From: Candidatus Methanoperedens nitratireducens
GTDB lineage: Archaea > Halobacteriota > Methanosarcinia > Methanosarcinales > Methanoperedenaceae
Direction of reading: 5' to 3'
Assembly (NCBI GenBank): GCA_020724545.1
Contig: DYGR01000011.1
Span: forward strand, 1 to 64,000
Length of the DNA: 64,000 bases
Numbering within the stretch: the first letter of the stretch is position 1; every line of letters starts with the position of its first letter. A program made the translations under genes and the position numbers. Below the pieces are notes generated by a model. The model saw nothing but the letters and a program-made list of their open reading frames with translations, was not told where the DNA came from and ran no database searches. Positions 1 to 64,000 of the stretch are shown here, piece by piece.

Positions 1-151
1 TTGCCACGAACGTGCGGAATATTCGTAGGTGTGTATGTATTTCTTTCTTCTAACTGCTGCATTTTCAATTTCAATTTTAATGCCTCCTGGTCAACCTGTT
101 ACCCTTGCTCCTCACGGAACAAGCCCCTTCCGAAAGGGAGGGGTGATTGAC
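1..151 (+). mobile_element. possible 3' remnant of an IS200/IS605-type element
   Basis: No intact gene is visible. At 124-143 there is an 8-bp stem (one T-G wobble) closed by a GAAA loop, followed directly by TGATTGAC (144-151). A hairpin followed by a TTGAC-like end is the usual layout of the right end of IS200/IS605 elements. Similar hairpin-plus-GTTGAC arrangements occur at 26008-26036 and 27015-27040. No tnpB reading frame can be followed upstream because the window starts here. I see nothing supportable in 152-327. Confidence 0.25.
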
Positions 152-327
152 GTGAACTATTATTGTATTTAATTATGTTAAATCAGTAGTATTTTTCCTC
201 ATGGTATATTTTGCTCAAAAATTGTTTTGATTATTTAAGAACTTCACTGTAGATATCGCCCCAAAAAAAACGACGCAACCGAAAAAAATAATACCCGGCT
301 TCACTATCCTATCTTGAGGTCTGATTA

Positions 328-474
328 ATGCCGTCTGAAAAATGCAGCTACTATTCAGAAGAGAAATGCATTGCAGCAGATCTAGTCCCCTGCGATTTCC
401 AGGGAAATGACTTCAAAGAGTGCCTGCGCTACCGACTTTATTTCCTGAGACCACAGATGATGCAGTCACGCTGA
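328..474 (+). CDS. small cysteine-containing protein (48 aa), unknown
   Basis: An ATG-initiated 48-residue frame with four cysteines at residues 6, 14, 22 and 32, which could bind a metal or an Fe-S centre. It begins MPSEKCSYYSEEKC and ends in a basic tail. It lies 39 bp upstream of rubredoxin on the same strand, so the two may be co-transcribed with the zinc-ribbon gene that follows. I do not recognise the family. The regular Cys spacing and the setting are the only arguments for it being real. Confidence 0.4.
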   Translation: MPSEKCSYYSEEKCIAADLVPCDFQGNDFKECLRYRLYFLRPQMMQSR

Positions 475-513
475 GCGATAGTTATTTAACTGCATGGAAT
501 TAAAACTAATGCC

Positions 514-669
514 ATGGCAAAATATCGATGTACTGTCTGCGGTTATATCTACGATCCTGAGGTCGGAGATAACCCGAGAATCAAACCCGTAACTGCCTTT
601 GAGGATCTGCCGGATGACTGGGTATGTCCTCTGTGCGGTGTGGGAAAAGATATGTTTGAGAAAATTTAA
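514..669 (+). CDS. rubredoxin
   Basis: A complete 51-residue rubredoxin, a one-iron electron carrier of the cytoplasm. It shows both iron-binding knuckles: [16 protein letters not shown] near the N-terminus and [14 protein letters not shown] near the C-terminus, giving the C-x2-C ... C-x2-C ligand set, plus the conserved DLPDDWVCP segment. Length is typical for the family. In anaerobic archaea rubredoxins feed electrons to rubrerythrin, superoxide reductase or other oxidoreductases; no such partner is adjacent, so its partner is unknown. The next gene starts 13 bp downstream behind a strong GGAGGTGA. Confidence 0.94.
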
Positions 670-682
670 AGGAGGTGAGAGT

Positions 683-835
683 ATGTGCAGTGTAGGTGAT
701 ATGTTCGATATTGACATATCAGGCGAGGCAAAGGTGAGCGAGTATATATGCCGTGATTGCGGCAAGGAATTCAAGGGAATAGGAAAAAACCTTCGCTGTC
801 CGGCATGCCATTCGATGAATTCTGAAGTAAAGTAA
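683..835 (+). CDS. small zinc-ribbon protein (50 aa)
   Basis: The start at 683 is set by GGAGGTGA at 671-678. The product is 50 residues, begins MCSVGDMFDID, and carries YICRDCGKEFKG ... LRCPACHS, two C-x2-C knuckles about 15 residues apart that form a rubredoxin-like zinc ribbon. An in-frame upstream start at 599 would read through rubredoxin and is unlikely. It is probably translated from the rubredoxin transcript. Function is unknown; small ribbons of this kind may bind nucleic acid or act as metal-dependent adaptors. No gene is visible in 836-1026. Confidence 0.7.
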   Translation: MCSVGDMFDIDISGEAKVSEYICRDCGKEFKGIGKNLRCPACHSMNSEVK

Positions 836-1026
836 ACGACCCTGCAATGGAAAAAGCGAATGCCTGAGCCGTAGCATTATCATTATCTTAAGTGCTGGTA
901 GGTACGAAAAGCATATATAAAAAAACAACATTTACTTATTAGCACATAAAAATGTAATGGTGGAGTTTGGGTTTCTTTTTGAATGAGGGGATCAAGAAGG
1001 AATAGGTGAACAAAGGGGGTTAGATT

Positions 1027-2286
1027 ATGGACAGGAAATTCAGTCTGGCCATAATTGCACTGGTTGGGATAGGTGTATTCGCTCTTCCAGCAACGATAGC
1101 GCTGTTCGCGGGGCAGCACTCCTTCTACAACATAGATGCAACAGGCAACCAGATACCGTGCCAGAAATGCCACGGTGATGTGAAAGCAGAACTGAGCAGT
1201 GGATTTGGATATTCTCCGACCACAGGAACGCCCGGACCGCATGCCAAATTCAAATGCGAGTACTGCCACAGGGCTGAGCAGGGCTACTCAAGCGGTGACG
1301 ATGGGTACGGCCTTATCTATTACAAGGGGGACGGATTCAATGGAGACGGAGACAGGAGTCTTGTGATCTCGATATATGATTATGAGACAAAAGCATATCC
1401 TGGGAGTATCCTTGCTGAAGGAGACATAAGTGTGGCAGCACCGGGTGTTATAGGCAGTATAAGTCCTGATAGTGGCACAGGCGTATTAAAATACGCTGGT
1501 TCATATCTGCGCCCTGCATACAGGAAGGGTGAACCGATCGATACGAACCCATCTACAAGGTTCGGCGGATTTGATCCAACCAGGATCACGAACTGGAAAT
1601 GGGGAAGAGCTTATTATGAACCGGCTGATCTTGACGGTGCAGGTTCCAGATCAGTTAATCCGGGCAGCAAATATCATGCAGCATCGCTGGTCTCCTGCAT
1701 GGAATGCCACGGCGGAGAATACCCGGTCGGTCACTACAGCAGGCTGATCGATGACGAAAGGGTAAATACAGAAGGTATAAAGTGCGGGGACTGCCATTAC
1801 GGCGAGGCTACCAATTTAGTAACCGACCTGCGCGCTGGAGGGTTCGGACTCACAGAAGACTTGAGAGTTGATCTGGAGACAGGCGAGCTGATAAATCTGG
1901 ATACAGGTGAGGCAGAAGCCCACAATGCATTCGTGAAAACAGATCCTGGAAATATACTGAGATACCAGTACGGTGCGGCCAATGCAGCCTGCGTGTCATG
2001 CCATACGCATGTGGCAGTGGACATCAACTTCACGAATAAGTACAAGATCAAGTTCGATGCGGTCGCAAACTCAAGCGGTGAGTGGTATGTCGGCGGCTAC
2101 TCGGCTGAAGGCAACGTCTCTATCCCGACGTACGGCAACCGCAGCGGCGGTACATACGCAACTGGCAACAAGAGCATTAACTGGGTACCTGGCACAGATC
2201 TGTATATCAACGGCACAGGAGCACGGATCACCGGTCTATACAATGCTACGGACGACAGCGAGGCAGCACTGACGGCAGAACCGTGA
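1027..2286 (+). CDS. secreted multiheme c-type cytochrome (five CxxCH)
   Basis: A 419-residue protein with an N-terminal signal or anchor segment (about residues 5-28, IIALVGIGVFALPATIALFAG) and five heme-attachment motifs: CQKCH (~45), CEYCH (~77), CMECH (~224), CGDCH (~253) and CVSCH (~321). The heme domain should therefore face outside the cytoplasmic membrane. The long heme-free stretch between motifs 2 and 3 looks like a beta-rich insertion. There is no C-terminal membrane helix, and it ends at EAALTAEP. A GGGGG tract precedes the ATG. It stands alone, with no quinone oxidoreductase or cytochrome-maturation genes nearby. A role in extracellular electron transfer is inference from heme content and location. 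Confidence 0.87.
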   Translation: MDRKFSLAIIALVGIGVFALPATIALFAGQHSFYNIDATGNQIPCQKCHGDVKAELSSGFGYSPTTGTPGPHAKFKCEYCHRAEQGYSSGDDGYGLIYYKGDGFNGDGDRSLVISIYDYETKAYPGSILAEGDISVAAPGVIGSISPDSGTGVLKYAGSYLRPAYRKGEPIDTNPSTRFGGFDPTRITNWKWGRAYYEPADLDGAGSRSVNPGSKYHAASLVSCMECHGGEYPVGHYSRLIDDERVNTEGIKCGDCHYGEATNLVTDLRAGGFGLTEDLRVDLETGELINLDTGEAEAHNAFVKTDPGNILRYQYGAANAACVSCHTHVAVDINFTNKYKIKFDAVANSSGEWYVGGYSAEGNVSIPTYGNRSGGTYATGNKSINWVPGTDLYINGTGARITGLYNATDDSEAALTAEP

Positions 2287-2409
2287 TTGAAGAATTGATC
2301 AGGCAACCAATAATTAAGGTTATCTACCAAGATGACAGAAAGGCTATCATGCAGCAAATGATCGCATGCCTGCAAAACCCAGGATATGTTGCTACCCTGG
2401 AGGTGGATA

Positions 2410-2841
2410 ATGGAAGCCTTTGAGATTTTGCTGGTTGAGGATAACCCGGGCTATGTACGCCTGATGACCGAAGCCCTGAAAGAAGGTAATATGCCCGGTA
2501 ATCTCTCAGTGGTGATGGATGGTATGGAGGCGCTGTCCTTCCTGCGCAGGGAAGATAGATATGCCTATGCATCTTTACCTGATCTTATCCTGCTTGATCT
2601 GAACATGCCTAAGAAAAATGGCTACGAGGTACTGGCAGAGATTAAGAATGATCCTGCCCTGAGACATATCCCTGTTGTGGTAATGACGACTTCGAATACA
2701 GAAGAGGACATCCTCACGTGTTATGACCTTAATGCTAACTGCTATATCGTTAAACCGATTGATCTTGACCAGTTCATGGAAACAGTGAGATCCGTCGTGA
2801 ATTTCTGGTTTAGTGTTGTAAAACTCATGAAGGGTAAGTAA
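2410..2841 (+). CDS. single-domain response regulator (Rcp1-like)
   Basis: A stand-alone receiver domain of 143 residues. It shows the acidic pocket (LLVEDNPGY), phospho-acceptor Asp about residue 63 in LLDLNMPKKNG, the MTTSN switch and the conserved Lys in IVKPIDLDQF. The NPGYVRL start and the length match the Rcp1/CheY-like regulators that pair with phytochrome-type or hybrid kinases. GGAGGTGG at 2399-2406 supports the start at 2410 over the in-frame start at 2386. There is no output domain, so it must signal by protein contact. The hybrid kinase 73 bp downstream is the obvious partner. Confidence 0.9.
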   Translation: MEAFEILLVEDNPGYVRLMTEALKEGNMPGNLSVVMDGMEALSFLRREDRYAYASLPDLILLDLNMPKKNGYEVLAEIKNDPALRHIPVVVMTTSNTEEDILTCYDLNANCYIVKPIDLDQFMETVRSVVNFWFSVVKLMKGK

Positions 2842-2914
2842 AGATGGCGCTCTCAGTTCTAATATAAGTTCAGATAGACTTTTATAGAGGCAAGAATTAC
2901 TAATTTATAAACTA

Positions 2915-4924
2915 ATGGAACGCATTAAGGTATTACTGATAGAGGATAACCCCGGAGATGCCAGGTTGATAAAAGAAATGCTGGCAGAAGCAAAGAACAT
3001 CTCGTTCTATCTTGAGTGGAGGGACAGGCTTTCAAGCGGACTTGAACGCCTTGATGAAGGGGGAATTGATGTAATCCTGCTTGATTTCATGCTGCCTGAC
3101 AGCCGGGGTTTTGATACTTTTAACAGCACAAAGGCCAGAGCACATGAGATACCGATTGTGGTACTGACAGGTCTCAGTGATGAGACGCTTGCAGTCACGG
3201 CGGTACGTGAGGGCGCGCAGGACTATCTTGTCAAGGGGCAGGTAGATAGCAACCTGCTTGAGCGCGCCATTCGTTATGCAATTGAGCGCAAGAGGGTGGA
3301 GGAGGCGCTGCGCAAAGCGCATGATGAGCTTGAGATGCGGGTCAGGGAGAGGACCGCAGAGCTTGCAAAAGCAAATGAGGCTTTGCAGGCAGAGATAGCT
3401 GAGCGAAAGCGAGCTGAGGAGCAGATACGAGAGCAGGCCGCCCTTCTTGATAAAGCGCACGATGCTATTATCGTTCAGGACATGGGACACCGCATCATTT
3501 ACTGGAATAAAGGTGCCCAGCACCTGTATGGCTGGGCAGCAGAGGAAGCTCTGGAAAAAGATGCAGACAGGCTTCTGTATAAAGAAGAACCACCCCGGCT
3601 CATTGAAGCCAGTAAGAGCGTTATTGAGAAAAAAGAATGGATGGGTGAGCTGCATCAGGTAACAAAAGACGGCAAGGAAATCATTGTTGATAGCCACTGG
3701 ACTCTGGTACAGGATGGCAATGGAAAACAAAAATCAATACTTGTCATCAATACTGATATCACTGAGAGAAAGAAGCTTGAAGCGCAGTTCCTCAGGGCTC
3801 AGCGGATGGAGAGCATAGGTACGCTGGCTGGAGGTATAGCGCATGATCTCAACAACGTTCTGACGCCGATAATGATGGCACTTCAGATCCTGCAGCAGAA
3901 ATTTACAGATCAAGAGAGCCAGAGACTGCTTGAGATCATGGAAAGAAACGCACAGCGCGGAGCTAATCTGATAAAACAAACCCTGTCGTTTGCACGGGGT
4001 GTAGAAGGTGAACGCATGCCTCTGCAGGTAGCACACATTATCTCTGAGATCAGGAGGATTGCAAAAGAGACATTTCCAAGATCCATAGAGATCAAAACTT
4101 ATTTACCCAGAGATCTCTGGATAATCAACGGAGATGCCACGCAGTTGCACCAGGTACTGATGAACCTGTGCGTGAATGCCAGGGATGCAATGCCGGATGG
4201 CGGTACCTTGAACATCTCTGCTGAAAACCTCTTCATCGATGAGAACTATGCGCGAATCAATATCGAGGCCAGAGTTGGTCTATATGTGGTCATTACAGTC
4301 GCTGACACGGGAGTAGGCATTCCTCCTGAAATAATGGATAGAATATTTGAACCGTTTTTCACGACAAAAGAGCCCGGTAAAGGCACAGGCCTTGGTCTCT
4401 CTATAGTTCATACAATTGTGAAAAACCACGGCGGATTTATAAATGTGTATTCAGAAGCTGGGAGAGGAACTGCATTTAAGGTATATCTGCCAGCTATTAC
4501 AACAACTGAAACACGAAAAGCACAAGAACAGAAGCCTGAACTACCTGCAGGGCAGGGAGAAGTAATCCTGGTTGTTGATGATGAGACCTCAATTCGTGAG
4601 ATCACAAGAACGACACTGGAAACATACGGGTACAGGGTAATTACAGCCAGTAACGGAGCAGAGGCAGTAGAATTATATACACAGAACAGAGACGATATAA
4701 AAGTTGTTCTTATGGATATGATTATGCCTGTCATGGACGGTCCAGCCAGCATTCGGGCACTGCGTAAGATTAATCCTGATATCAGGATCATTGCAGTCAG
4801 CGGATTAGCCGAGAGGGATAAGCTCTCTGGAGTTACAGATATCCGTGTACGCGCCTCTTTGCTGAAGCCCTATACCGCCGAGAGGCTATTGAGAACGATA
4901 CATGAAGTTATAAGTACGCAGTAA
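2915..4924 (+). CDS. hybrid sensor histidine kinase/response regulator
   Basis: A soluble 669-residue hybrid kinase with no membrane segment. Order of domains: receiver (about 4-120; Asp57 in LLDFMLPD), coiled coil (130-175), PAS (about 175-285), HisKA with phospho-acceptor His about residue 310 (GGIAHDLNN), HATPase_c (about 410-525; N box [15 protein letters not shown] box [18 protein letters not shown]), and a C-terminal receiver (about 550-665; Asp in [12 protein letters not shown]). The Asp-PAS-His-Asp layout suggests a phosphorelay that receives phosphate at its N-terminus. No DNA-binding output is present. It follows the Rcp1-like regulator and abuts the transporter at 4925, whose ATG begins directly after its stop. 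Confidence 0.92.
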
Positions 4925-5866
4925 ATGGAAGTCAGAGACCAACCCCTGGTATTTTTTACAGCCATACTTCTTGGTCTTGCTGCAAGTAATACTGCGGCTT
5001 CTGACGGTATTTCGGTACTGATAATCCCATCTCTTGTAGTAATGCTGTATTTTGTTTTTATTGAGATAAAAATTGCCGATATTTCAAAAGCTGCTAAAAA
5101 TCGTTCTCTTATATATGCTTCTCTTGGTCTTAATTTTGTATTCACACCTATACTCGCCTTCGTTCTTGGCTGGATATTCCTCCCTGATATTCCTGACATG
5201 TGGATAGGATTGATTATACTTTTAGTAACCCCATGCACCGACTGGTATCTTACCTATACAAAGTTTGCCAGAGGTGATGTTCCTGCCTGCCTCACCCTCC
5301 TGCCGTGGAATCTTATCCTCCAGCTGGCTTTATTGCCTATTTACCTGCAATTCTTTACAGGCGCGCTAATAAATATTGAACCCGATATGATCATAAACGC
5401 TATGGGACTTGTTCTCGGAGTTCCAATTCTCAGCACTGTTTTTTCCAGATGGAAGCTGCCTGATAATCTGAAGAGAAAACTTATATCAAAGAGTTCTTCC
5501 TTGCAGACATGGGCTCTGGCTATTGCAATATTCGCCATGTTTGCCTCGGAAGGGGATGCACTCCTGAACTCCCCGTTAGTTTTTACCAGGTTCCTGCTCC
5601 CGCTTTTACTTTTTTATCCTATCATATTCATTTCAGGGCTTGTCATTGGAAAGATCTTGAACTTTGAATTCCGCAGGATTGCATGCCTTGTTATGACAAC
5701 GACTGCCAGAAACTCACCCCTCTCCCTGGCTATAGTAGTGGCAGCATTCCCGGATAGACCTCAGATCGCTCTGGCTCTGGTATTTGCACCTCTTATCGAA
5801 ATCCCTGTACTGGTATTGCTCTCGAAAGTCTTGCCTTTATGGGAGAAGTATAGATATACAAATTAG
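4925..5866 (+). CDS. SBF/ACR3-like membrane transporter
   Basis: A 313-residue polytopic membrane protein with about nine or ten hydrophobic helices. The segment VTPCTDWYLTYTKFARGD resembles the Pro-Cys-Thr motif of ACR3 arsenite exporters within the bile acid:sodium symporter (SBF) superfamily. The later TTTARNSPLSLAIVVAAF segment matches the second SBF half, where an inverted repeat forms the transport core. It starts directly after the histidine kinase stop, so it may be a target or partner of that signalling pair. The substrate cannot be read from sequence. The ACR3-like Cys suggests a metalloid, but the protein is divergent and the arsenic gene arsM is far away at 58.1 kb. Confidence 0.7.
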   Translation: MEVRDQPLVFFTAILLGLAASNTAASDGISVLIIPSLVVMLYFVFIEIKIADISKAAKNRSLIYASLGLNFVFTPILAFVLGWIFLPDIPDMWIGLIILLVTPCTDWYLTYTKFARGDVPACLTLLPWNLILQLALLPIYLQFFTGALINIEPDMIINAMGLVLGVPILSTVFSRWKLPDNLKRKLISKSSSLQTWALAIAIFAMFASEGDALLNSPLVFTRFLLPLLLFYPIIFISGLVIGKILNFEFRRIACLVMTTTARNSPLSLAIVVAAFPDRPQIALALVFAPLIEIPVLVLLSKVLPLWEKYRYTN

Positions 5867-5929
5867 ACCGAGCACTTGCAGATTATAACATCCTTTATTT
5901 TAGCAGGTAAAAGCAGATCCCGTAAATAT

Positions 5930-6000
5930 GCGCCGATCGGGATTCGAACCCGAGTCTAAGCGTTGGCAACGCTCAGTGATAACCGCTACACTATCGGCGC
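5930..6000 (-). tRNA. tRNA-Gly (GCC)
   Basis: Read on the minus strand, a 71-nt cloverleaf starts GCGCCGATAGTGTAGCGG. It has a perfect 7-bp acceptor stem (GCGCCGA/TCGGCGC), an anticodon stem with loop TTGCCAA giving anticodon GCC, and the T arm GGGTTCGAATCCC. No intron and no encoded CCA. Confidence 0.95.
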
Positions 6001-6110
6001 ATCAACCATTCCCTAAATACTCTAATCTGTATTACGGGTCTTGAGGTTGATAACATGGTGCCCGACATAAAGACTGATAAACGTATAAATCTTTGGTTTG
6101 CGGCGGTCCG

Positions 6111-7256
6111 TCACTTCAACACATTGCTTGCAGCCTCAACTCCAGGTCCCATCTTCTTGACGACATCGTTCTTATGAAGCACAAGCTCCACTGCCTGTAT
6201 GGTACTCAGGATATCAAGCTTACTTATATTACCCATGCTTCCTATCCTGAATATCTTGCCCTCAAGAGGTCCCTGGCCGCCTGAGACCTGGATTCCCAGA
6301 TCTTTTATCCCGCCCCTGAGTTTCTTATCATCAATGCCTGTGGGTATCTTCATGGCAGTGACCGTATTTGAGTATCTGCTGTACTCATTTAACTGCGGGA
6401 ACATGTCCACATCCATCGCATCTGCTGCGGCGCGTATGGCTTCTGCAAACCTGGCATGCCGCTTGATACGGGCTTCAAGCCCCTCTTCTTTTATGATGCG
6501 CAGTGCTTCGTGCAGCGCGAAGAACAGCGGCACTGCAGGCGTATATGGTGTCTGGGCAGTTTCTTTGCTTGCTGATTTCCTGTATGCCTTAAGATCCATG
6601 TAGTAGGGAGGTCTCTCAACAATGGAATCCCATGCTTTTTTGCTCACCGAGATCGCAGATAATCCTGGTGGGGCGCCGATGCATTTCTGAGAGCCCACGA
6701 CAGCGAGATCCACACCCCATTTATCAACAAGCACCTCATCCCCGCCTATGGTCGTAACGCCATCCATTATGAACAGGGCGCCGTATTTTTTTGTAAGCGC
6801 TCCTACCTCTTTTGCCGGGTTCTTTATGCCAACAGAGGTATCATTGTGAACGAGAGTAACAGCTTTTGCTCCCGCGTCTAGGGCATCTTCCACCCGGTCA
6901 AGTTCTATGGATTCACCTTTTGTCCAGTCAAATTTAACAGATCTTACTTTACCATAGCGCTCCCCTATCTCCCTGAAGCGCTCCCCGAACTTTCCGTTCT
7001 CTATAGTCACAAGCGTATCATTTTCTCCGATAATGTTGCCAACCGCTGCTTCCATGGCGCAACTGCCTGAACCGCTTATGATAAAAATATCATTTTTTGT
7101 AGCAAATAGCTCAGAAAGTATATGTCTGCATTCACTATACATATCTCCGAATTCCTTTCCCCTGTGCCCGATTATCGGCTTTGACATGGCACGAAGTATC
7201 CTCGGGGCTACAGGCACGGGGCCGGGTATCATCAGTAAAGTGTTTTCAAGATTCAT
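6111..7256 (-). CDS. class V aminotransferase (alanine-glyoxylate / serine-pyruvate type)
   Basis: A PLP-dependent fold-type I enzyme of 381 residues from the preferred start MNLENTLLMIPGPVPV (7256); nine extra upstream codons look non-native. The IPGPVPV N-terminus, the GSGSCAMEAA phosphate-binding segment, FIMDGVTTIGG with the cofactor Asp, and the Schiff-base Lys in VVGSQKCIGAPPG are diagnostic of the class V small-substrate aminotransferases. Archaeal members use alanine, serine or aspartate with glyoxylate or pyruvate; the exact pair cannot be told from sequence. It is divergently placed to the citrate-synthase-like gene, with a short shared promoter region (7257-7348). Confidence 0.88.
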   Translation of the reverse strand: MNLENTLLMIPGPVPVAPRILRAMSKPIIGHRGKEFGDMYSECRHILSELFATKNDIFIISGSGSCAMEAAVGNIIGENDTLVTIENGKFGERFREIGERYGKVRSVKFDWTKGESIELDRVEDALDAGAKAVTLVHNDTSVGIKNPAKEVGALTKKYGALFIMDGVTTIGGDEVLVDKWGVDLAVVGSQKCIGAPPGLSAISVSKKAWDSIVERPPYYMDLKAYRKSASKETAQTPYTPAVPLFFALHEALRIIKEEGLEARIKRHARFAEAIRAAADAMDVDMFPQLNEYSRYSNTVTAMKIPTGIDDKKLRGGIKDLGIQVSGGQGPLEGKIFRIGSMGNISKLDILSTIQAVELVLHKNDVVKKMGPGVEAASNVLK

Positions 7257-7348
7257 ATTTCGCATAATACAACTAACTTGCATGTATATCTTTTGTCATC
7301 TCTCCATCACCACAAGTAATATAAATCCCAATAACAATCAATCAGACG

Positions 7349-8659
7349 ATGAAGGTATACAGGTCATACGAGGATTTGCCCAAAATCAGGCTACCACTGG
7401 GACAGGAGGTATTTATAAGCGACAGCACAATCCGGGACGGCTCACAGATGCCCGGAATAGTGATGAAAAAAAAGCATAAGATCCAGATCTATGAGTATCT
7501 CCACCAGATCGGGATTGAAAAGCTTGAGACATTCGTGTACAATGAACGTGATAGGGAAGCCGTCAGGGAAATGCTTGATACAGGTTATGAGTTCCCTGAG
7601 GTTACAGGATGGGCGCGGGCAAATCCAAAAGACATCGATTTTGTGCTCGGAATGGACGGGATAAAAGAAACGGGCATACTGATGTCTGTCTCGGATTCAC
7701 ACGTCATCGACAAGATGGGACTGACAGGCCGTGATGAGGCTGAGAAGAAGTATACCGATGCATTGCAGTACGCAGTGGACCACGGGCTTCGCACCAGGGC
7801 GCATATCGAGGATATGACCCGCGCGGATAATGAAGGCTTTGTATTCCCGCTTGTTGAGAAGCTCCTTGAGATCGATCCAGATTGTACAATACGCCTGTGC
7901 GATACCCTGGGCTATGGCCTGCCGTTCCCTGATGTCGATGAGCCGTACGGCATACCATATATTGTGCGCAGGCTAAGGAATACAGGGGCAAGAAATATAG
8001 AGACACATATCCATGATGATTTCGGGATGTCAGTCGCGTGCTCCATTGCAGGATACTGGTATGGAGCTAACTGGTCAAGCCTGACATTCTTAGGAGTAGG
8101 TGAGCGGGCCGGGAACGCTGAGCTTGAGAAGGTTGCAGTATTCCTGATACAGCGTGTAGAAGGATTCCAGAAATATAATCTGCAATCGGTCACAGAGTTT
8201 GCTGAGTTTATGGAAAAGGAGATAGGAATAAGGGTACCGCGCAATAAATCGGTTGTGGGAAAAAATATCTTTGCTCATGAGAGCGGCATACATACAGCAG
8301 GGATAATAAAGAATCCTTTCACCTATGAGCCCTATCCGCCTGAACTTGTGGGAGGAAAGAGGCAGTTATTGATAGGCGATTCCTCAGGGCTTGAGGTAAT
8401 ACGCTTTAAGGTGGAGGAAACGCTGAACGAATTGATGAATATTGATATAAAAGTTGATAAAAGCGATTCGCGCGTCAAGGCTATTCAGGCTGAGATCCAG
8501 AAACTGTACAATCAGGAGAAGCGCGTCTCCAGCATATCGGATGAAGAGCTCAAGAGATATGTCGAGAAATACTTCATGCTTCAGCCGATAATCGATGAAC
8601 ACAGCGCTGATGAAATAAATCAGCCTGAAGATGAGAGAGGGGAAAATAATCCCGGTTAA
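7349..8659 (+). CDS. Re-citrate synthase-like member of the isopropylmalate/homocitrate synthase family
   Basis: A 436-residue HMGL-like TIM-barrel enzyme that condenses acetyl-CoA with a 2-oxoacid. The barrel starts ISDSTIRDGSQMPG, and metal ligands are visible in THIHDDFG. The segments KETGILMSVSDSH, RAHIEDMTRADNEGF and IRLCDTLGYG resemble, as I remember it, the Re-face-stereospecific citrate synthase of Clostridium kluyveri rather than LeuA or CimA. There is no long LeuA-type regulatory domain; the C-terminus is short and charged. If correct it would supply citrate to a partial TCA cycle for glutamate synthesis. A homocitrate or citramalate role is the alternative. The next frame starts 3 bp after its stop. 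Confidence 0.75.
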   Translation: MKVYRSYEDLPKIRLPLGQEVFISDSTIRDGSQMPGIVMKKKHKIQIYEYLHQIGIEKLETFVYNERDREAVREMLDTGYEFPEVTGWARANPKDIDFVLGMDGIKETGILMSVSDSHVIDKMGLTGRDEAEKKYTDALQYAVDHGLRTRAHIEDMTRADNEGFVFPLVEKLLEIDPDCTIRLCDTLGYGLPFPDVDEPYGIPYIVRRLRNTGARNIETHIHDDFGMSVACSIAGYWYGANWSSLTFLGVGERAGNAELEKVAVFLIQRVEGFQKYNLQSVTEFAEFMEKEIGIRVPRNKSVVGKNIFAHESGIHTAGIIKNPFTYEPYPPELVGGKRQLLIGDSSGLEVIRFKVEETLNELMNIDIKVDKSDSRVKAIQAEIQKLYNQEKRVSSISDEELKRYVEKYFMLQPIIDEHSADEINQPEDERGENNPG

Positions 8660-8661
8660 TT

Positions 8662-9024
8662 ATGGAAAACGAAAATAAAACTATTGAACCTGAGAAAGAT
8701 GCAGTCCTTGCCAAGCTTGAGCGCATGCTTGCGTCCATGCCTGATAACTCAAGACAGCCGATACTTAATTTAATCAACAAAAGAAAAGTAGAACTGGGGC
8801 TTTTGAAATCAGAACTACCGCACGCAGGTTATAAATTAAAAAAAGCGCAGGAAAAACGCAAACCAATCTCAAAAGAAAGAAAAGATTCTCTGCAGAAGAT
8901 TGCCATGACGGTTGGTACTGTTAAAGAAACAAAGGAAGTAATCCCCTCAGATATTGATATTAAAAACGAATCTCTTAAAAAAGACAGAAAGATCATAGAA
9001 GAGGTTGACTCTTATAAATATTGA
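8662..9024 (+). CDS. small charged hypothetical protein (120 aa)
   Basis: Starts 3 bp after the citrate-synthase-like gene, so it is translated from the same message. The product is strongly charged (Lys/Glu-rich) and probably largely helical: an N-terminal helix PEKDAVLAKLERMLASM, a basic centre KLKKAQEKRKPISKERK, and an acidic-basic tail. No cysteines, signal peptide or membrane segment. I do not recognise the family. Position suggests a role linked to the upstream enzyme, but nothing in the sequence shows it. Confidence 0.55.
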   Translation: MENENKTIEPEKDAVLAKLERMLASMPDNSRQPILNLINKRKVELGLLKSELPHAGYKLKKAQEKRKPISKERKDSLQKIAMTVGTVKETKEVIPSDIDIKNESLKKDRKIIEEVDSYKY

Positions 9025-9097
9025 TCTACTATAAGACAGGCATCTGGCATAATATTTTAGTCACTTCCCGTCATATAGCAAAACACCCATCCTCTTC

Positions 9098-11929
9098 ATG
9101 TCAACAGATAAGATCATTATAAAAGGCGCACGCGCCCACAACCTGAAGAACATCGATCTTGAGCTTCCCAGGAACAAGCTGATTGTTATAACCGGGCTCT
9201 CAGGTTCAGGAAAATCCTCACTTGCATTTGATACACTGTATGCTGAAGGCCAGCGCAGGTATGTTGAGTCATTATCAGCGTATGCCCGCCAGTTCCTCGG
9301 CCAGATGGATAAGCCTGATGTGGAATATATTGAAGGCCTGTCGCCTGCCATCTCTATTGAGCAAAAATCCACGAGCAAGAACCCGCGTTCCACTGTGGGC
9401 ACGGTCACTGAGATATATGATTACCTGCGCCTGCTGTATGCCAGGATAGGAAAGCAGCACTGTCCGAACTGCAAAAGTGAGATAGCCCCGCAGACAGTGG
9501 AGCAGATAGTACAGAGGCTCATGGCTTTGCCCTCAGGCACGAAGATACATGTACTTGCCCCGCTTGCAAGGCAGAGGAAAGGGGAATACAAGCAGATGTT
9601 CGAGGCGCTTGCTCAGTCAGGGTTCAGCCGGGTACGTGTGGACGGCAGTATGTATGCGCTATCAGAGGAGATCAATCTTAACAAGCAGCAGAAGCATGAT
9701 ATCGATGTTGTTGTAGATCGCCTGGTAATAAAACAGGGAATAGAGGAGAGGCTTGCAGATTCAGTTGCCACAGCGCTCAAGGAGGGCAGCGGTATCCTTG
9801 TAGTTGATATCCCTGAGAGCAAAGAGCTTCTGTTCAGTGAGCATGCGGCCTGTGCAAGATGCGGGATAAGTTTTGAGCTGCTTGAGCCGAATATGTTCTC
9901 GTTCAACAGTCCCAGGGGTGCATGTCCCTCATGCCAGGGACTTGGAAGCACAATGGAGTTTGATCCTGACCTGATAATCCCTGATAAGAGCAGATCGATC
10001 AGCCAGGGAGCTGTAGAGCCATGGGGATATGAATACGGATATTACAGACAGATGCTTCAGTCAGTAGCAAATCATTATGGTTTCTCACTTGATACGCCCC
10101 TTTCTGATCTTAAGCCTGAGCATGTGCAGGTGATACTGCACGGAGGGAGCGAGCAGATCCATTTCAGGTATGTGCCGCGCGATCGCGACGGGTTCTGGGA
10201 GCACTGGAGCAGTTTTGAAGGGGTAATACCCCATCTGGCAAGAAAACACAGGGAATCACAATCCGAAGAATCAAGAGAAAAGATCCAGCAGTACATGAGC
10301 ATAAAACCATGTACTGTCTGCAATGGCGAGCGCTTAAAACCATCCAGCCTTGCTGTCACGATCGAAGGTAGATCCATTATCTCTGTATCCCGCCTGTCTG
10401 TGAGAGCGGCACGGGAATTTCTTGGAAATATTAATTTCACTGAAAAAGATGCCATAATATCAAAACCCATCTTAAAGGAGCTTAAGGCAAGGCTTGGCTT
10501 CCTTATGGATGTGGGTCTTGATTACCTGACCCTGGACAGGGCAGCGGGCACGCTTTCAGGGGGTGAGAGCCAGAGGATCCGCCTTGCCACGCAGATAGGC
10601 TCAAGCCTTGTAGGGGTTCTTTATATACTTGATGAGCCCAGTATCGGTCTGCATCAGCGGGATAACGGCAGGTTGATACGCATGCTCACCCAGCTTCGGG
10701 ATCTTGGCAACACTGTGATTGTAGTGGAGCATGATGAGGAGATGATCCGCAGCGCTGACTTTATCGTGGATATGGGGCCAGGCGCAGGAGTTCACGGGGG
10801 TGAGATCGTGGTAACAGGAAGCCAGGAGGATGTTATCGGATGCGAGAATTCCCTGACAGGGAAATACCTCTGCCACAGAGCGGTGATACCGGTTCCTGAT
10901 AAACGAAGAAAACCCGGAGGCGAGATCATAATCATAGGGGCAGGTGAGAATAACCTGAAGCAGATAGATGTCCATATACCGCTTGGAGTGATGACCTGTG
11001 TCACAGGTGTATCAGGTTCAGGAAAGAGTACACTGGTTAACGATATTCTCTACAAAGCCCTGGCACAGAGGTTCTACCATGCAAAAGAAAAACCAGGAAG
11101 ACACAGGGGTATAATCGGGTCTGAGAAAATAGATAAGATCATAATAATAGACCAGTCCCCTATTGGAAGGACGCCGCGCTCAAACCCTGCCACGTACACG
11201 GGCGTTTTTACACCTGTAAGAGAGCTCTTTGCCAAACTCCCCTCGTCGCGGGCAAGAGGATACATGCCAGGGCGGTTCAGTTTCAATGTTAAAGGAGGGC
11301 GATGCGAGGCATGCCAGGGAGACGGTATAATAACAATCGAGATGCATTTCCTCCCTGATGTGTATGTGCCATGCGAGGTATGTCGCGGGAAGCGTTTTAA
11401 CAGCGAGACGCTTGAGATCTTATATAAGGATAAAAATATCGCGCAGGTGCTGGATATGACTGTGGAAGAGGCGCTTGCGTTCTTTGAGAATATCCCCCGG
11501 ATTAAGCGTCCACTTCAGACGATCTTTGATATCGGGCTTGGGTATATCAGGCTCGGGCAGTCTGCTACCACTCTCTCAGGTGGAGAGGCACAGCGCATCA
11601 AGCTTGCAACAGAACTCACTAAAAGGAATACAGGCAGGACGCTCTATATCCTTGATGAGCCCACGACAGGACTGCACTTTGCCGATATACAGAAACTGCT
11701 TGATATGCTATCCCTGCTCGTGGATGCAGGCAACAGCGTCGTAGTCATAGAGCACAACTTAGATGTCATAAAAGTGGCAGACCACATAATAGACCTTGGC
11801 CCTGAAGGAGGGGATAACGGCGGGCGGATCGTTGCAGAGGGGACACCTGAGAAGGTAGCAAAGATAGAAGGCTCTTACACAGGTTACTACCTGAAAAAGA
11901 TCCTGAGTTCATCCAGGAGACATGACTAA
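9098..11929 (+). CDS. uvrA: excinuclease ABC subunit A (UvrA)
   Basis: A complete 943-residue UvrA, the damage-sensing ATPase of nucleotide excision repair. Two ABC modules are visible: Walker [13 protein letters not shown] with signature LSGGESQRI in the first, and Walker [12 protein letters not shown] with signature LSGGEAQRI in the second. Zinc modules lie in CPNCKSE, CARCGIS ... CPSCQG and CEACQGDG ... CEVCRGK. Length is typical of bacterial UvrA. Its stop lies 8 bp inside uvrC, so the two are translationally coupled. uvrB is not in this window. Archaeal UvrABC sets are generally regarded as acquired from bacteria. Confidence 0.97.
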
Positions 11930-13682
11930 AGATATAAAGGACGCAAAAAAACTCCCTGAATCACCTGGCGTTTACCTCATGAGAGATCGGGAGAACATGG
12001 TCATCTATGTGGGAAAGGCGGCATCGTTGAAGGACAGGGTGAGCCAGTATTTCAGGGAGCAGGAATCCCCGAAGACCCGTATTCTGGCCAGGAATATCGA
12101 GGATTTTGAATATATCGTGACCGGGAACGAGGTTGAGGCCCTGGTTCTGGAGTCAAATCTCATAAAAGAGCACAGGCCGCGCTATAATGTGCGGCTTCGG
12201 GATGATAAGCAGTATCCCTATATCAAGATAACAGGAGAGGAGTATCCGCGCATCTGCATTGCAAGGAGAAGAGAGCAGGACGGGGCACAGTATTTCGGGC
12301 CTTACCCGAGTTCAAAGGCTATAAGGGAAGTGATAAAAATGGCCTCAGGCTTCGGTATAAGGCGCTGCAAGAAAAAGCTGCCCTGCCCCCCGTGCCTGAA
12401 CTACCATATAAAACAGTGTGCTGCCCCGTGCATCGGCTCTGTCACTAAAGAGGAGTACCTGGACATAATCAAGAACGTTGCTCAGTTTCTTAAAGGAAGC
12501 AGAAGTCAACTGATCCCATCCCTGACAGAGCAGATGAATAAACTGTCGGAGAGGCAGGAGTACGAGAGAGCTGCACGGGTTCGAGACTTAATCAATGCCC
12601 TGCATGAACTATCTGAAAAACAGCGCGTGAGTATAGCCGACCAGAAGCAGCAGGATGTTCTCGCTATAGCGGCCCTGAGCACCACTGCAAGCATACAGAT
12701 ATTCCACGTAAGCGAAGGGAAACTCAAAGGACGCGATACTTTCTCAGTGAATACAGCCGGTGCGGATGAGATTGAGGTTCTCTCAAGCTTTATCAAACAG
12801 TACTATCAGGATATCAGGCCACCGGAAGAAATAGTAGTCCCGATTGAACTCAAAGATGAATCTATATCAATCTGGCTCTCAGATAAGAACTCGAAGCTTA
12901 AGACACCAGAGAACAGTACAGAGATCGGCCTCATGAACCTTGCCCAAGAGAATGTCAGGCTGATCCTGGCCCAGAACAGGCTTCAGGAGAGTAAAAACAT
13001 AACTGATGCGCTGTCCGGCCTGCAAAAAGCCCTGGATTTGCCTGTACTGCCGTCAGTCATTGAAGCCTTTGATATCTCAAACATCGGCGGCACGGATGCA
13101 ACAGGCTCACTTGTTGTATTCGAGAACGGGGAACCTGATAAGAATAATTACAGGAAGTTCAGGGTAAGGACAAACCAGGGAGCGAATGATTTTGCCATGA
13201 TGGTGGAAGTCGTTGCCAGAGCATATGTGCGGCGCAGGGAGGAGAAGAAAAGGATGCCTGACCTTATATTGATCGACGGAGGAAAAGGACAGCTAAACGC
13301 TGCCCTGGCTGCACTTCACGGGCTCGGGCTTCGTCTGAACATAGCAGCGCTTGCAAAGGAGTTTGAGCATATCTTCCTGCCTGAGAGAGAAGCGCCTGTT
13401 ATTTTGCCCAGGGATTCGCCCGCACTTCAGCTTTTGCAGAGGATAAGGGATGAAGCGCACAGGTTCGCGCTCGGATACCACAAGAAACTCAGGGAAAAGA
13501 GGCTCAGCGAGTCTGAGCTGGATGAAATAAAGGGGATAGGGGAGAAGAAGAAACGCATGTTACTGCAGTATTTCGGGTCGGTTCAAGAGTTGAGGAAGGC
13601 CGGGGTTTCTGAGATCGAGAAGGTGGTGGGGGTTACAAGGAAGGATGCTGAGAGGGTGTATGCGCATTTTAATAAAGTTTGA
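11922..13682 (+). CDS. uvrC: excinuclease ABC subunit C (UvrC)
   Basis: A 586-residue UvrC that makes the dual incision in nucleotide excision repair. The GIY-YIG nuclease domain opens it ([31 protein letters not shown]), followed by a Cys-rich patch ([20 protein letters not shown]), a UVR motif ([23 protein letters not shown]) that contacts UvrB, the RNase H-like 5' incision domain ([34 protein letters not shown]) and C-terminal helix-hairpin-helix motifs ([16 protein letters not shown]). It overlaps uvrA by 8 bp. Confidence 0.97.
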
Positions 13683-13754
13683 CAACATAATTGAACTCTG
13701 CTTTGCGATACGTGAGCATAAGATTAAGTAGAACTTCAATGAGATGGTGATATC

Positions 13755-14024
13755 ATGAAGCCAATAAAAATAATAGTTGAAAAACACCCGGAAGGTTACG
13801 TAGCATATCCTCTCGGTTTAAAAGGTGTGGTGGTTGGAGAGGGCAATACTTATGAGGAAGCACTTGCTGATGTGAAATCCGCTATCAAGTTCCACATCAA
13901 GATATTTGGTGAAAAAGAAGCTCTTGGAGCTCATGAGACGATAAAAGGCCCCACTCTAAGAACAATCTGTACACAAGCAGGAATACCACGAGAAGAATTC
14001 CTGAAAATCTATGAAAAAATATAA
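13755..14024 (+). CDS. HicB-like protein with HicA-like C-terminal tail
   Basis: An 89-residue protein. The first ~50 residues (IIVEKHPEGYVAYPLGLKG ... TYEEALADVKSAIKFHI) fit the partial RNase H-like fold of HicB antitoxins. The last ~25 (TLRTICTQAGIPREEFLKI) resemble the end of HicA toxins, such as TLRGILKLAKVDPDEF in the HicA at 26328. No toxin gene adjoins it: uvrC ends 72 bp upstream and a DUF99 gene starts 5 bp downstream. It could be a solitary regulatory protein. GAGATGGTGAT precedes the ATG. Confidence 0.72.
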   Translation: MKPIKIIVEKHPEGYVAYPLGLKGVVVGEGNTYEEALADVKSAIKFHIKIFGEKEALGAHETIKGPTLRTICTQAGIPREEFLKIYEKI

Positions 14025-14029
14025 AAAAA

Positions 14030-14599
14030 ATGAATATAAAACGACAGATACGTATTCTTGCCATCGATGATTCTGCTCTAATTAATGATAAGGTAACGAT
14101 TATAGGGACCTTTTTCCGCGGGGGTGAGCAGCTTGACGGCGTTCTTCGCTCTGAGATCACAAGAGATGGTATGGATGCCACTGATACCATTATCCGTATG
14201 GTAAGGAGCTCAAAATATTACTGTCAAATAAGGGTCATTCTGCTTGATGGTATCACGTATGCGGGATTCAATCCTGTTGATATAGGTGAACTTTTTAATG
14301 AAACAGGTATTCCGGTCATTGTCTTCATGCGCTCATGTCCTGATCTTGAGAGAATTAAACGCGCCCTTGAGAACCTGCCTGAGGCAGAGAAACGATGGGG
14401 GATAATCCAGCGGGCAGGCAGGATATACAGGATCACCAATGATAAGACGGTATTTATTCAGTTATGCGGTATAGATAAAGAGAGCGCATTTGAGATTATC
14501 CGCATGACCTCAATACACAGCAATATCCCGGAACCGCTTCGTGTAGCGCACCTTATAGCAACAGGAGTTGTACTGGGCGAGTCCACAGGTAAAGCCTGA
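14030..14599 (+). CDS. DUF99 family protein (endonuclease V-like fold)
   Basis: A 189-residue archaeal DUF99 protein. The family is recognisable from RILAIDDSAL, GTFFRGGEQLDGVL, the DGMDATDTIIRM motif, and VILLDGITYAGFN followed by PVIVFMRSCPDLERI. DUF99 proteins share the endonuclease V-type fold; their biochemical role is not established, though a nucleic-acid function is suspected. It starts 5 bp after the HicB-like gene. The end PEPLRVAHLIATGVVLGESTGKA is typical. A neighbouring repair operon (uvrA-uvrC) is consistent with, but does not prove, a repair role. Confidence 0.82.
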   Translation: MNIKRQIRILAIDDSALINDKVTIIGTFFRGGEQLDGVLRSEITRDGMDATDTIIRMVRSSKYYCQIRVILLDGITYAGFNPVDIGELFNETGIPVIVFMRSCPDLERIKRALENLPEAEKRWGIIQRAGRIYRITNDKTVFIQLCGIDKESAFEIIRMTSIHSNIPEPLRVAHLIATGVVLGESTGKA

Positions 14600-14604
14600 G
14601 CATC

Positions 14605-14850
14605 CTAAGTCCTCTGGACAAAGATATTATAGACCTTACCTTCCTGCTTTACTGCAAGGAGTCTGTTCCCTGATTTCTTAGCCCATGCATCGATATTCTG
14701 CGGTGCAACAGGGTCATCGGCTATTACCTCCAGTATCTCACCGCTTTTTAACTGCTCCACCTGTTTTTTTGTGAGGATAAGAGGATATGGGCAGCATTCG
14801 CCGCGCACATCCAGTATTTCATCAGGAATTATCTCGGTCATCAAGTTCAT
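14605..14850 (-). CDS. TusA/SirA-family sulfur carrier protein
   Basis: A small (78-81 residue) TusA-like protein. The active Cys-Pro motif is present in LDVRGECCPYPLILTKKQ, with a doubled Cys before the Pro; the C-terminal half (SGEILEVIADDPVAPQNIDAWAKKSGNRLLAV) matches the family fold. TusA proteins accept persulfide sulfur for tRNA thiolation, molybdopterin synthesis or other sulfur relay. The preferred start is probably the internal Met at 14841 (MTEIIPDEILDV). It converges on the DUF99 gene, with 5 bp between the stops. Confidence 0.88.
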   Translation of the reverse strand: MNLMTEIIPDEILDVRGECCPYPLILTKKQVEQLKSGEILEVIADDPVAPQNIDAWAKKSGNRLLAVKQEGKVYNIFVQRT

Positions 14851-14866
14851 GAATCATTATTATGGT

Positions 14867-15052
14867 TTAAATGTTTTTGGTGTAGTCGGGGAGGAAGTCA
14901 CCATCGATATCTTTTATATACTCGAAAAACACTCTAGCATCTAGAAGATTATGTCTTGTTGTTCTTTCAGATGAGTTCTTTTGAACCCTGAGGGACATCT
15001 CAAAATCTTCTATATGGTACTGGTTTTTGCTTGCTTTTTCCAGAAAGCAAAT
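14867..15052 (-). pseudogene. tyrosine-integrase N-terminal fragment beside tRNA-Ser
   Basis: Read on the minus strand, the 60 codons next to the 5' end of tRNA-Ser end FEMSLRVQKNSSERTTRHN, then LLDARVFFEYIKDIDGDF and a stop. This pattern (a short helix, a basic S-x-RT turn, a helix with the core FF-x-YI) resembles the N-terminal SAM-like DNA-binding domain of tyrosine recombinases. No catalytic domain (R-H-R-Y) follows. The open frame continues through the tRNA, which is chance. I read it as debris of an integrated element; homology is weak and a search could overturn it. Confidence 0.35.
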
Positions 15053-15137
15053 GCCGAGGTAGCCAAGCGGCCTACGGCGCCGGTCTTGAAAACCGGTGGC
15101 GCTTTGCGCCACAGGAGTTCGAATCTCCTCCTCGGCG
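15053..15137 (+). tRNA. tRNA-Ser (TGA)
   Basis: An 85-nt type II tRNA with the long variable arm of tRNA-Ser (GGCGCTTTGCGCC hairpin). Acceptor stem GCCGAGG/CCTCGGC with discriminator G; anticodon loop CTTGAAA gives TGA; T arm GAGTTCGAATCTC. No intron and no encoded CCA. Confidence 0.96.
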
Positions 15138-15185
15138 TTCCGATTATTCAAAATACAGCTTTTTGGAACGAATCTTGAGCGGAGA

Positions 15186-15698
15186 TCAGATGTTCTCATT
15201 CTGATATGCGCCTGAATATCCTTCACGCACTTCCTTACCAAGCCTGAAAAATAGCAATTGAACAATGCGCGCATTTTTCCTGATCCTGAAGCCATTTTCA
15301 TTATATACTACAAGAAGGCTCTCGCTCCTCCCCCCATAGCCAGCATCCCAGACAGCGGTCTCGATAGTCACCCCGCACCGCAGCAGGCTTGAGCGCGGCT
15401 TTGCTATCGCAGCGATATTTTTCGGAATGTTCACTATCTCATTGAATATGATCTTGTAGCTGCCCTCTGGTAGATGAATCCATCCCTCATAATCAAAATC
15501 GATTTTTTTAGTCGGCGGGATCTCTCTATCCGAGTTATCAAACCCAATAGCGCCAGGGCCTTCATAAGCTTCTACGCGCTGCAGGGTCAATTCTATGCCA
15601 TTTGGCTGGATCTGTACCTCTGGATCTATCATGTGCTCGATAAGAAGGGGTTTTTCATGGAGCAGAAAGACTAATTCATCATGTGAAAGCAAAGACAT
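15186..15698 (-). CDS. dUTPase of the dCTP deaminase-like family
   Basis: A 170-residue trimeric dUTPase/dCTP-deaminase fold protein. The conserved blocks are visible: QPNGIELTLQRVE, AKPRSSLLRCGV (phosphate-binding PRSS), AVWDAGYGGRSESLLVVYN (base and ribose pocket) and VQLLFFRLGKEV. It hydrolyses dUTP or deaminates dCTP, keeping uracil out of DNA. The VWDAGYGG loop, without the deaminase-type HVTA-x-WIDPG motif, favours the archaeal dUTPase branch. Start MSLLSHDEL; transcription is divergent from atwA. Confidence 0.85.
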   Translation of the reverse strand: MSLLSHDELVFLLHEKPLLIEHMIDPEVQIQPNGIELTLQRVEAYEGPGAIGFDNSDREIPPTKKIDFDYEGWIHLPEGSYKIIFNEIVNIPKNIAAIAKPRSSLLRCGVTIETAVWDAGYGGRSESLLVVYNENGFRIRKNARIVQLLFFRLGKEVREGYSGAYQNENI

Positions 15699-15819
15699 AG
15701 GAATCCAGTTAGAAGGAGATGGGATAAATATTGCTAAAAAATATGGATCTGTGCTCCATAATGTAACGTATTATCGTTATATTTATGTACTGCTTAATCT
15801 ATCTTAAATCGCAGCAAAT

Positions 15820-15912
15820 ACCGTAAATACGGTTTAACCTGTGTGTGTGTTTAGCCGTCAGGAATTGATGATCTATAACGGTTTTTCACGTTAAATGCAA
15901 ATATTTATAATA
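15820..15912 (+). promoter_or_regulatory. promoter and candidate operator of the atwA-mmp operon
   Basis: The dut-atwA intergenic region holds a 6-bp palindrome with a 2-bp centre, ACCGTA-AA-TACGGT, at 15820-15833. An A/T-rich TATA-like box (ATATTTATAATAAG) lies at 15899-15912, about 47-60 bp before the atwA start. The palindrome sits where an archaeal activator or repressor could act. Whether it is bound is unknown. Confidence 0.4.
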
Positions 15913-15958
15913 AGGCGGATTAATGAGGTCATATGACTTACCAGTGGTGAATAAAAAC

Positions 15959-17587
15959 ATGACGCTATTTATCGAAATTAAAGACCTTCGTGTTGGCTTC
16001 GATGGAGTTGATGTTCTAAAGGACATAGATATCGAGATCAAAGAGGGAGAGATTCTCGGGATACTGGGTAAAAGCAGTGCCGGGAAATCCATTCTCATGC
16101 ATGTATTAAGAGGAGTGGAAGCTTTTGATGATATTTCAGGAAGTGTGATATACCACCTCTCTCGGTGCAGTGAATGCGGGTTAATTGAGCGTCCCAGCAA
16201 AGCAGGGACAGCCTGTCCTAAATGCAAATCAAAACTTGAGAAATATGAGGTAGATTTTGTAAAATTACCCATACACGATCCGATCAGGAGGGATGTGACC
16301 AGAAGAATCGCCATCATGCTCCAGAGGACTTTTGCATTATATGGAGACGAGAGGGTTATTGTGAACGTCATGAACGCACTTCAGGAGATCGGCCAGCTTG
16401 GGCCTGATGCAATAAACAGGGCGGCTGATCTGCTGGATCAGGTCAATCTCTCCAACAGGATGATGCATATAGCAAGGGAATTATCAGGCGGTGAGAAGCA
16501 GCGTGTTGTTCTTGCAAGGCAGCTTGTTAAGAACCCGATACTGTTACTTGCGGATGAACCCACCGGGACCCTTGATCCTAAAACCGCAGAACTTGTTCAT
16601 GAGACTATTCTAGATGCAACCAGGAATTTTAAGATGTCACTTGTTATCACCTCCCACTGGCCCAAGGTTATCGAGGAGCTCTCACACAGAGCGCTGTGGC
16701 TTGATGAGGGAAAGATCATAAAAATCGGTGATCCGCAGGATGTAGCATCTGAGTTTATGAAAGAAGTTGGTGAGATAGGCAACCAGGATGAAGTGGAGAT
16801 CGGAAAACCCATTATCCGCGCACGTGACCTGAAGATGACATACTTCTCTCTTGATAGAGGCATCGTAAGGGCAGTCAATGATATCAACCTCGATGTAAAT
16901 GAGAGTGAGATATTCGGATTAATAGGCGTAAGCGGAGCAGGTAAAACAACAACCTCCAAGATCATATCAGGATTGCTGCGACCCACCTCTGGCTCAATTG
17001 AGGTCAGGATCGGGGATGAGTGGATTGATCTTACACAGTTCGGTCCTGATAAGAAAGGAAGGGCTACTAAATACATTGGCGTACTCCATCAGGAGTACAG
17101 TCTTTATCCACATAGAAATGTTATCGATAACCTGACAGAATCTATTGGCCTTGATCTGCCCTTTGAATTAGGTGAGAGAAAGGCAATCCAGACATTGATG
17201 ACAGCAGGCTTTACAGAGAAAAAGGCAAAAGAGATTCTCACCAAGATGCCTGATGAATTGAGCGAGGGAGAAAGACACAGAGTGGCTATGGCCCAGGTAC
17301 TTATAAAAGAACCAAGAATACTTGTTTTTGATGAGCCTACGGGAACGATGGACCCGGTAACCAAGATAGAGGTTGCAAAATCTATTCTCCATGCCAGGAA
17401 AGAACTGGGTGAGACTTTTGTCATAGTGTCCCATGATATGGATTTTGTTGGTCAGATATGCGACAGGGCTGCATTAATGCGGCTTGGTAAGATTGTCGAT
17501 ATCGGAGAGTCAGACTCTGTTTTATCAAAACTTTCACAGAAAGAGCGAGAGGAAGCCCTGGAAGGAATAGTCAAAGAGTTAAAATAG
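15959..17587 (+). CDS. atwA: methyl-coenzyme M reductase activation ATPase, component A2
   Basis: A twin ABC ATPase of 542 residues from the chosen start [14 protein letters not shown], with GGTGA ahead of it; an in-frame ATG at 15923 is possible. First module: [11 protein letters not shown], a four-Cys insertion CSECGL ... CPKCKSK that could hold zinc or Fe-S, signature LSGGEKQR, and [12 protein letters not shown]. Second module: [12 protein letters not shown], divergent signature LSEGERHR, and [12 protein letters not shown]. The Cys insertion and order identify component A2, which uses ATP for the reductive activation of the Ni-F430 site of MCR. It heads an operon with marker genes 3, 6, 5, 15, 17 and 7. 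Confidence 0.95.
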
Positions 17588-17609
17588 AACTGGCAACCAA
17601 AGGTGACAC

Positions 17610-19124
17610 GTGATCACAATAGAGATTAATGGGCAAAAATTAGAAGTAAAAAACGGTTCAAACCTCAGAGATGCCATAGAACTCAGTAAAACATTCTATA
17701 TTCCAGGCACTACAGCAGGGATCTTAAAATCCGGTACCCGGAAAGAAGAAGCGACATCCGAATACAGGGTATTCACCACAAAAGGGGAATTCAGGATTGA
17801 ACTGATCGGCGATTCAATGATATGGAACAGGTTCAGTCATAATTTTTTAAATATAAAAGCACACTGGGAGACCAATAACTCTGTTGCGTTTGGACCTGTT
17901 GAAACAGATGTATTGCCAGAGAGAGCAGAAAAAAAATATAATCGCTATGATATTTTTTTTGGGACAGGGGGATATGATGCAAAGAATACATATCTTATGT
18001 TCTCAAAAAACAGGCATATCTCGGATTACGGCAGCCCACAGGATGCTCTGGTAGGAAAGGTCATAAGCGGTAAGGATATTATCGCAAAACTCAAACAGGG
18101 GGATACGTTAATAAAAATAGAGCCTGTCGTACGATGGGAAACTCTTCTTGATAAGGTTTCAACCCATGATCTGAGTACCATGCTTGAGGATGGGATGAGG
18201 ATATTCACTTATTTTAAGGTGGACCTTGTCAACGAGGCACCTGAAGGCGCAGAGCATTTTCTTGCAGTTATCAGGAAAAAAATATTCAATATTGATACGT
18301 TCTCAAACTCGTTCATCTCTGATGATACGCTAAAAGGAGAGGGATGCCCTTATGAGCACTGGGAGGCCCGTTCTGAGGGCTCAGTCGCAGTCCGCACCGA
18401 TGGCCTGGGAAACGGTAGAGCATATATCTATAAAGAGGACAGGACATCAAGTGCTGTACACAGCGTGGTAGGGCATGTATCTGCGGGGATTGAACTCATC
18501 AGGATAGCAGAACCTGGCAGCAGGCTTGCAGCTCTATCCAATCCTGAGCAGGTCATGATTCTTGGGATGAGCTTTGAGCAAGCAGAAGAGATGCTAAGTG
18601 CAAGGGAATTGAGACTGGAGAAGAAAGGGTACACTGGCGAGGATGCGATCATAGTTGAACAGGACCCGGATACCACAATCGGTATCATAAGTGAGGGCAT
18701 TGTGACAGGACTTGGTGTAAGATCTGATAAAATAATTGATGTCAGTTTCTATTATGATCTCGCACCCAAGACACTTGATTTCTTCAGGCATTCTCTGCGT
18801 CTTAAAGATAGGCCGATGGGGCCTCTGCCTGTATTCTATACATACGAGAACACATACCTGTTCAGGTCTGAAAAAGAAGCTGAAGCATATAAGGAGATAA
18901 ACCCCGAGAATATCCCGAAGACCAGAGCCAGAGCCGGAGATATCGGGGTTACCAACCAGGCCGCGAAACGTTACGGCATGATAGGTGTCAGGCTTACTGA
19001 TGATGATAGGTACGGTCCGACAGGTGAAAAATTCGAATGTACGAACATTATAGGAAAGGTAATCGACCCCGAGAGGCTAAGAGGGGTAAAGGCCGGAGAT
19101 GTAGTTTACATTAGAGAGGTCTAA
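17610..19124 (+). CDS. mmp3: methanogenesis marker protein 3
   Basis: A 504-residue protein starting at GTG (MITIEINGQKLEVKNGSNL), with AGGTGA just upstream and 22 bp after atwA. The N-terminal ~70 residues look like a ubiquitin-like/ThiS-type fold. The remainder contains cyclophilin-like segments (FFGTGGYDAKNTYLMFSK; GDIGVTNQAAKRYGMIGVR). Length and gene order match marker 3, a protein restricted to organisms with MCR. In a methanogen, marker 3 was found in the purified MCR activation complex with McrC, A2 and markers 7 and 17. The same role is inferred here from family and synteny. Confidence 0.9.
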   Translation: MITIEINGQKLEVKNGSNLRDAIELSKTFYIPGTTAGILKSGTRKEEATSEYRVFTTKGEFRIELIGDSMIWNRFSHNFLNIKAHWETNNSVAFGPVETDVLPERAEKKYNRYDIFFGTGGYDAKNTYLMFSKNRHISDYGSPQDALVGKVISGKDIIAKLKQGDTLIKIEPVVRWETLLDKVSTHDLSTMLEDGMRIFTYFKVDLVNEAPEGAEHFLAVIRKKIFNIDTFSNSFISDDTLKGEGCPYEHWEARSEGSVAVRTDGLGNGRAYIYKEDRTSSAVHSVVGHVSAGIELIRIAEPGSRLAALSNPEQVMILGMSFEQAEEMLSARELRLEKKGYTGEDAIIVEQDPDTTIGIISEGIVTGLGVRSDKIIDVSFYYDLAPKTLDFFRHSLRLKDRPMGPLPVFYTYENTYLFRSEKEAEAYKEINPENIPKTRARAGDIGVTNQAAKRYGMIGVRLTDDDRYGPTGEKFECTNIIGKVIDPERLRGVKAGDVVYIREV

Positions 19125-19127
19125 TAA

Positions 19128-19553
19128 ATGGACACCATAACAAAGATGATTGTAATCAATTCCACAAAGGTACTGCCAAGCGATATTGTTATCAAGCTCT
19201 ATGAATCAAATGCGGATGTGATGATAAAGGAGACCTGCTTTGGAGCTATGGTATCAGGAGAACGCTCAGTGGTGGATTCGCTATTGAACGATATTCGTAA
19301 GATCGATCCCTACGGCATCTTCATTAAAGAGCGGGGTCTTGCACCCGGTGAGCCCTACCGCTGCAGAGCGACAAGACGCGGCGGAGCAAGACCCGGGTTC
19401 CATAATCTTGAAACAGAAGACAGGATGCTACCTCATATAGCATCGGCTCTGAGAGCACTGGATAGAGGTGAGGTTCCAGGACATAAGCAGCGAGTTAAAA
19501 AACTTGACGTGGAGAAGCTTAAGGAAATAATTGAATCAGAGGTATCGCAATGA
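19128..19553 (+). CDS. mmp6: methanogenesis marker protein 6
   Basis: A 141-residue protein of the MCR-linked marker 6 family, beginning 3 bp after mmp3. Recognisable segments are VINSTKVLPSDIVIKLYES, FGAMVSGERSVVDSLL, and the basic ERGLAPGEPYRCRATRRGGARPGFHNLE block with a single conserved-looking Cys. The C-terminal helix ([11 protein letters not shown]) ends inside the mmp5 start (4-bp overlap), so translation is coupled. Biochemical role is not established; its constant position between markers 3 and 5 suggests a part in MCR maturation or activation. Confidence 0.88.
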   Translation: MDTITKMIVINSTKVLPSDIVIKLYESNADVMIKETCFGAMVSGERSVVDSLLNDIRKIDPYGIFIKERGLAPGEPYRCRATRRGGARPGFHNLETEDRMLPHIASALRALDRGEVPGHKQRVKKLDVEKLKEIIESEVSQ

Positions 19554-20005
19554 AGGTATTTATCTACCCGGCAAACAGTCTTATCCTCTCAGATCTAGTT
19601 GAACGGTTCGGGCATGAGCCCCTTGCCCTAATGCAGGAGATCGGAAAAAAAATCAGGGCGCAGGGACTTGATTCGCCACCTCTTAACATCACGTCTGAGG
19701 ACCCCAAGATCGGCCTGAAGTACGCTGCTGTGGAGGTGCCGTCCGGTGTAAGAGGAAGGATGTCGCTATTTGGTCCGCTTATCCAGAGCGCAGAAGCGGC
19801 TATCATAGTCAGAGACCCTGTGGTATCATTTGGCTGTATGGGATGTGCAAGGGCAAATGAATTAGTCAATTTCCTGATACGGGCAAAAAAAATCCCTTTA
19901 CTTGAACTGGATTATCCAGCAACCGAGGATGAGGCGAAAGAGTTTGTATATAAGATCTCAGAATTCCTGAAATCCCTCACGGAGGAAAAAAATGAGCAGC
20001 ACTGA
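19550..20005 (+). CDS. mmp5: methanogenesis marker protein 5
   Basis: A 151-residue marker 5 protein. It overlaps mmp6 by 4 bp and mmp15 by 14 bp. Visible features are the start [22 protein letters not shown], the central [27 protein letters not shown], and [13 protein letters not shown], whose C-x2-C could bind metal or sulfur. It has no membrane segment. Its family is found with MCR, and its function is unknown. Tight coupling to mmp15, a predicted ATPase with an Fe-S site, suggests that the two act together. Confidence 0.87.
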
Positions 20006-21236
20006 AAATCCTGTAAGGATAGCCCAGCTCTCATGCGGCGCAGAGTACAGCGGGATACAGAAAGAAATAGATTCCGCTGTAGAGCAGGTCAATGCAGTAA
20101 TGGTCTATCCTGAAATAGATATCCCTGATATAGAAGCAATCGAAGAAGATTTCGGACTTAAAGTTGCAAGCCCTGATCTCAAACTCATGATGGCAAGGGC
20201 AAAAGCTATCGTGACAGGGAAAGTGCATGTTGACGCTGTTTTTGTTGCAACATGCTTCAGATGTGCAGAAGCAGCTCTTGTCAGGAGTGAGGTACGCAGG
20301 TATATTCATGAGAAAACAGGTATTCCGGTCATAAGCTATTCATTCACAGAAAGAACGACTGCAGGAACCCTTCTTACAAGGATGGAAGCACTTACCACGA
20401 CCGCGCGCAGAAAGAGTCTCCTTGCAAGAGAGAAACAGAGCGGCCTGACAGCAGGTATAGACTCAGGCTCAACAACGACAAAAGCCGTTATAATGAGGGA
20501 TAATGAAATAATTGGCAAAGGATGGGTACCTACAATAAAGGTGCTTGATAGTGCTGAGGAAGCCTATAACAATGCATTAGAAGAGGCAGGTATCAAACGC
20601 GAAGAGGTACAGGCGCTCGGGACGACAGGGTATGGCCGCTTCCTTATAGGCGAGCATTTTAAGGCAGACCTCATTCAGGAGGAGATCACAGTCAACTCAA
20701 AAGGCGCGGTTTATCTTGCAGATATGCAAAAAGGGATTGCCACTGTTCTTGATATTGGCGGTATGGATAATAAAGCGATCTCTGTCCTCGATGGCATTCC
20801 CGGAATGTTCACAATGGGCGGGATATGTGCAGGTGCATCAGGAAGGTTCCTTGAGATGACTGCAAAAAGGCTCGGAGTGAGCATAACAGAGCTTGGCGCC
20901 CTTGCAATAAAAGGAAGAGCCCAGAATATTAAAATGAACAGCTACTGTATTGTCTTTGGTATCCAGTCTCTTGTTAATTCACTGGCCGCGGGAGGTAACC
21001 CGGAGGATGTGGCAGCAGCGGCATGCCACAGCGTTGCAGAGCAATTATTCGAGCAGCAGCTCCAGGAGGTTGATGTTAAAGAACCTGTGATAATGGTTGG
21101 CGGCACATCTCTTATTGAAGGATTACCAAGGGCAGTTGAGGAACTGCTTAAAGTAAAAGTCATTGTTCCCGACAATGCACAGTACATAGGAGCGGTCGGG
21201 GCGGCTTTACTGGTATCAGGATTCATTTCAAGATAA
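19992..21236 (+). CDS. mmp15: methanogenesis marker protein 15 (BadF/BcrA-type activase ATPase)
   Basis: A 414-residue protein. An N-terminal Cys-containing domain (about 1-150, [13 protein letters not shown]) is followed by an ASKHA ATPase of the BadF/BadG/BcrA/HgdC activase type. Phosphate loop 1 is [15 protein letters not shown], with [14 protein letters not shown] and [13 protein letters not shown] as the other nucleotide-binding motifs. The interface Cys that holds the bridging [4Fe-4S] cluster in such activases is present in [14 protein letters not shown]. Activases use ATP to push low-potential electrons into a partner enzyme, so a similar role in reducing MCR or its cofactor is plausible. 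It is coupled to mmp5 and followed 6 bp later by mmp17. Confidence 0.93.
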
Positions 21237-21242
21237 GAGGAT

Positions 21243-21848
21243 ATGATGGAGCAGCTCGATACAATCACTGTTGAATGCGCGGATGCTGTTGGAGCAAAAG
21301 CCACCCGCATCCTGATACAGGATAATCTGGCGGATCTTTCTCTGAACAGGGCCATAGGGAGGTTAAAAGTTTTTATGGATCCAGTTGAATCGGTTTTTAT
21401 ACTCGCTGCCACACTTCGCCTCGGAACGCCTGCTATTAAACTTAAGGATTTTGCCAGAGTGGAGATGGGATCTCTTGGCAGGGATGAGGTGAAAATAGAG
21501 CTGGAGAGGGAGACCTATACTGTAAAACTGCTTAATAAGCTCTGGGAAAGATACGGCAAGGAGAATATCGAACAGCCTGATAAGAAAGTAATAGTTGTAA
21601 AGACCGATCCTGTAAAGGAAGTGGATGCTCTGCGGGAGCTTGTGATCGAAGAACGCCAGCAGGAGATCCTTGACCGCCTGATCGATGCTATTGCGCTTCG
21701 CATTATACCTGAAGGCTTCAGGGTGCGCAAACATGAGCTCTCAACGTCACATGTTCTGTTTGTTGCCTCAGAGGATACACTCAAACCCGAGTGGATAAAG
21801 AAGGGAAAAGATATGATGGATACCCTGCGGAGAGAAGAAAATGCTTGA
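21243..21848 (+). CDS. mmp17: methanogenesis marker protein 17
   Basis: A 201-residue marker 17 protein with two adjacent ATG codons at the start (21243, 21246). Segments: TITVECADAVGAKATRILIQDNL, VFILAATLRLGTPAIKLKDFA, VIVVKTDPVKEVDALRELVI. It has only one Cys, so it is unlikely to carry a cluster alone. The stop lies 8 bp inside mmp7. Marker 17 was found in the purified MCR activation complex of a methanogen; here the assignment rests on family appearance and gene order. Confidence 0.9.
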   Translation: MMEQLDTITVECADAVGAKATRILIQDNLADLSLNRAIGRLKVFMDPVESVFILAATLRLGTPAIKLKDFARVEMGSLGRDEVKIELERETYTVKLLNKLWERYGKENIEQPDKKVIVVKTDPVKEVDALRELVIEERQQEILDRLIDAIALRIIPEGFRVRKHELSTSHVLFVASEDTLKPEWIKKGKDMMDTLRREENA

Positions 21849-22767
21849 ACCTGTCATGTACGAGGGGGGCGTATATAAGCACAACCACATGGTAGAGCTT
21901 GTGGAAGACCTGGGAGGTTATATCCTTCAGAAGAATGTGCTGCAGACCGGCGTTGTGCTGCTGATGCTTGTCCCGATAAACGATATGGCAATCGTGGAGA
22001 GTAAAGCAAAAGATCTCCTTGGCAAGGTTACACGCGCACCCCTCACAGGGACTGAGATCGCAACTGTGGCACCCACTCTTGCATATCATCATCTTCCACA
22101 TCTTGATTGCGATGTGGCTGAATTCCTGAGGAAAAAGGGAGCCAAGACCAACATGATCGGCCTGGCAAGGGGTGTGGGAAAAAGGATATGCCAGATTACT
22201 GCTTATGAGCGCGATCTTATTAACGAGCACGATATCGCTGTGTTCGTACTTGGGAATTATGAGCACTGTATTATCGAGAAATCAAAGAGATTCTACGAAG
22301 GGATAGAGATACCGATCATAGTCACAGGCGCGCCTGAACTTAAGACCGAGGATGTCCCCAACGCCACTGCTTATGTTGGGAATTTTGGCCGTATCCTGCA
22401 CCATATGCGCCATTCCGAGGAGCTGCGAACGCTTGATAAACTTGCAGAAGTGATAGGTAATGTCCTGGATAATACGCGAATGGAGATCGCAAAGGACCCT
22501 CTGGCTGTAGCACCGCCGCGAATCAAGAAAGAGATCGAAGAGCAGGTGCAGGAGATCATCGACAGCCTGCATCCCCTTCCCATCACTCTGCAGATGAACG
22601 GTGCGCGTGTCAAGCTTCCGTATAAGGAGTACCATGAGCAGATAGAGAATATCAGGTTCGTAGAAGGTGTAACTATGAAGGAAGTGGCGCGGGTGCTTCC
22701 ATCAAAGATGAGAGACTTTATTCTGATCAAGGCGCTGCCCAGATCCGAGACCGGGTTCGTGATATAG
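21841..22767 (+). CDS. mmp7: methanogenesis marker protein 7
   Basis: A 308-residue marker 7 protein overlapping mmp17 by 8 bp; last gene of the operon. Segments include MYEGGVYKHNHMVELVEDLGG, the Cys-containing HHLPHLDCDVAEFLRKKG and VGKRICQITAYERD, LGNYEHCIIEKSK, and a C-terminal VARVLPSKMRDFILIKALPRSETGF. Cys152, Cys197 and Cys229 vicinity residues are candidates for binding the complex Fe-S clusters reported for the activation complex; this is inference. No mcrC or mcrBDGA is in the window, so the remaining partners must lie elsewhere. Confidence 0.9.
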   Translation: MLEPVMYEGGVYKHNHMVELVEDLGGYILQKNVLQTGVVLLMLVPINDMAIVESKAKDLLGKVTRAPLTGTEIATVAPTLAYHHLPHLDCDVAEFLRKKGAKTNMIGLARGVGKRICQITAYERDLINEHDIAVFVLGNYEHCIIEKSKRFYEGIEIPIIVTGAPELKTEDVPNATAYVGNFGRILHHMRHSEELRTLDKLAEVIGNVLDNTRMEIAKDPLAVAPPRIKKEIEEQVQEIIDSLHPLPITLQMNGARVKLPYKEYHEQIENIRFVEGVTMKEVARVLPSKMRDFILIKALPRSETGFVI

Positions 22768-22845
22768 TCTGTATTCCGTATAACCAACCACAGAGTCTGC
22801 TATGAAGTGGTTCATAGATGAAAATGAAAAATACACCAATTGAGC

Positions 22846-22931
22846 AGAACACGGATTGTACGGATGATACGGATTGGCACGGATTGGAATTATCCGTGTA
22901 CATCCGTCTGATCCGTGTGCATCCGTGTTCT
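22846..22931. repeat. 86-bp palindromic repeat built of ACGGAT units
   Basis: The left arm holds four ACGGAT hexamers spaced 9-10 bp apart, starting AGAACACGGAT. The right arm is their inverse, four ATCCGT copies ending ATCCGTGTTCT. The arms pair over about 40 bp with mismatches only in the 3-4 bp spacers. It lies between mmp7 and the accessory island. The 117-residue frame across 22915-23268 is not convincing as protein. Apart from the palindromes, I see no gene in 22768-23326. Confidence 0.85.
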
Positions 22932-23258
22932 ATGCCATAGTGTTTTTCCCATGAAAAAAATAGTTTCATTCTTTATGCCTGTGCCCAAAGCTCATCAGAG
23001 TTTCATACCAGAATACAGAGAGTTGTGGTTTTTGCTCTGTGTCTATATCATCTCCGGGCTCCTGGCTGCTATCATGGCTCGGTTGGGCAGGGCCGGGAAG
23101 TGGGTGAAAAATACATTTTCATCCAGGACTGTATTAGCGGTGAAAAAGCTTAATAGGCAAAAAACGCTAACAAGCACTGTAACCTTCAAGTACGGGGTTA
23201 AGGGAAAATGTAGTTACGTATATACCTTTTTCTTAGGTTCGTCCTATAATTTTTATTC

Positions 23259-23291
23259 ACCAACATGAATTGAACTTCAATTTGTGTTGGT
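23259..23291 (-). terminator. 33-nt hairpin downstream of the HNH gene
   Basis: A nearly perfect inverted repeat: ACCAACA-TG-AATTGAA, then C, then TTCAATT-TG-TGTTGGT (the TG pairs are wobbles). It starts 36 bp after the stop of the minus-strand HNH gene, and so could end or protect that transcript. Confidence 0.5.
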
Positions 23292-23326
23292 AGTTATGCC
23301 TAAGTGCAACACAACATAGAATGCTT

Positions 23327-24310
23327 TCATCGATGAGAAAAGCAAGCACCTAATCTGATAGATGCCTGTTCGAGCAAATGAGTTTTATCTTTCTTTAAAT
23401 TTAAATTATGCATTTTTCGATGACAATTTGGACATAAAGCACAGGTATTATCGATAGTATCTTTTCCATCTTTTGAGAGCCATTCAATATGATGAATTTC
23501 TAAATATGGATTTCCTTTAATACTTTTAAACGGAGCATCATTTCCGCATAGTTGGCATAAACCTTTTGCTCTTCTTCTTGAGTATTCAGCTACGTTTTGG
23601 TCTCTATAATATTGCGTTGAAATAACCTCTTTAATAACATCTCTACTTCCGACTTTTTGAGGTGCTGACTTAATTTTATCTATCAATTCTTTATCGGAGA
23701 GCTCTGCTGCTTGCCTTTCTCTTATTTCTGCCTCTTTCTTAAATTGTTCTTCCGATATGAATGAAGATTTTGGTTTTTTGGTTTCACCTTCTACATACTC
23801 GTATAAAGGTAATAGTCTATCAAAATCTTTCAAGATTTCATCGTATGAAAAACTATTTTCTTTTTGAAGCTTTCCGAAAAAAATGAAAACACCTGGATGA
23901 ACAAAATCGCTAATAATTTGTCCAGCCTTATAGTCATGACGAACATCATTTTCATCCCAAATCCACAACATCATATCTGAGTATTTTTCAGAGGATTTAC
24001 TTATGTATTCATTAAATCTTTCGATATTTGGATAAAGATCTGCAGGGTTTTGCAAAGTCTGATCTTTTTGTAATGAAAATGCTACTCCATGTCTATAGTC
24101 TGTATCAATTTTGCCTATATTATATTGAAGTTCTGTTCTTCCACCAGTATGATATGCATATCTATCATTTATTGTTTTATTCCCGAATATTTCTTTACAT
24201 GGCAGTCTATTTAATTTTTTAATCTTTTTCCGTATTTCTTGCAATTTGCCAATCCTATATTTCTTTGAACGAATGTTTATCCCATTTGCAATTTGCTCAA
24301 TTGTTAGCAT
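23327..24310 (-). CDS. HNH endonuclease (McrA-like restriction type)
   Basis: A 327-residue protein with a C-terminal HNH nuclease (about 245-310): zinc knuckle CQLCGNDAPF, catalytic EIHHIEWLSKDGKDTIDN and second knuckle CPNCHRKMHNL form the beta-beta-alpha-metal fold. The N-terminal ~200 residues (RYAYHTGGRTELQYNIGKID; DDVMLWIWDEND-like segment) are probably the target-recognition part. No methyltransferase is adjacent, which favours a modification-dependent (type IV) or solitary restriction enzyme. It is AT-rich compared with the housekeeping genes and opens the accessory island. Confidence 0.82.
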   Translation of the reverse strand: MLTIEQIANGINIRSKKYRIGKLQEIRKKIKKLNRLPCKEIFGNKTINDRYAYHTGGRTELQYNIGKIDTDYRHGVAFSLQKDQTLQNPADLYPNIERFNEYISKSSEKYSDMMLWIWDENDVRHDYKAGQIISDFVHPGVFIFFGKLQKENSFSYDEILKDFDRLLPLYEYVEGETKKPKSSFISEEQFKKEAEIRERQAAELSDKELIDKIKSAPQKVGSRDVIKEVISTQYYRDQNVAEYSRRRAKGLCQLCGNDAPFKSIKGNPYLEIHHIEWLSKDGKDTIDNTCALCPNCHRKMHNLNLKKDKTHLLEQASIRLGACFSHR

Positions 24311-24387
24311 ATATACCTCTTTAATGACTATAATTTAACATTGCTCTTATAAAATCCACCCCCAGATATTAACGGTCAATTATTGTA

Positions 24388-24735
24388 CATGCGCCAATCC
24401 GCGAGCGCCCCCACTTCCAGGCGCGCCGCCCAAGGTTCGGCAAAACTGAATCCCTGCGGGGACGGCGCGCCCCGAAGCATGGGGAGGTTGGGCGACCCTG
24501 CGAGCTGCGCAACGTCGCAGCTTTTGATTCATCCTTGTTTTGAAGTTGCTCACATAGAGCGGTTGACTTGGGCTCGTTGTGACAGCATCCAGCAAAGCAT
24601 ACTCCGCAAGGGCAACGTATCGCCGTTGCCTCACTCACGAGGATTACTCTCGCCCCAAAGGGAGCACGCAAAGCGAATGTGCGCCTACCCCGCGAGAACA
24701 GCCTTTTCGGGAGGGGTTAAGTGCATGTACGGGGT
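24388..24735. other. GC-rich patch of unknown nature
   Basis: In an otherwise AT-rich intergenic stretch (24311-24986) about 350 bp switch to high G+C. It contains two GGCGCGCC octamers about 45 bp apart and many short self-complementary stems. Frames of 84-118 codons run through it on both strands, but none has a domain or normal codon use. It may be a structured RNA, a scrap of a mobile element or foreign DNA. I cannot identify it. Confidence 0.4.
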
Positions 24736-24986
24736 ATAGTGACTGCATCTAATAGGCATTATGCGCATCCATTAGAATATCCTAAGCCAGAACAAAAATC
24801 ATGGCGCTAAAATTGGACATGGATAAAATTGCAAGGAATGGGGCGTTATTTGATTCTGCTTTTCTCTTGGTTATAAGAGTATAAAAAATAATTCACTCCG
24901 CTCTGAGAAGATTTATGAGCTTGTAGATGATAGTGTATCCTTGGTTATCGATTAAAAATCAAACAAGATATTTGGGATTTAGGATT

Positions 24987-25904
24987 ATGAGTCTAACTTC
25001 ACTCTTGAAAAATCAAGATGTAAAAAAGAAATTTCAACAAAAATTCCCAAAATTAAGAGTTCACTTAAAGAAGGAACTAGTAGCTCCACCATTAACAAAC
25101 CACTACGCATTAGTTGGTACTGCTTTTGATTACTCTATGCGTTTTTACCTAATGCATCTTAATCCAAGCGCCATTACAAAGAAATGGGTTGCTGAAACAG
25201 CCGTTGCTTTACTCATCGCTAAATGTAATAATCCGCTGGCAGTTTCTGATGAAAAAATGGTGAAGATGCTTGATAGAATAGGCAAAAACGGAGACTTTGA
25301 TTACATCAAGTTAGCCAAAACAGGTTTGGAAATTATTAAACAGGCAAAAAATGTTCAGTCTGATTATATGAAATCTGGGAAGATATCTGACCAGTTGCTA
25401 AAGTCTTCTATTATGTTGTCTCAATTAGACCCTATTTATAGAGCTGGTTTTATAGACGAAAATCTTGGAAAAGTTGATGAAGGAGACTTAAAAGATTTGA
25501 ACCAACTCATTTCAGTTATGAATCCTGAATCTTTCAAAGCGAGAGAGATATGTATGCTTAATCCTACTTTCGGTGAAGCATCAAGACTTGTAGGGGGAGC
25601 CGATGCGGATTTGGTTATTGATGATATGATAATTGATATAAAAACCACAAAGGCACCAATTTTAAGAGAGGAGTATTTTCATCAACTAATAGGGTATTAT
25701 ACACTGTATAAAATCGGAGGTATTGATGGTATGCCCCCTAAACATAAAATAAATAGATTGGGAATATATTCTTCAAGATACGCTTATCTCCATGTCATTA
25801 ATATGCAGGATATTATTGATGAAAAAACATTCCCTGAGTTCTTAAAATGGTTTAAAGATAAAGCAGAGGAAATCGCATCCAAAGACAAGATCGGATATCT
25901 TTGA
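24987..25904 (+). CDS. PD-(D/E)XK superfamily nuclease-like protein
   Basis: From the preferred start MSLTSLLKNQDVKKKF (24987, with AGGA ahead) the product is 305 residues. The nuclease core is seen at about 200-225: GGADADLVIDD followed by IIDIKTTK, the D...D-x-K metal and catalytic signature. Next comes EEYFHQLIGYYTLYKIGG, the helix common to RecB/Cas4-like nucleases. The N-terminal ~190 residues are helical. No helicase or methylase adjoins it. It is probably a phage- or defence-related nuclease; the specific role is unknown. It is AT-rich like its neighbours. Confidence 0.7.
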   Translation: MSLTSLLKNQDVKKKFQQKFPKLRVHLKKELVAPPLTNHYALVGTAFDYSMRFYLMHLNPSAITKKWVAETAVALLIAKCNNPLAVSDEKMVKMLDRIGKNGDFDYIKLAKTGLEIIKQAKNVQSDYMKSGKISDQLLKSSIMLSQLDPIYRAGFIDENLGKVDEGDLKDLNQLISVMNPESFKAREICMLNPTFGEASRLVGGADADLVIDDMIIDIKTTKAPILREEYFHQLIGYYTLYKIGGIDGMPPKHKINRLGIYSSRYAYLHVINMQDIIDEKTFPEFLKWFKDKAEEIASKDKIGYL

Positions 25905-26003
25905 AAAATTTCGCCCTTTTTCTCATATGTTTGTTACATGCCCTTCTTGTTGATATGCATCAGAACAACAATAAGTGATTGAACTTTCATGCGCCAGCGC
26001 CGT

Positions 26004-26255
26004 GATGCCCCGCAAATTCCATTGCGGGGTCGTTGACTGGCGTGCCTCGAAGCATAAGAGAGAAAGAACAAACAACAGGACATATAAAAAAAGCTACAGC
26101 ACCATGTCCGCCTTGGGTGAAAATCCCACCATGCGAAGCTGCTCCCGCATGAAGATAAGGGAAGTGCAGGCTTGAGGAGTTTTGAGGCTAAAAAGCGTAC
26201 CTGGAGAACTATTTTATACACACTTCCTGAGCCTGAGTTGAGGAAAATAGGGATG
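26004..26255 (+). ncRNA. structured repeat element, copy A
   Basis: About 250 bp, nearly identical to copy B at 27008-27257. In order: a hairpin (CCCCGCAA 26008-26015 with TTGCGGGG 26022-26029) followed by TCGTTGAC; a GCGTGCCTCGA block; GGACAT...ATGTCC; GGG...CCC around GTGAAAATC; and a long stem CAGGCTTGAGGAG (26167) with CTTCCTGAGCCTG (26223). No reading frame is conserved between the copies, so an RNA or a DNA element is likelier than a gene. The rest of 25905-26327 holds nothing I can name. Confidence 0.5.
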
Positions 26256-26327
26256 GTTTCAGCCGAAGAAAACAACTATTCTCTTTTACCGCAGAAATAA
26301 AGACTTTATGTTTAAACTGTTGGTATG

Positions 26328-26573
26328 TTAAATATATTTGCTGAACTCATCAGGATCAACCTTTGCCAGTTTGAGAATGCCTCTAAGCGTACCAATTTTT
26401 ATTTCTTCATGCATTGGCACAACAGTACCAACTTTTCCTTCAGGAGTTATTTTTGAAAGTCTTACATGGCTTCCAGAGCGACCGCTTATTTCGAATCCGA
26501 ACCTATTACAGAGAACATTGATAGCAGTTTTCCCAGATACTTTTCTAAGTTTCGGCAACTGGAGCAACCTCAA
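26328..26573 (-). CDS. hicA: HicA-type mRNA interferase toxin
   Basis: Up to 81 residues with the HicA dsRNA-binding-like fold: LRKVSGKTAINVL, then GSHVRLSK with the catalytic His, then VVPMHEEIKIGTLRGILKLAKVDPDEFSKYI. The frame opens with TTG; a second TTG 15 bp further (LPKLRKVSG) is the more typical HicA start. It overlaps the upstream antitoxin by up to 29 bp. HicA cleaves mRNA when freed from HicB. Confidence 0.88.
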   Translation of the reverse strand: MRLLQLPKLRKVSGKTAINVLCNRFGFEISGRSGSHVRLSKITPEGKVGTVVPMHEEIKIGTLRGILKLAKVDPDEFSKYI

Positions 26574-26766
26574 AAGTGGTTATTATGGATTTTATATCAG
26601 TATCCAGTGGAAACTCCTCTAAATACAGCTCAGTTGCTTCTTTGAGGTTACTTATTGCCTCCTCTATAGTTTTTCCTTGACTGAATGTTCCCACTTCGGG
26701 GCACTCGGCTACATACATATCTTCTTCTTTATGTAGTACTGCTGTGAGTATTTTTGGTTTTACCAT
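26545..26766 (-). CDS. hicB: HicB-type antitoxin
   Basis: A 73-residue HicB: ILTAVLHKEEDMYVAECPEVGTFSQGKTIEEAISNLKEATELYLEE shows the typical VAECPE...G.T.EEA core. There is no C-terminal DNA-binding domain, as is usual in archaeal short forms. It is first in the pair; the toxin follows with overlap. The stretch 26767-27007 downstream on the plus strand holds only a short hairpin (ACTCACC...GGTGAGT, 26852-26870). Confidence 0.9.
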   Translation of the reverse strand: MVKPKILTAVLHKEEDMYVAECPEVGTFSQGKTIEEAISNLKEATELYLEEFPLDTDIKSIITTFEVAPVAET

Positions 26767-27007
26767 AATTGTATTGTGGCTTTTCCATTACTTAAATATT
26801 TATACCGAGTGGAGACCATCCGCTAATTCAACATTCAAGCTTCATTGAATCACTCACCGCAAAGGTGAGTCCAACTGTTCATCAAGCAGGCAATTAGATG
26901 CCAGTATTCACGCACCTGCACCCATCTGTAACATAAACACTGCGCCTGGATATTCTGAAGATAGCGAGAAATTCGGTAGAAATCCAAAAACCATGAGCAT
27001 CCCTGCT

Positions 27008-27257
27008 GATGCCTTCGGACTTCAGTCCGAGATTCGTGACGCGTGCCTCGAAACATAAGAGAGAAAGAACAAACAACAGGACATTAAAAAAAAAAGTTAC
27101 GGCACCATGTCCGCCGGGGTTAAAATCCCACCATACGGAGCTGCTCCCGCATGAAGAGAAGGAAAGTGCAGGCTTGAGGAGTTTTGAGGCTTAAAAGTGT
27201 ACCTGGAGAACTATTTTATACACACCTCCTGAGCCTGAGTTGAGGAAAATAGGGATG
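27008..27257 (+). ncRNA. structured repeat element, copy B
   Basis: The second copy of the element at 26004. The opening hairpin has a different stem sequence (TCGGAC 27015-27020 with GTCCGA 27025-27030) in the same place, followed by GATTCGTGAC. The later GGACAT...ATGTCC and CAGGCTTGAGGAG (27169) / CTCCTGAGCCTG (27226) pairings are kept. In copy B the long stem pairs better than in copy A. From 27258 to 27518 the sequence has no counterpart after copy A and no gene that I can support. Confidence 0.5.
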
Positions 27258-27518
27258 TTTTCTCTTTCTTCATTACTGAGTAACCCATCTCCTGCAAAGG
27301 TAAAAGCCAGACGAAAGCTGAACACGGGAAATCCATCAATGCAGTTTGATGAGAAGGCGGAGGTTGAAAGACCTCCTCTTTACTCTACCATCCACGCTTG
27401 TTCTCATGCTCCCAAAGGCAATGGATAGTTCAAAGCTCTTCTCGAAACGCAAAAATTTAGGCGCTAATGAGCAAAAGACTTCGATACAGCGATATATTTA
27501 TGTCTGCAAATCCCATCT

Positions 27519-27731
27519 ATGAATTGGATATTTATGGGAAATGCAGATATGAATCTTATTTTCAGTGAAATTAAAAAAATCAGGGAGGACCTTGATTACC
27601 TGAAACAGGTTATAGAATTTGGTATCGAAGATATTATTTTAACAGGGGATGAAGAAAAACTAATAAAAGAAACCCTTGCCCAGAAGAAGAGAGGAGAGCT
27701 TTTGACATTAGAAGAAGTTTTTGGTGAATAG
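27519..27731 (+). CDS. antitoxin of a RelE/ParE-type module
   Basis: Up to 70 residues, helical and acidic: IKKIREDLDYLKQVIEFGIEDIILTGDEEKLIKETLAQKKRGELLTLEEVFGE. The first Met codons (27519, 27534, 27549) are all possible starts; the last gives MNLIFSEIKKIREDL, typical of archaeal antitoxins. It is followed with no gap by a RelE toxin, the normal order for such modules. Confidence 0.78.
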   Translation: MNWIFMGNADMNLIFSEIKKIREDLDYLKQVIEFGIEDIILTGDEEKLIKETLAQKKRGELLTLEEVFGE

Positions 27732-27989
27732 ATGGCTTATTCCATTTTTTTTAATAAAAATGTCAAACAGTTCATTTCTGGGCTGAATAAAGAACAGAGA
27801 TACAGAATAAGAGATAAACTAATATCTTTTGCTGAAAATCCATTTACAGAGGACATTAAAAAAGTTAAAGGGAAAGAGGATGTATTTAGGCTGAGAATTG
27901 GAGATTTCAGGGTTCTGTATATTCTTGATAGCAAGGAAAAATCGATATACATTGTTAAAATCGATAAAAGAAGCAAGGTTTATAGATAA
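27732..27989 (+). CDS. RelE/ParE-family toxin
   Basis: An 85-residue RelE-fold toxin: YSIFFNKNVKQFISGLNKEQRYRIRDKL, then the core KVKGKEDVFRLRIGDFRVLYILD and the basic end IYIVKIDKRSKVYR. It probably cleaves ribosome-bound mRNA. It begins immediately after the antitoxin stop. Confidence 0.9.
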   Translation: MAYSIFFNKNVKQFISGLNKEQRYRIRDKLISFAENPFTEDIKKVKGKEDVFRLRIGDFRVLYILDSKEKSIYIVKIDKRSKVYR

Positions 27990-28061
27990 GAAAATTCTTT
28001 ATGCGAATTATATATTATTATATTATATCCTGAATTATAGCATGATTCTAAAGCCTACGTA

Positions 28062-29211
28062 ATTTTAAGAACCATCAATCAGATTATTAAATTGGGGAGT
28101 GTTTATAGTCAAGTTCTCAAATACTCGTAAATTGGAACCATTGTTATACCCTCCTCAAATGCCGTAATCAGTTGTCGCTTTAATTCTCTCTTATTCTCCC
28201 AGTACCTTATTGCCAGCCATTTCTTAGCCGCCCTCCACGATTGCTCTATTGGATCAAGCTCAGGACTATAGCTTGGAAAATAAACGATATGCAAATGCTC
28301 TTTATTTTCCTGATAGGATTTTTGCATATCAGCAGATGTATGATAAGGACCCTGATCTATAACGATGACCAGCTTACCGAATTTGTAAACAAGTCTTTGT
28401 AAGAATACCTTGAAAACATCACCGTTTAGCCAGTCTGTGAACGCATAGATGAAATATTCAGAGTTTAATGCCCCAAGAACACACATTTTTTCCTTTCTTT
28501 TGTATTCGTACTTTACATTTGGCTGACTGCCAACAGGAAACCAGCCGTATGTGAGATATGGTGCTATCACCTACGGTGTGCTTTGCGAACGGGAAGATGC
28601 TTTCGTCCAGAAATAAGATTGTGTATCCATCGTCAACAAATGGCTTAACTTGTTGTTTGAATTTTTTTAAAATTCTTCTTGAAGCTGTTTGTTAGCCTTT
28701 CTATGAGATGGCCGTGGTTTTTGGCAGGATAAACCAAGACGATGAAGTATACGCCTTACTTGAAGTGGTTTATAGGACACGTTATAGAGTTTTTCTATTA
28801 GCTGAATAACAAGTTTTGTAGTCCAGATAATGAATGGAAAGCCCTGCTTCTGGGGAGATTTGAAGAGAATTGGCACAAGATCTTCTATCTGTTTATCTGT
28901 CAATCTTTTTGGTCTGCCAGATTGCTTTTTATTATTCTTTCTTGAAATCCCCTCTGTGTGCAAGCGGCGTAGCCAGTCGCCAACAATTGTTAATGGATGT
29001 TTTATCGTTGAACTTATTTCTTCAAGAGTCTTATCTTCCTTGCGTAAAATCGCTGTAAGAAGCCTTATTTTTGCTATTGGATCTCCCTCTTTTTGATACA
29101 GATTCTTCAACTCATCTATAGAAAAGTTTGGAAGAAATGATTCACCTCTTGGTGTTATTGTCATTTAAACACTCCCCCTATTAAATAATCTGTTTGATTG
29201 CCCTTAAAAAT
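28062..29211 (-). mobile_element. IS630-family insertion sequence, complete ends
   Basis: A 1150-bp element bounded by imperfect terminal inverted repeats of about 45 bp. The left end begins ATTTTAAGAACCATCAA and runs to GGGGAGTGTTTA at 28105. The right end is its inverse, from TAAACACTCCCCC at 29166 to CTTAAAAAT. A TA dinucleotide flanks each end (28060-28061 and 29212-29213), the target duplication expected for IS630/Tc1/mariner-type transposition. Confidence 0.88.
28109..29164 (-). pseudogene. IS630 transposase, interrupted by frame changes
   Basis: The N-terminal part (28667-29164) carries tandem helix-turn-helix segments (KTLEEISSTIKHPLTIVGDWLRRL; GRPKRLTDKQIEDLVPIL). The frame stops after KQLQEEF at a T4A7 run, resumes in -1 with KKFKQQVKPFVDDGY and LFLDES (first catalytic Asp). 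It must shift again near 28570 to enter APYLTYGWFPVGSQPN, VIDQGPYHTS (second Asp) and YSPELDPIEQSW (Glu). The first shift could be programmed, as in some IS630 elements. The second suggests a dead copy. Confidence 0.85.
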
Positions 29212-29237
29212 TACGGCAATTTTGGAATCTTGCTATA

Positions 29238-29273
29238 ATACTTCATAGTGGCGAAATACTTCATAGTGGCGAA
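29238..29273 (+). repeat. 18-bp tandem duplication
   Basis: Two exact adjacent copies of ATACTTCATAGTGGCGAA. They lie in the gene-poor stretch 29214-29803. On the minus strand at 29316-29504 that stretch also has a 62-codon frame (ILTDKLKPGVELLAQFEKMR, coiled-coil-like) which I cannot place and regard as probable debris. Promoter sequence for the following HicBA pair is expected near 29760-29800. Confidence 0.8.
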
Positions 29274-29803
29274 GGTATTGATCCAAGAGGCTTATAATTT
29301 TCCCAAGAGGCCTCTCTAACATATTTTACTTAATTCATGCCCTTTTTTCAGTGCCTCGTTCTCCCTTCTCATCTTCTCAAACTGCGCCAGTAGCTCTACG
29401 CCAGGCTTTAACTTATCGGTCAGGATATCCTTCGTCGCTTGGCAGTATGATTTATCGCCCTTGACCTGATCAAGCACACGCTCCTCAGGTCCTTGGTAAG
29501 ACATACCGTCATCGATCTATTATCTACATTAAAACCCATCTTCGTCAGATTCAAAGCTAAATCCCTATCGGCAAACCATTCCAGATTTGAAAGTCTGTTC
29601 GTAGTTCCTTGACTGAAATAGAAAAAATTGAAGAAGATTCTGATGCTGACGAAAATTGGATAAAAATTTTTAATACGATATAATTTACTATTTTTCAGAA
29701 GAAATGTTCTTAGGATTGCCTCTTTAAAATGTATAGTGCGCCTGTGTGATTAAAATATCAACAAGCATAAGGAATTTAAACATAAACTTTAATAAAGAAT
29801 GGT

Positions 29804-30022
29804 ATGCGTTTTAAAGTTGTCCTAGAAAAAGACGAAGAAGTTGGAGGCTATGTCGTTAGCTGTCCAAGCCTTCCTGGCTGTTTTTCACAGGGGGAAACAG
29901 TAGAAGAGGCTCTGGAAAACATCAAAGAAGCTATACAGGCATGCCTTGAATCCCTTGCTGAAGATGAAATTAAGTCATATTTGACAAAGCCCTCAACTCA
30001 AGTAATTGATGTGGTTGCCTGA
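29804..30022 (+). CDS. hicB: HicB-type antitoxin
   Basis: A 72-residue HicB: FKVVLEKDEEVGGYVVSCPSLPGCFSQGETVEEALENIKEAIQACLESL is close to the family consensus (SCPSLPG.FSQG.T.EEA). The stop overlaps the toxin start by one base. This is the second HicBA pair in the island. It differs clearly from the one at 26.5 kb and is in the opposite orientation. Confidence 0.93.
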   Translation: MRFKVVLEKDEEVGGYVVSCPSLPGCFSQGETVEEALENIKEAIQACLESLAEDEIKSYLTKPSTQVIDVVA

Positions 30023-30243
30023 TGCCCAAACTCCCAATAATTTCAGGAATTGAAGCCATCAAGGCATTTTCCAAGGTCGGCTGGATTCCTCATCGCCAGG
30101 TAGGTAGTCATGTGGTTCTAAGGAAAGAAGGATCTAAGGTAACGTTATCTGTTCCAAAGCATAAGGAATTAAAACCAGGATTGTTAAGGCACTTGATTAA
30201 AGCTGCCGGGCTTACTGTGGAAGAATTTGAAAAGTTGTTGTGA
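30022..30243 (+). CDS. hicA: HicA-type mRNA interferase toxin
   Basis: A 73-residue HicA: LPIISGIEAIKAFSKVGWIPHRQVGSHVVLRKEG with the catalytic His in GSHVVL, then VPKHKELKPGLLRHLIKAAGLTVEEFEKLL. Full length, with a normal start MPKLP. It is translationally coupled to hicB. Confidence 0.93.
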   Translation: MPKLPIISGIEAIKAFSKVGWIPHRQVGSHVVLRKEGSKVTLSVPKHKELKPGLLRHLIKAAGLTVEEFEKLL

Positions 30244-30428
30244 TAGATAATTCTGCGCCTGAAAAGAAACATAAAGAACAGGAAACCATCAGAAGATGCA
30301 AAAGTATCGAGCATGGGCAATGATGCATCGAAATTTATTTCGGTGTCCGTTACTTTCAACTTATGGTTCCAATTTACAGCTTTCAGATGTTATGCGAGCG
30401 ACTGTGATTTACCTATGCAGGCGTAATT

Positions 30429-32648
30429 TTAAATAAAATTATCCAGCGTATTAGCCATGCTCTTCCTGTGGCCTGATCTATTTCTCCTTATATCATTAAA
30501 AAAATTCATAAGCGAATACTTCACGCGCTCAGGCGCAACATCGACGATCTCAGCGCGTTCCTCCTCTGGAAAAATATTGAATACAGAATATTTTCCCAGG
30601 CTTTTGGCAGATGAGGATGAATAGCGCCCGTCCACAAGTACTCTCGCACCGTAATCATCAGGTGATCGGATCACCCTTCCCATGGCCTGCCTTACTTTTC
30701 TTATTGTCGGGATCTCGACTGCGTAACCCCAGCCGTGCCCGAATTCTGCCTCATACGCGGATTCAACTGCCCGCATCCGATCATTCAGGGCAGGATAACC
30801 CACGCCCACGATGACCACTGTCCTGCCTCTTCCATCCTTATAATCCACCCCTTCTGTGAGCGTTCCCCACATATAGGATATAAGCACTGCTTTCTTACCG
30901 TTTTCTCCCAGCCTGAAGAACTCATCCCTGATTACTTGAGCAGAGATGCCCACCTCGTCGAGAAAGACAGGGACATTAACATTACAATTAAGCCTGTTCT
31001 TGTACTGGCTGGCCTCATTGAAGCTTGGGAAAAAGATAATCACATTCCCATCTGATTGTTCTATTATATCGGTCAGTACCCTTGTAATTGTTTCCTTTGT
31101 CTGCGGGTTATCCCTGTCTTTAGCAAAAAGAGGTGGGACAGATACTGCAATAGTAAGCCGTTTTTCCCTCGAGAATGAGAGACCGTAAGCTAACTCACGC
31201 GTCTGGCGGGTTATGCCCAGCGTTGTTTTGATACTCTCAAACGGTGCAAGAGTGGCTGACATGAGAACCGCTGAATGTACTGAGTTAAATAGAGGCCCTG
31301 TGACATTCCTGGGAATGCAGGTGAACAATTCAAGCCTCCCGTAGATCCTGTTATCATGACGCCTGACACCCAGGATCGGGTAGTAGTTCTGATCATCTGT
31401 AGCTCTCATATAATTTGATAAGAAGCCTGCTGCAATCAGGCTACTTGATATTTTTTTGATCGGGCTTTTTCCATCTGTGAATTGCTGATCATAGAGGGCA
31501 TCTATGTTTGATCCGAATTTTCTGATACGTTCTATCGTTTCAGTCGGATTTTTAATCCCTGCGCTCCTGAGTGCCTTAAGAAGCTTGGTCCTGAACATAT
31601 CTTCACGTTCCTCAGGATCGGCTATTCGAAGATCATGCCAGTCGCTACCCACCCTTTCCCGTTCACCGAACTTTTTATCAAGAATATAATTATACGTTGA
31701 TCTCAATGTATCAAGAAGAACCTGAATACATATTCTAACATCGTCTGGTGGTTGAATCTCCCTGTTTGCTTCAATCTCATCAAGCGCCCGCATTATTATC
31801 GTTTCAGTGAGTTTAATCGATGAATGGGAGCGGGCTGCGGATTCAATATTATGGGCTTCATCAAAGATAGCTATGATATCACCGGGACCTTTATCCATCC
31901 ATCCAAGGACATTGGTGCGTATATCTTCATTAAGAAAATGATGGTAATTGCATATCAAAAGATCAGCCTCTTTCATGAACCGCTTCAGCAACTCATACCC
32001 GCAGCTGTTATTTGATAATGCCCAGTCCGCCACCTCCTCTGGTGTGCGCACGCCTGAGAAGAGCCATGAGCGAAAATCATCATTGCTGGTTTTGAGAATC
32101 CCGAGAAGCTTATCGCATGAGTTCTTCCTGATATCGCGGATCTGCCTCTCGTATTTTTCATATTCCAGGCTCAATTCCCTCTGAAGTTCTATCAGACCTG
32201 CGTCTTTTACCCTCTTTTGTTTATCTTTTATTGATTTTATTTCATTATCAAGCTGGGCAATATCTTTCTCATGTTCAATCAGCTTGTAGGTATTATCCCG
32301 AAGCAGGCTGCATGTGTCATAATCCATATCAGGCCTTGGACACATCAGCATTTTGCCTTTCAGTACAACAACTTTGATATTGTTCTGTCTCTGTATCTCC
32401 CTTGCCTCTTCTATGAACTGCACCATCTGCTGATGGACATTAGTGGCAATAACCACTGTTTTTTGTTCCTGTTTTGCTATGTGAAGAGCAGGCACAAGAG
32501 AGCTTAGGGTCTTCCCGGTTCCGCATGCCCCTTCAAACAGGACAATCTGCCTTTTAATAAGAGCCTCATGAATGGCATCCATCGCCTCATGTTGATTGGG
32601 ATAGCATGATTTCTTTGGAAAATAGCACAGATAATCTCTTCTCATCAC
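30429..32648 (-). CDS. XPD/Rad3-type Fe-S DNA helicase
   Basis: A 739-residue superfamily 2 helicase. Walker A FEGACGTGKTLSSLVPAL (about residue 40), the DEAH box AIFDEAHNIES, and motifs IV-VI in the C-terminal half (VIIFFPSFNEASQYK; YMWGTLTEGVDYKDG; QAMGRVIRSPDDYGARVLVDGR). Cysteines in LMCPRPDMDYDTCSLL, NNSCGYEL and DLLICNYHHF provide the four ligands of the [4Fe-4S] cluster of XPD. A long coiled-coil insertion (about 120-170) lies within the Fe-S domain. It unwinds DNA 5' to 3' in repair or transcription-related roles. Single gene, divergent from the DUF356-like gene. Confidence 0.92.
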   Translation of the reverse strand: MMRRDYLCYFPKKSCYPNQHEAMDAIHEALIKRQIVLFEGACGTGKTLSSLVPALHIAKQEQKTVVIATNVHQQMVQFIEEAREIQRQNNIKVVVLKGKMLMCPRPDMDYDTCSLLRDNTYKLIEHEKDIAQLDNEIKSIKDKQKRVKDAGLIELQRELSLEYEKYERQIRDIRKNSCDKLLGILKTSNDDFRSWLFSGVRTPEEVADWALSNNSCGYELLKRFMKEADLLICNYHHFLNEDIRTNVLGWMDKGPGDIIAIFDEAHNIESAARSHSSIKLTETIIMRALDEIEANREIQPPDDVRICIQVLLDTLRSTYNYILDKKFGERERVGSDWHDLRIADPEEREDMFRTKLLKALRSAGIKNPTETIERIRKFGSNIDALYDQQFTDGKSPIKKISSSLIAAGFLSNYMRATDDQNYYPILGVRRHDNRIYGRLELFTCIPRNVTGPLFNSVHSAVLMSATLAPFESIKTTLGITRQTRELAYGLSFSREKRLTIAVSVPPLFAKDRDNPQTKETITRVLTDIIEQSDGNVIIFFPSFNEASQYKNRLNCNVNVPVFLDEVGISAQVIRDEFFRLGENGKKAVLISYMWGTLTEGVDYKDGRGRTVVIVGVGYPALNDRMRAVESAYEAEFGHGWGYAVEIPTIRKVRQAMGRVIRSPDDYGARVLVDGRYSSSSAKSLGKYSVFNIFPEEERAEIVDVAPERVKYSLMNFFNDIRRNRSGHRKSMANTLDNFI

Positions 32649-32784
32649 CGATTATAAGATACTGGAATGATATAAACCGTGCGCTTATCTTTTAAAATTT
32701 GTAGATAATGTAGTGATATCTGTTTGTCACTGCATTGGTACTACTGTATATATTGATGCTACCAGTTATATTACTTGATAAAAA

Positions 32785-33207
32785 ATGGAGCTATTTAAAA
32801 AACAGGGAGAGAGTATTAATTCGTTAGCAGTGGTTAGGGCGGATGACATATCTAAAGTCAAGACAGCACTATGTGATCTGGTCAGGTATGCTCATTTGAC
32901 TTTCGCAGATACGGCAAGAAGGCTTGAACCTTCTTTTGCGGATAACATCCTTATTCACGTCATGAAAAGTCCATTGAGAACCTGCTGTGAAGCTGCATCT
33001 ATAGTACCGCTTACCGATGAGGCAAGTGCTGCAATAGGCAGGCTTCGCAAGATCCACCCGCCGGCTCATGTTATAATCGTAAGCCCAAGGCATGAGATAT
33101 TCTATGAGCTGGTGAACTATGTGGATATACTACCAGAGGTAGATCTGACGTTGGAGCCGAAAGCATATTCTGAGCCTGCTCAACAGACTGCAGATGCCAG
33201 GGATTGA
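32785..33207 (+). CDS. DUF356-like conserved archaeal protein
   Basis: A 140-residue protein: LAVVRADDISKVKTALCDLVRYAHLTFADTARRLEPSFADNIL, VMKSPLRTCCEAASIVPL, and KIHPPAHVIIVSPRHEIF. As far as I can recall these match DUF356, a family of methane-cycle archaea without known function. The tail after ~125 is disordered. It is the first gene before the fwd operon, separated by 156 bp, and so is not clearly co-transcribed. Confidence 0.6.
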   Translation: MELFKKQGESINSLAVVRADDISKVKTALCDLVRYAHLTFADTARRLEPSFADNILIHVMKSPLRTCCEAASIVPLTDEASAAIGRLRKIHPPAHVIIVSPRHEIFYELVNYVDILPEVDLTLEPKAYSEPAQQTADARD

Positions 33208-33363
33208 TATCCATTACATCTGCTTAGATAGTCCGGTAATTCGAGAGATATGCCATCTTATTTTTTTTTATTTTAGCTATCTGAAGCCGGGAACCAAAAT
33301 AAAATCACATACTTTTTAAGCATGTAAGTAATTCAGGGATACATTAATAGAAAGAGGTATCAG

Positions 33364-33738
33364 ATGGCATTAAGAGTAACACTGATAACAGGAAGAACAA
33401 TCAATCAGGGAGCGAATCTTGAGAACAAGACCTCATCTGATTATATGGAAGCGACTGCTTGTTGTGAATTGAATCCGAGGGATATAGGGCTTTTAGGCAA
33501 CCAGGAAGGTAATGTAAAGGTTAAGACTGAGTACGGGGAAGTTGTTGTGAGATTGAAGGAGAACAGTGGCAATCCGGATAGCATTGCGTTCATCCCTATG
33601 GGCCCATGGGCTAATGCAGTGGTCGACCCTGATACCAGAGGCTGCGGAATGCCGGGATTTAAGGGGATTGAGGCTGAGATAGAGGCTACAGATGAAAAAA
33701 TACTCTCAATGAGAGAATTGATCGCGGGGTATAAGTAA
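33364..33738 (+). CDS. fwdD: formylmethanofuran dehydrogenase subunit D
   Basis: A 124-residue subunit with the molybdopterin-dinucleotide-binding beta-barrel fold: TLITGRTINQGANLENKTSSDYMEATACCELNPRDIGLLGNQEGNVKVKTEYGEV, split here into its parts by eye, with the AFIPMGPWANAVVDPDTRGCGMPGFKG end that contacts the cofactor. It works with FwdB, and its stop overlaps the fwdB ATG by one base. The enzyme interconverts CO2 plus methanofuran and formylmethanofuran. Confidence 0.94.
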   Translation: MALRVTLITGRTINQGANLENKTSSDYMEATACCELNPRDIGLLGNQEGNVKVKTEYGEVVVRLKENSGNPDSIAFIPMGPWANAVVDPDTRGCGMPGFKGIEAEIEATDEKILSMRELIAGYK

Positions 33739-35036
33739 TGACGGTAATAACAGATGCCCTCTGCCCGCTCTGTGGCTGCATGTGCGATGATATCACAGTT
33801 GTGGTAGAGGATAATAAGATAACTGAAGTAAAGCATGCCTGCAAACTGGGTGCTGCAAAAATAATGGGGCACGACAGGATAAAAGCGCCGATGATGAGAA
33901 CTGATAAGAATAGCGATTTTAAAGAGGTCTCATACGAGGAGGCAATCGATGCATCAGCCAGGATACTGGCAGAATCAAAAAGACCCCTCCTGTACGGCTG
34001 GGCATCAGCACTGTGCGAAGTTCATAAAAAAGGCATTCTTCTTACCGAGGAGCTTGGTGGGATCATAGACAATACTGCCTCAGTATGCCACGGCCCTTCC
34101 GCACTTGCTGTTCATGAGAAGGGTCTGCCGTCCGCCACCCTTGGCCAGATAAAGAACCGTGCAGACGTTGTGGTGTTCTGGGGTAGCAATCCTGCACATG
34201 CACATCCAAGGCACATGGGGCGCTATTCTGTCTTTGCCAGGGGGTTTTTCTCAGAAAAAGGAAGGAAGGGACGCAAGGTCATTGTTGTGGATGTTCGCAA
34301 GACCGATACAGCCAGGATAGCCGATGAGTACATACAGGTGCAGCATGGAAGCGATTATCTTGTAATATCAGCACTGAGGGCGATACTTGCAGGACAGGCT
34401 GATGTGGTCCCTGAGACCGTAGGCGGCGTCCCGAAGGAGCAGCTTATAAAACTTGTAGATACCTTAAAAACAGCCAGATTCGGGGCAGTGTTCTTCGGTA
34501 TGGGACTCACCCAGAGCAAAGCCAGGTATAAGAACATCGATAATGCCATCTCCCTGATCACAGAACTTAACTCATTTACAAAATATGTAATCACGCCCAT
34601 GCGCGGGCACTACAATGTGACAGGCTTCGGACAGGTATGCACATGGGAAACGGGTTTTGTCACAGCAGTGGATTTCTCGCGCGGGGCACCGTATTACAAC
34701 CCCGGTGAGACAGCAGCAAACGATGTGCTCGCCAGAAAAGAGATCGATGCTGCAATGATCATAGCAGGTGATGCTGGAGCGCATTTCCCTGCAAACTCGG
34801 TGCGCTACCTTGCTAAGATACCGGTAGTTCAGGTGGACCCATACTGGAATCCAACGACTGAGATCGCCAATGTTGTTATTCCCACGGCAATCTGCGGTAT
34901 TGAAGTCGAAGGTACCGCTTATAGAATGGACGGAGTATCCCTCAGGTACAGGAAGATGATCGAACCCACGCATCCTACAGATACCGAGGTTCTGGAGAGG
35001 ATTACAGAGCGTGTTAGAGAGTTAAGGGGTGAGTAA
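33738..35036 (+). CDS. fwdB: formylmethanofuran dehydrogenase subunit B (Mo/W catalytic)
   Basis: A 432-residue member of the formate dehydrogenase/DMSO reductase family. The N-terminal [4Fe-4S] motif is CPLCGCMCDDI ... CKLG. The metal-ligand Cys is in TASVCHGPSALAV (Cys, not selenocysteine). Pterin-binding segments are VVFWGSNPAHAHPRHMGRYS and IIAGDAGAHFPANSV. It reduces CO2 to formate at the Mo- or W-bispterin site; formate then passes through a tunnel to FwdA. Whether Mo or W is used cannot be told from sequence. The fwdA gene starts 2 bp after its stop. Confidence 0.95.
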   Translation: MTVITDALCPLCGCMCDDITVVVEDNKITEVKHACKLGAAKIMGHDRIKAPMMRTDKNSDFKEVSYEEAIDASARILAESKRPLLYGWASALCEVHKKGILLTEELGGIIDNTASVCHGPSALAVHEKGLPSATLGQIKNRADVVVFWGSNPAHAHPRHMGRYSVFARGFFSEKGRKGRKVIVVDVRKTDTARIADEYIQVQHGSDYLVISALRAILAGQADVVPETVGGVPKEQLIKLVDTLKTARFGAVFFGMGLTQSKARYKNIDNAISLITELNSFTKYVITPMRGHYNVTGFGQVCTWETGFVTAVDFSRGAPYYNPGETAANDVLARKEIDAAMIIAGDAGAHFPANSVRYLAKIPVVQVDPYWNPTTEIANVVIPTAICGIEVEGTAYRMDGVSLRYRKMIEPTHPTDTEVLERITERVRELRGE

Positions 35037-35038
35037 TC

Positions 35039-36751
35039 ATGGAACTTCTGATAAAGAACGGCGCGGTATATGATCCTATTAACGGTATCAAGGGCGACAA
35101 AACCGATATCTCGATTAAAAATGGAAAGATCGTAGATAAGGTAAGTAGCGGTGCTTCGGTAATCGATGCAGGCGGAAGACTCATCATGCCCGGAGGAGTT
35201 GATGCCCACTCCCATATTGCAGGCTCAAAAGTTAATGTGGGCAGGATGATGCGTCCTGAGGATACAAGAGCGGGAATAAAGCCCAGGACCAGAATAACAA
35301 GGCCATACACAGGGTACACTGTCCCGAATGTCTATGCCATCGGCTACCGTTATGCTCAGATGGGTTATACCACGGTTTTCGAGGCAGCACAGGCCATTAT
35401 GAAAGCCCGCCATACCCATGAAGAACTGGAGGAGATCCCCATAATAGATAAAGGCGCACTTACACTTTTCGGGAGCAACTGGCCAACAATGGACTATGTC
35501 CGGGAGAAGGACATGGACAAATTAGCAGCATATGTGGCATGGGGATTACTTGCTTCAAGAGGGTTTGGCATCAAGGCTGTAAACCCGGGCGGGGGAGAGA
35601 TGTGGGGCTTTGGCAAGAACGTGGCAGGTCTTGATGATGTTGTTCCGAACTTTGACGTTACTCCTGCGCAGATTATCGTGTCACTGATGAAGGTAAACGA
35701 GATGCTGGGACTCCCGCACTCGGTACACCTGCACTGCAACAACCTTGGAAAGCCCGGCAACTACAAGACTACACTTGCAAGCATGGAACTTGCAAAGCAG
35801 GTGAAACCGAGCAAGGACAGGCAGGTTATGCACGTCACTCACCTCACATTCAATTCATGGGGCGGAACAAACTGGGGCGATTTTGAGTCAAAAGCAGATG
35901 AGATAGCAAATTTCCTGAACAATAGTGAGAATGTAACGACCGATATGGGCCAGCTTATATTCGGCAGTGCCACAACCATGACAGCAGACGGACCGGTCCA
36001 GTATGCCAATGCAAAACTACTGCGTGCAAAATGGGGCAACGGCGATGTTGAACTTGAAGATGCATCAGGCGTTGTACCCATCTTTTATGTAAAGCAAATA
36101 TCTATCCATGCGATTATGTGGGCGATGGGACTTGAGCTTGCACTGCTCACAAAAGACCCGTATAAAGTCCTGTTAACCACAGACCATCCAAACGGCGGCC
36201 CATTTGTGAATTACCCTGAGGTCATAGCACTGCTCATGAGCAATAAGAAGCGCCAGGAAGAGATCAAGACACTCCATGAGGCGGTTCATAAGAGGACAAG
36301 GATTCCTGGAATTGAGCGTGAACTTGATTTTAATGACATAGCGATAATGACAAGAGCAGGATCTGCAAAGGTGCTCGGGCTTCTTGATACTAAAGGACAT
36401 CTTGGAGCTGGTGCAGATGCTGATATTGCAATATACGATATAAAACCCGACCAGATAGACCCATCTGTTGAACATGCAAAGATAAAGAGCGCATTCTCAT
36501 CCGCTGCATACACGATCAAGGGTGGCGAGGTGGTGGTAAAGGACGGGCAGGTCGTGGCTGCGCCAGCGGGCAGGACGTTCTGGGTGGATGCCTCTGTGCC
36601 GGATCAGCACACGGATATGATGATGAAAGACATACGTATGAAATTCAAGAATTATTACTCTATAAACCTTGCAAACTACATGGTGGAGGATGCATACATC
36701 ACACATCCGAATGTGGTCAGGGCAGGGGTAATACCGGTGACGGCGAGGTGA
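35039..36751 (+). CDS. fwdA: formylmethanofuran dehydrogenase subunit A (amidohydrolase)
   Basis: A 570-residue binuclear-metal amidohydrolase that condenses formate with methanofuran. Metal ligands are visible: DAHSHIAG (H-x-H), the carboxylated Lys in FGIKAVNPGG, SVHLHCNNLG, MHVTHLTFNSWGG and the catalytic Asp in LLTTDHPNGG. Full length for the family. It shares its last 4 bases with the GTG upstream of fwdC. Confidence 0.95.
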   Translation: MELLIKNGAVYDPINGIKGDKTDISIKNGKIVDKVSSGASVIDAGGRLIMPGGVDAHSHIAGSKVNVGRMMRPEDTRAGIKPRTRITRPYTGYTVPNVYAIGYRYAQMGYTTVFEAAQAIMKARHTHEELEEIPIIDKGALTLFGSNWPTMDYVREKDMDKLAAYVAWGLLASRGFGIKAVNPGGGEMWGFGKNVAGLDDVVPNFDVTPAQIIVSLMKVNEMLGLPHSVHLHCNNLGKPGNYKTTLASMELAKQVKPSKDRQVMHVTHLTFNSWGGTNWGDFESKADEIANFLNNSENVTTDMGQLIFGSATTMTADGPVQYANAKLLRAKWGNGDVELEDASGVVPIFYVKQISIHAIMWAMGLELALLTKDPYKVLLTTDHPNGGPFVNYPEVIALLMSNKKRQEEIKTLHEAVHKRTRIPGIERELDFNDIAIMTRAGSAKVLGLLDTKGHLGAGADADIAIYDIKPDQIDPSVEHAKIKSAFSSAAYTIKGGEVVVKDGQVVAAPAGRTFWVDASVPDQHTDMMMKDIRMKFKNYYSINLANYMVEDAYITHPNVVRAGVIPVTAR

Positions 36752-36756
36752 GCTAT

Positions 36757-37521
36757 ATGCAGACAGTAATTTTAAAACCCAGAATGGAAATAATGATCTC
36801 AGTTGAGGCAGAAAACATCTCCCCGGATAGATTCACCGGCAGAGAAGAGAAAGAGATACAATCCCTGGAAGTATGGATGGGGAACCGCAGGACCACTATA
36901 GGAGAGCTATTCTCAGTTAAAGTGGAAGGGGAAGGAGGAGGCGCAGCCGCAGACACAGAGATCATTATGGAGGGTGATTTTTCGCGTGTAAAGAGAATAG
37001 GAGAAGGGATGACAGCCGGATCAATCGTGATCAAAGGAAATGTTGATATGCATCTTGGCGCAAAGATGAGCGGCGGTAAAATAACCGTGACAGGAAACGC
37101 TGACTCGTGGGCAGGCAGGGAGATGAAGGGCGGGGAGATCATCATTGAGGGAGATGCAGGCTATTACCTTGGATCAGGGTACCGCGGCGAAACATGCGGC
37201 ATGCGCGGAGGCAGGATCACTGTTCTGGGCAATGCGCTTGATTTTGTGGGAGAGCATATGTGCGGCGGCGAGATTATCGTGAAAGGTAATGCAGGACTAC
37301 TTCCTGGATTGAGCAACAACGGAGGCAAGATCATAATCGAAGGCAGCACCAGCAGGCCTGGAAGCGAGATGGCTAAAGGTACGATAATAGTAAATGGAAC
37401 TGTGGATGAGATGATGCCGGTTTTCAGACAGGAAGGCACAGAGGTAGTAGATGGTGTCACCTACAGGAAATATACAGGCGATGTTGTAGTCAACGGGAAG
37501 GGTTTACTATACGTGAAGTGA
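36757..37521 (+). CDS. fwdC: formylmethanofuran dehydrogenase subunit C
   Basis: A 254-residue right-handed beta-helix, homologous to the C-terminal domain of glutamate synthase. Repeats of the GG-x-I/V type are seen (MSGGKITVTGNADSWAG, MKGGEIIIEGDAGYYLG, MRGGRITVLGNALDFVG, MCGGEIIVKGNAGLLPG). It scaffolds FwdA and FwdB. I choose ATG 36757 because GAGGTGA at 36745-36751 is well spaced for it; an in-frame GTG at 36748 is the alternative. No fwdE, fwdF or fwdG gene follows, so the electron-transfer subunits are elsewhere. Confidence 0.93.
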   Translation: MQTVILKPRMEIMISVEAENISPDRFTGREEKEIQSLEVWMGNRRTTIGELFSVKVEGEGGGAAADTEIIMEGDFSRVKRIGEGMTAGSIVIKGNVDMHLGAKMSGGKITVTGNADSWAGREMKGGEIIIEGDAGYYLGSGYRGETCGMRGGRITVLGNALDFVGEHMCGGEIIVKGNAGLLPGLSNNGGKIIIEGSTSRPGSEMAKGTIIVNGTVDEMMPVFRQEGTEVVDGVTYRKYTGDVVVNGKGLLYVK

Positions 37522-37525
37522 ACTA

Positions 37526-37545
37526 CCATCCAACTTGTTGGATGG
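37526..37545. terminator. hairpin between convergent fwdC and hydrolase genes
   Basis: A perfect 8-bp stem with a CTTG loop (CCATCCAA / TTGGATGG) lies 4 bp after the fwdC stop and 20 bp before the stop of the convergent hydrolase. It could serve both transcripts. Confidence 0.55.
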
Positions 37546-37565
37546 CTTCCTGCTTCATCATGTCC

Positions 37566-38246
37566 CTACTGAGGCATGATTCCTAAGTTTCGCAACCCTG
37601 AAAGAGGTAAATACTCCTCAATCAGATGCCGCATAGTCTCTGATACTGCATCAAGCTTTCCTGTAAAAAAGTGATCTGCCCCCTCGATTCTTGTGAGCTT
37701 CTTTGGTTCAGGAATCGCTGAATAAAGCCCCCCTATCTTTTCGATTGGTATGAGCTCATCAAGCGTGCCATGGATGAATAGCCTGGGTTTCGGGCAGTCC
37801 ATGAGAAAGCTCATGTCTGCAAAATCAGCAGGCATCCCTATGCCGATCAGTATCTGTACACGCGGATCCTCGCATCCAGCCTTCATGCCAGCCCATGCCC
37901 CGAAGGAGTGTCCTGCGATGAGGATCCGTTTATACTTCCCTGCCATGTAGTTTATGGCTGCCCTTACATCATCCAGCTCGCCAATGCCTCTGTCGTATCT
38001 TCCACTGCTTCTGCCTACCCCCCGGAAGTTGAAGCGCAGGGTGGGTATGCCAAGATCAAGAAAAGCCCGGGAGGCTGTGAACACGACCTTGCTGTGCATC
38101 GAGCCGCCATAGAGGGGATGGGGATGGCAGATAACCGCTGCAGACGCGTATTTTGGTTCATGTACCGGAAGCTCAAGAAGTGCCTCAAGCTTTCCTGCAG
38201 GAGAAGATAGTAAAACCTCTGTGGTCCTGTGATGTAGCTCTGTCAT
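37566..38246 (-). CDS. alpha/beta hydrolase
   Basis: A 226-residue serine hydrolase of the short dienelactone-hydrolase-like group. HPHPLYGGSMHSKVV forms the oxyanion region, LRFNFRGVGRSSG is typical, and the nucleophile Ser is in AGHSFGAWAG. The acid is likely Asp in FIHGTLDELIPI and the base His in EGADHFFTGKL. Cytosolic, no signal peptide. The substrate is unknown. The following minus-strand gene ends 5 bp upstream, so the two are probably co-transcribed. Confidence 0.88.
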   Translation of the reverse strand: MTELHHRTTEVLLSSPAGKLEALLELPVHEPKYASAAVICHPHPLYGGSMHSKVVFTASRAFLDLGIPTLRFNFRGVGRSSGRYDRGIGELDDVRAAINYMAGKYKRILIAGHSFGAWAGMKAGCEDPRVQILIGIGMPADFADMSFLMDCPKPRLFIHGTLDELIPIEKIGGLYSAIPEPKKLTRIEGADHFFTGKLDAVSETMRHLIEEYLPLSGLRNLGIMPQ

Positions 38247-38251
38247 TTTAA

Positions 38252-38725
38252 TTATTTCAGATCTATTCTCTTCTCACAGTATGGGTTTCCTCCGGACATT
38301 GATTTGATGATGCTGTATCTTAATCCCGGATTTACACCCTCACACAGTCCCTGCATAAAGCTATTCCCAAAGCTCTCGCACAGCTTTAGAGGATCTACTC
38401 CTGCCGTTTTCCACTCATGAAAGAAAGGACAGCCTTTAGTATGCACGATAAAGCTGTTATTTGTATTCTCTATTATGCTATGCACGACTGACAGTTCCTG
38501 AAGAAGATTGATATAAATTGCCCCGGCAGCACTTGCATCCTTTCCCTTAAGTCCCTGCGCTTTAATCTGCGCTGCGGCATACTTTGTCCCCAGTTCATAC
38601 TGCGCCTTTGCTATCGCTTCTAGTGCTTCTTCCCCTTCCTTTTCCCAGGTATCTGCCGCATAAGCCGCATATCTCACTGCAGGTCTCTCGCCTGATCTTA
38701 TTTTTGGTTTCCCGATCTCGGTCAT
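38252..38725 (-). CDS. L-2-amino-thiazoline-4-carboxylate hydrolase-like protein
   Basis: A 157-residue protein. The Cys-rich C-terminal half (TKGCPFFHEWKTAGVDPLKLCESFGN, then LCEGVNPGLRYSIIKSMSGGNPYCEKRIDL) resembles the ATC hydrolase family (CP...W...C...NP...G...CE-x-R). The N-terminal half is an Ala-rich helical bundle. The family name comes from a cysteine-forming bacterial enzyme; the archaeal members' reaction is not established. It is upstream of the hydrolase in the same operon. Confidence 0.7.
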   Translation of the reverse strand: MTEIGKPKIRSGERPAVRYAAYAADTWEKEGEEALEAIAKAQYELGTKYAAAQIKAQGLKGKDASAAGAIYINLLQELSVVHSIIENTNNSFIVHTKGCPFFHEWKTAGVDPLKLCESFGNSFMQGLCEGVNPGLRYSIIKSMSGGNPYCEKRIDLK

Positions 38726-38908
38726 CTGGATCTCCTCTATGAATCAATTTTTCGTGCTAATAGGTAGTTATCAATTCATGAGTTAATTACTTAAATCTAA
38801 CTGTTTTTTACGTTGGCACTAACAGAAACAGTTAAACATGATTTTAAACGATGTATAAATCTTACAATATTTTTTAATATCCAGGATTTTTCCAATCCTA
38901 TCGCCAGC

Positions 38909-38968
38909 TTTATATACTATAAGAATGATAGAACCGGACCAATTCATAATTATTATTATGAATTGGTC
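38909..38968 (+). promoter_or_regulatory. TATA box and perfect inverted repeat before the small zinc-finger gene
   Basis: A TATA-like TTTATATA at 38909-38916 predicts transcription from about 38938. A perfect 14-bp inverted repeat with a 4-nt centre follows at 38937-38968 (GACCAATTCATAAT-TATT-ATTATGAATTGGTC, read as two arms). The ribosome-binding site GAAGGTGG begins 2 bp after it. It is either an operator at the start site or a 5' hairpin of the mRNA. Confidence 0.6.
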
Positions 38969-38983
38969 TGAAGGTGGATCAAA

Positions 38984-39124
38984 ATGGATAAGGCTGGAAA
39001 AAATGAGGGATATGGCTATCCGCTAGTCTATGTTTGCACTTTCTGCAGACAGGAATTTTCATCAATAGGTTCGGTGTTTAGTCATATGAGCGAAATGCAC
39101 GATTCTATTCTTAAAAACACATAA
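38984..39124 (+). CDS. small C2H2 zinc-finger protein (46 aa)
   Basis: Begins MDKAGKNEGYGYPLVYVCTFC and ends SILKNT. It carries one classical finger, C-x2-C-x12-H-x4-H (VCTFCRQEF ... VFSHMSEMH). The start is supported by GAAGGTGG 7 bp upstream. Single-finger proteins of this size are common in archaea and are usually DNA-binding regulators. The perfect palindrome just upstream makes autoregulation an attractive guess. Confidence 0.75.
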   Translation: MDKAGKNEGYGYPLVYVCTFCRQEFSSIGSVFSHMSEMHDSILKNT

Positions 39125-39330
39125 AAATAGATTTCTGAAAAACTGAAACTAAAATTCAAATTTTTAAATTTTTTTGTTCATGCAAATGCCGACGCAATTT
39201 TGTTAAAAAGCTGTTTATAAACGATATTAAATCAGAATAAGCTATAATATTTCTTAGAAACCAAGGATAAATTCTATAAACTATAGCTACATTTATATTA
39301 ATAATGTCCCTGTAGACCTATTGGGTGGGC

Positions 39331-39378
39331 ATCTGAAGTGCCGTCCCCCCTGCTTCCACCTATAACGGCACTTCAGAT
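39331..39378. terminator. 14-bp perfect inverted repeat at the end of the YjjX-like gene
   Basis: Arms ATCTGAAGTGCCGT (39331-39344) and ACGGCACTTCAGAT (39365-39378) surround a C-rich 20-nt loop. The right arm includes the last codons of the minus-strand gene, so on that strand it forms a strong hairpin at the stop codon. The sequence between 39125 and 39330 is AT-rich with no gene seen. Confidence 0.5.
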
Positions 39379-39905
39379 TCTTTGTTACTATATAATCCAG
39401 CATTATCTATCTGGATTCTTGCCATTTCCACGGCATATCTTGTATAATCCTTCCGGTTTATCCTTCCTCTGGTCAACCAGCCTATGATGCCTTCCTCGTA
39501 TCCGATATCAGGCTTATCTGAGATAGGCACAAATGCCTGTGAGATCGTTATTCCCTCATCCACTACCCTCTTTGTGCAACCGGGAGGATACTCAAAGGCA
39601 GGCCCAAGACCCAGGTATGTTCTTTTGCCGTCGTATACGGCGCAGCAGCAAAAGTTCATGTACCCGCTATGTGTTTTCGGGACAGGGGCTATACCATCCT
39701 CAATACCTACCGAGTATTTGCAGTCCTCAAATACTGCTTTCGCCCTGAATACCGCACCCTCGATGATCTCATCAAGGTCCAGAGGCTGCTCCCTGACACC
39801 CGAGATGCAGGCAATGCCAATAACCGGATAGGATGGAAAGACCTCCTGCACGGCGTTTATCTTATTTCTATTTAAAGAGGCCACATAGATAACATCATGA
39901 CTCAT
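39360..39905 (-). CDS. inosine/xanthosine triphosphatase (YjjX/DUF84 family)
   Basis: From the preferred start MSHDVIYVASLNRNKINAVQEVF (39905) the protein is 181 residues. The N-terminal VASLNRNKINAV is the nucleotide-binding signature shared with Ham1/Maf-type house-cleaning NTPases. VREQPLDLDEIIEGAVFRAKAVF and SVGIEDGIAP give the metal-binding acidic residues, and VDEGITISQAFVPISDKPDIG completes the pattern. It hydrolyses ITP/XTP to keep damaged purines out of nucleic acids. It lies 8 bp after the 172-residue gene. Confidence 0.87.
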   Translation of the reverse strand: MSHDVIYVASLNRNKINAVQEVFPSYPVIGIACISGVREQPLDLDEIIEGAVFRAKAVFEDCKYSVGIEDGIAPVPKTHSGYMNFCCCAVYDGKRTYLGLGPAFEYPPGCTKRVVDEGITISQAFVPISDKPDIGYEEGIIGWLTRGRINRKDYTRYAVEMARIQIDNAGLYSNKESEVPL

Positions 39906-39913
39906 AATGCAGG

Positions 39914-40432
39914 TTAATTGTTCTTTTTCTTGAAGAATCTGCTGAAATACTTCCATCCTGTCTTGCAAAGATGCGCTCTACCCTGCGGGTCTTCTCTTAC
40001 CCAGTCCATCAGGTAGAAGAACTGAGCTTTATACTCATCCACAGTCTCATGAACAATCAGAGGCGGATTAGGAACACCCAGCCTGCAGAGGTATTCTATA
40101 AAGAGCTTCTCTCCTCTGCGCTGTGCAAGTCCGTCGATCTTGGTTACAGTGAACCTGTATCCCTCATCTTTTAGCCACTCTACAGTTTTATCATGGATAC
40201 AGCCAGAGCATATCTCTATTTCCTCATCTTTTTTGATTTTTAATCTTGTGAATCCCTGCTCTACTATGTCCTTTGCTGAAGTAAGATAGGTCTTCTTTTT
40301 AAAAGTATCTGTGCTGAAATGCTCGATTGGAATTACATCGTAATACAACTCTCCTGTCTCTTCACGCAGGACTATGATTCCTACTCCTCCAACAGGTGTG
40401 CCCCATCCTTGATCGTCTATCTTTACAGTCAT
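39914..40432 (-). CDS. conserved archaeal protein, unknown (172 aa)
   Basis: A 172-residue cytosolic protein starting MTVKIDDQGWGTPVGGVGIIVLREE. The opening beta-hairpin with an acidic residue and Gly-rich turn recalls the first strand pair of an RNase H-like fold, but I cannot confirm this. EIEICSGCIHDKTVEWL has a C-x2-C. The C-terminus is basic (WKYFSRFFKKKNN). It is co-transcribed with the YjjX-like NTPase. Function unknown. Confidence 0.65.
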   Translation of the reverse strand: MTVKIDDQGWGTPVGGVGIIVLREETGELYYDVIPIEHFSTDTFKKKTYLTSAKDIVEQGFTRLKIKKDEEIEICSGCIHDKTVEWLKDEGYRFTVTKIDGLAQRRGEKLFIEYLCRLGVPNPPLIVHETVDEYKAQFFYLMDWVREDPQGRAHLCKTGWKYFSRFFKKKNN

Positions 40433-40490
40433 TGTTTTATTTTGATTGTGCGTTTTTGTATTTAAGTTTTTGTATTTAATTTATTCTACC

Positions 40491-40532
40491 TTATTTCACG
40501 GCTCTCTCAAGAAGGTCACCTATATTCACCAT
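40491..40532 (-). CDS. possible 13-residue leader peptide
   Basis: A mini-frame MVNIGDLLERAVK with GAGGTGG well placed ahead of its ATG, about 60 bp upstream of the 172-residue gene on the same strand. A TATA-like CTTAAATATG lies only a few bases before it. It may be a leader or chance. Confidence 0.2.
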   Translation of the reverse strand: MVNIGDLLERAVK

Positions 40533-40716
40533 ACTGCAACCACCTCATATTTAAGTAATACTTTAGAATTGTTGATCTAAATAGATATATTCTTCCTGTA
40601 TGAGGATTACTTTCAGCCCGCTCTCAAAAGGTTTAAAACGTTATAATGCTTAGGAGAGTGCGATAACTGTGCATCAAATATGGTAAATAATAAAATATGC
40701 ACTGGAGAGAATAGAA

Positions 40717-41694
40717 ATGGCTGAAAGAAAAGGATTAGAGGATTTACCGGGCGTTGGTCCCGCGACGGCAGAGAAGCTAAAAGAAGCAGGTTATGGCTCG
40801 ATAGAGGCCATAGCAGTATCATCATCGTCTGAACTTGCCAGTGTTGCAGATATTGGCGAATCCACTGCTCAAAAGATCATTAATGCGGCACGTCAGGCTG
40901 CGGATGTAGGGGGCTTTGAGACCGGGGATTTAGTGCTTGAGCGCAGGAAACTTGTTGGCAAGATCAGCTTTGGATCCAGGGCTCTGGATGATCTGATGGA
41001 CGGCGGCATTGAGTCCCAGGCAATATCCGAATTCTATGGAGAGTTCGGCTCAGGAAAGACACAGGTAGGGCACCAGATGGCAGTAAATGTGCAACTGCCA
41101 AAGGAAGAGGGGGGCCTTGGAGGTTCAGTGGTGATCATAGATACAGAAAACACCTTCAGACCGGAGAGGATCACCCAGATGGTTATGGGGCTTGCCTCAA
41201 TGAAAGGGGTTGAGTATGACCCCGGGGAATTCCTGAAAAACATTCATGTGGCAAAAGCGTACAATTCAAACCATCAGATACTGCTGGTAGATACGGCTTC
41301 TGAACTTGCGAACAAATTAAAAGATACAGATAAACCTGTGCGACTCTTGGTAGTTGATTCACTTACAGCGCATTTCAGGGCAGAGTATGTGGGACGTGGC
41401 ACGCTGGCGGACAGGCAGCAGAAACTCAACAAGCATATGCATGACCTGATGAAGTTCTCAAACCTGTATAATGCAGCTATCCTTGTAACCAATCAGGTAA
41501 TGTCAAAGCCTGATGCCTTCTTCGGGGACCCGACAAAACCCATCGGCGGCCATATCGTGGGACATACTGCCACGTTCAGATTGTACCTGCGCAAATCCAA
41601 GGGCGAGAAGAGGATTGCAAGACTTGTGGATTCCCCTAACCTGCCCGAGGGAGAGGCTATATTCTCAGTTACCATGGAAGGAATTAAGGATTGA
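40717..41694 (+). CDS. radA: DNA repair and recombination protein RadA
   Basis: A complete 325-residue archaeal RecA-family recombinase. The N-terminal helix-hairpin-helix domain ([19 protein letters not shown]) is followed by the polymerisation motif, Walker [14 protein letters not shown] and Walker [41 protein letters not shown] is the L1/L2 region. GGAGAG precedes the ATG. It forms filaments on single-stranded DNA for homologous recombination. Its stop overlaps the next gene's TTG. Confidence 0.97.
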
Positions 41695-42365
41695 AGGCTA
41701 TTGTAGTTGATGTTGACGGGACTATTACATTCATAGACAGGAGCCTTGATTGCAGGGCGGTCAGGGCGCTTCGATCCCTGAGTGTACCTGTTGTGATCGC
41801 TACAGGAAACGTCCTCTGTTCTGCAAGGGCTATCTCAAAACTTGTGGGAACAAGCGGCATCGTGATCGCAGAGAACGGAGGGGTCGTGGAATGCAATAAA
41901 GTCGAGTATAACACTGCTTACATGAAAGAATGTGAGGAGGCCTTCAATTTCCTGAATGAGCATTTTAATTTTAATCTTGAAAAACTTGACCCTGAGAACA
42001 GGAGAACTGAGATCGGTCTGCGCCGGAATTTTGATGTTGAAAGAGCAAATCTGCTCCTGCAGGAGTATCCCGGGGTTGAGATCGTTGATACCGGCTTTGC
42101 AGTCCATATCAAAAGTAAAATGATTAACAAAGGCACGGGACTTAAACGAATAGCAGAATTGATGGGGCTTGATGCGCAGGATTTTGTTGCCATAGGGGAT
42201 TCGCCCAATGATGCCGAGATGCTGGAATTATCGGGTTTTGGTGTGGCTGTGGGAAATGCACATCCTGAATTAAAGGGGATTGCGGATATGGTTACAAAGG
42301 GTGAGCACGGCGCAGGGGTGGCGGAGGCGGTGCAGTATCTTAAAGAGAAGGGAGAGATAAGATAA
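41691..42365 (+). CDS. phosphoglycolate phosphatase (archaeal HAD-IIB type)
   Basis: A 224-residue HAD phosphatase. The nucleophile motif is [11 protein letters not shown], motif II lies in VPVVIATGN, motif III at [11 protein letters not shown], and motif IV at [13 protein letters not shown]. The C2-type cap and length fit the archaeal phosphoglycolate phosphatase group. Start is TTG at 41691, overlapping the radA stop by 4 bp. A decayed copy of its 3' end lies at 42930-43004. Confidence 0.9.
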
Positions 42366-42436
42366 ATATAGAAGGAATAAGAATTAGGTTTACTTATTAA
42401 AGATTTGCAAGGTATATTGACTAGAAGGTAATAAAC

Positions 42437-42625
42437 GTGAAAGGAGTAAAACAACAGATTATCCGAATGATAGAGGCTCTCCCTGATGACACTACAGTCG
42501 ATGATGTCATGGCAGAACTATATTTTAAACAGCAAATTGATGCTGGTTTGAAGGAGCTTGATGAAGGGAAGGGGATATCCCATGAAGAGGTAGAAAAGCG
42601 GATGTCCAGATGGCTCACAAGATAA
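42437..42625 (+). CDS. antitoxin of a ParE/RelE-type module
   Basis: A 62-residue helical protein: VKQQIIRMIEALPDDTTVDDVMAELYFKQQIDAGLKELDEGKGISHEEVEKRMSRW by parts. The ALPDD-x-T-x-DDVM-x-EL and GISHEEVEKR segments are typical of archaeal antitoxins placed before ParE-type toxins. It overlaps the toxin by 16 bp. Confidence 0.88.
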   Translation: MKGVKQQIIRMIEALPDDTTVDDVMAELYFKQQIDAGLKELDEGKGISHEEVEKRMSRWLTR

Positions 42626-42903
42626 GATGGTCCCCGCGGGCAGCCTCAAGCTTTGAGGAGATATGCAGCTACATTGCCAGAGATTCTGAAGTTTATGCAA
42701 CTCTTTTTGCTAAAAAAATAAATGAAACCATAAAATCTATTCCCCAATTTCCTGAGTCTGGAAGAATCGTACCTGAATATGGGGACGAGAACATACGGGA
42801 AAAGATATACGAAAAATATAGAATCATATATCGCATCAAGGAAGAAGTTATTGAGATTGTGGCTATCTGTCATGGTTCCAAGCTCCTGGATAATATTCTA
42901 TAA
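42610..42903 (+). CDS. ParE/RelE-family toxin
   Basis: A 97-residue toxin: IRWSPRAASSFEEICSYIARDSEVYATLFAKKI, IPQFPESGRIVPEYGDENIREKIYEKYRIIYRI and VIEIVAICHGSKLL show the complete ParE fold. The REK-x-Y-x-YRIIYRI core is the usual active face. Coupled to the antitoxin. Confidence 0.92.
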   Translation: MAHKIRWSPRAASSFEEICSYIARDSEVYATLFAKKINETIKSIPQFPESGRIVPEYGDENIREKIYEKYRIIYRIKEEVIEIVAICHGSKLLDNIL

Positions 42904-42929
42904 AGTGACCATATATGCTGTAGGCATTG

Positions 42930-43004
42930 TTATGAAAGGCGAGTATGGGCAGAGGTGGCGGAAGCTATAAAATATATCAAAGAAAAAATGATGCTAAGAT
43001 AAAT
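42930..43004 (+). pseudogene. decayed duplicate of the phosphoglycolate phosphatase 3' end
   Basis: With one base deleted the sequence reads IVMKGEYG then EVAEAIKYIKEKMMLR and stop. This matches the end of the phosphatase at 42365 ([24 protein letters not shown], stop), and both are followed by a similar ATAAATAT-GAA. The toxin-antitoxin module lies exactly between the two tails. Confidence 0.7.
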
Positions 43005-43208
43005 ATGGAAACAATTAAAAAAGAAGAAGTATTATTTTATATTACCAAAGAAACTATGCAGTATGAGGCAATGCAGAAAATTGGTAGATATTTAACAGAT
43101 GAAGAATTAGACGTTGCAAAAAAAGGACTTGAATGGGGTCTGATGACTGATATAGATACAGTTTATAATGCTATCCTTTTTGAAATGATAAAAGATAAAG
43201 TTCCTTGA
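43005..43208 (+). CDS. small hypothetical protein (67 aa)
   Basis: Begins METIKKEEVLFYITKETMQYEAM and contains KIGRYLTDEELDVAKKGLEWGL, an acidic helical pattern. It could be an antitoxin-like or regulatory protein; no partner is next to it. It converges on dpdA, ending 22 bp from that gene's stop. Family not recognised. Confidence 0.5.
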   Translation: METIKKEEVLFYITKETMQYEAMQKIGRYLTDEELDVAKKGLEWGLMTDIDTVYNAILFEMIKDKVP

Positions 43209-43230
43209 ATTAAGCTTATATTGGAACATA

Positions 43231-44532
43231 TCATATACTTTTTATATGTCGTTCTTCAAGCCACTTTTTCATTTGAGAGAGTCTTTTTCCTATTTTACCA
43301 TCTGCATATAATAATTTAGTATCTCTTGGCAGATTTTTATTAAAACCATCAATAGCCAATGAGTAATCGCTACCTATATTGATAAATATATTTTCGTACT
43401 TTTTATTTGATATCTGTTTTCTGAGCGTCTGTATCACTTTGTTTTTAATAGAGTTTGCAATTTCCTTATTCATTTTCAAGTCATAATCTTCGATATTCTC
43501 ATTTGGTTGAAGCAAACCATATTTTGCTGAAATTATTGCGATATCTAAACTGTTATTATAATTACTACTGTGCATTATTTTTCGTAACACTTTATAAGAA
43601 GGCCCATCGTATCTTTCAATCGCAGGCAAAAGAGTTGAGCTCTTGATTTTTTTTTGTGAGCATGCAAGTATAAGTAAATCGTTAAAAGAGCCATTCAGCT
43701 TTTTATAAATCTTGGTTTCTATGTACTCATGTATTTGTAAGAATCGATCCTTCTGTGCAGCTTCAGCAGTTAAAAACGGTTTTTTTTCGTAATTAAAAAT
43801 CCAGCCCTTATAGTCCCCACCAAATACGTTTAATTCATTGAACTTATCATGCCTCTTGGGATGATAACATCCAAGAACGAAAAGCCAATCATCTGGATAT
43901 TTGTCTCGTATCGTTTTTATGACATTATATAAAAAAGTCTCATCGCGTACTCGCGTATATCGTGCTGTATTCTCCAATTTTTTCAAAAGACCGCCAATAG
44001 CAATATGCTTATACCCCAATTTTTTAAGACCATTATAGCATTCTAAATACTCTTCTGGTGTATTTCCTTGCGCAACACCAATTAATTTAAATGAGTAATC
44101 CTTTTTTTTGTATTCTTTTAAAGCATCTGAGGCGCTTTTAATTGTCTTTTTCTTATCTTTTAAATAATCGATGACTATCCCATAGTCCGCATCCATATTT
44201 TGATAGATTTTAAATAGATCTTTATACGCTCTATCGCAGCCATTTTTCGTAAAAACGCCTGAATCACACGCCCGAATAGTTCTTTTTCTTATCAATGATC
44301 CCGCTGAGCATTTTTTCAAATCATAATTATACGGGCATGATCCATTAATTATGTCACAAAATTCATTATCCGTGCATGGGTATATTTGAAAAAGATCTTG
44401 GAAATGTTTACTTGTGTTTGCATGCCCCATTATCCCAACTTTAACATCGTATTTATGCAGACCAGAGCTTTTTATTATTCTCAAAGAAACCAATCTATCT
44501 GCTACAAAAAAAGGAATAATAGGTTCTTTCAT
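43231..44532 (-). CDS. DpdA-like 7-deazaguanine DNA transglycosylase with DUF6884-type domain
   Basis: A 433-residue protein related to tRNA-guanine transglycosylases but not the housekeeping archaeosine enzyme. TGT-type residues: Asp90 in RACDSGVFTKNG (the DSGGF region), Asp122 in GIVIDYL, GVAQGNTPEEY (152-156), HIAIGGLL (176-183) and a late Asp240 in FGGDYKGW. About residues 285-425 form a second domain (LLILACSQKK, AIERYDGPSYKVLRK, AIISAKYGLL) like the DUF6884 part found with DpdA proteins. DpdA exchanges guanine in DNA for preQ0-type bases. It is third in a minus-strand operon after NurA- and HerA-like genes (23-bp gap). Confidence 0.75.
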   Translation of the reverse strand: MKEPIIPFFVADRLVSLRIIKSSGLHKYDVKVGIMGHANTSKHFQDLFQIYPCTDNEFCDIINGSCPYNYDLKKCSAGSLIRKRTIRACDSGVFTKNGCDRAYKDLFKIYQNMDADYGIVIDYLKDKKKTIKSASDALKEYKKKDYSFKLIGVAQGNTPEEYLECYNGLKKLGYKHIAIGGLLKKLENTARYTRVRDETFLYNVIKTIRDKYPDDWLFVLGCYHPKRHDKFNELNVFGGDYKGWIFNYEKKPFLTAEAAQKDRFLQIHEYIETKIYKKLNGSFNDLLILACSQKKIKSSTLLPAIERYDGPSYKVLRKIMHSSNYNNSLDIAIISAKYGLLQPNENIEDYDLKMNKEIANSIKNKVIQTLRKQISNKKYENIFINIGSDYSLAIDGFNKNLPRDTKLLYADGKIGKRLSQMKKWLEERHIKSI

Positions 44533-44555
44533 TATTCTTCACCTAAAATGATTAT

Positions 44556-46451
44556 TCATTTACTCTTTCCTTTAGCTGCTTGAAGAATCCGTTCATTCGC
44601 ATCATCTGCCACTGTAGGAATTGGAACACCCTTCAATCCTGTGGCATCATGGCTGATTATTAGCCAATTCCCAGGTCTAAATGTGAAAGTTGGAGAGAGT
44701 TGTTCCTCTCCTATTCCAAAAGCTTCTGCCACCCTTTGTCTATCAGTCGAACGCGGTAGTTTGCTCACAAAATAAGTATGTAGATTTCCCATTACCTCCG
44801 TATCTAGCATTGCTGCTCTCTGAGTCGCTATTCCTATGCCTAACCCAAACTTTCTACCCCTTCTGGCTAATGTTACACACAATTCTTTTATTTCGTTCGT
44901 CTCTTCATTTCCGCTATCCAATGGAATAAACAAGTCTGCTTCATCAAATAGGAACAATGTATGAGGTTCTAATTTTCCTTCCCGTCTTCGTGATTCATAA
45001 AGTTCATTGCCAAGAATAGAGCAAAACCTCTTTAAGTCAGAGTCCCGACGAGCTGTAATTATCAGTGTTTGACAAGCTTTTTTGTTGTTTAATGTTTCAA
45101 TTAGTACCTTAGTGGGAATTATAGCACTTGGTGGAATTTCTAAAAGAATGTTCTGTAATCTATTCAAAGAGTTACGTGTTCGCATAATGACGCCCTTGGC
45201 GGTAGAATTTTTTGATTCATTATTTTTTCCACTAAGGCGGTCATCTATAATCGTAAAAACAATTCCTAATCGGTCAATAGCCTGCTTTATAGATTCAGCA
45301 TTTATTGGTGTTTCATCAAAGAATTTTGTCCATTGCATCTCTAATTCTCTGAGTACATCTCTTACAGCATTTCCAGTTCCTGTTTCGATTTGTTCTTGTA
45401 TTTCATCCTTAATCAACATAGATAAAGTTGTTGCAGGCAATGCGATTTTTGTTCGCTTTAATGCTTTAGCAACACCTTTAGACAAATAATTTTGTAAATT
45501 AGGATCACCTTTCAAACGAGCAGGGAGTTTCATCGATCGAAGAAAAAGATCCACAATCTCCAATGGGATTTCATCATCAATATCTTTTAAACATTTTATT
45601 ATAGGAAGTTGTAGAGAATCTGTACCTACATGGATGTATCGCATTTCTTCAGGAGCATTTACAAATCTATCCATTAAGAGTCCAATGTATTCATCATTAG
45701 GATCAATGATGACAACATTGGACTTCTCATTTACATCTACAGAAGATAGTGCTGTAACCATAGATGAGACAAGATTTGATTTTCCAACCCCAGTAAATCC
45801 AAATATTCCAAAATGCGTTGTTAATAAAGCCTCTTTGTTGAGTTTGATATTAATTTCTGCAAATTTTTTATGTACGAATGGGGATTTTGGTTGGTCTTCC
45901 ATTCCCTGATTGATGATTCCATCGACCATTTTCATACTAAGTGGTCTTACTTCTGCCCCTACCATAGGTAAATTTTTTTCATCATCGAGAATTGGCAGTG
46001 ATTCGCTTCTGGGATCATAAAAGAATTGCCAACCAGTAGAAACTGCATGTGAAATAATAGTTGTTGTGGGGTGGAGTGGTCGATCACTTTGTTTTTCCCA
46101 ATCTTCTTTTATTGATCTCATTGATTCAAAAACGTGTCCTGGGTAAGCATCCGTTCCTTGGGAGGCAAAGTGAATGGGATATACCTGAGTAAGTGTCAAT
46201 ACAGAATAAGTCTTAAGATCTTTTTCTGGAGGCGTATAATTTTCAACTGAAACAAGGTCTCCTATCTGAAGAGAATCAAGACCTAATCTGGTATATTGGC
46301 TCCAAAGTTCGAATTCAAATCTCCCTTGTTTATCAGGGGTCGTTCTTACTAATGCGGATCTTGCACCGTACAATCTATTTTCATCAAACGGATTTATACT
46401 CAAATTAACCATCTCTTGATTGCCGTAATGTTTTATAAATTGGATTTGCAC
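44556..46451 (-). CDS. HerA-like DNA translocase ATPase
   Basis: A 631-residue FtsK/HerA-superfamily ATPase starting at GTG. It has an N-terminal HAS-barrel-like domain (about 1-100), Walker A GIFGFTGVGKSN (about 215-226), Walker B TLFLFDEADLF (about 500), sensor region IGIATQRAAML and the arginine-bearing VSKLPRSTDRQRVAEAFGI. HerA forms hexamers that pump DNA toward an associated nuclease. It overlaps the NurA-like gene by 47 bp, which signals a tight complex. It is longer than the housekeeping HerA (about 500 residues) and has no mre11 or rad50 beside it. Confidence 0.88.
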   Translation of the reverse strand: MQIQFIKHYGNQEMVNLSINPFDENRLYGARSALVRTTPDKQGRFEFELWSQYTRLGLDSLQIGDLVSVENYTPPEKDLKTYSVLTLTQVYPIHFASQGTDAYPGHVFESMRSIKEDWEKQSDRPLHPTTTIISHAVSTGWQFFYDPRSESLPILDDEKNLPMVGAEVRPLSMKMVDGIINQGMEDQPKSPFVHKKFAEINIKLNKEALLTTHFGIFGFTGVGKSNLVSSMVTALSSVDVNEKSNVVIIDPNDEYIGLLMDRFVNAPEEMRYIHVGTDSLQLPIIKCLKDIDDEIPLEIVDLFLRSMKLPARLKGDPNLQNYLSKGVAKALKRTKIALPATTLSMLIKDEIQEQIETGTGNAVRDVLRELEMQWTKFFDETPINAESIKQAIDRLGIVFTIIDDRLSGKNNESKNSTAKGVIMRTRNSLNRLQNILLEIPPSAIIPTKVLIETLNNKKACQTLIITARRDSDLKRFCSILGNELYESRRREGKLEPHTLFLFDEADLFIPLDSGNEETNEIKELCVTLARRGRKFGLGIGIATQRAAMLDTEVMGNLHTYFVSKLPRSTDRQRVAEAFGIGEEQLSPTFTFRPGNWLIISHDATGLKGVPIPTVADDANERILQAAKGKSK

Positions 46452-48258
46452 GATTAAGACGCTCTGAAGAACGAAGCATTGGTTCTACCATTTTCAATAT
46501 GGATTTTGCACCTCTATCGGCATGATGTAAAGGATCAGGATAGCCTATCACTTCTGGAAAAACATTCCTTGTCAGCACTGATAAAAGGTACATTGTAAGC
46601 TCTTGCTCGCGATTTGGGATACTTGCATTTGCATGAAAAAAAGGTTCAACATTTCCAAGGTCTTTGTTTCCTTCTGTGACACTAATCTTTTTGGGAGGAA
46701 GAGCGCCGGGATGAATCAATCGATCTACAAAAATTACATGTCCCATAGAAGGTTCCATTGGTGGTTCACGAAGTAAATGAAATTGAACGAGAGACCGCAT
46801 GACTAAGTTTGGTTGTACCAGGACATCTCCTCTAACTCCTTGAAGAGTTGCCTTTGCAGAACCCCATTCCTTTCTCATTCTTAATGTCATAAAAACAGCA
46901 TCGAATTCAGTAGAACTCCATGGTCCTTCAATGTTTTCATCAATAAATGGGCACCTCTCAAAAGTCAACCTGTCTGTTGCTGGTATTAATCTCGGTCTAA
47001 AAGAGAACTCTCCTACTGATTTCATCACACCAAGATAATGATTTGTAAAATAGGTTGAAGCAGAATCTTTTGCCACCCCTATAAATATTACTCCATTTCG
47101 CCAACTTTGTTCGAATATGAGACGTAATCCAATTGCCAAGAGAAAGGAGAGTTCGTCAGAAGAAAGAAAACGTGTTCGTTCAAGTCCATCTTCATCTACA
47201 TATTTGTAAAGTAAAACAGATGGGTCTTTATCTCTGAAAAACTGATTACAGAAGTGAAGATATAATCTTTCTATTTTAGAGGGTGAATTAGCATAATCTG
47301 GATTTAATGAAATTATTTTTCTTTCCTTATCTATCTTTACTAAGGCGTCATCTGGATTTTTTCCATCTATTTTCTCTCCAAAACGGTTACATTCCCATAT
47401 AAGCCTTATCTGCTTTGTTACGACATCAAGAGGTAAACGGACATCTTTTGCAAACTCATCCAGGTTCAATTTATTATCCGAAGATTCATATAATTTTGCA
47501 ATCGCTCGTTCCCATAATCTGTGGCTTTTTCTAGATGGAATATCAAGTTTTGAATTCCAAGGTTTAGAGTATCCAACAAGCAAATCTGGATACCATATAG
47601 TTTCACCAGCAATCATTACACCTGCAAATCGCAATTTGCGAACATTAGGCGTCGCATTAGCCAAAACAGAGGACAAAGAATGATCCCAAAGCAATAAGTG
47701 GGGATGATCCATACCTGAGGCACCTCGATATAAAAGAAAACTCTCTGCCAAAAGCATTAATGAAGTATCTAAACTTGAAATAGAGATTCTTTCAGCATCA
47801 TTTACGACAAAACGATCTTCAGGATCTAATGTTGTCAAGTCTTCTGGACTAAGTGGCAGATATGCTACAAGACTGCTATCATCTTCTGGTTCTGACTCTC
47901 GATAAGAAATTAAAGGGGGATTCTCCTGAAGTCCAAGTTCTCCTTTAACAACATAAGCGCCCCCATAAAATATTGCAAGATCAGAAGTCTCTATCTTTGT
48001 ACATGCACCGTCAATCGCCCAAAATCTAAGTGAACTATTTCTATGTCTTTGTTGAAGCTCACGATGCATCTCCCGTCGAAATGCTTCATTTTTAAAAAAA
48101 GACCCATAATGAACTATGTGGTTTTTAAGAAATTCCTTATAAAATTGCTCAAGTTCATTAGTTCCTTTGATAACTCTATTTTCTAATCGATTTCGTGTTT
48201 GAGAAAGACTTTTATCATAAAGTCCAAAAATATTTGATATTGTTGGTCGTTCAGTCAT
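46405..48258 (-). CDS. NurA-domain nuclease-like protein (long form)
   Basis: A 617-residue protein with the NurA pattern: first Asp in RFWAIDGACTKIE (Asp83), LLLWDHSLSSVLAN near 195, a central FIGVAKDSASTYFTNHYL and a C-terminal HADRGAKSILKMV. These are the dispersed metal-binding and core motifs of the RNase H-like NurA fold. It is far longer than typical NurA (about 330-450), with a 200-residue middle insertion resembling a helical or winged-helix module (LDEFAKDVRLPLDVVTKQIRL). It is first in the operon with the HerA- and DpdA-like genes, and probably resects or degrades DNA delivered by the HerA ring. Confidence 0.8.
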   Translation of the reverse strand: MTERPTISNIFGLYDKSLSQTRNRLENRVIKGTNELEQFYKEFLKNHIVHYGSFFKNEAFRREMHRELQQRHRNSSLRFWAIDGACTKIETSDLAIFYGGAYVVKGELGLQENPPLISYRESEPEDDSSLVAYLPLSPEDLTTLDPEDRFVVNDAERISISSLDTSLMLLAESFLLYRGASGMDHPHLLLWDHSLSSVLANATPNVRKLRFAGVMIAGETIWYPDLLVGYSKPWNSKLDIPSRKSHRLWERAIAKLYESSDNKLNLDEFAKDVRLPLDVVTKQIRLIWECNRFGEKIDGKNPDDALVKIDKERKIISLNPDYANSPSKIERLYLHFCNQFFRDKDPSVLLYKYVDEDGLERTRFLSSDELSFLLAIGLRLIFEQSWRNGVIFIGVAKDSASTYFTNHYLGVMKSVGEFSFRPRLIPATDRLTFERCPFIDENIEGPWSSTEFDAVFMTLRMRKEWGSAKATLQGVRGDVLVQPNLVMRSLVQFHLLREPPMEPSMGHVIFVDRLIHPGALPPKKISVTEGNKDLGNVEPFFHANASIPNREQELTMYLLSVLTRNVFPEVIGYPDPLHHADRGAKSILKMVEPMLRSSERLNRANPIYKTLRQSRDG

Positions 48259-48301
48259 TATTTACCACTAATGTCTTGAAATATATGGTGAACAATTCAA
48301 A

Positions 48302-48487
48302 TTAGCTAGGAAGGAATATTATATATTCCTCGCTAACAATTTTTGTTTCCAAACCAGAACTGTAAAATAGAGGAACGCTAATTTTTACCAAATACTCAGT
48401 ATCCCTTTTTTCCAAAGTTTTCACCTTATATAACTTTAATGTATTTGATTGATTATATACATTTTGACATAAATTGGATACGCACAT
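48302..48487 (-). CDS. doubtful small protein (61 aa)
   Basis: A 61-codon frame (KVKTLEKRDTEYLVKISVPLFYSSGLETKIVSEEYIIFLPS) upstream of the NurA-like gene on the same strand. The alternation of polar and hydrophobic residues is compatible with a small beta protein, but no family is recognised and no strong ribosome-binding site is seen. The rest of 48259-48679 is promoter-type sequence for the cassette and for tRNA-Lys. Confidence 0.3.
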   Translation of the reverse strand: MCVSNLCQNVYNQSNTLKLYKVKTLEKRDTEYLVKISVPLFYSSGLETKIVSEEYIIFLPS

Positions 48488-48679
48488 TTTCTTTTATCCC
48501 CCTCAATGACCTCCGAAATTCTCTCCCTCGCCAAATACCCCTTGCTACCCCATGCGTCGAATTTGCCCCCTCTGAGATGAATCTGTATCTCAGTAAAAAA
48601 ACACGATGAAATTCTGGATGGGCTCCTGGGTTTCGAAACTTATATATCGGGAGAGAATTATTAGGATAAAGTCCTTTTT

Positions 48680-48753
48680 GGGCTGGTAGCTTAGTCAGGC
48701 AGAGCGTCGGACTCTTAATCCGACGGCCGTGGGTTCGAATCCCTCCCAGCCCG
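48680..48753 (+). tRNA. tRNA-Lys (CTT)
   Basis: A 74-nt cloverleaf: acceptor GGGCTGG/CCAGCCC, discriminator G, anticodon stem TCGGA/TCCGA with loop CTCTTAA giving CTT, T arm GGGTTCGAATCCC. Its last 12 bases are repeated with flanking sequence at 51166, marking it as an integration site. Confidence 0.96.
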
Positions 48754-48792
48754 CTATTGATTTTTCAAACAACTACTCAAAAAAAAACAAAT

Positions 48793-48912
48793 GTGGGTTT
48801 CGATACTCTTGAAAAATTGTTAAGACTAAAAGACCTCACCGACAGAACAATAGAGACCTATCTCAGTTGCTATAATCTACATTCCGTACATTTTAGAGAG
48901 TATATATCTTAA
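48793..48912 (+). pseudogene. tyrosine-integrase N-terminal remnant
   Basis: A 39-codon frame immediately after the tRNA repeat, reading VGFDTLEKLLRLKDLTDRTI and then ETYLSCYN. It fits the SAM-like N-terminal domain of tyrosine recombinases (a helix, LT-D-RTIE-x-YL). Similarity ends where an inverted repeat begins at 48871, so an insertion may have cut the gene. Position beside the att repeat supports the reading. Confidence 0.6.
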
Positions 48913-49201
48913 TTAATTTTTTATGCCCGTATAGGTAGATTATACCTCGTAGCATATTGATTCCGATAACAATTTATTTTAGAGTGATGACAATAAAAAT
49001 CATATAATATGGATACATTATAATATATTTATTCATTTCAAAAACTTTCCAGCCTGAGATTCCAATCACACAATTTATATAATTATTAATAAATTCGTAA
49101 TATTAACTTAAGTAATAATAATTTAATTTCAGTAATTAATAAAATCGAAATCAGAAGAAATAGAAAATAGAATAACCAAAGGATACGGAATGTAGGCTAT
49201 A
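48871..49201. repeat. AT-rich 331-bp segment bounded by 18-bp inverted repeats
   Basis: TATAATCTACATTCCGTA at 48871-48888 is the inverse of TACGGAATGTAGGCTATA at 49184-49201 (16 of 18 match). Between them is very AT-rich sequence without a gene. The layout resembles a small non-autonomous insertion, lodged in the integrase remnant. Confidence 0.45.
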
Positions 49202-49299
49202 ATTTAAAAATCAATCGAATTATACCTCATTCCCAATCCTCATCTCCATCTGTATCTTTTGATAAAATCTTTATATTCAGATACGAATAACCTACAGAA

Positions 49300-49656
49300 A
49301 TGGCAAAAGAGAAATTTAAGGTAATAATTGTCCCATCCTTCCAAAAAGAGATTGAGAGGATAAAAGAGAAAAAACAGTTGGAGATGATTTTCAAATCAAT
49401 AGAAAAGATAGAGAGGATGGGCAAAAATGCCATCAAACTGCTTCATGTCAGGGACAAGTATATCTTGGGCGAAATAAAGTTCATGAATCCCCCTTACAGG
49501 CTTTATGTTATTGTTAACCAGGAAGACGAGAAATTCTACGTTGTCAGGTGGGAGCATAAAGAAAAACAGCAGAAAGTGATAAACCAGCTTACTGAGAAGC
49601 TGGAGTATGCGTTTGAGAGCGGGATAAAAAATATAATGGAATTATTCAGCCATTGA
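49300..49656 (+). CDS. RelE-like toxin without adjacent antitoxin
   Basis: A 118-residue RelE/HigB-like protein: FKVIIVPSFQKEIERIKEKKQLEMIFKSIEKIE, then GEIKFMNPPYRLYVIVNQEDEKFYVVRWEHKEKQQKVI. The PPYRLYVIV core and basic end fit the fold. The C-terminal 25 residues extend beyond the usual length. The only neighbour (49642) is on the other strand and converges with a 15-bp overlap, so no cognate antitoxin is evident. Confidence 0.68.
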   Translation: MAKEKFKVIIVPSFQKEIERIKEKKQLEMIFKSIEKIERMGKNAIKLLHVRDKYILGEIKFMNPPYRLYVIVNQEDEKFYVVRWEHKEKQQKVINQLTEKLEYAFESGIKNIMELFSH

Positions 49657-49860
49657 TTTGATCTTATACATTAATTGTTTCTTAAAATCTTCAGTTTTTA
49701 TGGGTGTAACATTACCTTTCTCTATAGCTATGACCTCTGGCATATATCTCGCAAGCAGAAATTCATAATAAATTCTATCTGCCACTTCGCTGGCTATGCT
49801 TTTCGAGATGTCTTTTATGCTTTTTTCATCGAACCTGAAGCCATAATCTTGCTGTTGCAT
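49642..49860 (-). CDS. small hypothetical protein (72 aa)
   Basis: From the likely start MQQQDYGFRFDEKSIKDISKSI (49860) a 72-residue acidic-helical protein. It contains IASEVADRIYYEFLLARYMPEVIAIEKGN, a helix-turn pattern seen in small regulators and antitoxins. No family recognised. It converges on the RelE-like toxin with overlapping ends, so co-translation is excluded. Confidence 0.5.
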   Translation of the reverse strand: MQQQDYGFRFDEKSIKDISKSIASEVADRIYYEFLLARYMPEVIAIEKGNVTPIKTEDFKKQLMYKIKSMAE

Positions 49861-49883
49861 ACTTATCTTTATTATCCTGAAAC

Positions 49884-50910
49884 TTAAATAGTTTCGCCAT
49901 ACCTGCATTTTGTAGCGGAAGGGTTTATATTTTGGCTTGTATAAATAAACTGTGCACCCTGTCGAGGCCGCTCTAAGACAAACTGTGCCGAATTACCGAT
50001 AACATCTAAACTTCGTTGAGGTCTATCCTCTATGAATACATCCAGCCGTGAGATGTTCTCGGTCACCCCTTGCTTGAACGTGGGATGGTTGAACCCTGCG
50101 ATCCACTTCGAGACTGCATATTTCCTTTGCCCATCATCACTGTAGCCATTAACATAGTTGGCATGCGCCTGATCTATTTTGTCTGCTGTATCGCGCATAT
50201 ATTTACGTACTTTATCCCACCTAAGCTCTGGGTTCAAGGATAGAATAAGCGCAGCAACTCCGGCAGCCAGTGGTGTGGCAGAAGATGTCCCACCGAATGA
50301 ATTTGTATAGAGCCCATCTGCATCGCCTTTATTTATATCGCCCACATTAAAACCTCTGCCTTTAATAGATACATCTGTGGTAAAAATCCCTAATGAACCG
50401 CCATCACTGGGAGCGACGAAATCGATCCCTTCCCCGTAGTTGCTATAAGAAGGGCGCCAACCTAGATTATTGGAAGCACCCACAGCAATAGCCTCAGGTA
50501 CACTTGCAGGAAAATCTATTGTAGAACTGTATTCATTGCCAGTGGCCACAAATACTGCTGTTCCTTTACCGCCGCGTCCCGTTTGAATCACATCTTTTAT
50601 AGCCTGTTCAATATCACTGCTAGGAGGGGTCTTCCAACTAGCGCTAATTATATCTGCTACATCTTCTCCTTTCAAGCCATTAACCTGTCCTGTATTGTAT
50701 AGGTGCCACTGTTCATTAATAAACTCATCATTTGTCAAAGCCGCCTTCTTAAATTCTGAAACAAAGTTTGGCTCGGCAAATTCTGTTAGACCAGATTCTT
50801 GATACTTATTAGCTATCGCCAGCGTATCTTTCGGATTCTTTACCCTCAGCAAATACTGGTTGGGCACAACTTCAATTTCGTTCTCTTTATTAAATTTATC
50901 AATTTCTGAC
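49884..50910 (-). pseudogene. subtilisin-like protease with deleted catalytic core
   Basis: The minus-strand frame shows an inhibitor-like propeptide (YLLRVKNPKDTLAIANKYQES), the protease start INEQWHLYNTGQVNGLKG, and the later ATGNEYSSTIDFPASVPEAIAVGA and catalytic Ser in FGGTSSATPLAAGVAAL. The D-T/S-G and H-G-T regions that should lie between are absent: GLKGEDV joins directly to ADIISASW. Two of the three catalytic residues are therefore gone. There is no credible signal peptide, because the 5' end runs into an unrelated fragment on the other strand. Confidence 0.75.
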
Positions 50911-51056
50911 TGCGATATGTCACTCTTATAGTTGCTAACAAGGGGCAAAAAGAAATTGCAGGTATTGGTGAGGTTGAAGATGGATATTATTATAATCCTG
51001 AGGAAGTTGATTATAGGCACACGTTACCTGTTAAGTGGCTGGAACAAGATACATAG
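50910..51056 (+). pseudogene. 3' fragment of an EVE-like / McrB-associated reader domain
   Basis: A plus-strand frame reads VTLIVANKGQKEIAGIGEV, then DGYYYNPEEVDYRHTLPVKWLEQDT and stop. The pattern G-x-G-x-V ... Y-Y-x-P ... Y-R-H-x-x-P-V-x-W resembles the end of the EVE-like modified-base-reading domain often fused to McrB-type GTPases. No upstream part exists; it is antisense to the truncated protease. Weak homology, judged by eye. Confidence 0.35.
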
Positions 51057-51198
51057 GATCAATATTTTGGCAATCTACTTATAATCGATGTTTCTTTAAG
51101 TGGTGGGCAAACGTGACATGGAATTTTCGGATAAATGCAGTATCTCACTCAAATAAGTCCAAAAACCTCCCAGCCCGCTATTGATTTTTTAAATGACT

Positions 51199-51669
51199 TT
51201 AGCTGAAAAATTCTTCATCCGAAACAATTTTTGCTAACAGGTTTCCGCTTGTAAGGTTAACAAGCGTAACTGTTGTCTCATTTCTTACAACTCCAGAACT
51301 ATTTATTGAAATTTTTCCAACTTTAAGCTCTCTCCCATTCAGACTGACACCGGCGGGCGTGAGATGTAAAGTATCACCTATCACAAATTTGTCATTACTC
51401 TGGTTTAGCTTCTCATAAATTGCACTTGCGTCACCTTGCTCGATAATTATTGTAATATTGCTCAAAGTTATATCGCCGCCGCCTGTATGGCTCAGTTTAA
51501 CCAGATCTTTTTCTACTTCTGCAGTTATATCTGGCTGAAACATCGCCAGAGTAGAGCTTTGCATTGCATCAGACCTCTGGATAACATCCTGATCACTTAT
51601 AAAACCTAAGACAACAACGGCCAGCCACATGATTGCTATTAAAGATATATACAAATCTAATCTCTTCAT
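51199..51669 (-). CDS. archaeal pilin-like membrane-anchored protein
   Basis: A 156-residue protein with one N-terminal hydrophobic helix (LDLYISLIAIMWLAVVVLGFI) and an extracytoplasmic beta-rich domain. VKLSHTGGGDITLSNITIII resembles the HTGGD-x-I/L-x-L-x-D motif of archaeal type IV pilin-like (DUF1628) proteins. No class III signal peptidase site is obvious, so it may stay as an anchored monomer. It lies just outside the tRNA-Lys element. Confidence 0.65.
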   Translation of the reverse strand: MKRLDLYISLIAIMWLAVVVLGFISDQDVIQRSDAMQSSTLAMFQPDITAEVEKDLVKLSHTGGGDITLSNITIIIEQGDASAIYEKLNQSNDKFVIGDTLHLTPAGVSLNGRELKVGKISINSSGVVRNETTVTLVNLTSGNLLAKIVSDEEFFS

Positions 51670-51773
51670 AATATGAAGGTGTAAATTACCTGCTTAAAAT
51701 AAATGTACCTATTTATCCCTTCGAAATGTTTAAGTGCTACGAAGGCAACTTTATTTTTAGATCCGGGAGATGT

Positions 51774-52937
51774 ATGTTTTACATAAAGGAGCAAAGAAAT
51801 ATAATCGGGATGCTTTTTCCTGATGCAGATAAGTACAATCTGATGCTTGAATCTATCGGGAATTTTGCTGAGAAAGAGATCCTGCCAGGTGCAAAAAAGG
51901 TAGATCAGGAAGGGGTATTCCCTGATTTTAAAGAGTTGGTAAAGCGCGGGGTTATGGCTATTCCTTTTCCAGAGGAGTACAACGGCTCAGGACTCCCTTA
52001 TCCTGTATATATTGCTGCTCTGGAGATGCTGGCTAAAGCCTGTGCAAATACTGCCCTGCAGGTATCTGTTCAGGGGATGGTCTGCGAAGGCATAAGGCTG
52101 TTTGGGAATGAGCGGCAGAGAAAGGAGTTCCTTAAAGAGAGAGGTTTAGTTGAGGGTAGAGGTCTTGCAGCCTATGCGCTCACAGAGCCCTGCTGCGGCT
52201 CTGATGCGAGATCAATAAAGACAAATGCCAGGCTCTCAGGAGATACCTATATTCTAAACGGCTATAAGATATTAACAACAAATCCAGGAGAGGCTGATAT
52301 TATCCTGGTGTTTGCTAACACTGATAAAGGTCTCTCCTCGTTCATTGTGGAGAGGGGAACACCAGGATTCGAGATAACCAGGAACATGCCTAAACTCGGG
52401 CTCAGGGGGCTTGGGTTATCAGGGATACGTATCAAGGACTGCAGGGTTGCAAGAGAGAATCTTCTTGGAGAGGATGGAGAAGGATTTGAGTATGCAAAGC
52501 AGATGCTGAATATCGGAAGGATGACACTTGCAGCGTTAGCTGTCGGGATAGCGCAGGCAGCATATGAGAAATCCCTCCTGTACAGCAAAGAGAGAAAGGC
52601 ATTCGGGAATAGCATTTCAAGCTTTCAGCTTATACAGGAGAAGCTGGCTAATATGGCAACAGAGATAAATGCTGCAAGACTGCTTACCTATTACACAGCC
52701 CATCTAAAAGATAAAGGAAAAGACATAGCATCCGAAGCCGCTCAGGCTAAACTTTTCGCTTCAGAGATGGCTCTGAGAGTATGCGATGACGCCATACAGA
52801 TCTATGGAGGATATGGGTACATCGATGAGCGCGACATTCACAGGCACTGGCGGGATGCAAGGTTTCTCACTATCGGTGAAGGGACATCTGAGATACTAAG
52901 GGGTCTGATAGCCCATATCTCATTAAGGCAGGCTTGA
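51774..52937 (+). CDS. acyl-CoA dehydrogenase
   Basis: A full-length FAD-dependent acyl-CoA dehydrogenase, 387 residues from the preferred start MFYIKEQRNIIGMLF (GGGAGA ahead). Visible: N-terminal helical domain, ALTEPCCGSDA...T substrate/FAD loop, YSKERKAFGNSISSFQLIQ, IQIYGGYGYIDERDIHRHWRDAR and the catalytic Glu in TIGEGTSEILRG. It oxidises a short or branched acyl-CoA to the enoyl-CoA. No ETF or thiolase is adjacent, so the pathway cannot be assigned. Confidence 0.92.
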   Translation: MFYIKEQRNIIGMLFPDADKYNLMLESIGNFAEKEILPGAKKVDQEGVFPDFKELVKRGVMAIPFPEEYNGSGLPYPVYIAALEMLAKACANTALQVSVQGMVCEGIRLFGNERQRKEFLKERGLVEGRGLAAYALTEPCCGSDARSIKTNARLSGDTYILNGYKILTTNPGEADIILVFANTDKGLSSFIVERGTPGFEITRNMPKLGLRGLGLSGIRIKDCRVARENLLGEDGEGFEYAKQMLNIGRMTLAALAVGIAQAAYEKSLLYSKERKAFGNSISSFQLIQEKLANMATEINAARLLTYYTAHLKDKGKDIASEAAQAKLFASEMALRVCDDAIQIYGGYGYIDERDIHRHWRDARFLTIGEGTSEILRGLIAHISLRQA

Positions 52938-52949
52938 AATAATTTAAAA

Positions 52950-53303
52950 CTAATCCGTTTTCGTGAGCTTCAATATAGCTTCAGCGATATCCCCTTTTGT
53001 TTCCTTGAGTGCGTTTCTGGCATCATTCTCACTTGAGCTGGTCTGCTCCATCACAAGCTTGATATCCTCTTCAGGGATCTTTATCTCGCGCGCCACTTCC
53101 TGGGGTGTTCCGACAATCTGATATGTCTTCATCCCCTTCGCATCCATTATTGTAACTTCGGCATCCTTGAATATTATATCCTTTTCAGGCGTACGGATGA
53201 TCACTTCTTCTACATTCTCTATCTCACTGATATCAATCCCCATCTGCTTCATCATCGAAGCCATCTTGCGGGGATTCATACCCCGACCAAGACCAGGAAA
53301 CAT
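52950..53303 (-). CDS. nac: nascent polypeptide-associated complex protein (archaeal NAC)
   Basis: A 117-residue archaeal NAC. The start MFPGLGRGMNPRKMASMMKQMGI, the NAC domain (IIRTPEKDIIFKDAEVTIM...YQIVG) and the C-terminal UBA domain (SENDARNALKETKGDIAEAILKL) are all present. It binds ribosomes and emerging chains. It follows the HesB-like gene by 5 bp in one operon. Confidence 0.95.
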   Translation of the reverse strand: MFPGLGRGMNPRKMASMMKQMGIDISEIENVEEVIIRTPEKDIIFKDAEVTIMDAKGMKTYQIVGTPQEVAREIKIPEEDIKLVMEQTSSSENDARNALKETKGDIAEAILKLTKTD

Positions 53304-53308
53304 CTAGA

Positions 53309-53626
53309 TCACCCGCAACTGCTGCATCCTGAGCCGCACTGTAGATTAGGATTATTTATAATGAAACCCTTTCCGTAGTCATTATCAATATAATCAATTC
53401 TCAGTTCGTCGATATCATCCTGGAGATCTCTGTCAAAGAATAGCTTTATTCCATTACTCTCCAGTACAGTATCTTCGGTCTTTGGGGATTTCTCAAGAGA
53501 AAGACCATACTGTATTCCGCTGCAGCTCATCCCGGCTGCGAATACACGTAACCCGTGGTCGCTCTTCTTCTCTCTTTCAAGCAATTGTTTCAACTCTGCT
53601 GCCGCAGCATCTGTAATCTCTATCAT
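53309..53626 (-). CDS. HesB/IscA-type iron-sulfur carrier
   Basis: From MIEITDAAAAELKQLLER (53626) a 105-residue A-type carrier. The three cysteines are present as GMSCSGIQYGL and the C-terminal CGSGCSSCG, a C-x3-C-x2-C instead of the classical C-G-C. It delivers Fe-S clusters to apo-proteins. The upstream 28 codons in frame are probably untranslated. Confidence 0.9.
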   Translation of the reverse strand: MIEITDAAAAELKQLLEREKKSDHGLRVFAAGMSCSGIQYGLSLEKSPKTEDTVLESNGIKLFFDRDLQDDIDELRIDYIDNDYGKGFIINNPNLQCGSGCSSCG

Positions 53627-53814
53627 TTGTATTTCCTCAATTTCTCTTCTTATAGGTATATGGTAGCTAAAATGCCATAATATGATAAATACATACCGCC
53701 ATGTAAACAAGGAGTAAGGTTTATCCCGATCCAGAAGGATTTAATAACGCTTATATGATTATAATTGAGAAAAGTATATATATTAGTAAAGAAAGTTTTA
53801 AATAAGGTGATACG

Positions 53815-54138
53815 ATGGAGGCACTTAAACTTAGAATAAAAAGGCGCCTTGAGGTATACCTGGAGCTTGATATCGATGGTATCAGAAAATTTATAATAAA
53901 CGTATTGCTGAAACTAAAGAGAGTAACTGTAGACCAGCTTTATCGTGAACTCAACATGAGATTCAAGATCTCATATAGTGCAGTAGCTTCAATGCTGGGT
54001 TACATCCACTCAAAACTCGGGATTCTCCATGCCTGCAAGGAATCATATAAAACACCTACGGTATATTCATTAAAAGAAGAGTACGTAGAAATAATTAAAA
54101 ACGCATTGAATAAAAACGCTGCTATCAACACATCATAA
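53815..54138 (+). CDS. DUF2551-like winged-helix protein
   Basis: A 107-residue protein with a winged-helix pattern: FIINVLLKLKRVTVDQLYRELNMRFKISYSAVASMLGYIHSKLGIL. It resembles DUF2551, a family of Methanosarcinales and relatives. Probably a small transcriptional regulator; the target is unknown. AAGGTGA lies upstream of its ATG. Confidence 0.65.
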   Translation: MEALKLRIKRRLEVYLELDIDGIRKFIINVLLKLKRVTVDQLYRELNMRFKISYSAVASMLGYIHSKLGILHACKESYKTPTVYSLKEEYVEIIKNALNKNAAINTS

Positions 54139-54228
54139 CATAAATCTCATTACTTAATCCAATAATATGCTTGATTACTTTTTCATCAAGCTGTTTTTTT
54201 CTCAGGCTCAGAACCATAGCTTCTTCTA

Positions 54229-54753
54229 TCAAGCAGTAGCACCTTCGATCGCACCTGCGGTTAATTGTTCAAGTTCTAAAATTCTCTGCCTCAGAGCCCT
54301 TATTATAGGTTCGTTATCCTGATATGCTAAATCCTCAGCGCATATAGGACAGATAAATTCAAGCTCAGCCGCCTCTTCAAAAAGAAAACGCTCGCACTGG
54401 TTCTTGCATGTATAAAATACCTTACCTTCCTCAAACTCAAGTCTGGCCTTAAGATTTCTTAAAATTTTTTTGGCCTCAAGCTCAAGCTGGTGTGGCAGGT
54501 TGCTCATGTCAAGCCTCCATAGATATGTAAGCCAGCCGCTGTCAGTATCTCTTACCCTTCGATATGAAGCAAGTCTGTTCTCATATAATATGAACAGCGT
54601 CCTCCTGACAATATTCAATAAAACGCCCGTCACCTCTGCTATCTTCTCATCTGTGACCTCTCCTTCTGGCATCTTCTGCACAACTTTGTAACCTTCTTCA
54701 CCAACAAGATTTATGAAATAACCTCTGACAACAGGATCATTTATATCAACCAA
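54229..54753 (-). CDS. tfe: transcription initiation factor E, alpha subunit (TFE)
   Basis: A 174-residue archaeal TFE. An N-terminal winged helix (MPEGEVTDEKIAEVTGVLLNIVRRTLFILYENRLASYRRVRD) and a zinc ribbon (FYTCKNQCERF ... FICPICAEDL) are followed by an acidic tail helix. It helps open promoters with TBP and TFB. It lies 36 bp after the ATP-grasp gene and may end the same operon. Confidence 0.95.
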   Translation of the reverse strand: MVDINDPVVRGYFINLVGEEGYKVVQKMPEGEVTDEKIAEVTGVLLNIVRRTLFILYENRLASYRRVRDTDSGWLTYLWRLDMSNLPHQLELEAKKILRNLKARLEFEEGKVFYTCKNQCERFLFEEAAELEFICPICAEDLAYQDNEPIIRALRQRILELEQLTAGAIEGATA

Positions 54754-54789
54754 AAATCATCACCACTATATTCTTGCATTTATATGACT

Positions 54790-55893
54790 TTAAACTTCCG
54801 TCATAATCTTAATATCATGTGCGTATCGTTTCACCTTTTCTAAAACTTCCTCGCGTATTTTGCCTGTTTCAAGCACTGTAGCTATGGGTTCATCAGGCTG
54901 GACAACCCATCCAGGCTGGGGGATATCTGCAGCACGTCTATTATCCATATACTTAATAAGCCTATCTGAGAGTTTTTGATATATAACTATTTTCTTATTA
55001 GCATACATAATGGCTTTTGCTGCAAAGCATACTGGCTCCCTTGGTTCTGGAAGCTGGCCTTCAAATGATCTGACATGGGCATCAAAAATATTCATTCCAG
55101 TAGAAAGCTCAACTGTATCAATACTTCCCTGGAAGCGCGGATTTACCTCAATAGCCACAACATCTTTTTCAGTCAAAAGGAAATCTACACCATTTGAACC
55201 TGATAGCCTGAATTCAAGTGCGATCTGTTTTGCATACTCTATCATCTCTTTATTGAATATTGTGCTAAACGGTGTGATATTTCCGCAGTAAGCAAATGGC
55301 AATCTGGTAAGCCAGGGGACGCCTATCAATTGCTCATTTAATGCAACGATCGCCGCATCATCCCCCGTACCTATTAAAGAAGCACTGCAGGGTGTACCAT
55401 ACACGAATTCCTGGGCTATGAACTCGCCTGCATCGCTCCTTGCCTTAAAAGAAGCTAACTCATCCTCATTTCTGACAATAGTGTTTTGTATGCCCCCTGA
55501 GCCAGATCTTGGTTTTACCATCATGGGGAATTTAAGCCCTGATGCCTTATCTAATGGTTCGGTATCAGGATGTGGAATGCCAATTGATTTGAATCTCTTT
55601 GCAATTCTTAGTTTATCACTCACCTCTTCTATGATCTTTAACCTGTTATTCAGGATATTTTTAAACTTGAGTCTCTCAAAACCCGGTCCCAGGATTACGG
55701 CATCGAATTCCCCAAAGGAATTAACAAGCTCAGGTACTCTATTCACAAGTGCACTATCCAGCAGCTGAGCTTTATCCGCGCACCTGCGCATATCTACATC
55801 GCCAAATTGATCAAGAGCGTATACAGTGTACCCTGCTCTTTTGGCTGAGCACACAATGCCGCGTGTACTCTTGCCGATCACCAGGATCTTCAT
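54790..55893 (-). CDS. ATP-grasp ligase (COG2232-like)
   Basis: A 367-residue ATP-grasp enzyme. The N-terminal Rossmann-type domain (KILVIGKSTRGIVCSAKRAGYTVYALDQFGDVD, by parts) is followed by the ATP-grasp core (FPMMVKPRSGSGGIQNTIV, FIAQEFVYGTPCSASLIG) and the metal site AIEVNPRFQGSID. It joins a carboxylate to an amine or thiol; the substrate is unknown. The methanofuran enzyme MfnD is another archaeal ATP-grasp and a possible alternative. It overlaps the aTrm56 gene by 4 bp. Confidence 0.8.
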   Translation of the reverse strand: MKILVIGKSTRGIVCSAKRAGYTVYALDQFGDVDMRRCADKAQLLDSALVNRVPELVNSFGEFDAVILGPGFERLKFKNILNNRLKIIEEVSDKLRIAKRFKSIGIPHPDTEPLDKASGLKFPMMVKPRSGSGGIQNTIVRNEDELASFKARSDAGEFIAQEFVYGTPCSASLIGTGDDAAIVALNEQLIGVPWLTRLPFAYCGNITPFSTIFNKEMIEYAKQIALEFRLSGSNGVDFLLTEKDVVAIEVNPRFQGSIDTVELSTGMNIFDAHVRSFEGQLPEPREPVCFAAKAIMYANKKIVIYQKLSDRLIKYMDNRRAADIPQPGWVVQPDEPIATVLETGKIREEVLEKVKRYAHDIKIMTEV

Positions 55894-56417
55894 CCACTCT
55901 TTACCTCTTTCCCTGCCCTGCTCGGAGTGATCTCAAGCTCACCGCCCATGAAGCGTGTTTTTAAAGGATCTTTACCTGACGCTGTCTGCAGCCGATCAAG
56001 CACTATTGCAAGGGCGGCGACCTCTGAGTGCGGCTGGTTCCCGACTGCAACATTCCAATCTGCCAGATCGTAGATCTCAGGTGGGACTTTCTCGGCACCG
56101 ACAACGATTAAAAGATCATGAGATAGTATTTCATGTATCACATCAGTGAGGTTAATGCCATACATGGTGAGATGCATCACTTTACCGCCTGCCTCTTTCC
56201 ATTTCTTAACCTCGTTTTTCCAGTTCGTAACCCTTCTGACATAAAATGATCCTCCCCACCTTGCTGTTGCCTCATTCAGGCTTTTCTCGATCCCGGTATC
56301 ATCAGAATCAAGAAGCATGCCCTCTGCACCAAGAGCACGCGCAGTAAGACCTACATGGGTTGTTATTCTCTGATCTCTCTGGATGCGGTGGCCGAGTCTC
56401 AACACTACTATTCTCAT
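55890..56417 (-). CDS. tRNA (cytidine-56-2'-O)-methyltransferase (aTrm56)
   Basis: A 175-residue SPOUT-class methyltransferase. The start MRIVVLRLGHRIQRDQRITTHVGLTARALGA is characteristic, with VMHLTMYGIN, LIVVGAEKVPPEIYDLADWNVAVGNQPHSEVAALAI containing the knotted SAM site. It methylates C56 in the T loop of archaeal tRNAs. It starts 3 bp after the beta-CASP nuclease stop and overlaps the ATP-grasp gene. Confidence 0.95.
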   Translation of the reverse strand: MRIVVLRLGHRIQRDQRITTHVGLTARALGAEGMLLDSDDTGIEKSLNEATARWGGSFYVRRVTNWKNEVKKWKEAGGKVMHLTMYGINLTDVIHEILSHDLLIVVGAEKVPPEIYDLADWNVAVGNQPHSEVAALAIVLDRLQTASGKDPLKTRFMGGELEITPSRAGKEVKSG

Positions 56418-56420
56418 AAT

Positions 56421-57659
56421 TTATATATAGATTGTCTCTCCATTTACAGGAGCAATTGAATCTACTCCTATTTCTTCCTTTATCCAGTTTGCAAAGCCCG
56501 CAGTATTATCCCCGTGCACAGGTAGAACTGTTTCTGTACCATTATCACAGAATTTCTTTACAAGTTCTTTTAATTGTGCATCGCCGCAGTGTGCAGAGAA
56601 ATCATACAGTTCAATCCCGCAATTAAGGCGGATTGTATCACCTCTATCCTCTATATATCCGCTCTCAAGTGCTCTTCTTCCGTTTGTCCCTTCGACCTGA
56701 TAACCGGTGAGATGGATTTTTGATCTCGGGTCATTGTAAATCCTGCTGATATAATATAGTACAGGGCCGCCGTTTAGCATACCTGCGCTGGTCACAATTA
56801 CCACCGGTTCCTGGATTATCTCCCTCCGCTCTTCTGGTTTTACAATATTTGAACCTGTGAATGCCTTTTCGAGTCTTTTAATATCCCGTACAGAATCAGG
56901 TGACCTTTTTATCAGGTTGAAGACATCAACTCCCATGCCATCGACATAGGCATCAATCCCATGTTTTTTCAGGATCAGCATTATTTCCTGCGTCCTGCCT
57001 ATGCTGAAGGCCGAGATCACAGCTTTTCCTCCGTTATCAATGGTTTCATTCACAGATTCGATAAACCGCTCCTCAAGTATCTTCCTGGGTGTGTGGTTCC
57101 TGTCAAAATATGTACTCTCTATCAGCAGTATATCACTCTCTGGATGCTTTGCGTCTGCACCACTCTGGAGCTCTGTCTGTAAGGTATTTATATCTCCTGT
57201 GTAGAGCATGCTCTGTTCATCCTTCTCAAGATATACAGAGGAAGAGCCGGGAATATGCCCCGCATCATAAAGGCATGCCTGATAGCCATTTGTTTCAAAT
57301 TCCTGCCTGTAATCCACTTTTTTGACCTGCCTTTCAAACTCCTGGATCTCCTCATTATAATATGGAACGATATGCCCTTTGCTCTCAGATATTCTAAGGG
57401 TATCCCTTGCCAGGAGTGCACAGAGCCTTGCAGTCATGGTCGTAGAATATACATCAGGTTCAAGATCCATTAGATTGGGCGCAAGTCCGCAGTGGTCAAG
57501 GTGCCCGTGAGAGAGTATCATGCTTCTTGGACGTAATCCGTTCAACGGATATACAGGTGGATCTGCTGGCTTAATGCCGTAATCAATGAGCAGTTCTTCA
57601 TTTATAAGTATTGCAGATCTACCGACTTCCCCTGCTCCGCCTAAAAATCGTATGTTAAT
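56421..57659 (-). CDS. beta-CASP metallo-beta-lactamase ribonuclease (aCPSF2-like), probable ATT start
   Basis: A 412-residue beta-CASP nuclease lacking N-terminal KH domains, hence aCPSF2-like. The conserved N-terminus INIRFLGGAGEVGRSAILI is encoded only if translation begins at ATT (57659). There is no ATG, GTG or TTG between the upstream TGA and a TTG at 57545, which would remove the first 38 residues. GAGG lies 7 nt before the ATT. Catalytic motifs: HGHLDHCG, AGHIPGSSS, LYTGDIN, beta-CASP motifs SAFSIGRTQE and VTSAGMLNGGP, FSAHCGD and VLPVHGD. It processes RNA 3' ends. It heads an operon with aTrm56. Confidence 0.88.
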   Translation of the reverse strand: MNIRFLGGAGEVGRSAILINEELLIDYGIKPADPPVYPLNGLRPRSMILSHGHLDHCGLAPNLMDLEPDVYSTTMTARLCALLARDTLRISESKGHIVPYYNEEIQEFERQVKKVDYRQEFETNGYQACLYDAGHIPGSSSVYLEKDEQSMLYTGDINTLQTELQSGADAKHPESDILLIESTYFDRNHTPRKILEERFIESVNETIDNGGKAVISAFSIGRTQEIMLILKKHGIDAYVDGMGVDVFNLIKRSPDSVRDIKRLEKAFTGSNIVKPEERREIIQEPVVIVTSAGMLNGGPVLYYISRIYNDPRSKIHLTGYQVEGTNGRRALESGYIEDRGDTIRLNCGIELYDFSAHCGDAQLKELVKKFCDNGTETVLPVHGDNTAGFANWIKEEIGVDSIAPVNGETIYI

Positions 57660-57753
57660 GTTATCGCCTCAGGTTATTTTATTATCTATAGTTAAGAACA
57701 TTTTGACTATAATCATCAATTGTTATGATACAATATAAAATCATATTACAGAT

Positions 57754-57773
57754 TTATCAGAATATGCTGATAA
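57754..57773. promoter_or_regulatory. palindromic operator candidate before the arsenic-linked pair
   Basis: TTATCAG-AATATG-CTGATAA, 7-bp arms with a 6-bp centre, lies just upstream of a TATA-like AAACTTAAATATTCC (about 57780-57794). The first ATG of the AbrB-like gene is only about 25 bp after that box, so the transcript is probably almost leaderless. A repressor or the AbrB-like protein itself could bind here. Confidence 0.5.
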
Positions 57774-57815
57774 TTCAGAAAAACTTAAATATTCCGAGGA
57801 TCATTACTGAATTAG

Positions 57816-58103
57816 ATGAAATTGACCAAAAAAGATGGAAATATGTCCTGCTGCGCGCCGGCAGATTTCGGGATAGGTTGCTGTAAAGTCGAATCTATAA
57901 TAAGTGTCGATGAGAGGGGACAGATGGTGCTTCCCAAGGAGATAAGAGACAGAGCAAATATCCGCGCAGGGGATAAGCTGGCTGTTATAAGCTGGGAGAA
58001 GGACGGTAAAGTATGCTGTATCTCTTTAATTAAGACTGAGAGTTTTGCAGAGATGATAAAGGACATACTTGGCCCTATGATGAAAGAGATCATACAAGAA
58101 TAA
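57816..58103 (+). CDS. AbrB-like DNA-binding protein with Cys-rich N-terminus (HgcC-like)
   Basis: A 95-residue protein. A swapped-hairpin AbrB/MazE domain (IISVDERGQMVLPKEIRDRANIRAGDKLAVISW) is preceded by MSCCAPADFGIGCC, four cysteines in two pairs. The C-terminus carries a helix (FAEMIKDILGPMMKEIIQE). It resembles proteins annotated as HgcAB-associated; hgcA and hgcB are not here. It precedes arsM by 14 bp. A thiol-dependent sensor of arsenic or mercury is a fair inference. Confidence 0.78.
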   Translation: MKLTKKDGNMSCCAPADFGIGCCKVESIISVDERGQMVLPKEIRDRANIRAGDKLAVISWEKDGKVCCISLIKTESFAEMIKDILGPMMKEIIQE

Positions 58104-58117
58104 GAGGAGGTATATAT

Positions 58118-58942
58118 ATGGAACAAGAAACTATGAAGAGAGTAGTAAGGGAAGGCTATGCTAAAATAGCCAGAAAGGAAAGTTCCTGCTGTGCCCCTGC
58201 AACTGCCTGTTACGGAAGTACCGGGCCAGCAGTGAATATCAGCAAGAGAATAGGATACAGGGATGAGGAGCTCAGCTCTGTGCCCGAAGGCGCAAATCTC
58301 GGCCTCGGGTGCGGGAATCCTGTTGCTGTGGCATCGCTAAAGAGAGGGGAAACTGTACTTGATCTAGGTTCAGGTGCTGGTTTTGATTGTTTCCTTGCTG
58401 CAAACAGGGTTGGCCTGGAAGGGAAAGTCATCGGCGTGGATATGACACCTGAGATGATTGAGAGGGCAAGAGAGAACGCAAGAAAAGGCAATTACGGAAA
58501 TATAGAGTTCAGGCTTGGTGAGATCGAGAATATACCTGCTGCGGATAGTTGTGTTGATGTGATCATCTCAAACTGTGTTATTAACCTTGCACCCGATAAA
58601 GGACGGGTTTTTAAAGAGGCATTCAGAGTACTTAAGCCAGGTGGAAGATTGATGGTTTCAGATATAGTTCTGCTAAAAGAGCTTCCTGAGGGCATAAAAA
58701 ATTCCGTTGAGGCTTATATCGGCTGCCTCTCAGGCGCTATAATGAAGGATGAGTACCTGGAAGCAATAAAAAATGCAGGCTTTGGAGAGATCAAAATAAT
58801 TGACGAGGTACGTTATCCAGTCGAATTGATGGCTAACGACCCGACTGCAAAGGCTATTATTGACGATTTTAATGTTCCGATTGAGACTATAAATGAGATC
58901 AGTGAGTCGATTATCAGCATAAAAGTTCAGGGAATAAAATAG
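58118..58942 (+). CDS. arsM: arsenite S-adenosylmethionine methyltransferase
   Basis: A 274-residue class I methyltransferase. The SAM site is VLDLGSGAGFDCFLAANRVG. The ArsM cysteines that bind As(III) appear in VIISNCVINLAPDK and YIGCLSGAI, with an N-terminal ESSCCAPATACYG segment. It converts arsenite to methylated arsenicals. GGAGG lies 10 bp ahead of the ATG. It is in an operon with the AbrB-like regulator, whose CCAPA motif it shares. Confidence 0.93.
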   Translation: MEQETMKRVVREGYAKIARKESSCCAPATACYGSTGPAVNISKRIGYRDEELSSVPEGANLGLGCGNPVAVASLKRGETVLDLGSGAGFDCFLAANRVGLEGKVIGVDMTPEMIERARENARKGNYGNIEFRLGEIENIPAADSCVDVIISNCVINLAPDKGRVFKEAFRVLKPGGRLMVSDIVLLKELPEGIKNSVEAYIGCLSGAIMKDEYLEAIKNAGFGEIKIIDEVRYPVELMANDPTAKAIIDDFNVPIETINEISESIISIKVQGIK

Positions 58943-59044
58943 AAGATCGAAAACTATTTTTATATTGAGTATAATAGGAGACTGCTATTATTTTGGGATA
59001 GCTTTTATCACTTATTACTACCATTTAAATGGATGTGAAAGATA

Positions 59045-59245
59045 TTGTTCGAAGATAAGGAAATACCAGGGAATATACCTTTGAAATTTAGTGAGTACCT
59101 CAGGATACTTAAGTTGACAAGGAAGCCCACAAGAGAAGAATTTACTGTGATCGCAAAAGTCGCGGGAGCAGGTATACTATTAATAGGGTTTATCGGATTT
59201 ATCATATATTTACTTGTGACTGTAATGCCAGGATGGTTTAAATGA
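59045..59245 (+). CDS. secE: preprotein translocase subunit SecE
   Basis: A 66-residue Sec61-gamma homologue starting at TTG ([14 protein letters not shown]). An amphipathic helix ([18 protein letters not shown]) lies on the cytosolic face, followed by one membrane helix ([20 protein letters not shown]). It is the first gene of the archaeal secE-nusG-rpl11 cluster and overlaps nusG by 4 bp. Alternative ATG and GTG codons upstream are out of frame. Confidence 0.93.
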
Positions 59246-59706
59246 ATGATGAACCTGCTATCTACGTTGTCAAGACAACAGCAAATCAGGAAAGAGCTGT
59301 GGCTAACCTTATTGAGAAGGTAGCAAGAAAAGAACACCTTGATATACTCGCAATCCTTGCGCCTGATGAATTAAGAGGATATATTCTTGTTGAGGCAGCA
59401 GGCCCTGAGATAGTAGAACAGGTTATCCATACCCTGCCGCATGCACGCACTATGGTGAAAGGCAGATCCAGTTTTGCTGAGATCGAGCATTTCCTGACAC
59501 CAAAACTTACAGTTACAGGTATTACTGAGGGCAGTATAGTAGAGCTTATATCCGGTCCTTTCAAGGGTGAAAAGGCAAGAGTAAAACGGATTGATGAGGC
59601 TCGTGAAGAGATCACTGTTGAACTGTTTGAGGCGATGGTTCCTATCCCTGTTACAGTTCGCGGCGACAATGTGAGAGTATTGAAACGAGAAGAGATCGAG
59701 AAATAA
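59242..59706 (+). CDS. spt5: transcription elongation factor Spt5/NusG
   Basis: A 154-residue archaeal Spt5: NGN domain ([20 protein letters not shown] ... [18 protein letters not shown]) and a KOW domain ([25 protein letters not shown]). It keeps RNA polymerase processive. Coupled to secE. Confidence 0.96.
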
Positions 59707-59731
59707 TCATTATTTAATATAGGAGATAAAA

Positions 59732-60214
59732 ATGGTAAGCGTTGTAGAAGCATTGGTTGTCGGCGGTCAGGCTACCCCGGGCCCACCACTGGGTCCAGCA
59801 CTTGGTCCGCTTGGTGTAAATGTAAAAGCGATAATAGATAAGATCAATGAGCAGACGGCAGATTTCAAGGGAACGCAGGTCCCTATCAAGATCATAGTTG
59901 ACGATAAAAAACAATTCACAATCCAGATTGGGACCCCACCTACATCGGCGCTCATTAAGAAAGAGATAGGAGCCGAGAAAGGCTCGGGAACCCCGGGCAC
60001 ACAGGTAGTTGGCAATCTTACTGTGAATCAGGCAGTGAAGATCGCGCGCATGAAGAAGAATAGTACCCTCTCAAAATCATTAAAGAATATGGTAAAGGAG
60101 GTCATTGGCTCATGCGCTCCTCTGGGTGTGACTTTTGAAGGTATGAAGCCCAAAGAAGCTACTGCGGCTATTGATAGCGGAAAATTCGACTCGGAACTAT
60201 CCGGGTCATCTTAA
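59732..60214 (+). CDS. rpl11: large ribosomal subunit protein uL11
   Basis: A 160-residue L11: VEALVVGGQATPGPPLGPALGPLGVNVKAIIDKIN, TPPTSALIKKEIGAEKGSGTPG and VKEVIGSCAPLGVTFEGMKPKEATAAI are classical. It binds the GTPase centre of 23S rRNA. An AGGAG site precedes it. The usual following L1-L10-L12 genes are missing; two small unknown genes follow instead. Confidence 0.97.
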   Translation: MVSVVEALVVGGQATPGPPLGPALGPLGVNVKAIIDKINEQTADFKGTQVPIKIIVDDKKQFTIQIGTPPTSALIKKEIGAEKGSGTPGTQVVGNLTVNQAVKIARMKKNSTLSKSLKNMVKEVIGSCAPLGVTFEGMKPKEATAAIDSGKFDSELSGSS

Positions 60215-60314
60215 TTTTTCCATTTAAATTTATCGGAAGTACTGACGGAATCAAAATATTAAAGATATATCGGGGATATCTAACTATATGCATGTTATAT
60301 GGGAGGAGTGTTAA

Positions 60315-60539
60315 GTGGCTGAATATACACCGGAGGAAATTGTGGAGATGGCGGATCGATTGATGAAGGATATTGCAAATTCGACTAAAGATATTGCAGA
60401 TGCAGAAAGTCCAGATCAAGTTACTGATGTCACAATGGCAGTGAACTTTGCAGATAGATGCGCTGGAATTCTCAAAAATCTTGCAGAGAATGTGGCCGAG
60501 CTTCACCAGCGGGTAGACGTGATCACAGAAAAAGAATGA
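60315..60539 (+). CDS. small helical hypothetical protein (74 aa)
   Basis: Starts at GTG behind GGGAGGAG. The product (EEIVEMADRLMKDIANSTKDIADAESPDQVTDVTMAVNFADRCAGILKNLAENV, by parts) is an acidic helical bundle with heptad-like spacing. One Cys. No family recognised. It is followed 13 bp later by another small gene on the same strand. Confidence 0.65.
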   Translation: MAEYTPEEIVEMADRLMKDIANSTKDIADAESPDQVTDVTMAVNFADRCAGILKNLAENVAELHQRVDVITEKE

Positions 60540-60552
60540 TAGCACTGCGATA

Positions 60553-60867
60553 ATGAAAGAGATTGCCTTTATCGATGGTAGAACAAAGATAAGGATAAAA
60601 GATGATCAGTTAGCAGCCTATCTGGACAGCGTTGAATCGGCTGGCTATATGGTGCGGGCAAATGAATGTAAGTACAGGATAGGGTCACGTGAGATATGGT
60701 CAAGTGATATATTGATGATAGGTAAACCCGCAGATTTTGAGGAATTTTTCAGCGAAAAGATTAGAATAAAAGAGATATATAAACAATTCCCACAGGTATA
60801 TCGCCTTCTTTTTAACAATAGAGAGATTTTACTGTACCTTCTTAAGCAGAATTACGAGATTGTTTAA
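60553..60867 (+). CDS. hypothetical protein (104 aa)
   Basis: An alpha/beta protein beginning MKEIAFIDGRTKIRIKDDQL, with ECKYRIGSREIWSSDILMIGKPADFEEFFSEK and a helical end QVYRLLFNNREILLYLLKQNYEIV. No signal peptide or metal motif. Probably co-transcribed with the 74-residue gene. Function not recognised. Confidence 0.65.
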   Translation: MKEIAFIDGRTKIRIKDDQLAAYLDSVESAGYMVRANECKYRIGSREIWSSDILMIGKPADFEEFFSEKIRIKEIYKQFPQVYRLLFNNREILLYLLKQNYEIV

Positions 60868-60940
60868 TAAGTACTGACCAGGATAAGCCAATTAAGATTA
60901 TCATCATTGAGGGATAATTATTGTTAGAGGTGTTTATAGT

Positions 60941-62224
60941 ATGCTGTATAGAAGGATCTCTGAACTTACCGATGACGAGATAGGGCAGATTATGCCAAGG
61001 GAGATGGATTTTTTTAAAGTCATGGACTATGTGAGCAAGATAATAGATGATATCAAGAGAGAGGGCGATGAGGCTTTACGGAGATTCACAAAGGAATTTG
61101 ATGGGGCAGATATACTTAATCTAGAAGTGGAGGACATAGAGATAGAAAATGCATATGAAGCGGTAAATCCAGATCTTATTGAGGCGATGGAGAATGCTGC
61201 TGCTAACATAGTAGCCTACCATGGCATCCAGGTTGAGCCTGATCTTTCGCTTACAGAGGTTATGCCCGGTCTTATACTGGGATTCAAAACAACTCCTATA
61301 GCAAGTGTGGGCTGCTATGTACCTGGTGGAGCTATCGCATTTCCCACTACTGCCCTGATGACTGTACTCCCGGCAAAGATAGCCGGGGTTGTGGAAGTGA
61401 CAGTCTGTACTCCGCCGAATAAGGATGGAAAAATCGACCCTGTCACGTTAGTAGCTGCCGATATGGCAGGGGCGGATAGAATATTCAAAGTCGGCGGGGC
61501 TCATGCAATTGCAGCCATGGCTTTTGGGACAGAGACCATCCCGCCTGTAGATAAAATAGTAGGACCCGGGAGCGTGTACGTTACAGCAGCGAAGATGCTT
61601 ATCAGAGGTATAGTGGAGATAGATTTCCCGATAGGCCCCTCCGAGATAGTTGTTCTTGCAGATGAGACCGGAGAAGCAGGCTGGATAGCGGCAGATATGA
61701 TTGCACAGGCAGAGCATGACCCGAAGGCTACAGCTATCCTGATCACAACCTCAACAGAGCTTGCAGATAAGGTAAAAGAGGAACTTGGGGCTCAGGCAAA
61801 AACCCTGCCAGGAAAGGATATCATTGAAAAATCCCTTGAGCATGCTGCTATCCTGATAGCAGAGAGCATTGATGAAGGAATAATTACATCGGACAGGCTT
61901 GCTCCAGAGCATTTAGAGATAATGGTAGCAGATCCTCTGGATGTTCTTCAAAAGGTACAGCATGCAGGTTCAATATCAGTGGGCAAGTATGCTCCAGCGG
62001 CTGCGGGGGATTATGCCTCAGGCACCAGCCATGTTCTTCCCACTGGAGGGTATGTCAGGATGGTCTCAGGCCTGAATGTAAATCATTTTATAACAAGAGC
62101 CAGTGTGCAGATAATAAATGAACCAGGGCTTGAGAGTCTGAGGGATACCATTGTTCGACTGGCAGGGGCTGAAGGCTCTCATGGCCATGCTGCCTCTGTA
62201 GAGAAAAGGTTCAGTAAGAGATGA
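60941..62224 (+). CDS. hisD: histidinol dehydrogenase
   Basis: A complete 427-residue HisD, which oxidises L-histidinol to histidine in two NAD-linked steps. Visible: VGCYVPGGAIAFPTTALMTVLPAK, VGGAHAIAAMAFGTETIPPVDKIVGPGSVYV, the zinc ligands in QAEHDPKA and the catalytic ERLAPEHLEI-type segment DRLAPEHLEIM, then SHVLPTGGYVRM. Single his gene here. Full length. Confidence 0.97.
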   Translation: MLYRRISELTDDEIGQIMPREMDFFKVMDYVSKIIDDIKREGDEALRRFTKEFDGADILNLEVEDIEIENAYEAVNPDLIEAMENAAANIVAYHGIQVEPDLSLTEVMPGLILGFKTTPIASVGCYVPGGAIAFPTTALMTVLPAKIAGVVEVTVCTPPNKDGKIDPVTLVAADMAGADRIFKVGGAHAIAAMAFGTETIPPVDKIVGPGSVYVTAAKMLIRGIVEIDFPIGPSEIVVLADETGEAGWIAADMIAQAEHDPKATAILITTSTELADKVKEELGAQAKTLPGKDIIEKSLEHAAILIAESIDEGIITSDRLAPEHLEIMVADPLDVLQKVQHAGSISVGKYAPAAAGDYASGTSHVLPTGGYVRMVSGLNVNHFITRASVQIINEPGLESLRDTIVRLAGAEGSHGHAASVEKRFSKR

Positions 62225-62237
62225 AATAAATATACTG

Positions 62238-63632
62238 CTATTTCCTCCTCCATCTCACCCCTTCTCTTGTATCCTCAAGTATGATACCCATCTCTCCAAG
62301 CCGCTTCCTGATCTCATCGGCCAGCGCAAAGTTCTTCATCTTCCTTGCCCTCTCCCTCTCCTCGATAAGGGCTTCAATCTCCCGTGAAAGCTCTTCTCTC
62401 TCTTTTGGGGTCAGAACACCTAAAACATCATCAAACCTGAGCATGAGCTCATAAACCGACTTCGCATCCTCAGTGCTGAGGCTCCCCTCATCAAGAGCAG
62501 AATTTACCTTACCGACTAATTCGAATATGGATGCAAATGCTCCAGGCGTATTGAGATCATTATCAATCTCATCCACGAACTTCTCCTCAGTTCTGCTGAT
62601 AAGTACGGGTATCTCATAATTCTTCCTGACCTTTGATTCATAATCCCGCACCCGCTCAACAAACTTGTTTAATCGATCAAGTGTGTTTGCAGCATGCTGG
62701 ATAGATTCCCAGGTAAAGTTAAGCTTTGACCTGTAGTGAGAGGAAACAAACAGGTATCTGAGAGCCTCAGGCCTATATCCTTTATTAATCAGGTCCCTCA
62801 GGGCAATAATATTCCCAAGACTCTTTGACATCTTCTTACCATTAACAAGCAGGTGCTCACAGTGCATCCAGTACCTTACAAACTTTTGCCCGGTCGCAGC
62901 TTCACTCTGGGCAAGCTCATTCTGGTTATGGGGAAAGATGTTATCAACTCCACCTGTATGGATATCGATGGTCGGCCCGAAGTATTCAGTCGATATAGCG
63001 GAGCATTCGATATGCCATCCAGGCCTGCCCTCCCCGATCATGGTAACCCAGAAGGGCTCTCCTTCTTTTTTCTCTTTCCATAATGCAAAGTCGCGCACAT
63101 CCTCCTTCTCATACTCATCAGCTTCAACAGTAGCGCCTGGCCTTATCTTCGAGAGGTCAAGCCTGGCAAGTCTCCCATAGTCCCTGAACTGCTCTACCTT
63201 AAAATAAATAGAGCCATCTTTTCGATAGGCATAGCCTTTGTCAAGCAGTGCCCTGACCATATCGGCCATCTCTTCTATATGATCGGTAACCCTGGGGTAG
63301 AGATCAGCCCTCCCGATCCTCAGGAGATCAATATCCTCAAAGAAAAATTTGATATATCTGTCAGTATACTCGCGAAGGCTCACTCCCTGCTCTCCTGAGG
63401 CCCGGATCGTCTTATCATCAAGATCTGTAATATTCATGATCTGCCTGACCCTGTAGCCCCTATACTCAAGATAACGCCTTAGCAGATCCGCAAAAACGTA
63501 TGCGCGAAAATTACCAATATGGGCAAAATCATAGACCGTGGGGCCGCAGGAATACATGCCCACAAATTTATCATTTAGCGGAACAAAAACTTCCTTTTCT
63601 CCAGATAGCGTGTTGTAGAATTTTATGACCAT
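62238..63632 (-). CDS. cysS: cysteinyl-tRNA synthetase
   Basis: A 464-residue class I synthetase. MYSCGPTVYDFAHIGNFRAYVFADLLRRYL contains the zinc Cys and HIGN signature; KKMSKSLGN is the KMSKS loop. HIECSAIS and GGVDNIFPHNQNELAQSEA complete the active site. It charges tRNA-Cys directly, so this lineage need not rely only on SepRS/SepCysS. The CBS gene lies 5 bp upstream. Confidence 0.96.
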   Translation of the reverse strand: MVIKFYNTLSGEKEVFVPLNDKFVGMYSCGPTVYDFAHIGNFRAYVFADLLRRYLEYRGYRVRQIMNITDLDDKTIRASGEQGVSLREYTDRYIKFFFEDIDLLRIGRADLYPRVTDHIEEMADMVRALLDKGYAYRKDGSIYFKVEQFRDYGRLARLDLSKIRPGATVEADEYEKEDVRDFALWKEKKEGEPFWVTMIGEGRPGWHIECSAISTEYFGPTIDIHTGGVDNIFPHNQNELAQSEAATGQKFVRYWMHCEHLLVNGKKMSKSLGNIIALRDLINKGYRPEALRYLFVSSHYRSKLNFTWESIQHAANTLDRLNKFVERVRDYESKVRKNYEIPVLISRTEEKFVDEIDNDLNTPGAFASIFELVGKVNSALDEGSLSTEDAKSVYELMLRFDDVLGVLTPKEREELSREIEALIEERERARKMKNFALADEIRKRLGEMGIILEDTREGVRWRRK

Positions 63633-63637
63633 TTTAA

Positions 63638-64000
63638 CTAATAACTTTCCTTTCCAATCTCCCAGACAATATCGCTTGCGTTGATTATTCCAATCGGCAT
63701 CTCGGGTTCACTTAAGTTTCTTCCCAGTACCAGCAGCCTGTGTATGTTCCTTTTCTGCATCACTTCCGCTGCCTGCTCAAGGGTTGTCTCTGGTCTGACA
63801 GCCTCCACGTTCGGGGTCATTATCTCCTCTGCTGTCAGGAGTTCCCAGTTCCTCTCCCCGAAGCGGCGCAGCACATCGCACTCAGTGACTATTCCAAGTA
63901 TTCCGCGCCCTGGATCGAATACAGCAAGTCCGGTTAGCTCTTCTCGTGCCATGATTCTTGAGATTTCCCTGACTGAGAGCGTTGATGCGACTGTTACTAT
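63638..64000 (-). CDS. CBS-domain protein, partial at the window edge
   Basis: Reading on the minus strand the frame is open to the window end, so the N-terminus is missing. Two CBS units are visible: VASTLSVREISRIMAREELTGLAVFDPGRGILGIVTECDVLRRF and EIMTPNVEAVRPETTLEQAAEVMQKRNIHRLLVL...IGIINASDIVWEIG, given by parts. CBS pairs bind adenine nucleotides and regulate attached or partner proteins. It is the gene before cysS in the same direction. Confidence 0.88.
   Translation of the reverse strand: MVTVASTLSVREISRIMAREELTGLAVFDPGRGILGIVTECDVLRRFGERNWELLTAEEIMTPNVEAVRPETTLEQAAEVMQKRNIHRLLVLGRNLSEPEMPIGIINASDIVWEIGKESY

Follow-up and report, generated by a model that had tools for sequence, protein, structure and literature searches.

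The stretch analysed here (the window) comprises 64,000 nt of Candidatus Methanoperedens nitratireducens (GCA_020724545.1, contig DYGR01000011.1, positions 1 to 64,000) and carries three tightly packed minus-strand genes, which encode a NurA-like nuclease (46405..48258; 617 aa, P0003), a HerA-like translocase (44556..46451; 631 aa as called, P0002; kept in 13 loci) and a DpdA-DpdC fusion (43231..44532; 433 aa, P0001). The open reading frames lie where an initial annotation had placed them, and profile and fold searches upheld the identities that it had assigned to all three products. The gap of 23 bp between herA and dpdA was likewise recovered. The reported 47-bp overlap of nurA and herA is an upper limit that needs a GTG start at 46451, whereas an ATG at 46412, codon 14 of the called gene, would reduce it to 8 bp; this ATG agrees better with the starts of homologues and is more likely the true start. 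The cassette is AT-rich as described, with 35.7% GC compared with 43.9% in the remaining window.

The 631-aa protein matched DUF87 in Pfam (1.7e-16) and the PADLOC HerA model PDLC01055 (1.1e-48), which bears the label "Type III coevolved", and contains the Walker A and Walker B motifs GFTGVGKS and LFLFDEAD. Against the HerA_antiphage models NF042943 and NF042944 it reached 62.4 and 27.7 bits (cut-offs, 800 and 850). The genome encodes further HerA copies outside the cassette. For the 617-aa protein the Pfam NurA match was below threshold (0.008), and phmmer searches of the PDB with this protein and the 433-aa protein gave nothing useful; folds were therefore predicted instead. The structure predictions that the initial annotation had called for yielded a NurA fold and a DpdA fold as the top matches. 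The ten best PDB fold matches of the AF2 model of the 617-aa protein (pLDDT 79.4) were all NurA (9x1m, 7.6e-8), and the sequence contains an invariant Asp-Gly pair (D83-G84) and a C-terminal GYPxPLHxAD block. As had been noted, the protein is longer than the housekeeping form (617 aa compared with 319-433 residues in solved NurA chains), and no mre11 or rad50 neighbours were recognised among the ORFs surrounding the cassette. An insert at about residues 245-290 (47389..47526, minus strand), with weak profile matches to Lrp/MarR-type regulators and MarR-type fold matches, is probably a winged helix.

The 433-aa protein consists of a TGT/DpdA barrel half without a Zn-binding tail (residues 1-250; 43783..44532, minus strand) and a DpdC/YaaA-like DUF6884 half (residues 284-425; 43258..43683, minus strand). 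DUF6884 (PF21818) was matched above its Pfam cut-off (1.7e-12), TGT only below threshold; PADLOC models gave DpdA (2.7e-11) and DpdC (2.5e-8), and the score against the DpdA model NF041059 was 39.7 bits (cut-off, 200). The initial annotation had considered that arcTGT might prove to be the best match of this protein. DpdA was best by both fold and profile: the top fold match of the AlphaFold model (pLDDT 83.7) was the DNA preQ0 insertase DpdA (7ui4, 1.8e-9), and profile comparison gave a probability of 98.8% with canonical DpdA over 143 columns (columns 87-240) and of 11% with the arcTGT of the same genome, while the arcTGT/TgtA model TIGR00432 found no match in the protein. The earlier description as a DpdA-like transglycosylase with a DUF6884-type domain was confirmed, with one correction: the DUF6884 part belongs to the DpdC type, and the fusion therefore unites two reactions known from the Dpd pathway.

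In the profile alignment, D90 (DSGVF) and D240 (GDYKGW) pair with aspartates of canonical DpdA and are invariant in 9 rows; from established TGT knowledge, we assume that they serve as acid/base and nucleophile. In the DUF6884 half, C291 and K295 belong to a CSxxK or CGxxK motif whose Cys and Lys are invariant in 14 DUF6884 sequences. A similar motif, PCSxKPY, is found in the DUF5591 domain of ArcS from the same genomes, and one locus (L057) carries a DUF5591 domain where the others have DUF6884. Kinship of the two domains is suggested by hhalign (31-40%) and by one Pfam match (4e-5, below its cut-off). By analogy with DpdC and ArcS, the DUF6884 half would perform nitrile chemistry. This half also resembles the peroxide-stress protein YaaA (PF03883, 1.6e-9).

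A nurA of the cassette type was found in 5 of 150 related genomes, all five with the order nurA-herA-dpdA, and when 84,980 species genomes were scanned with the NurA alignment, 14 loci were obtained, from archaea and from Latescibacterota, Armatimonadota, Bacillota, Aquificota and Altimarinota. We compiled 15 loci with an intact nurA-herA pair and enough flank, adding the window, G084 and G287 and leaving out L058 and L060, whose contigs end within herA. A TGT-fold gene adjoins nurA-herA in every one of them (15/15), with DUF6884 in 14 and DUF5591 in one; nine loci have this domain fused behind the TGT, two have it before the TGT, and four encode it separately. Whether the three genes occur together elsewhere had been posed as a check, and they do: other archaea keep the order, and bacteria have the genes rearranged. 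The 15/15 association argues that their grouping is not due to chance, and the occurrence of TGT and DUF6884 as fusions in both orders or as separate genes implies that their activities are coupled. That nurA-herA is always accompanied by some TGT and a DUF6884-type domain, of whichever subfamily, is strong evidence for a functional unit. In Latescibacteria (L063 and L064), nurA-herA adjoins a DUF6884-DpdA fusion that scores 351 and 342 bits against the curated DpdA cut-off of 200 and matches the DNA transglycosylase 7ui4 at 8e-65; the TGTs of L065 and L057 are closer to arcTGT or general TGT than to DpdA. Several loci come from MAGs, and those of G036, G084, G287 and the Latescibacteria are single-contig or chromosome-level.

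Broken copies were found in G170, where herA is shortened and a transposase-like gene lies at its end, and in G181 and G274. The NurA of the window is 72-73% identical to those of L055 and L094, at which DpdA identity is 34-38%; conversely, its DpdA is 47-51% identical to those of loci whose NurA is 33-37% identical to its own. These identities suggested a module swap, which was set aside because the AU test leaves a common DpdA clade unrejected (p = 0.185). Scans of IMG/VR with the DpdA and NurA alignments found no relative, and a viral origin is without support at the sensitivity of these scans. A tblastn search of phages matched the DUF6884 part only, as did every match listed in a plasmid search.

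Within the genus, the cassette site lies downstream of radA (40717..41694, plus strand) and a HAD phosphatase gene (41691..42365, plus strand), which form a fixed left flank outside the system; G001, G003, G005, G007, G015, G016 and G018 have the same flank, and G001, of the same genus, has the same cassette at this site. A ParE-type toxin gene (42610-42903) lies immediately left of the cassette. In the sister genome G015, a 1.7-kb pair of an EcoO109I-type endonuclease and an N6/N4 methylase (L127:3108-4701; PF14511, 9e-90; N6_N4_Mtase, 9e-47) replaces the cassette. The blastn breakpoints delimit the replaced segment at 43198..48514, and the G015 flanks are 94.5% and 89.7% identical to the window at the two breakpoints. 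At the same site, G005 and G007 have a methylase-led operon, which in G007 includes an SNF2 helicase. The site downstream of radA is therefore a defence exchange site, and exchange with a type II R-M system at the same place strengthens a defence reading of the cassette. In other settings, the cassette is next to a type I R-M system (hsdR/M/S) in G287, lies directly beside a SIR2 and ORC/CDC6-like protein and a CARF6-type protein in G084 (L052:12496-15988), and is inserted among ABC-transporter genes in G036. Patchy presence, low GC, the insertion in G036 and the decayed copies fit a mobile defence gene set.

The same observations bear on a role in DNA repair, in which HerA-NurA would resect ends and the TGT-YaaA-like protein would replace damaged guanines, such as oxidised ones. 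We regard this role as unlikely: it agrees with the end-resection function proposed for HerA-NurA and with the YaaA likeness of DUF6884, but it is at odds with the patchy distribution, the decayed copies, a hotspot in common with R-M systems, the further HerA copies in the genome and a bacterial form whose DpdA exceeds the curated cut-off.

The cassette had been described as lying between two integration scars. On the right there is such a scar, with a tRNA-Lys repeat and an integrase scrap; on the left no matching scar was found. The 3′ end of tRNA-Lys(CTT) (48680..48754, plus strand) recurs at 51157-51198 as part of a 42-bp direct repeat with 83% identity (48733-48774 and 51157-51198), and the cassette lies outside this repeat pair. 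The stretch that the repeats bound (48733-51198) holds an N-terminal integrase scrap behind the tRNA, short ORFs and a subtilase gene. A further scrap at 48504-48593 corresponds to the start of an Rsm22-like methyltransferase gene, which is intact after the cassette in G001 (L049:11709-13223) and present in G016 (L128:4771-6252).

We propose that the cassette is probably a compact, mobile, R-M-like defence system: DpdA-DUF6884 would label the host's DNA with dPreQ0 or dADG, and HerA-NurA would break down any DNA not so labelled. What the analysis shows directly is the gene content, the folds, the alignment of catalytic residues, the recurrence of the cassette and its exchange with an R-M system. 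In Dpd islands, DpdA inserts preQ0 into DNA and DpdC converts the product (PMC12839542, PMC11888242), and HerA-NurA of T. kodakarensis degrades the two strands of dsDNA irrespective of end structure, an activity for which its authors suggested an antiviral role (PMC12977600). From these Dpd enzymes and this HerA-NurA activity, we infer that DNA without the mark is destroyed and DNA with it is spared; the DNA substrate, the mark with its sites and polarity, its protective effect and the action against viruses all belong to this inferred part. The DpdA half would swap guanine for preQ0, drawn from the host's own synthesis for tRNA archaeosine, in host DNA, and the fused DUF6884 half would then modify the nitrile, probably by hydration to the amide (dADG), the reaction of DpdC. 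The HerA ring would pump double-stranded DNA into the NurA dimer for degradation; the mark would block loading, translocation or cutting, and an unmarked invader would be destroyed.

The polarity could also be the reverse, with DpdA-DUF6884 modifying invading or single-stranded DNA and HerA-NurA recognising and degrading the modified DNA. The winged-helix insert of NurA could read a base, and 7-deazaguanine DNA can be a restriction target, as with GrwAB (PMC12137116). We nevertheless find such an attack marker improbable, as no component was seen that would restrict DpdA to foreign DNA, like enzymes mark self in known Dpd islands (PMC11888242), and exchange with an ordinary R-M pair suggests self-marking.

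For the preferred reading of self-marking, the studied HerA-NurA relative is an exonuclease, and attack on circular DNA would therefore need a break. An end-dependent nuclease would be best suited to linear phage DNA, and broken chromosomes may gain protection from the mark as well. RecBCD is an end-degrading machine controlled by Chi. It is conceivable, although we hold it rather doubtful, that the cassette represents a defence class in which a 7-deazaguanine mark controls DNA-end degradation as Chi does with RecBCD, serving both as a self label and as a guard against over-resection; the end-degrading machines would be HerA-NurA or, in related loci, UvrD with a PD-(D/E)XK nuclease.

The argument that preQ0 made for archaeosine would spare the cassette synthesis genes of its own holds for the window's genome, in which QueC and arcTGT were found. 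This genome has two other full-length TGTs and ArcS besides the 433-aa protein. One of these TGTs, encoded at L070 (G000 contig C56), is the second full-length one besides arcTGT and scores 468 bits to Pfam TGT. No match to full-length QueC was found in G078, which is 99% complete and has both the cassette and arcTGT; its preQ0 may be salvaged, or QueC may lie within an assembly gap. That the transglycosylase acts on tRNA or phage RNA, with HerA-NurA a neighbour in the same island, is very unlikely. In favour of such a role, TGTs are mostly tRNA enzymes, and those of L065 and L057 are closer to arcTGT than to DpdA; against it, DpdA rather than arcTGT is best by fold and profile here, two further full-length TGTs and ArcS are already encoded in the genome, and linkage with a DNA pump and nuclease is complete (15/15). 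The best-studied Dpd system uses DpdB, a DndB-family ATPase, for insertion. No DpdB (PF14072) was found in G000, G001, G036, G078 or G084, nor in 4 of 5 bacterial carriers, and we speculate that HerA might take its place in ATP-driven DNA access.

The cassette shares a DpdA-like transglycosylase, DpdC/DUF6884 and proposed dPreQ0/dADG self-marking with Dpd islands (dpdA-C for synthesis, dpdD-K for restriction). It differs from them in lacking DpdB in the archaeal genomes tested, in having NurA-HerA rather than DpdD-K as the proposed restriction module, and in combining DpdA and DpdC in one protein whose DpdA is short and without a Zn site; no DpdD-K was recognised among the ORFs read around the cassette and its homologues. 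In BRC (BREX-Related Capture; PMC12839542, 2026), which occurs in archaea and bacteria, a TGT likewise accompanies a HerA/FtsK translocase. The core of BRC consists of PglZ, DUF6079, a STAND NTPase and DUF4007. The authors report having found no DpdC, and NurA is unmentioned (PMC12839542). PglZ had no match in 6 of 10 carrier genomes and lies away from the cassette in the others, the window's own genome having its copy on another contig. Housekeeping HerA-NurA (PMC12977600) has the same NurA fold, HerA ATPase and gene pairing, whereas in the cassette NurA is clearly longer and probably carries a wHTH insert, DpdA-DUF6884 is linked to the pair, and the distribution is patchy and mobile. HerA-DUF4297 and SIR2-HerA defence also pair a HerA ring with an effector; in the cassette this effector is NurA, with a linked base-modifying enzyme, and HerA is far below the HerA_antiphage cut-off. 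DndFGH phosphorothioate restriction has a HerA-type domain (DndH) and a non-methylation DNA mark, but the mark proposed here is a base exchange rather than sulfur, and the DndH match is weak (4.7e-4).

The initial annotation knew of no described system joining just these three components, and our search of the open-access literature, which left subscription papers mostly outside, found nothing closer than BRC; novelty of the nurA-herA-dpdA combination is accordingly provisional. We know of no smaller base-exchange R-M system. If the proposal is true, the cassette, with one bifunctional modifier and a pump-nuclease pair, would be the smallest known, and archaeal hosts would be added to 7-deazaguanine DNA modification. 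NurA-HerA would gain a defence role, already suspected in a 2026 biochemical study (PMC12977600), and the reading of DNA modification by HerA-NurA becomes a testable question.

Related loci contain other partners. In G239 (L175:3992-10654), a DpdA-DUF6884 of the window type lies beside a Druantia DruE-like helicase that is split, and all that resembles NurA there is a scrap of 59 aa (14.6 bits); the DpdA-DUF6884 module is thus not exclusive to NurA-HerA. A cassette in G012, of the same genus (L053:5625-11030), comprises a DUF6884 gene, a UvrD helicase, a PD-(D/E)XK nuclease and a canonical DpdA (434 bits) without nurA-herA, and is possibly a second deazaguanine-linked defence variant. Archaeal fusions of canonical DpdA and DUF6884 lie beside UvrD and PD-(D/E)XK genes in G365 (L176:3101-19806), G349 (L177) and G272 (L179); L176 has a DpdJ-like helicase as well, a Dpd-type island in archaea. 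The recurrent, modular association of TGT and DUF6884 with NurA-HerA, UvrD/PD-(D/E)XK and helicases of DpdJ or Druantia-like type points to a broader family of defences marked by deazaguanine. In the two Latescibacteria loci (L063:8227-18404 and L064:8296-17286), DUF6884-DpdA, nurA, herA, UvrD and PD-(D/E)XK genes occur together, the UvrD gene of L063 being in two pieces.
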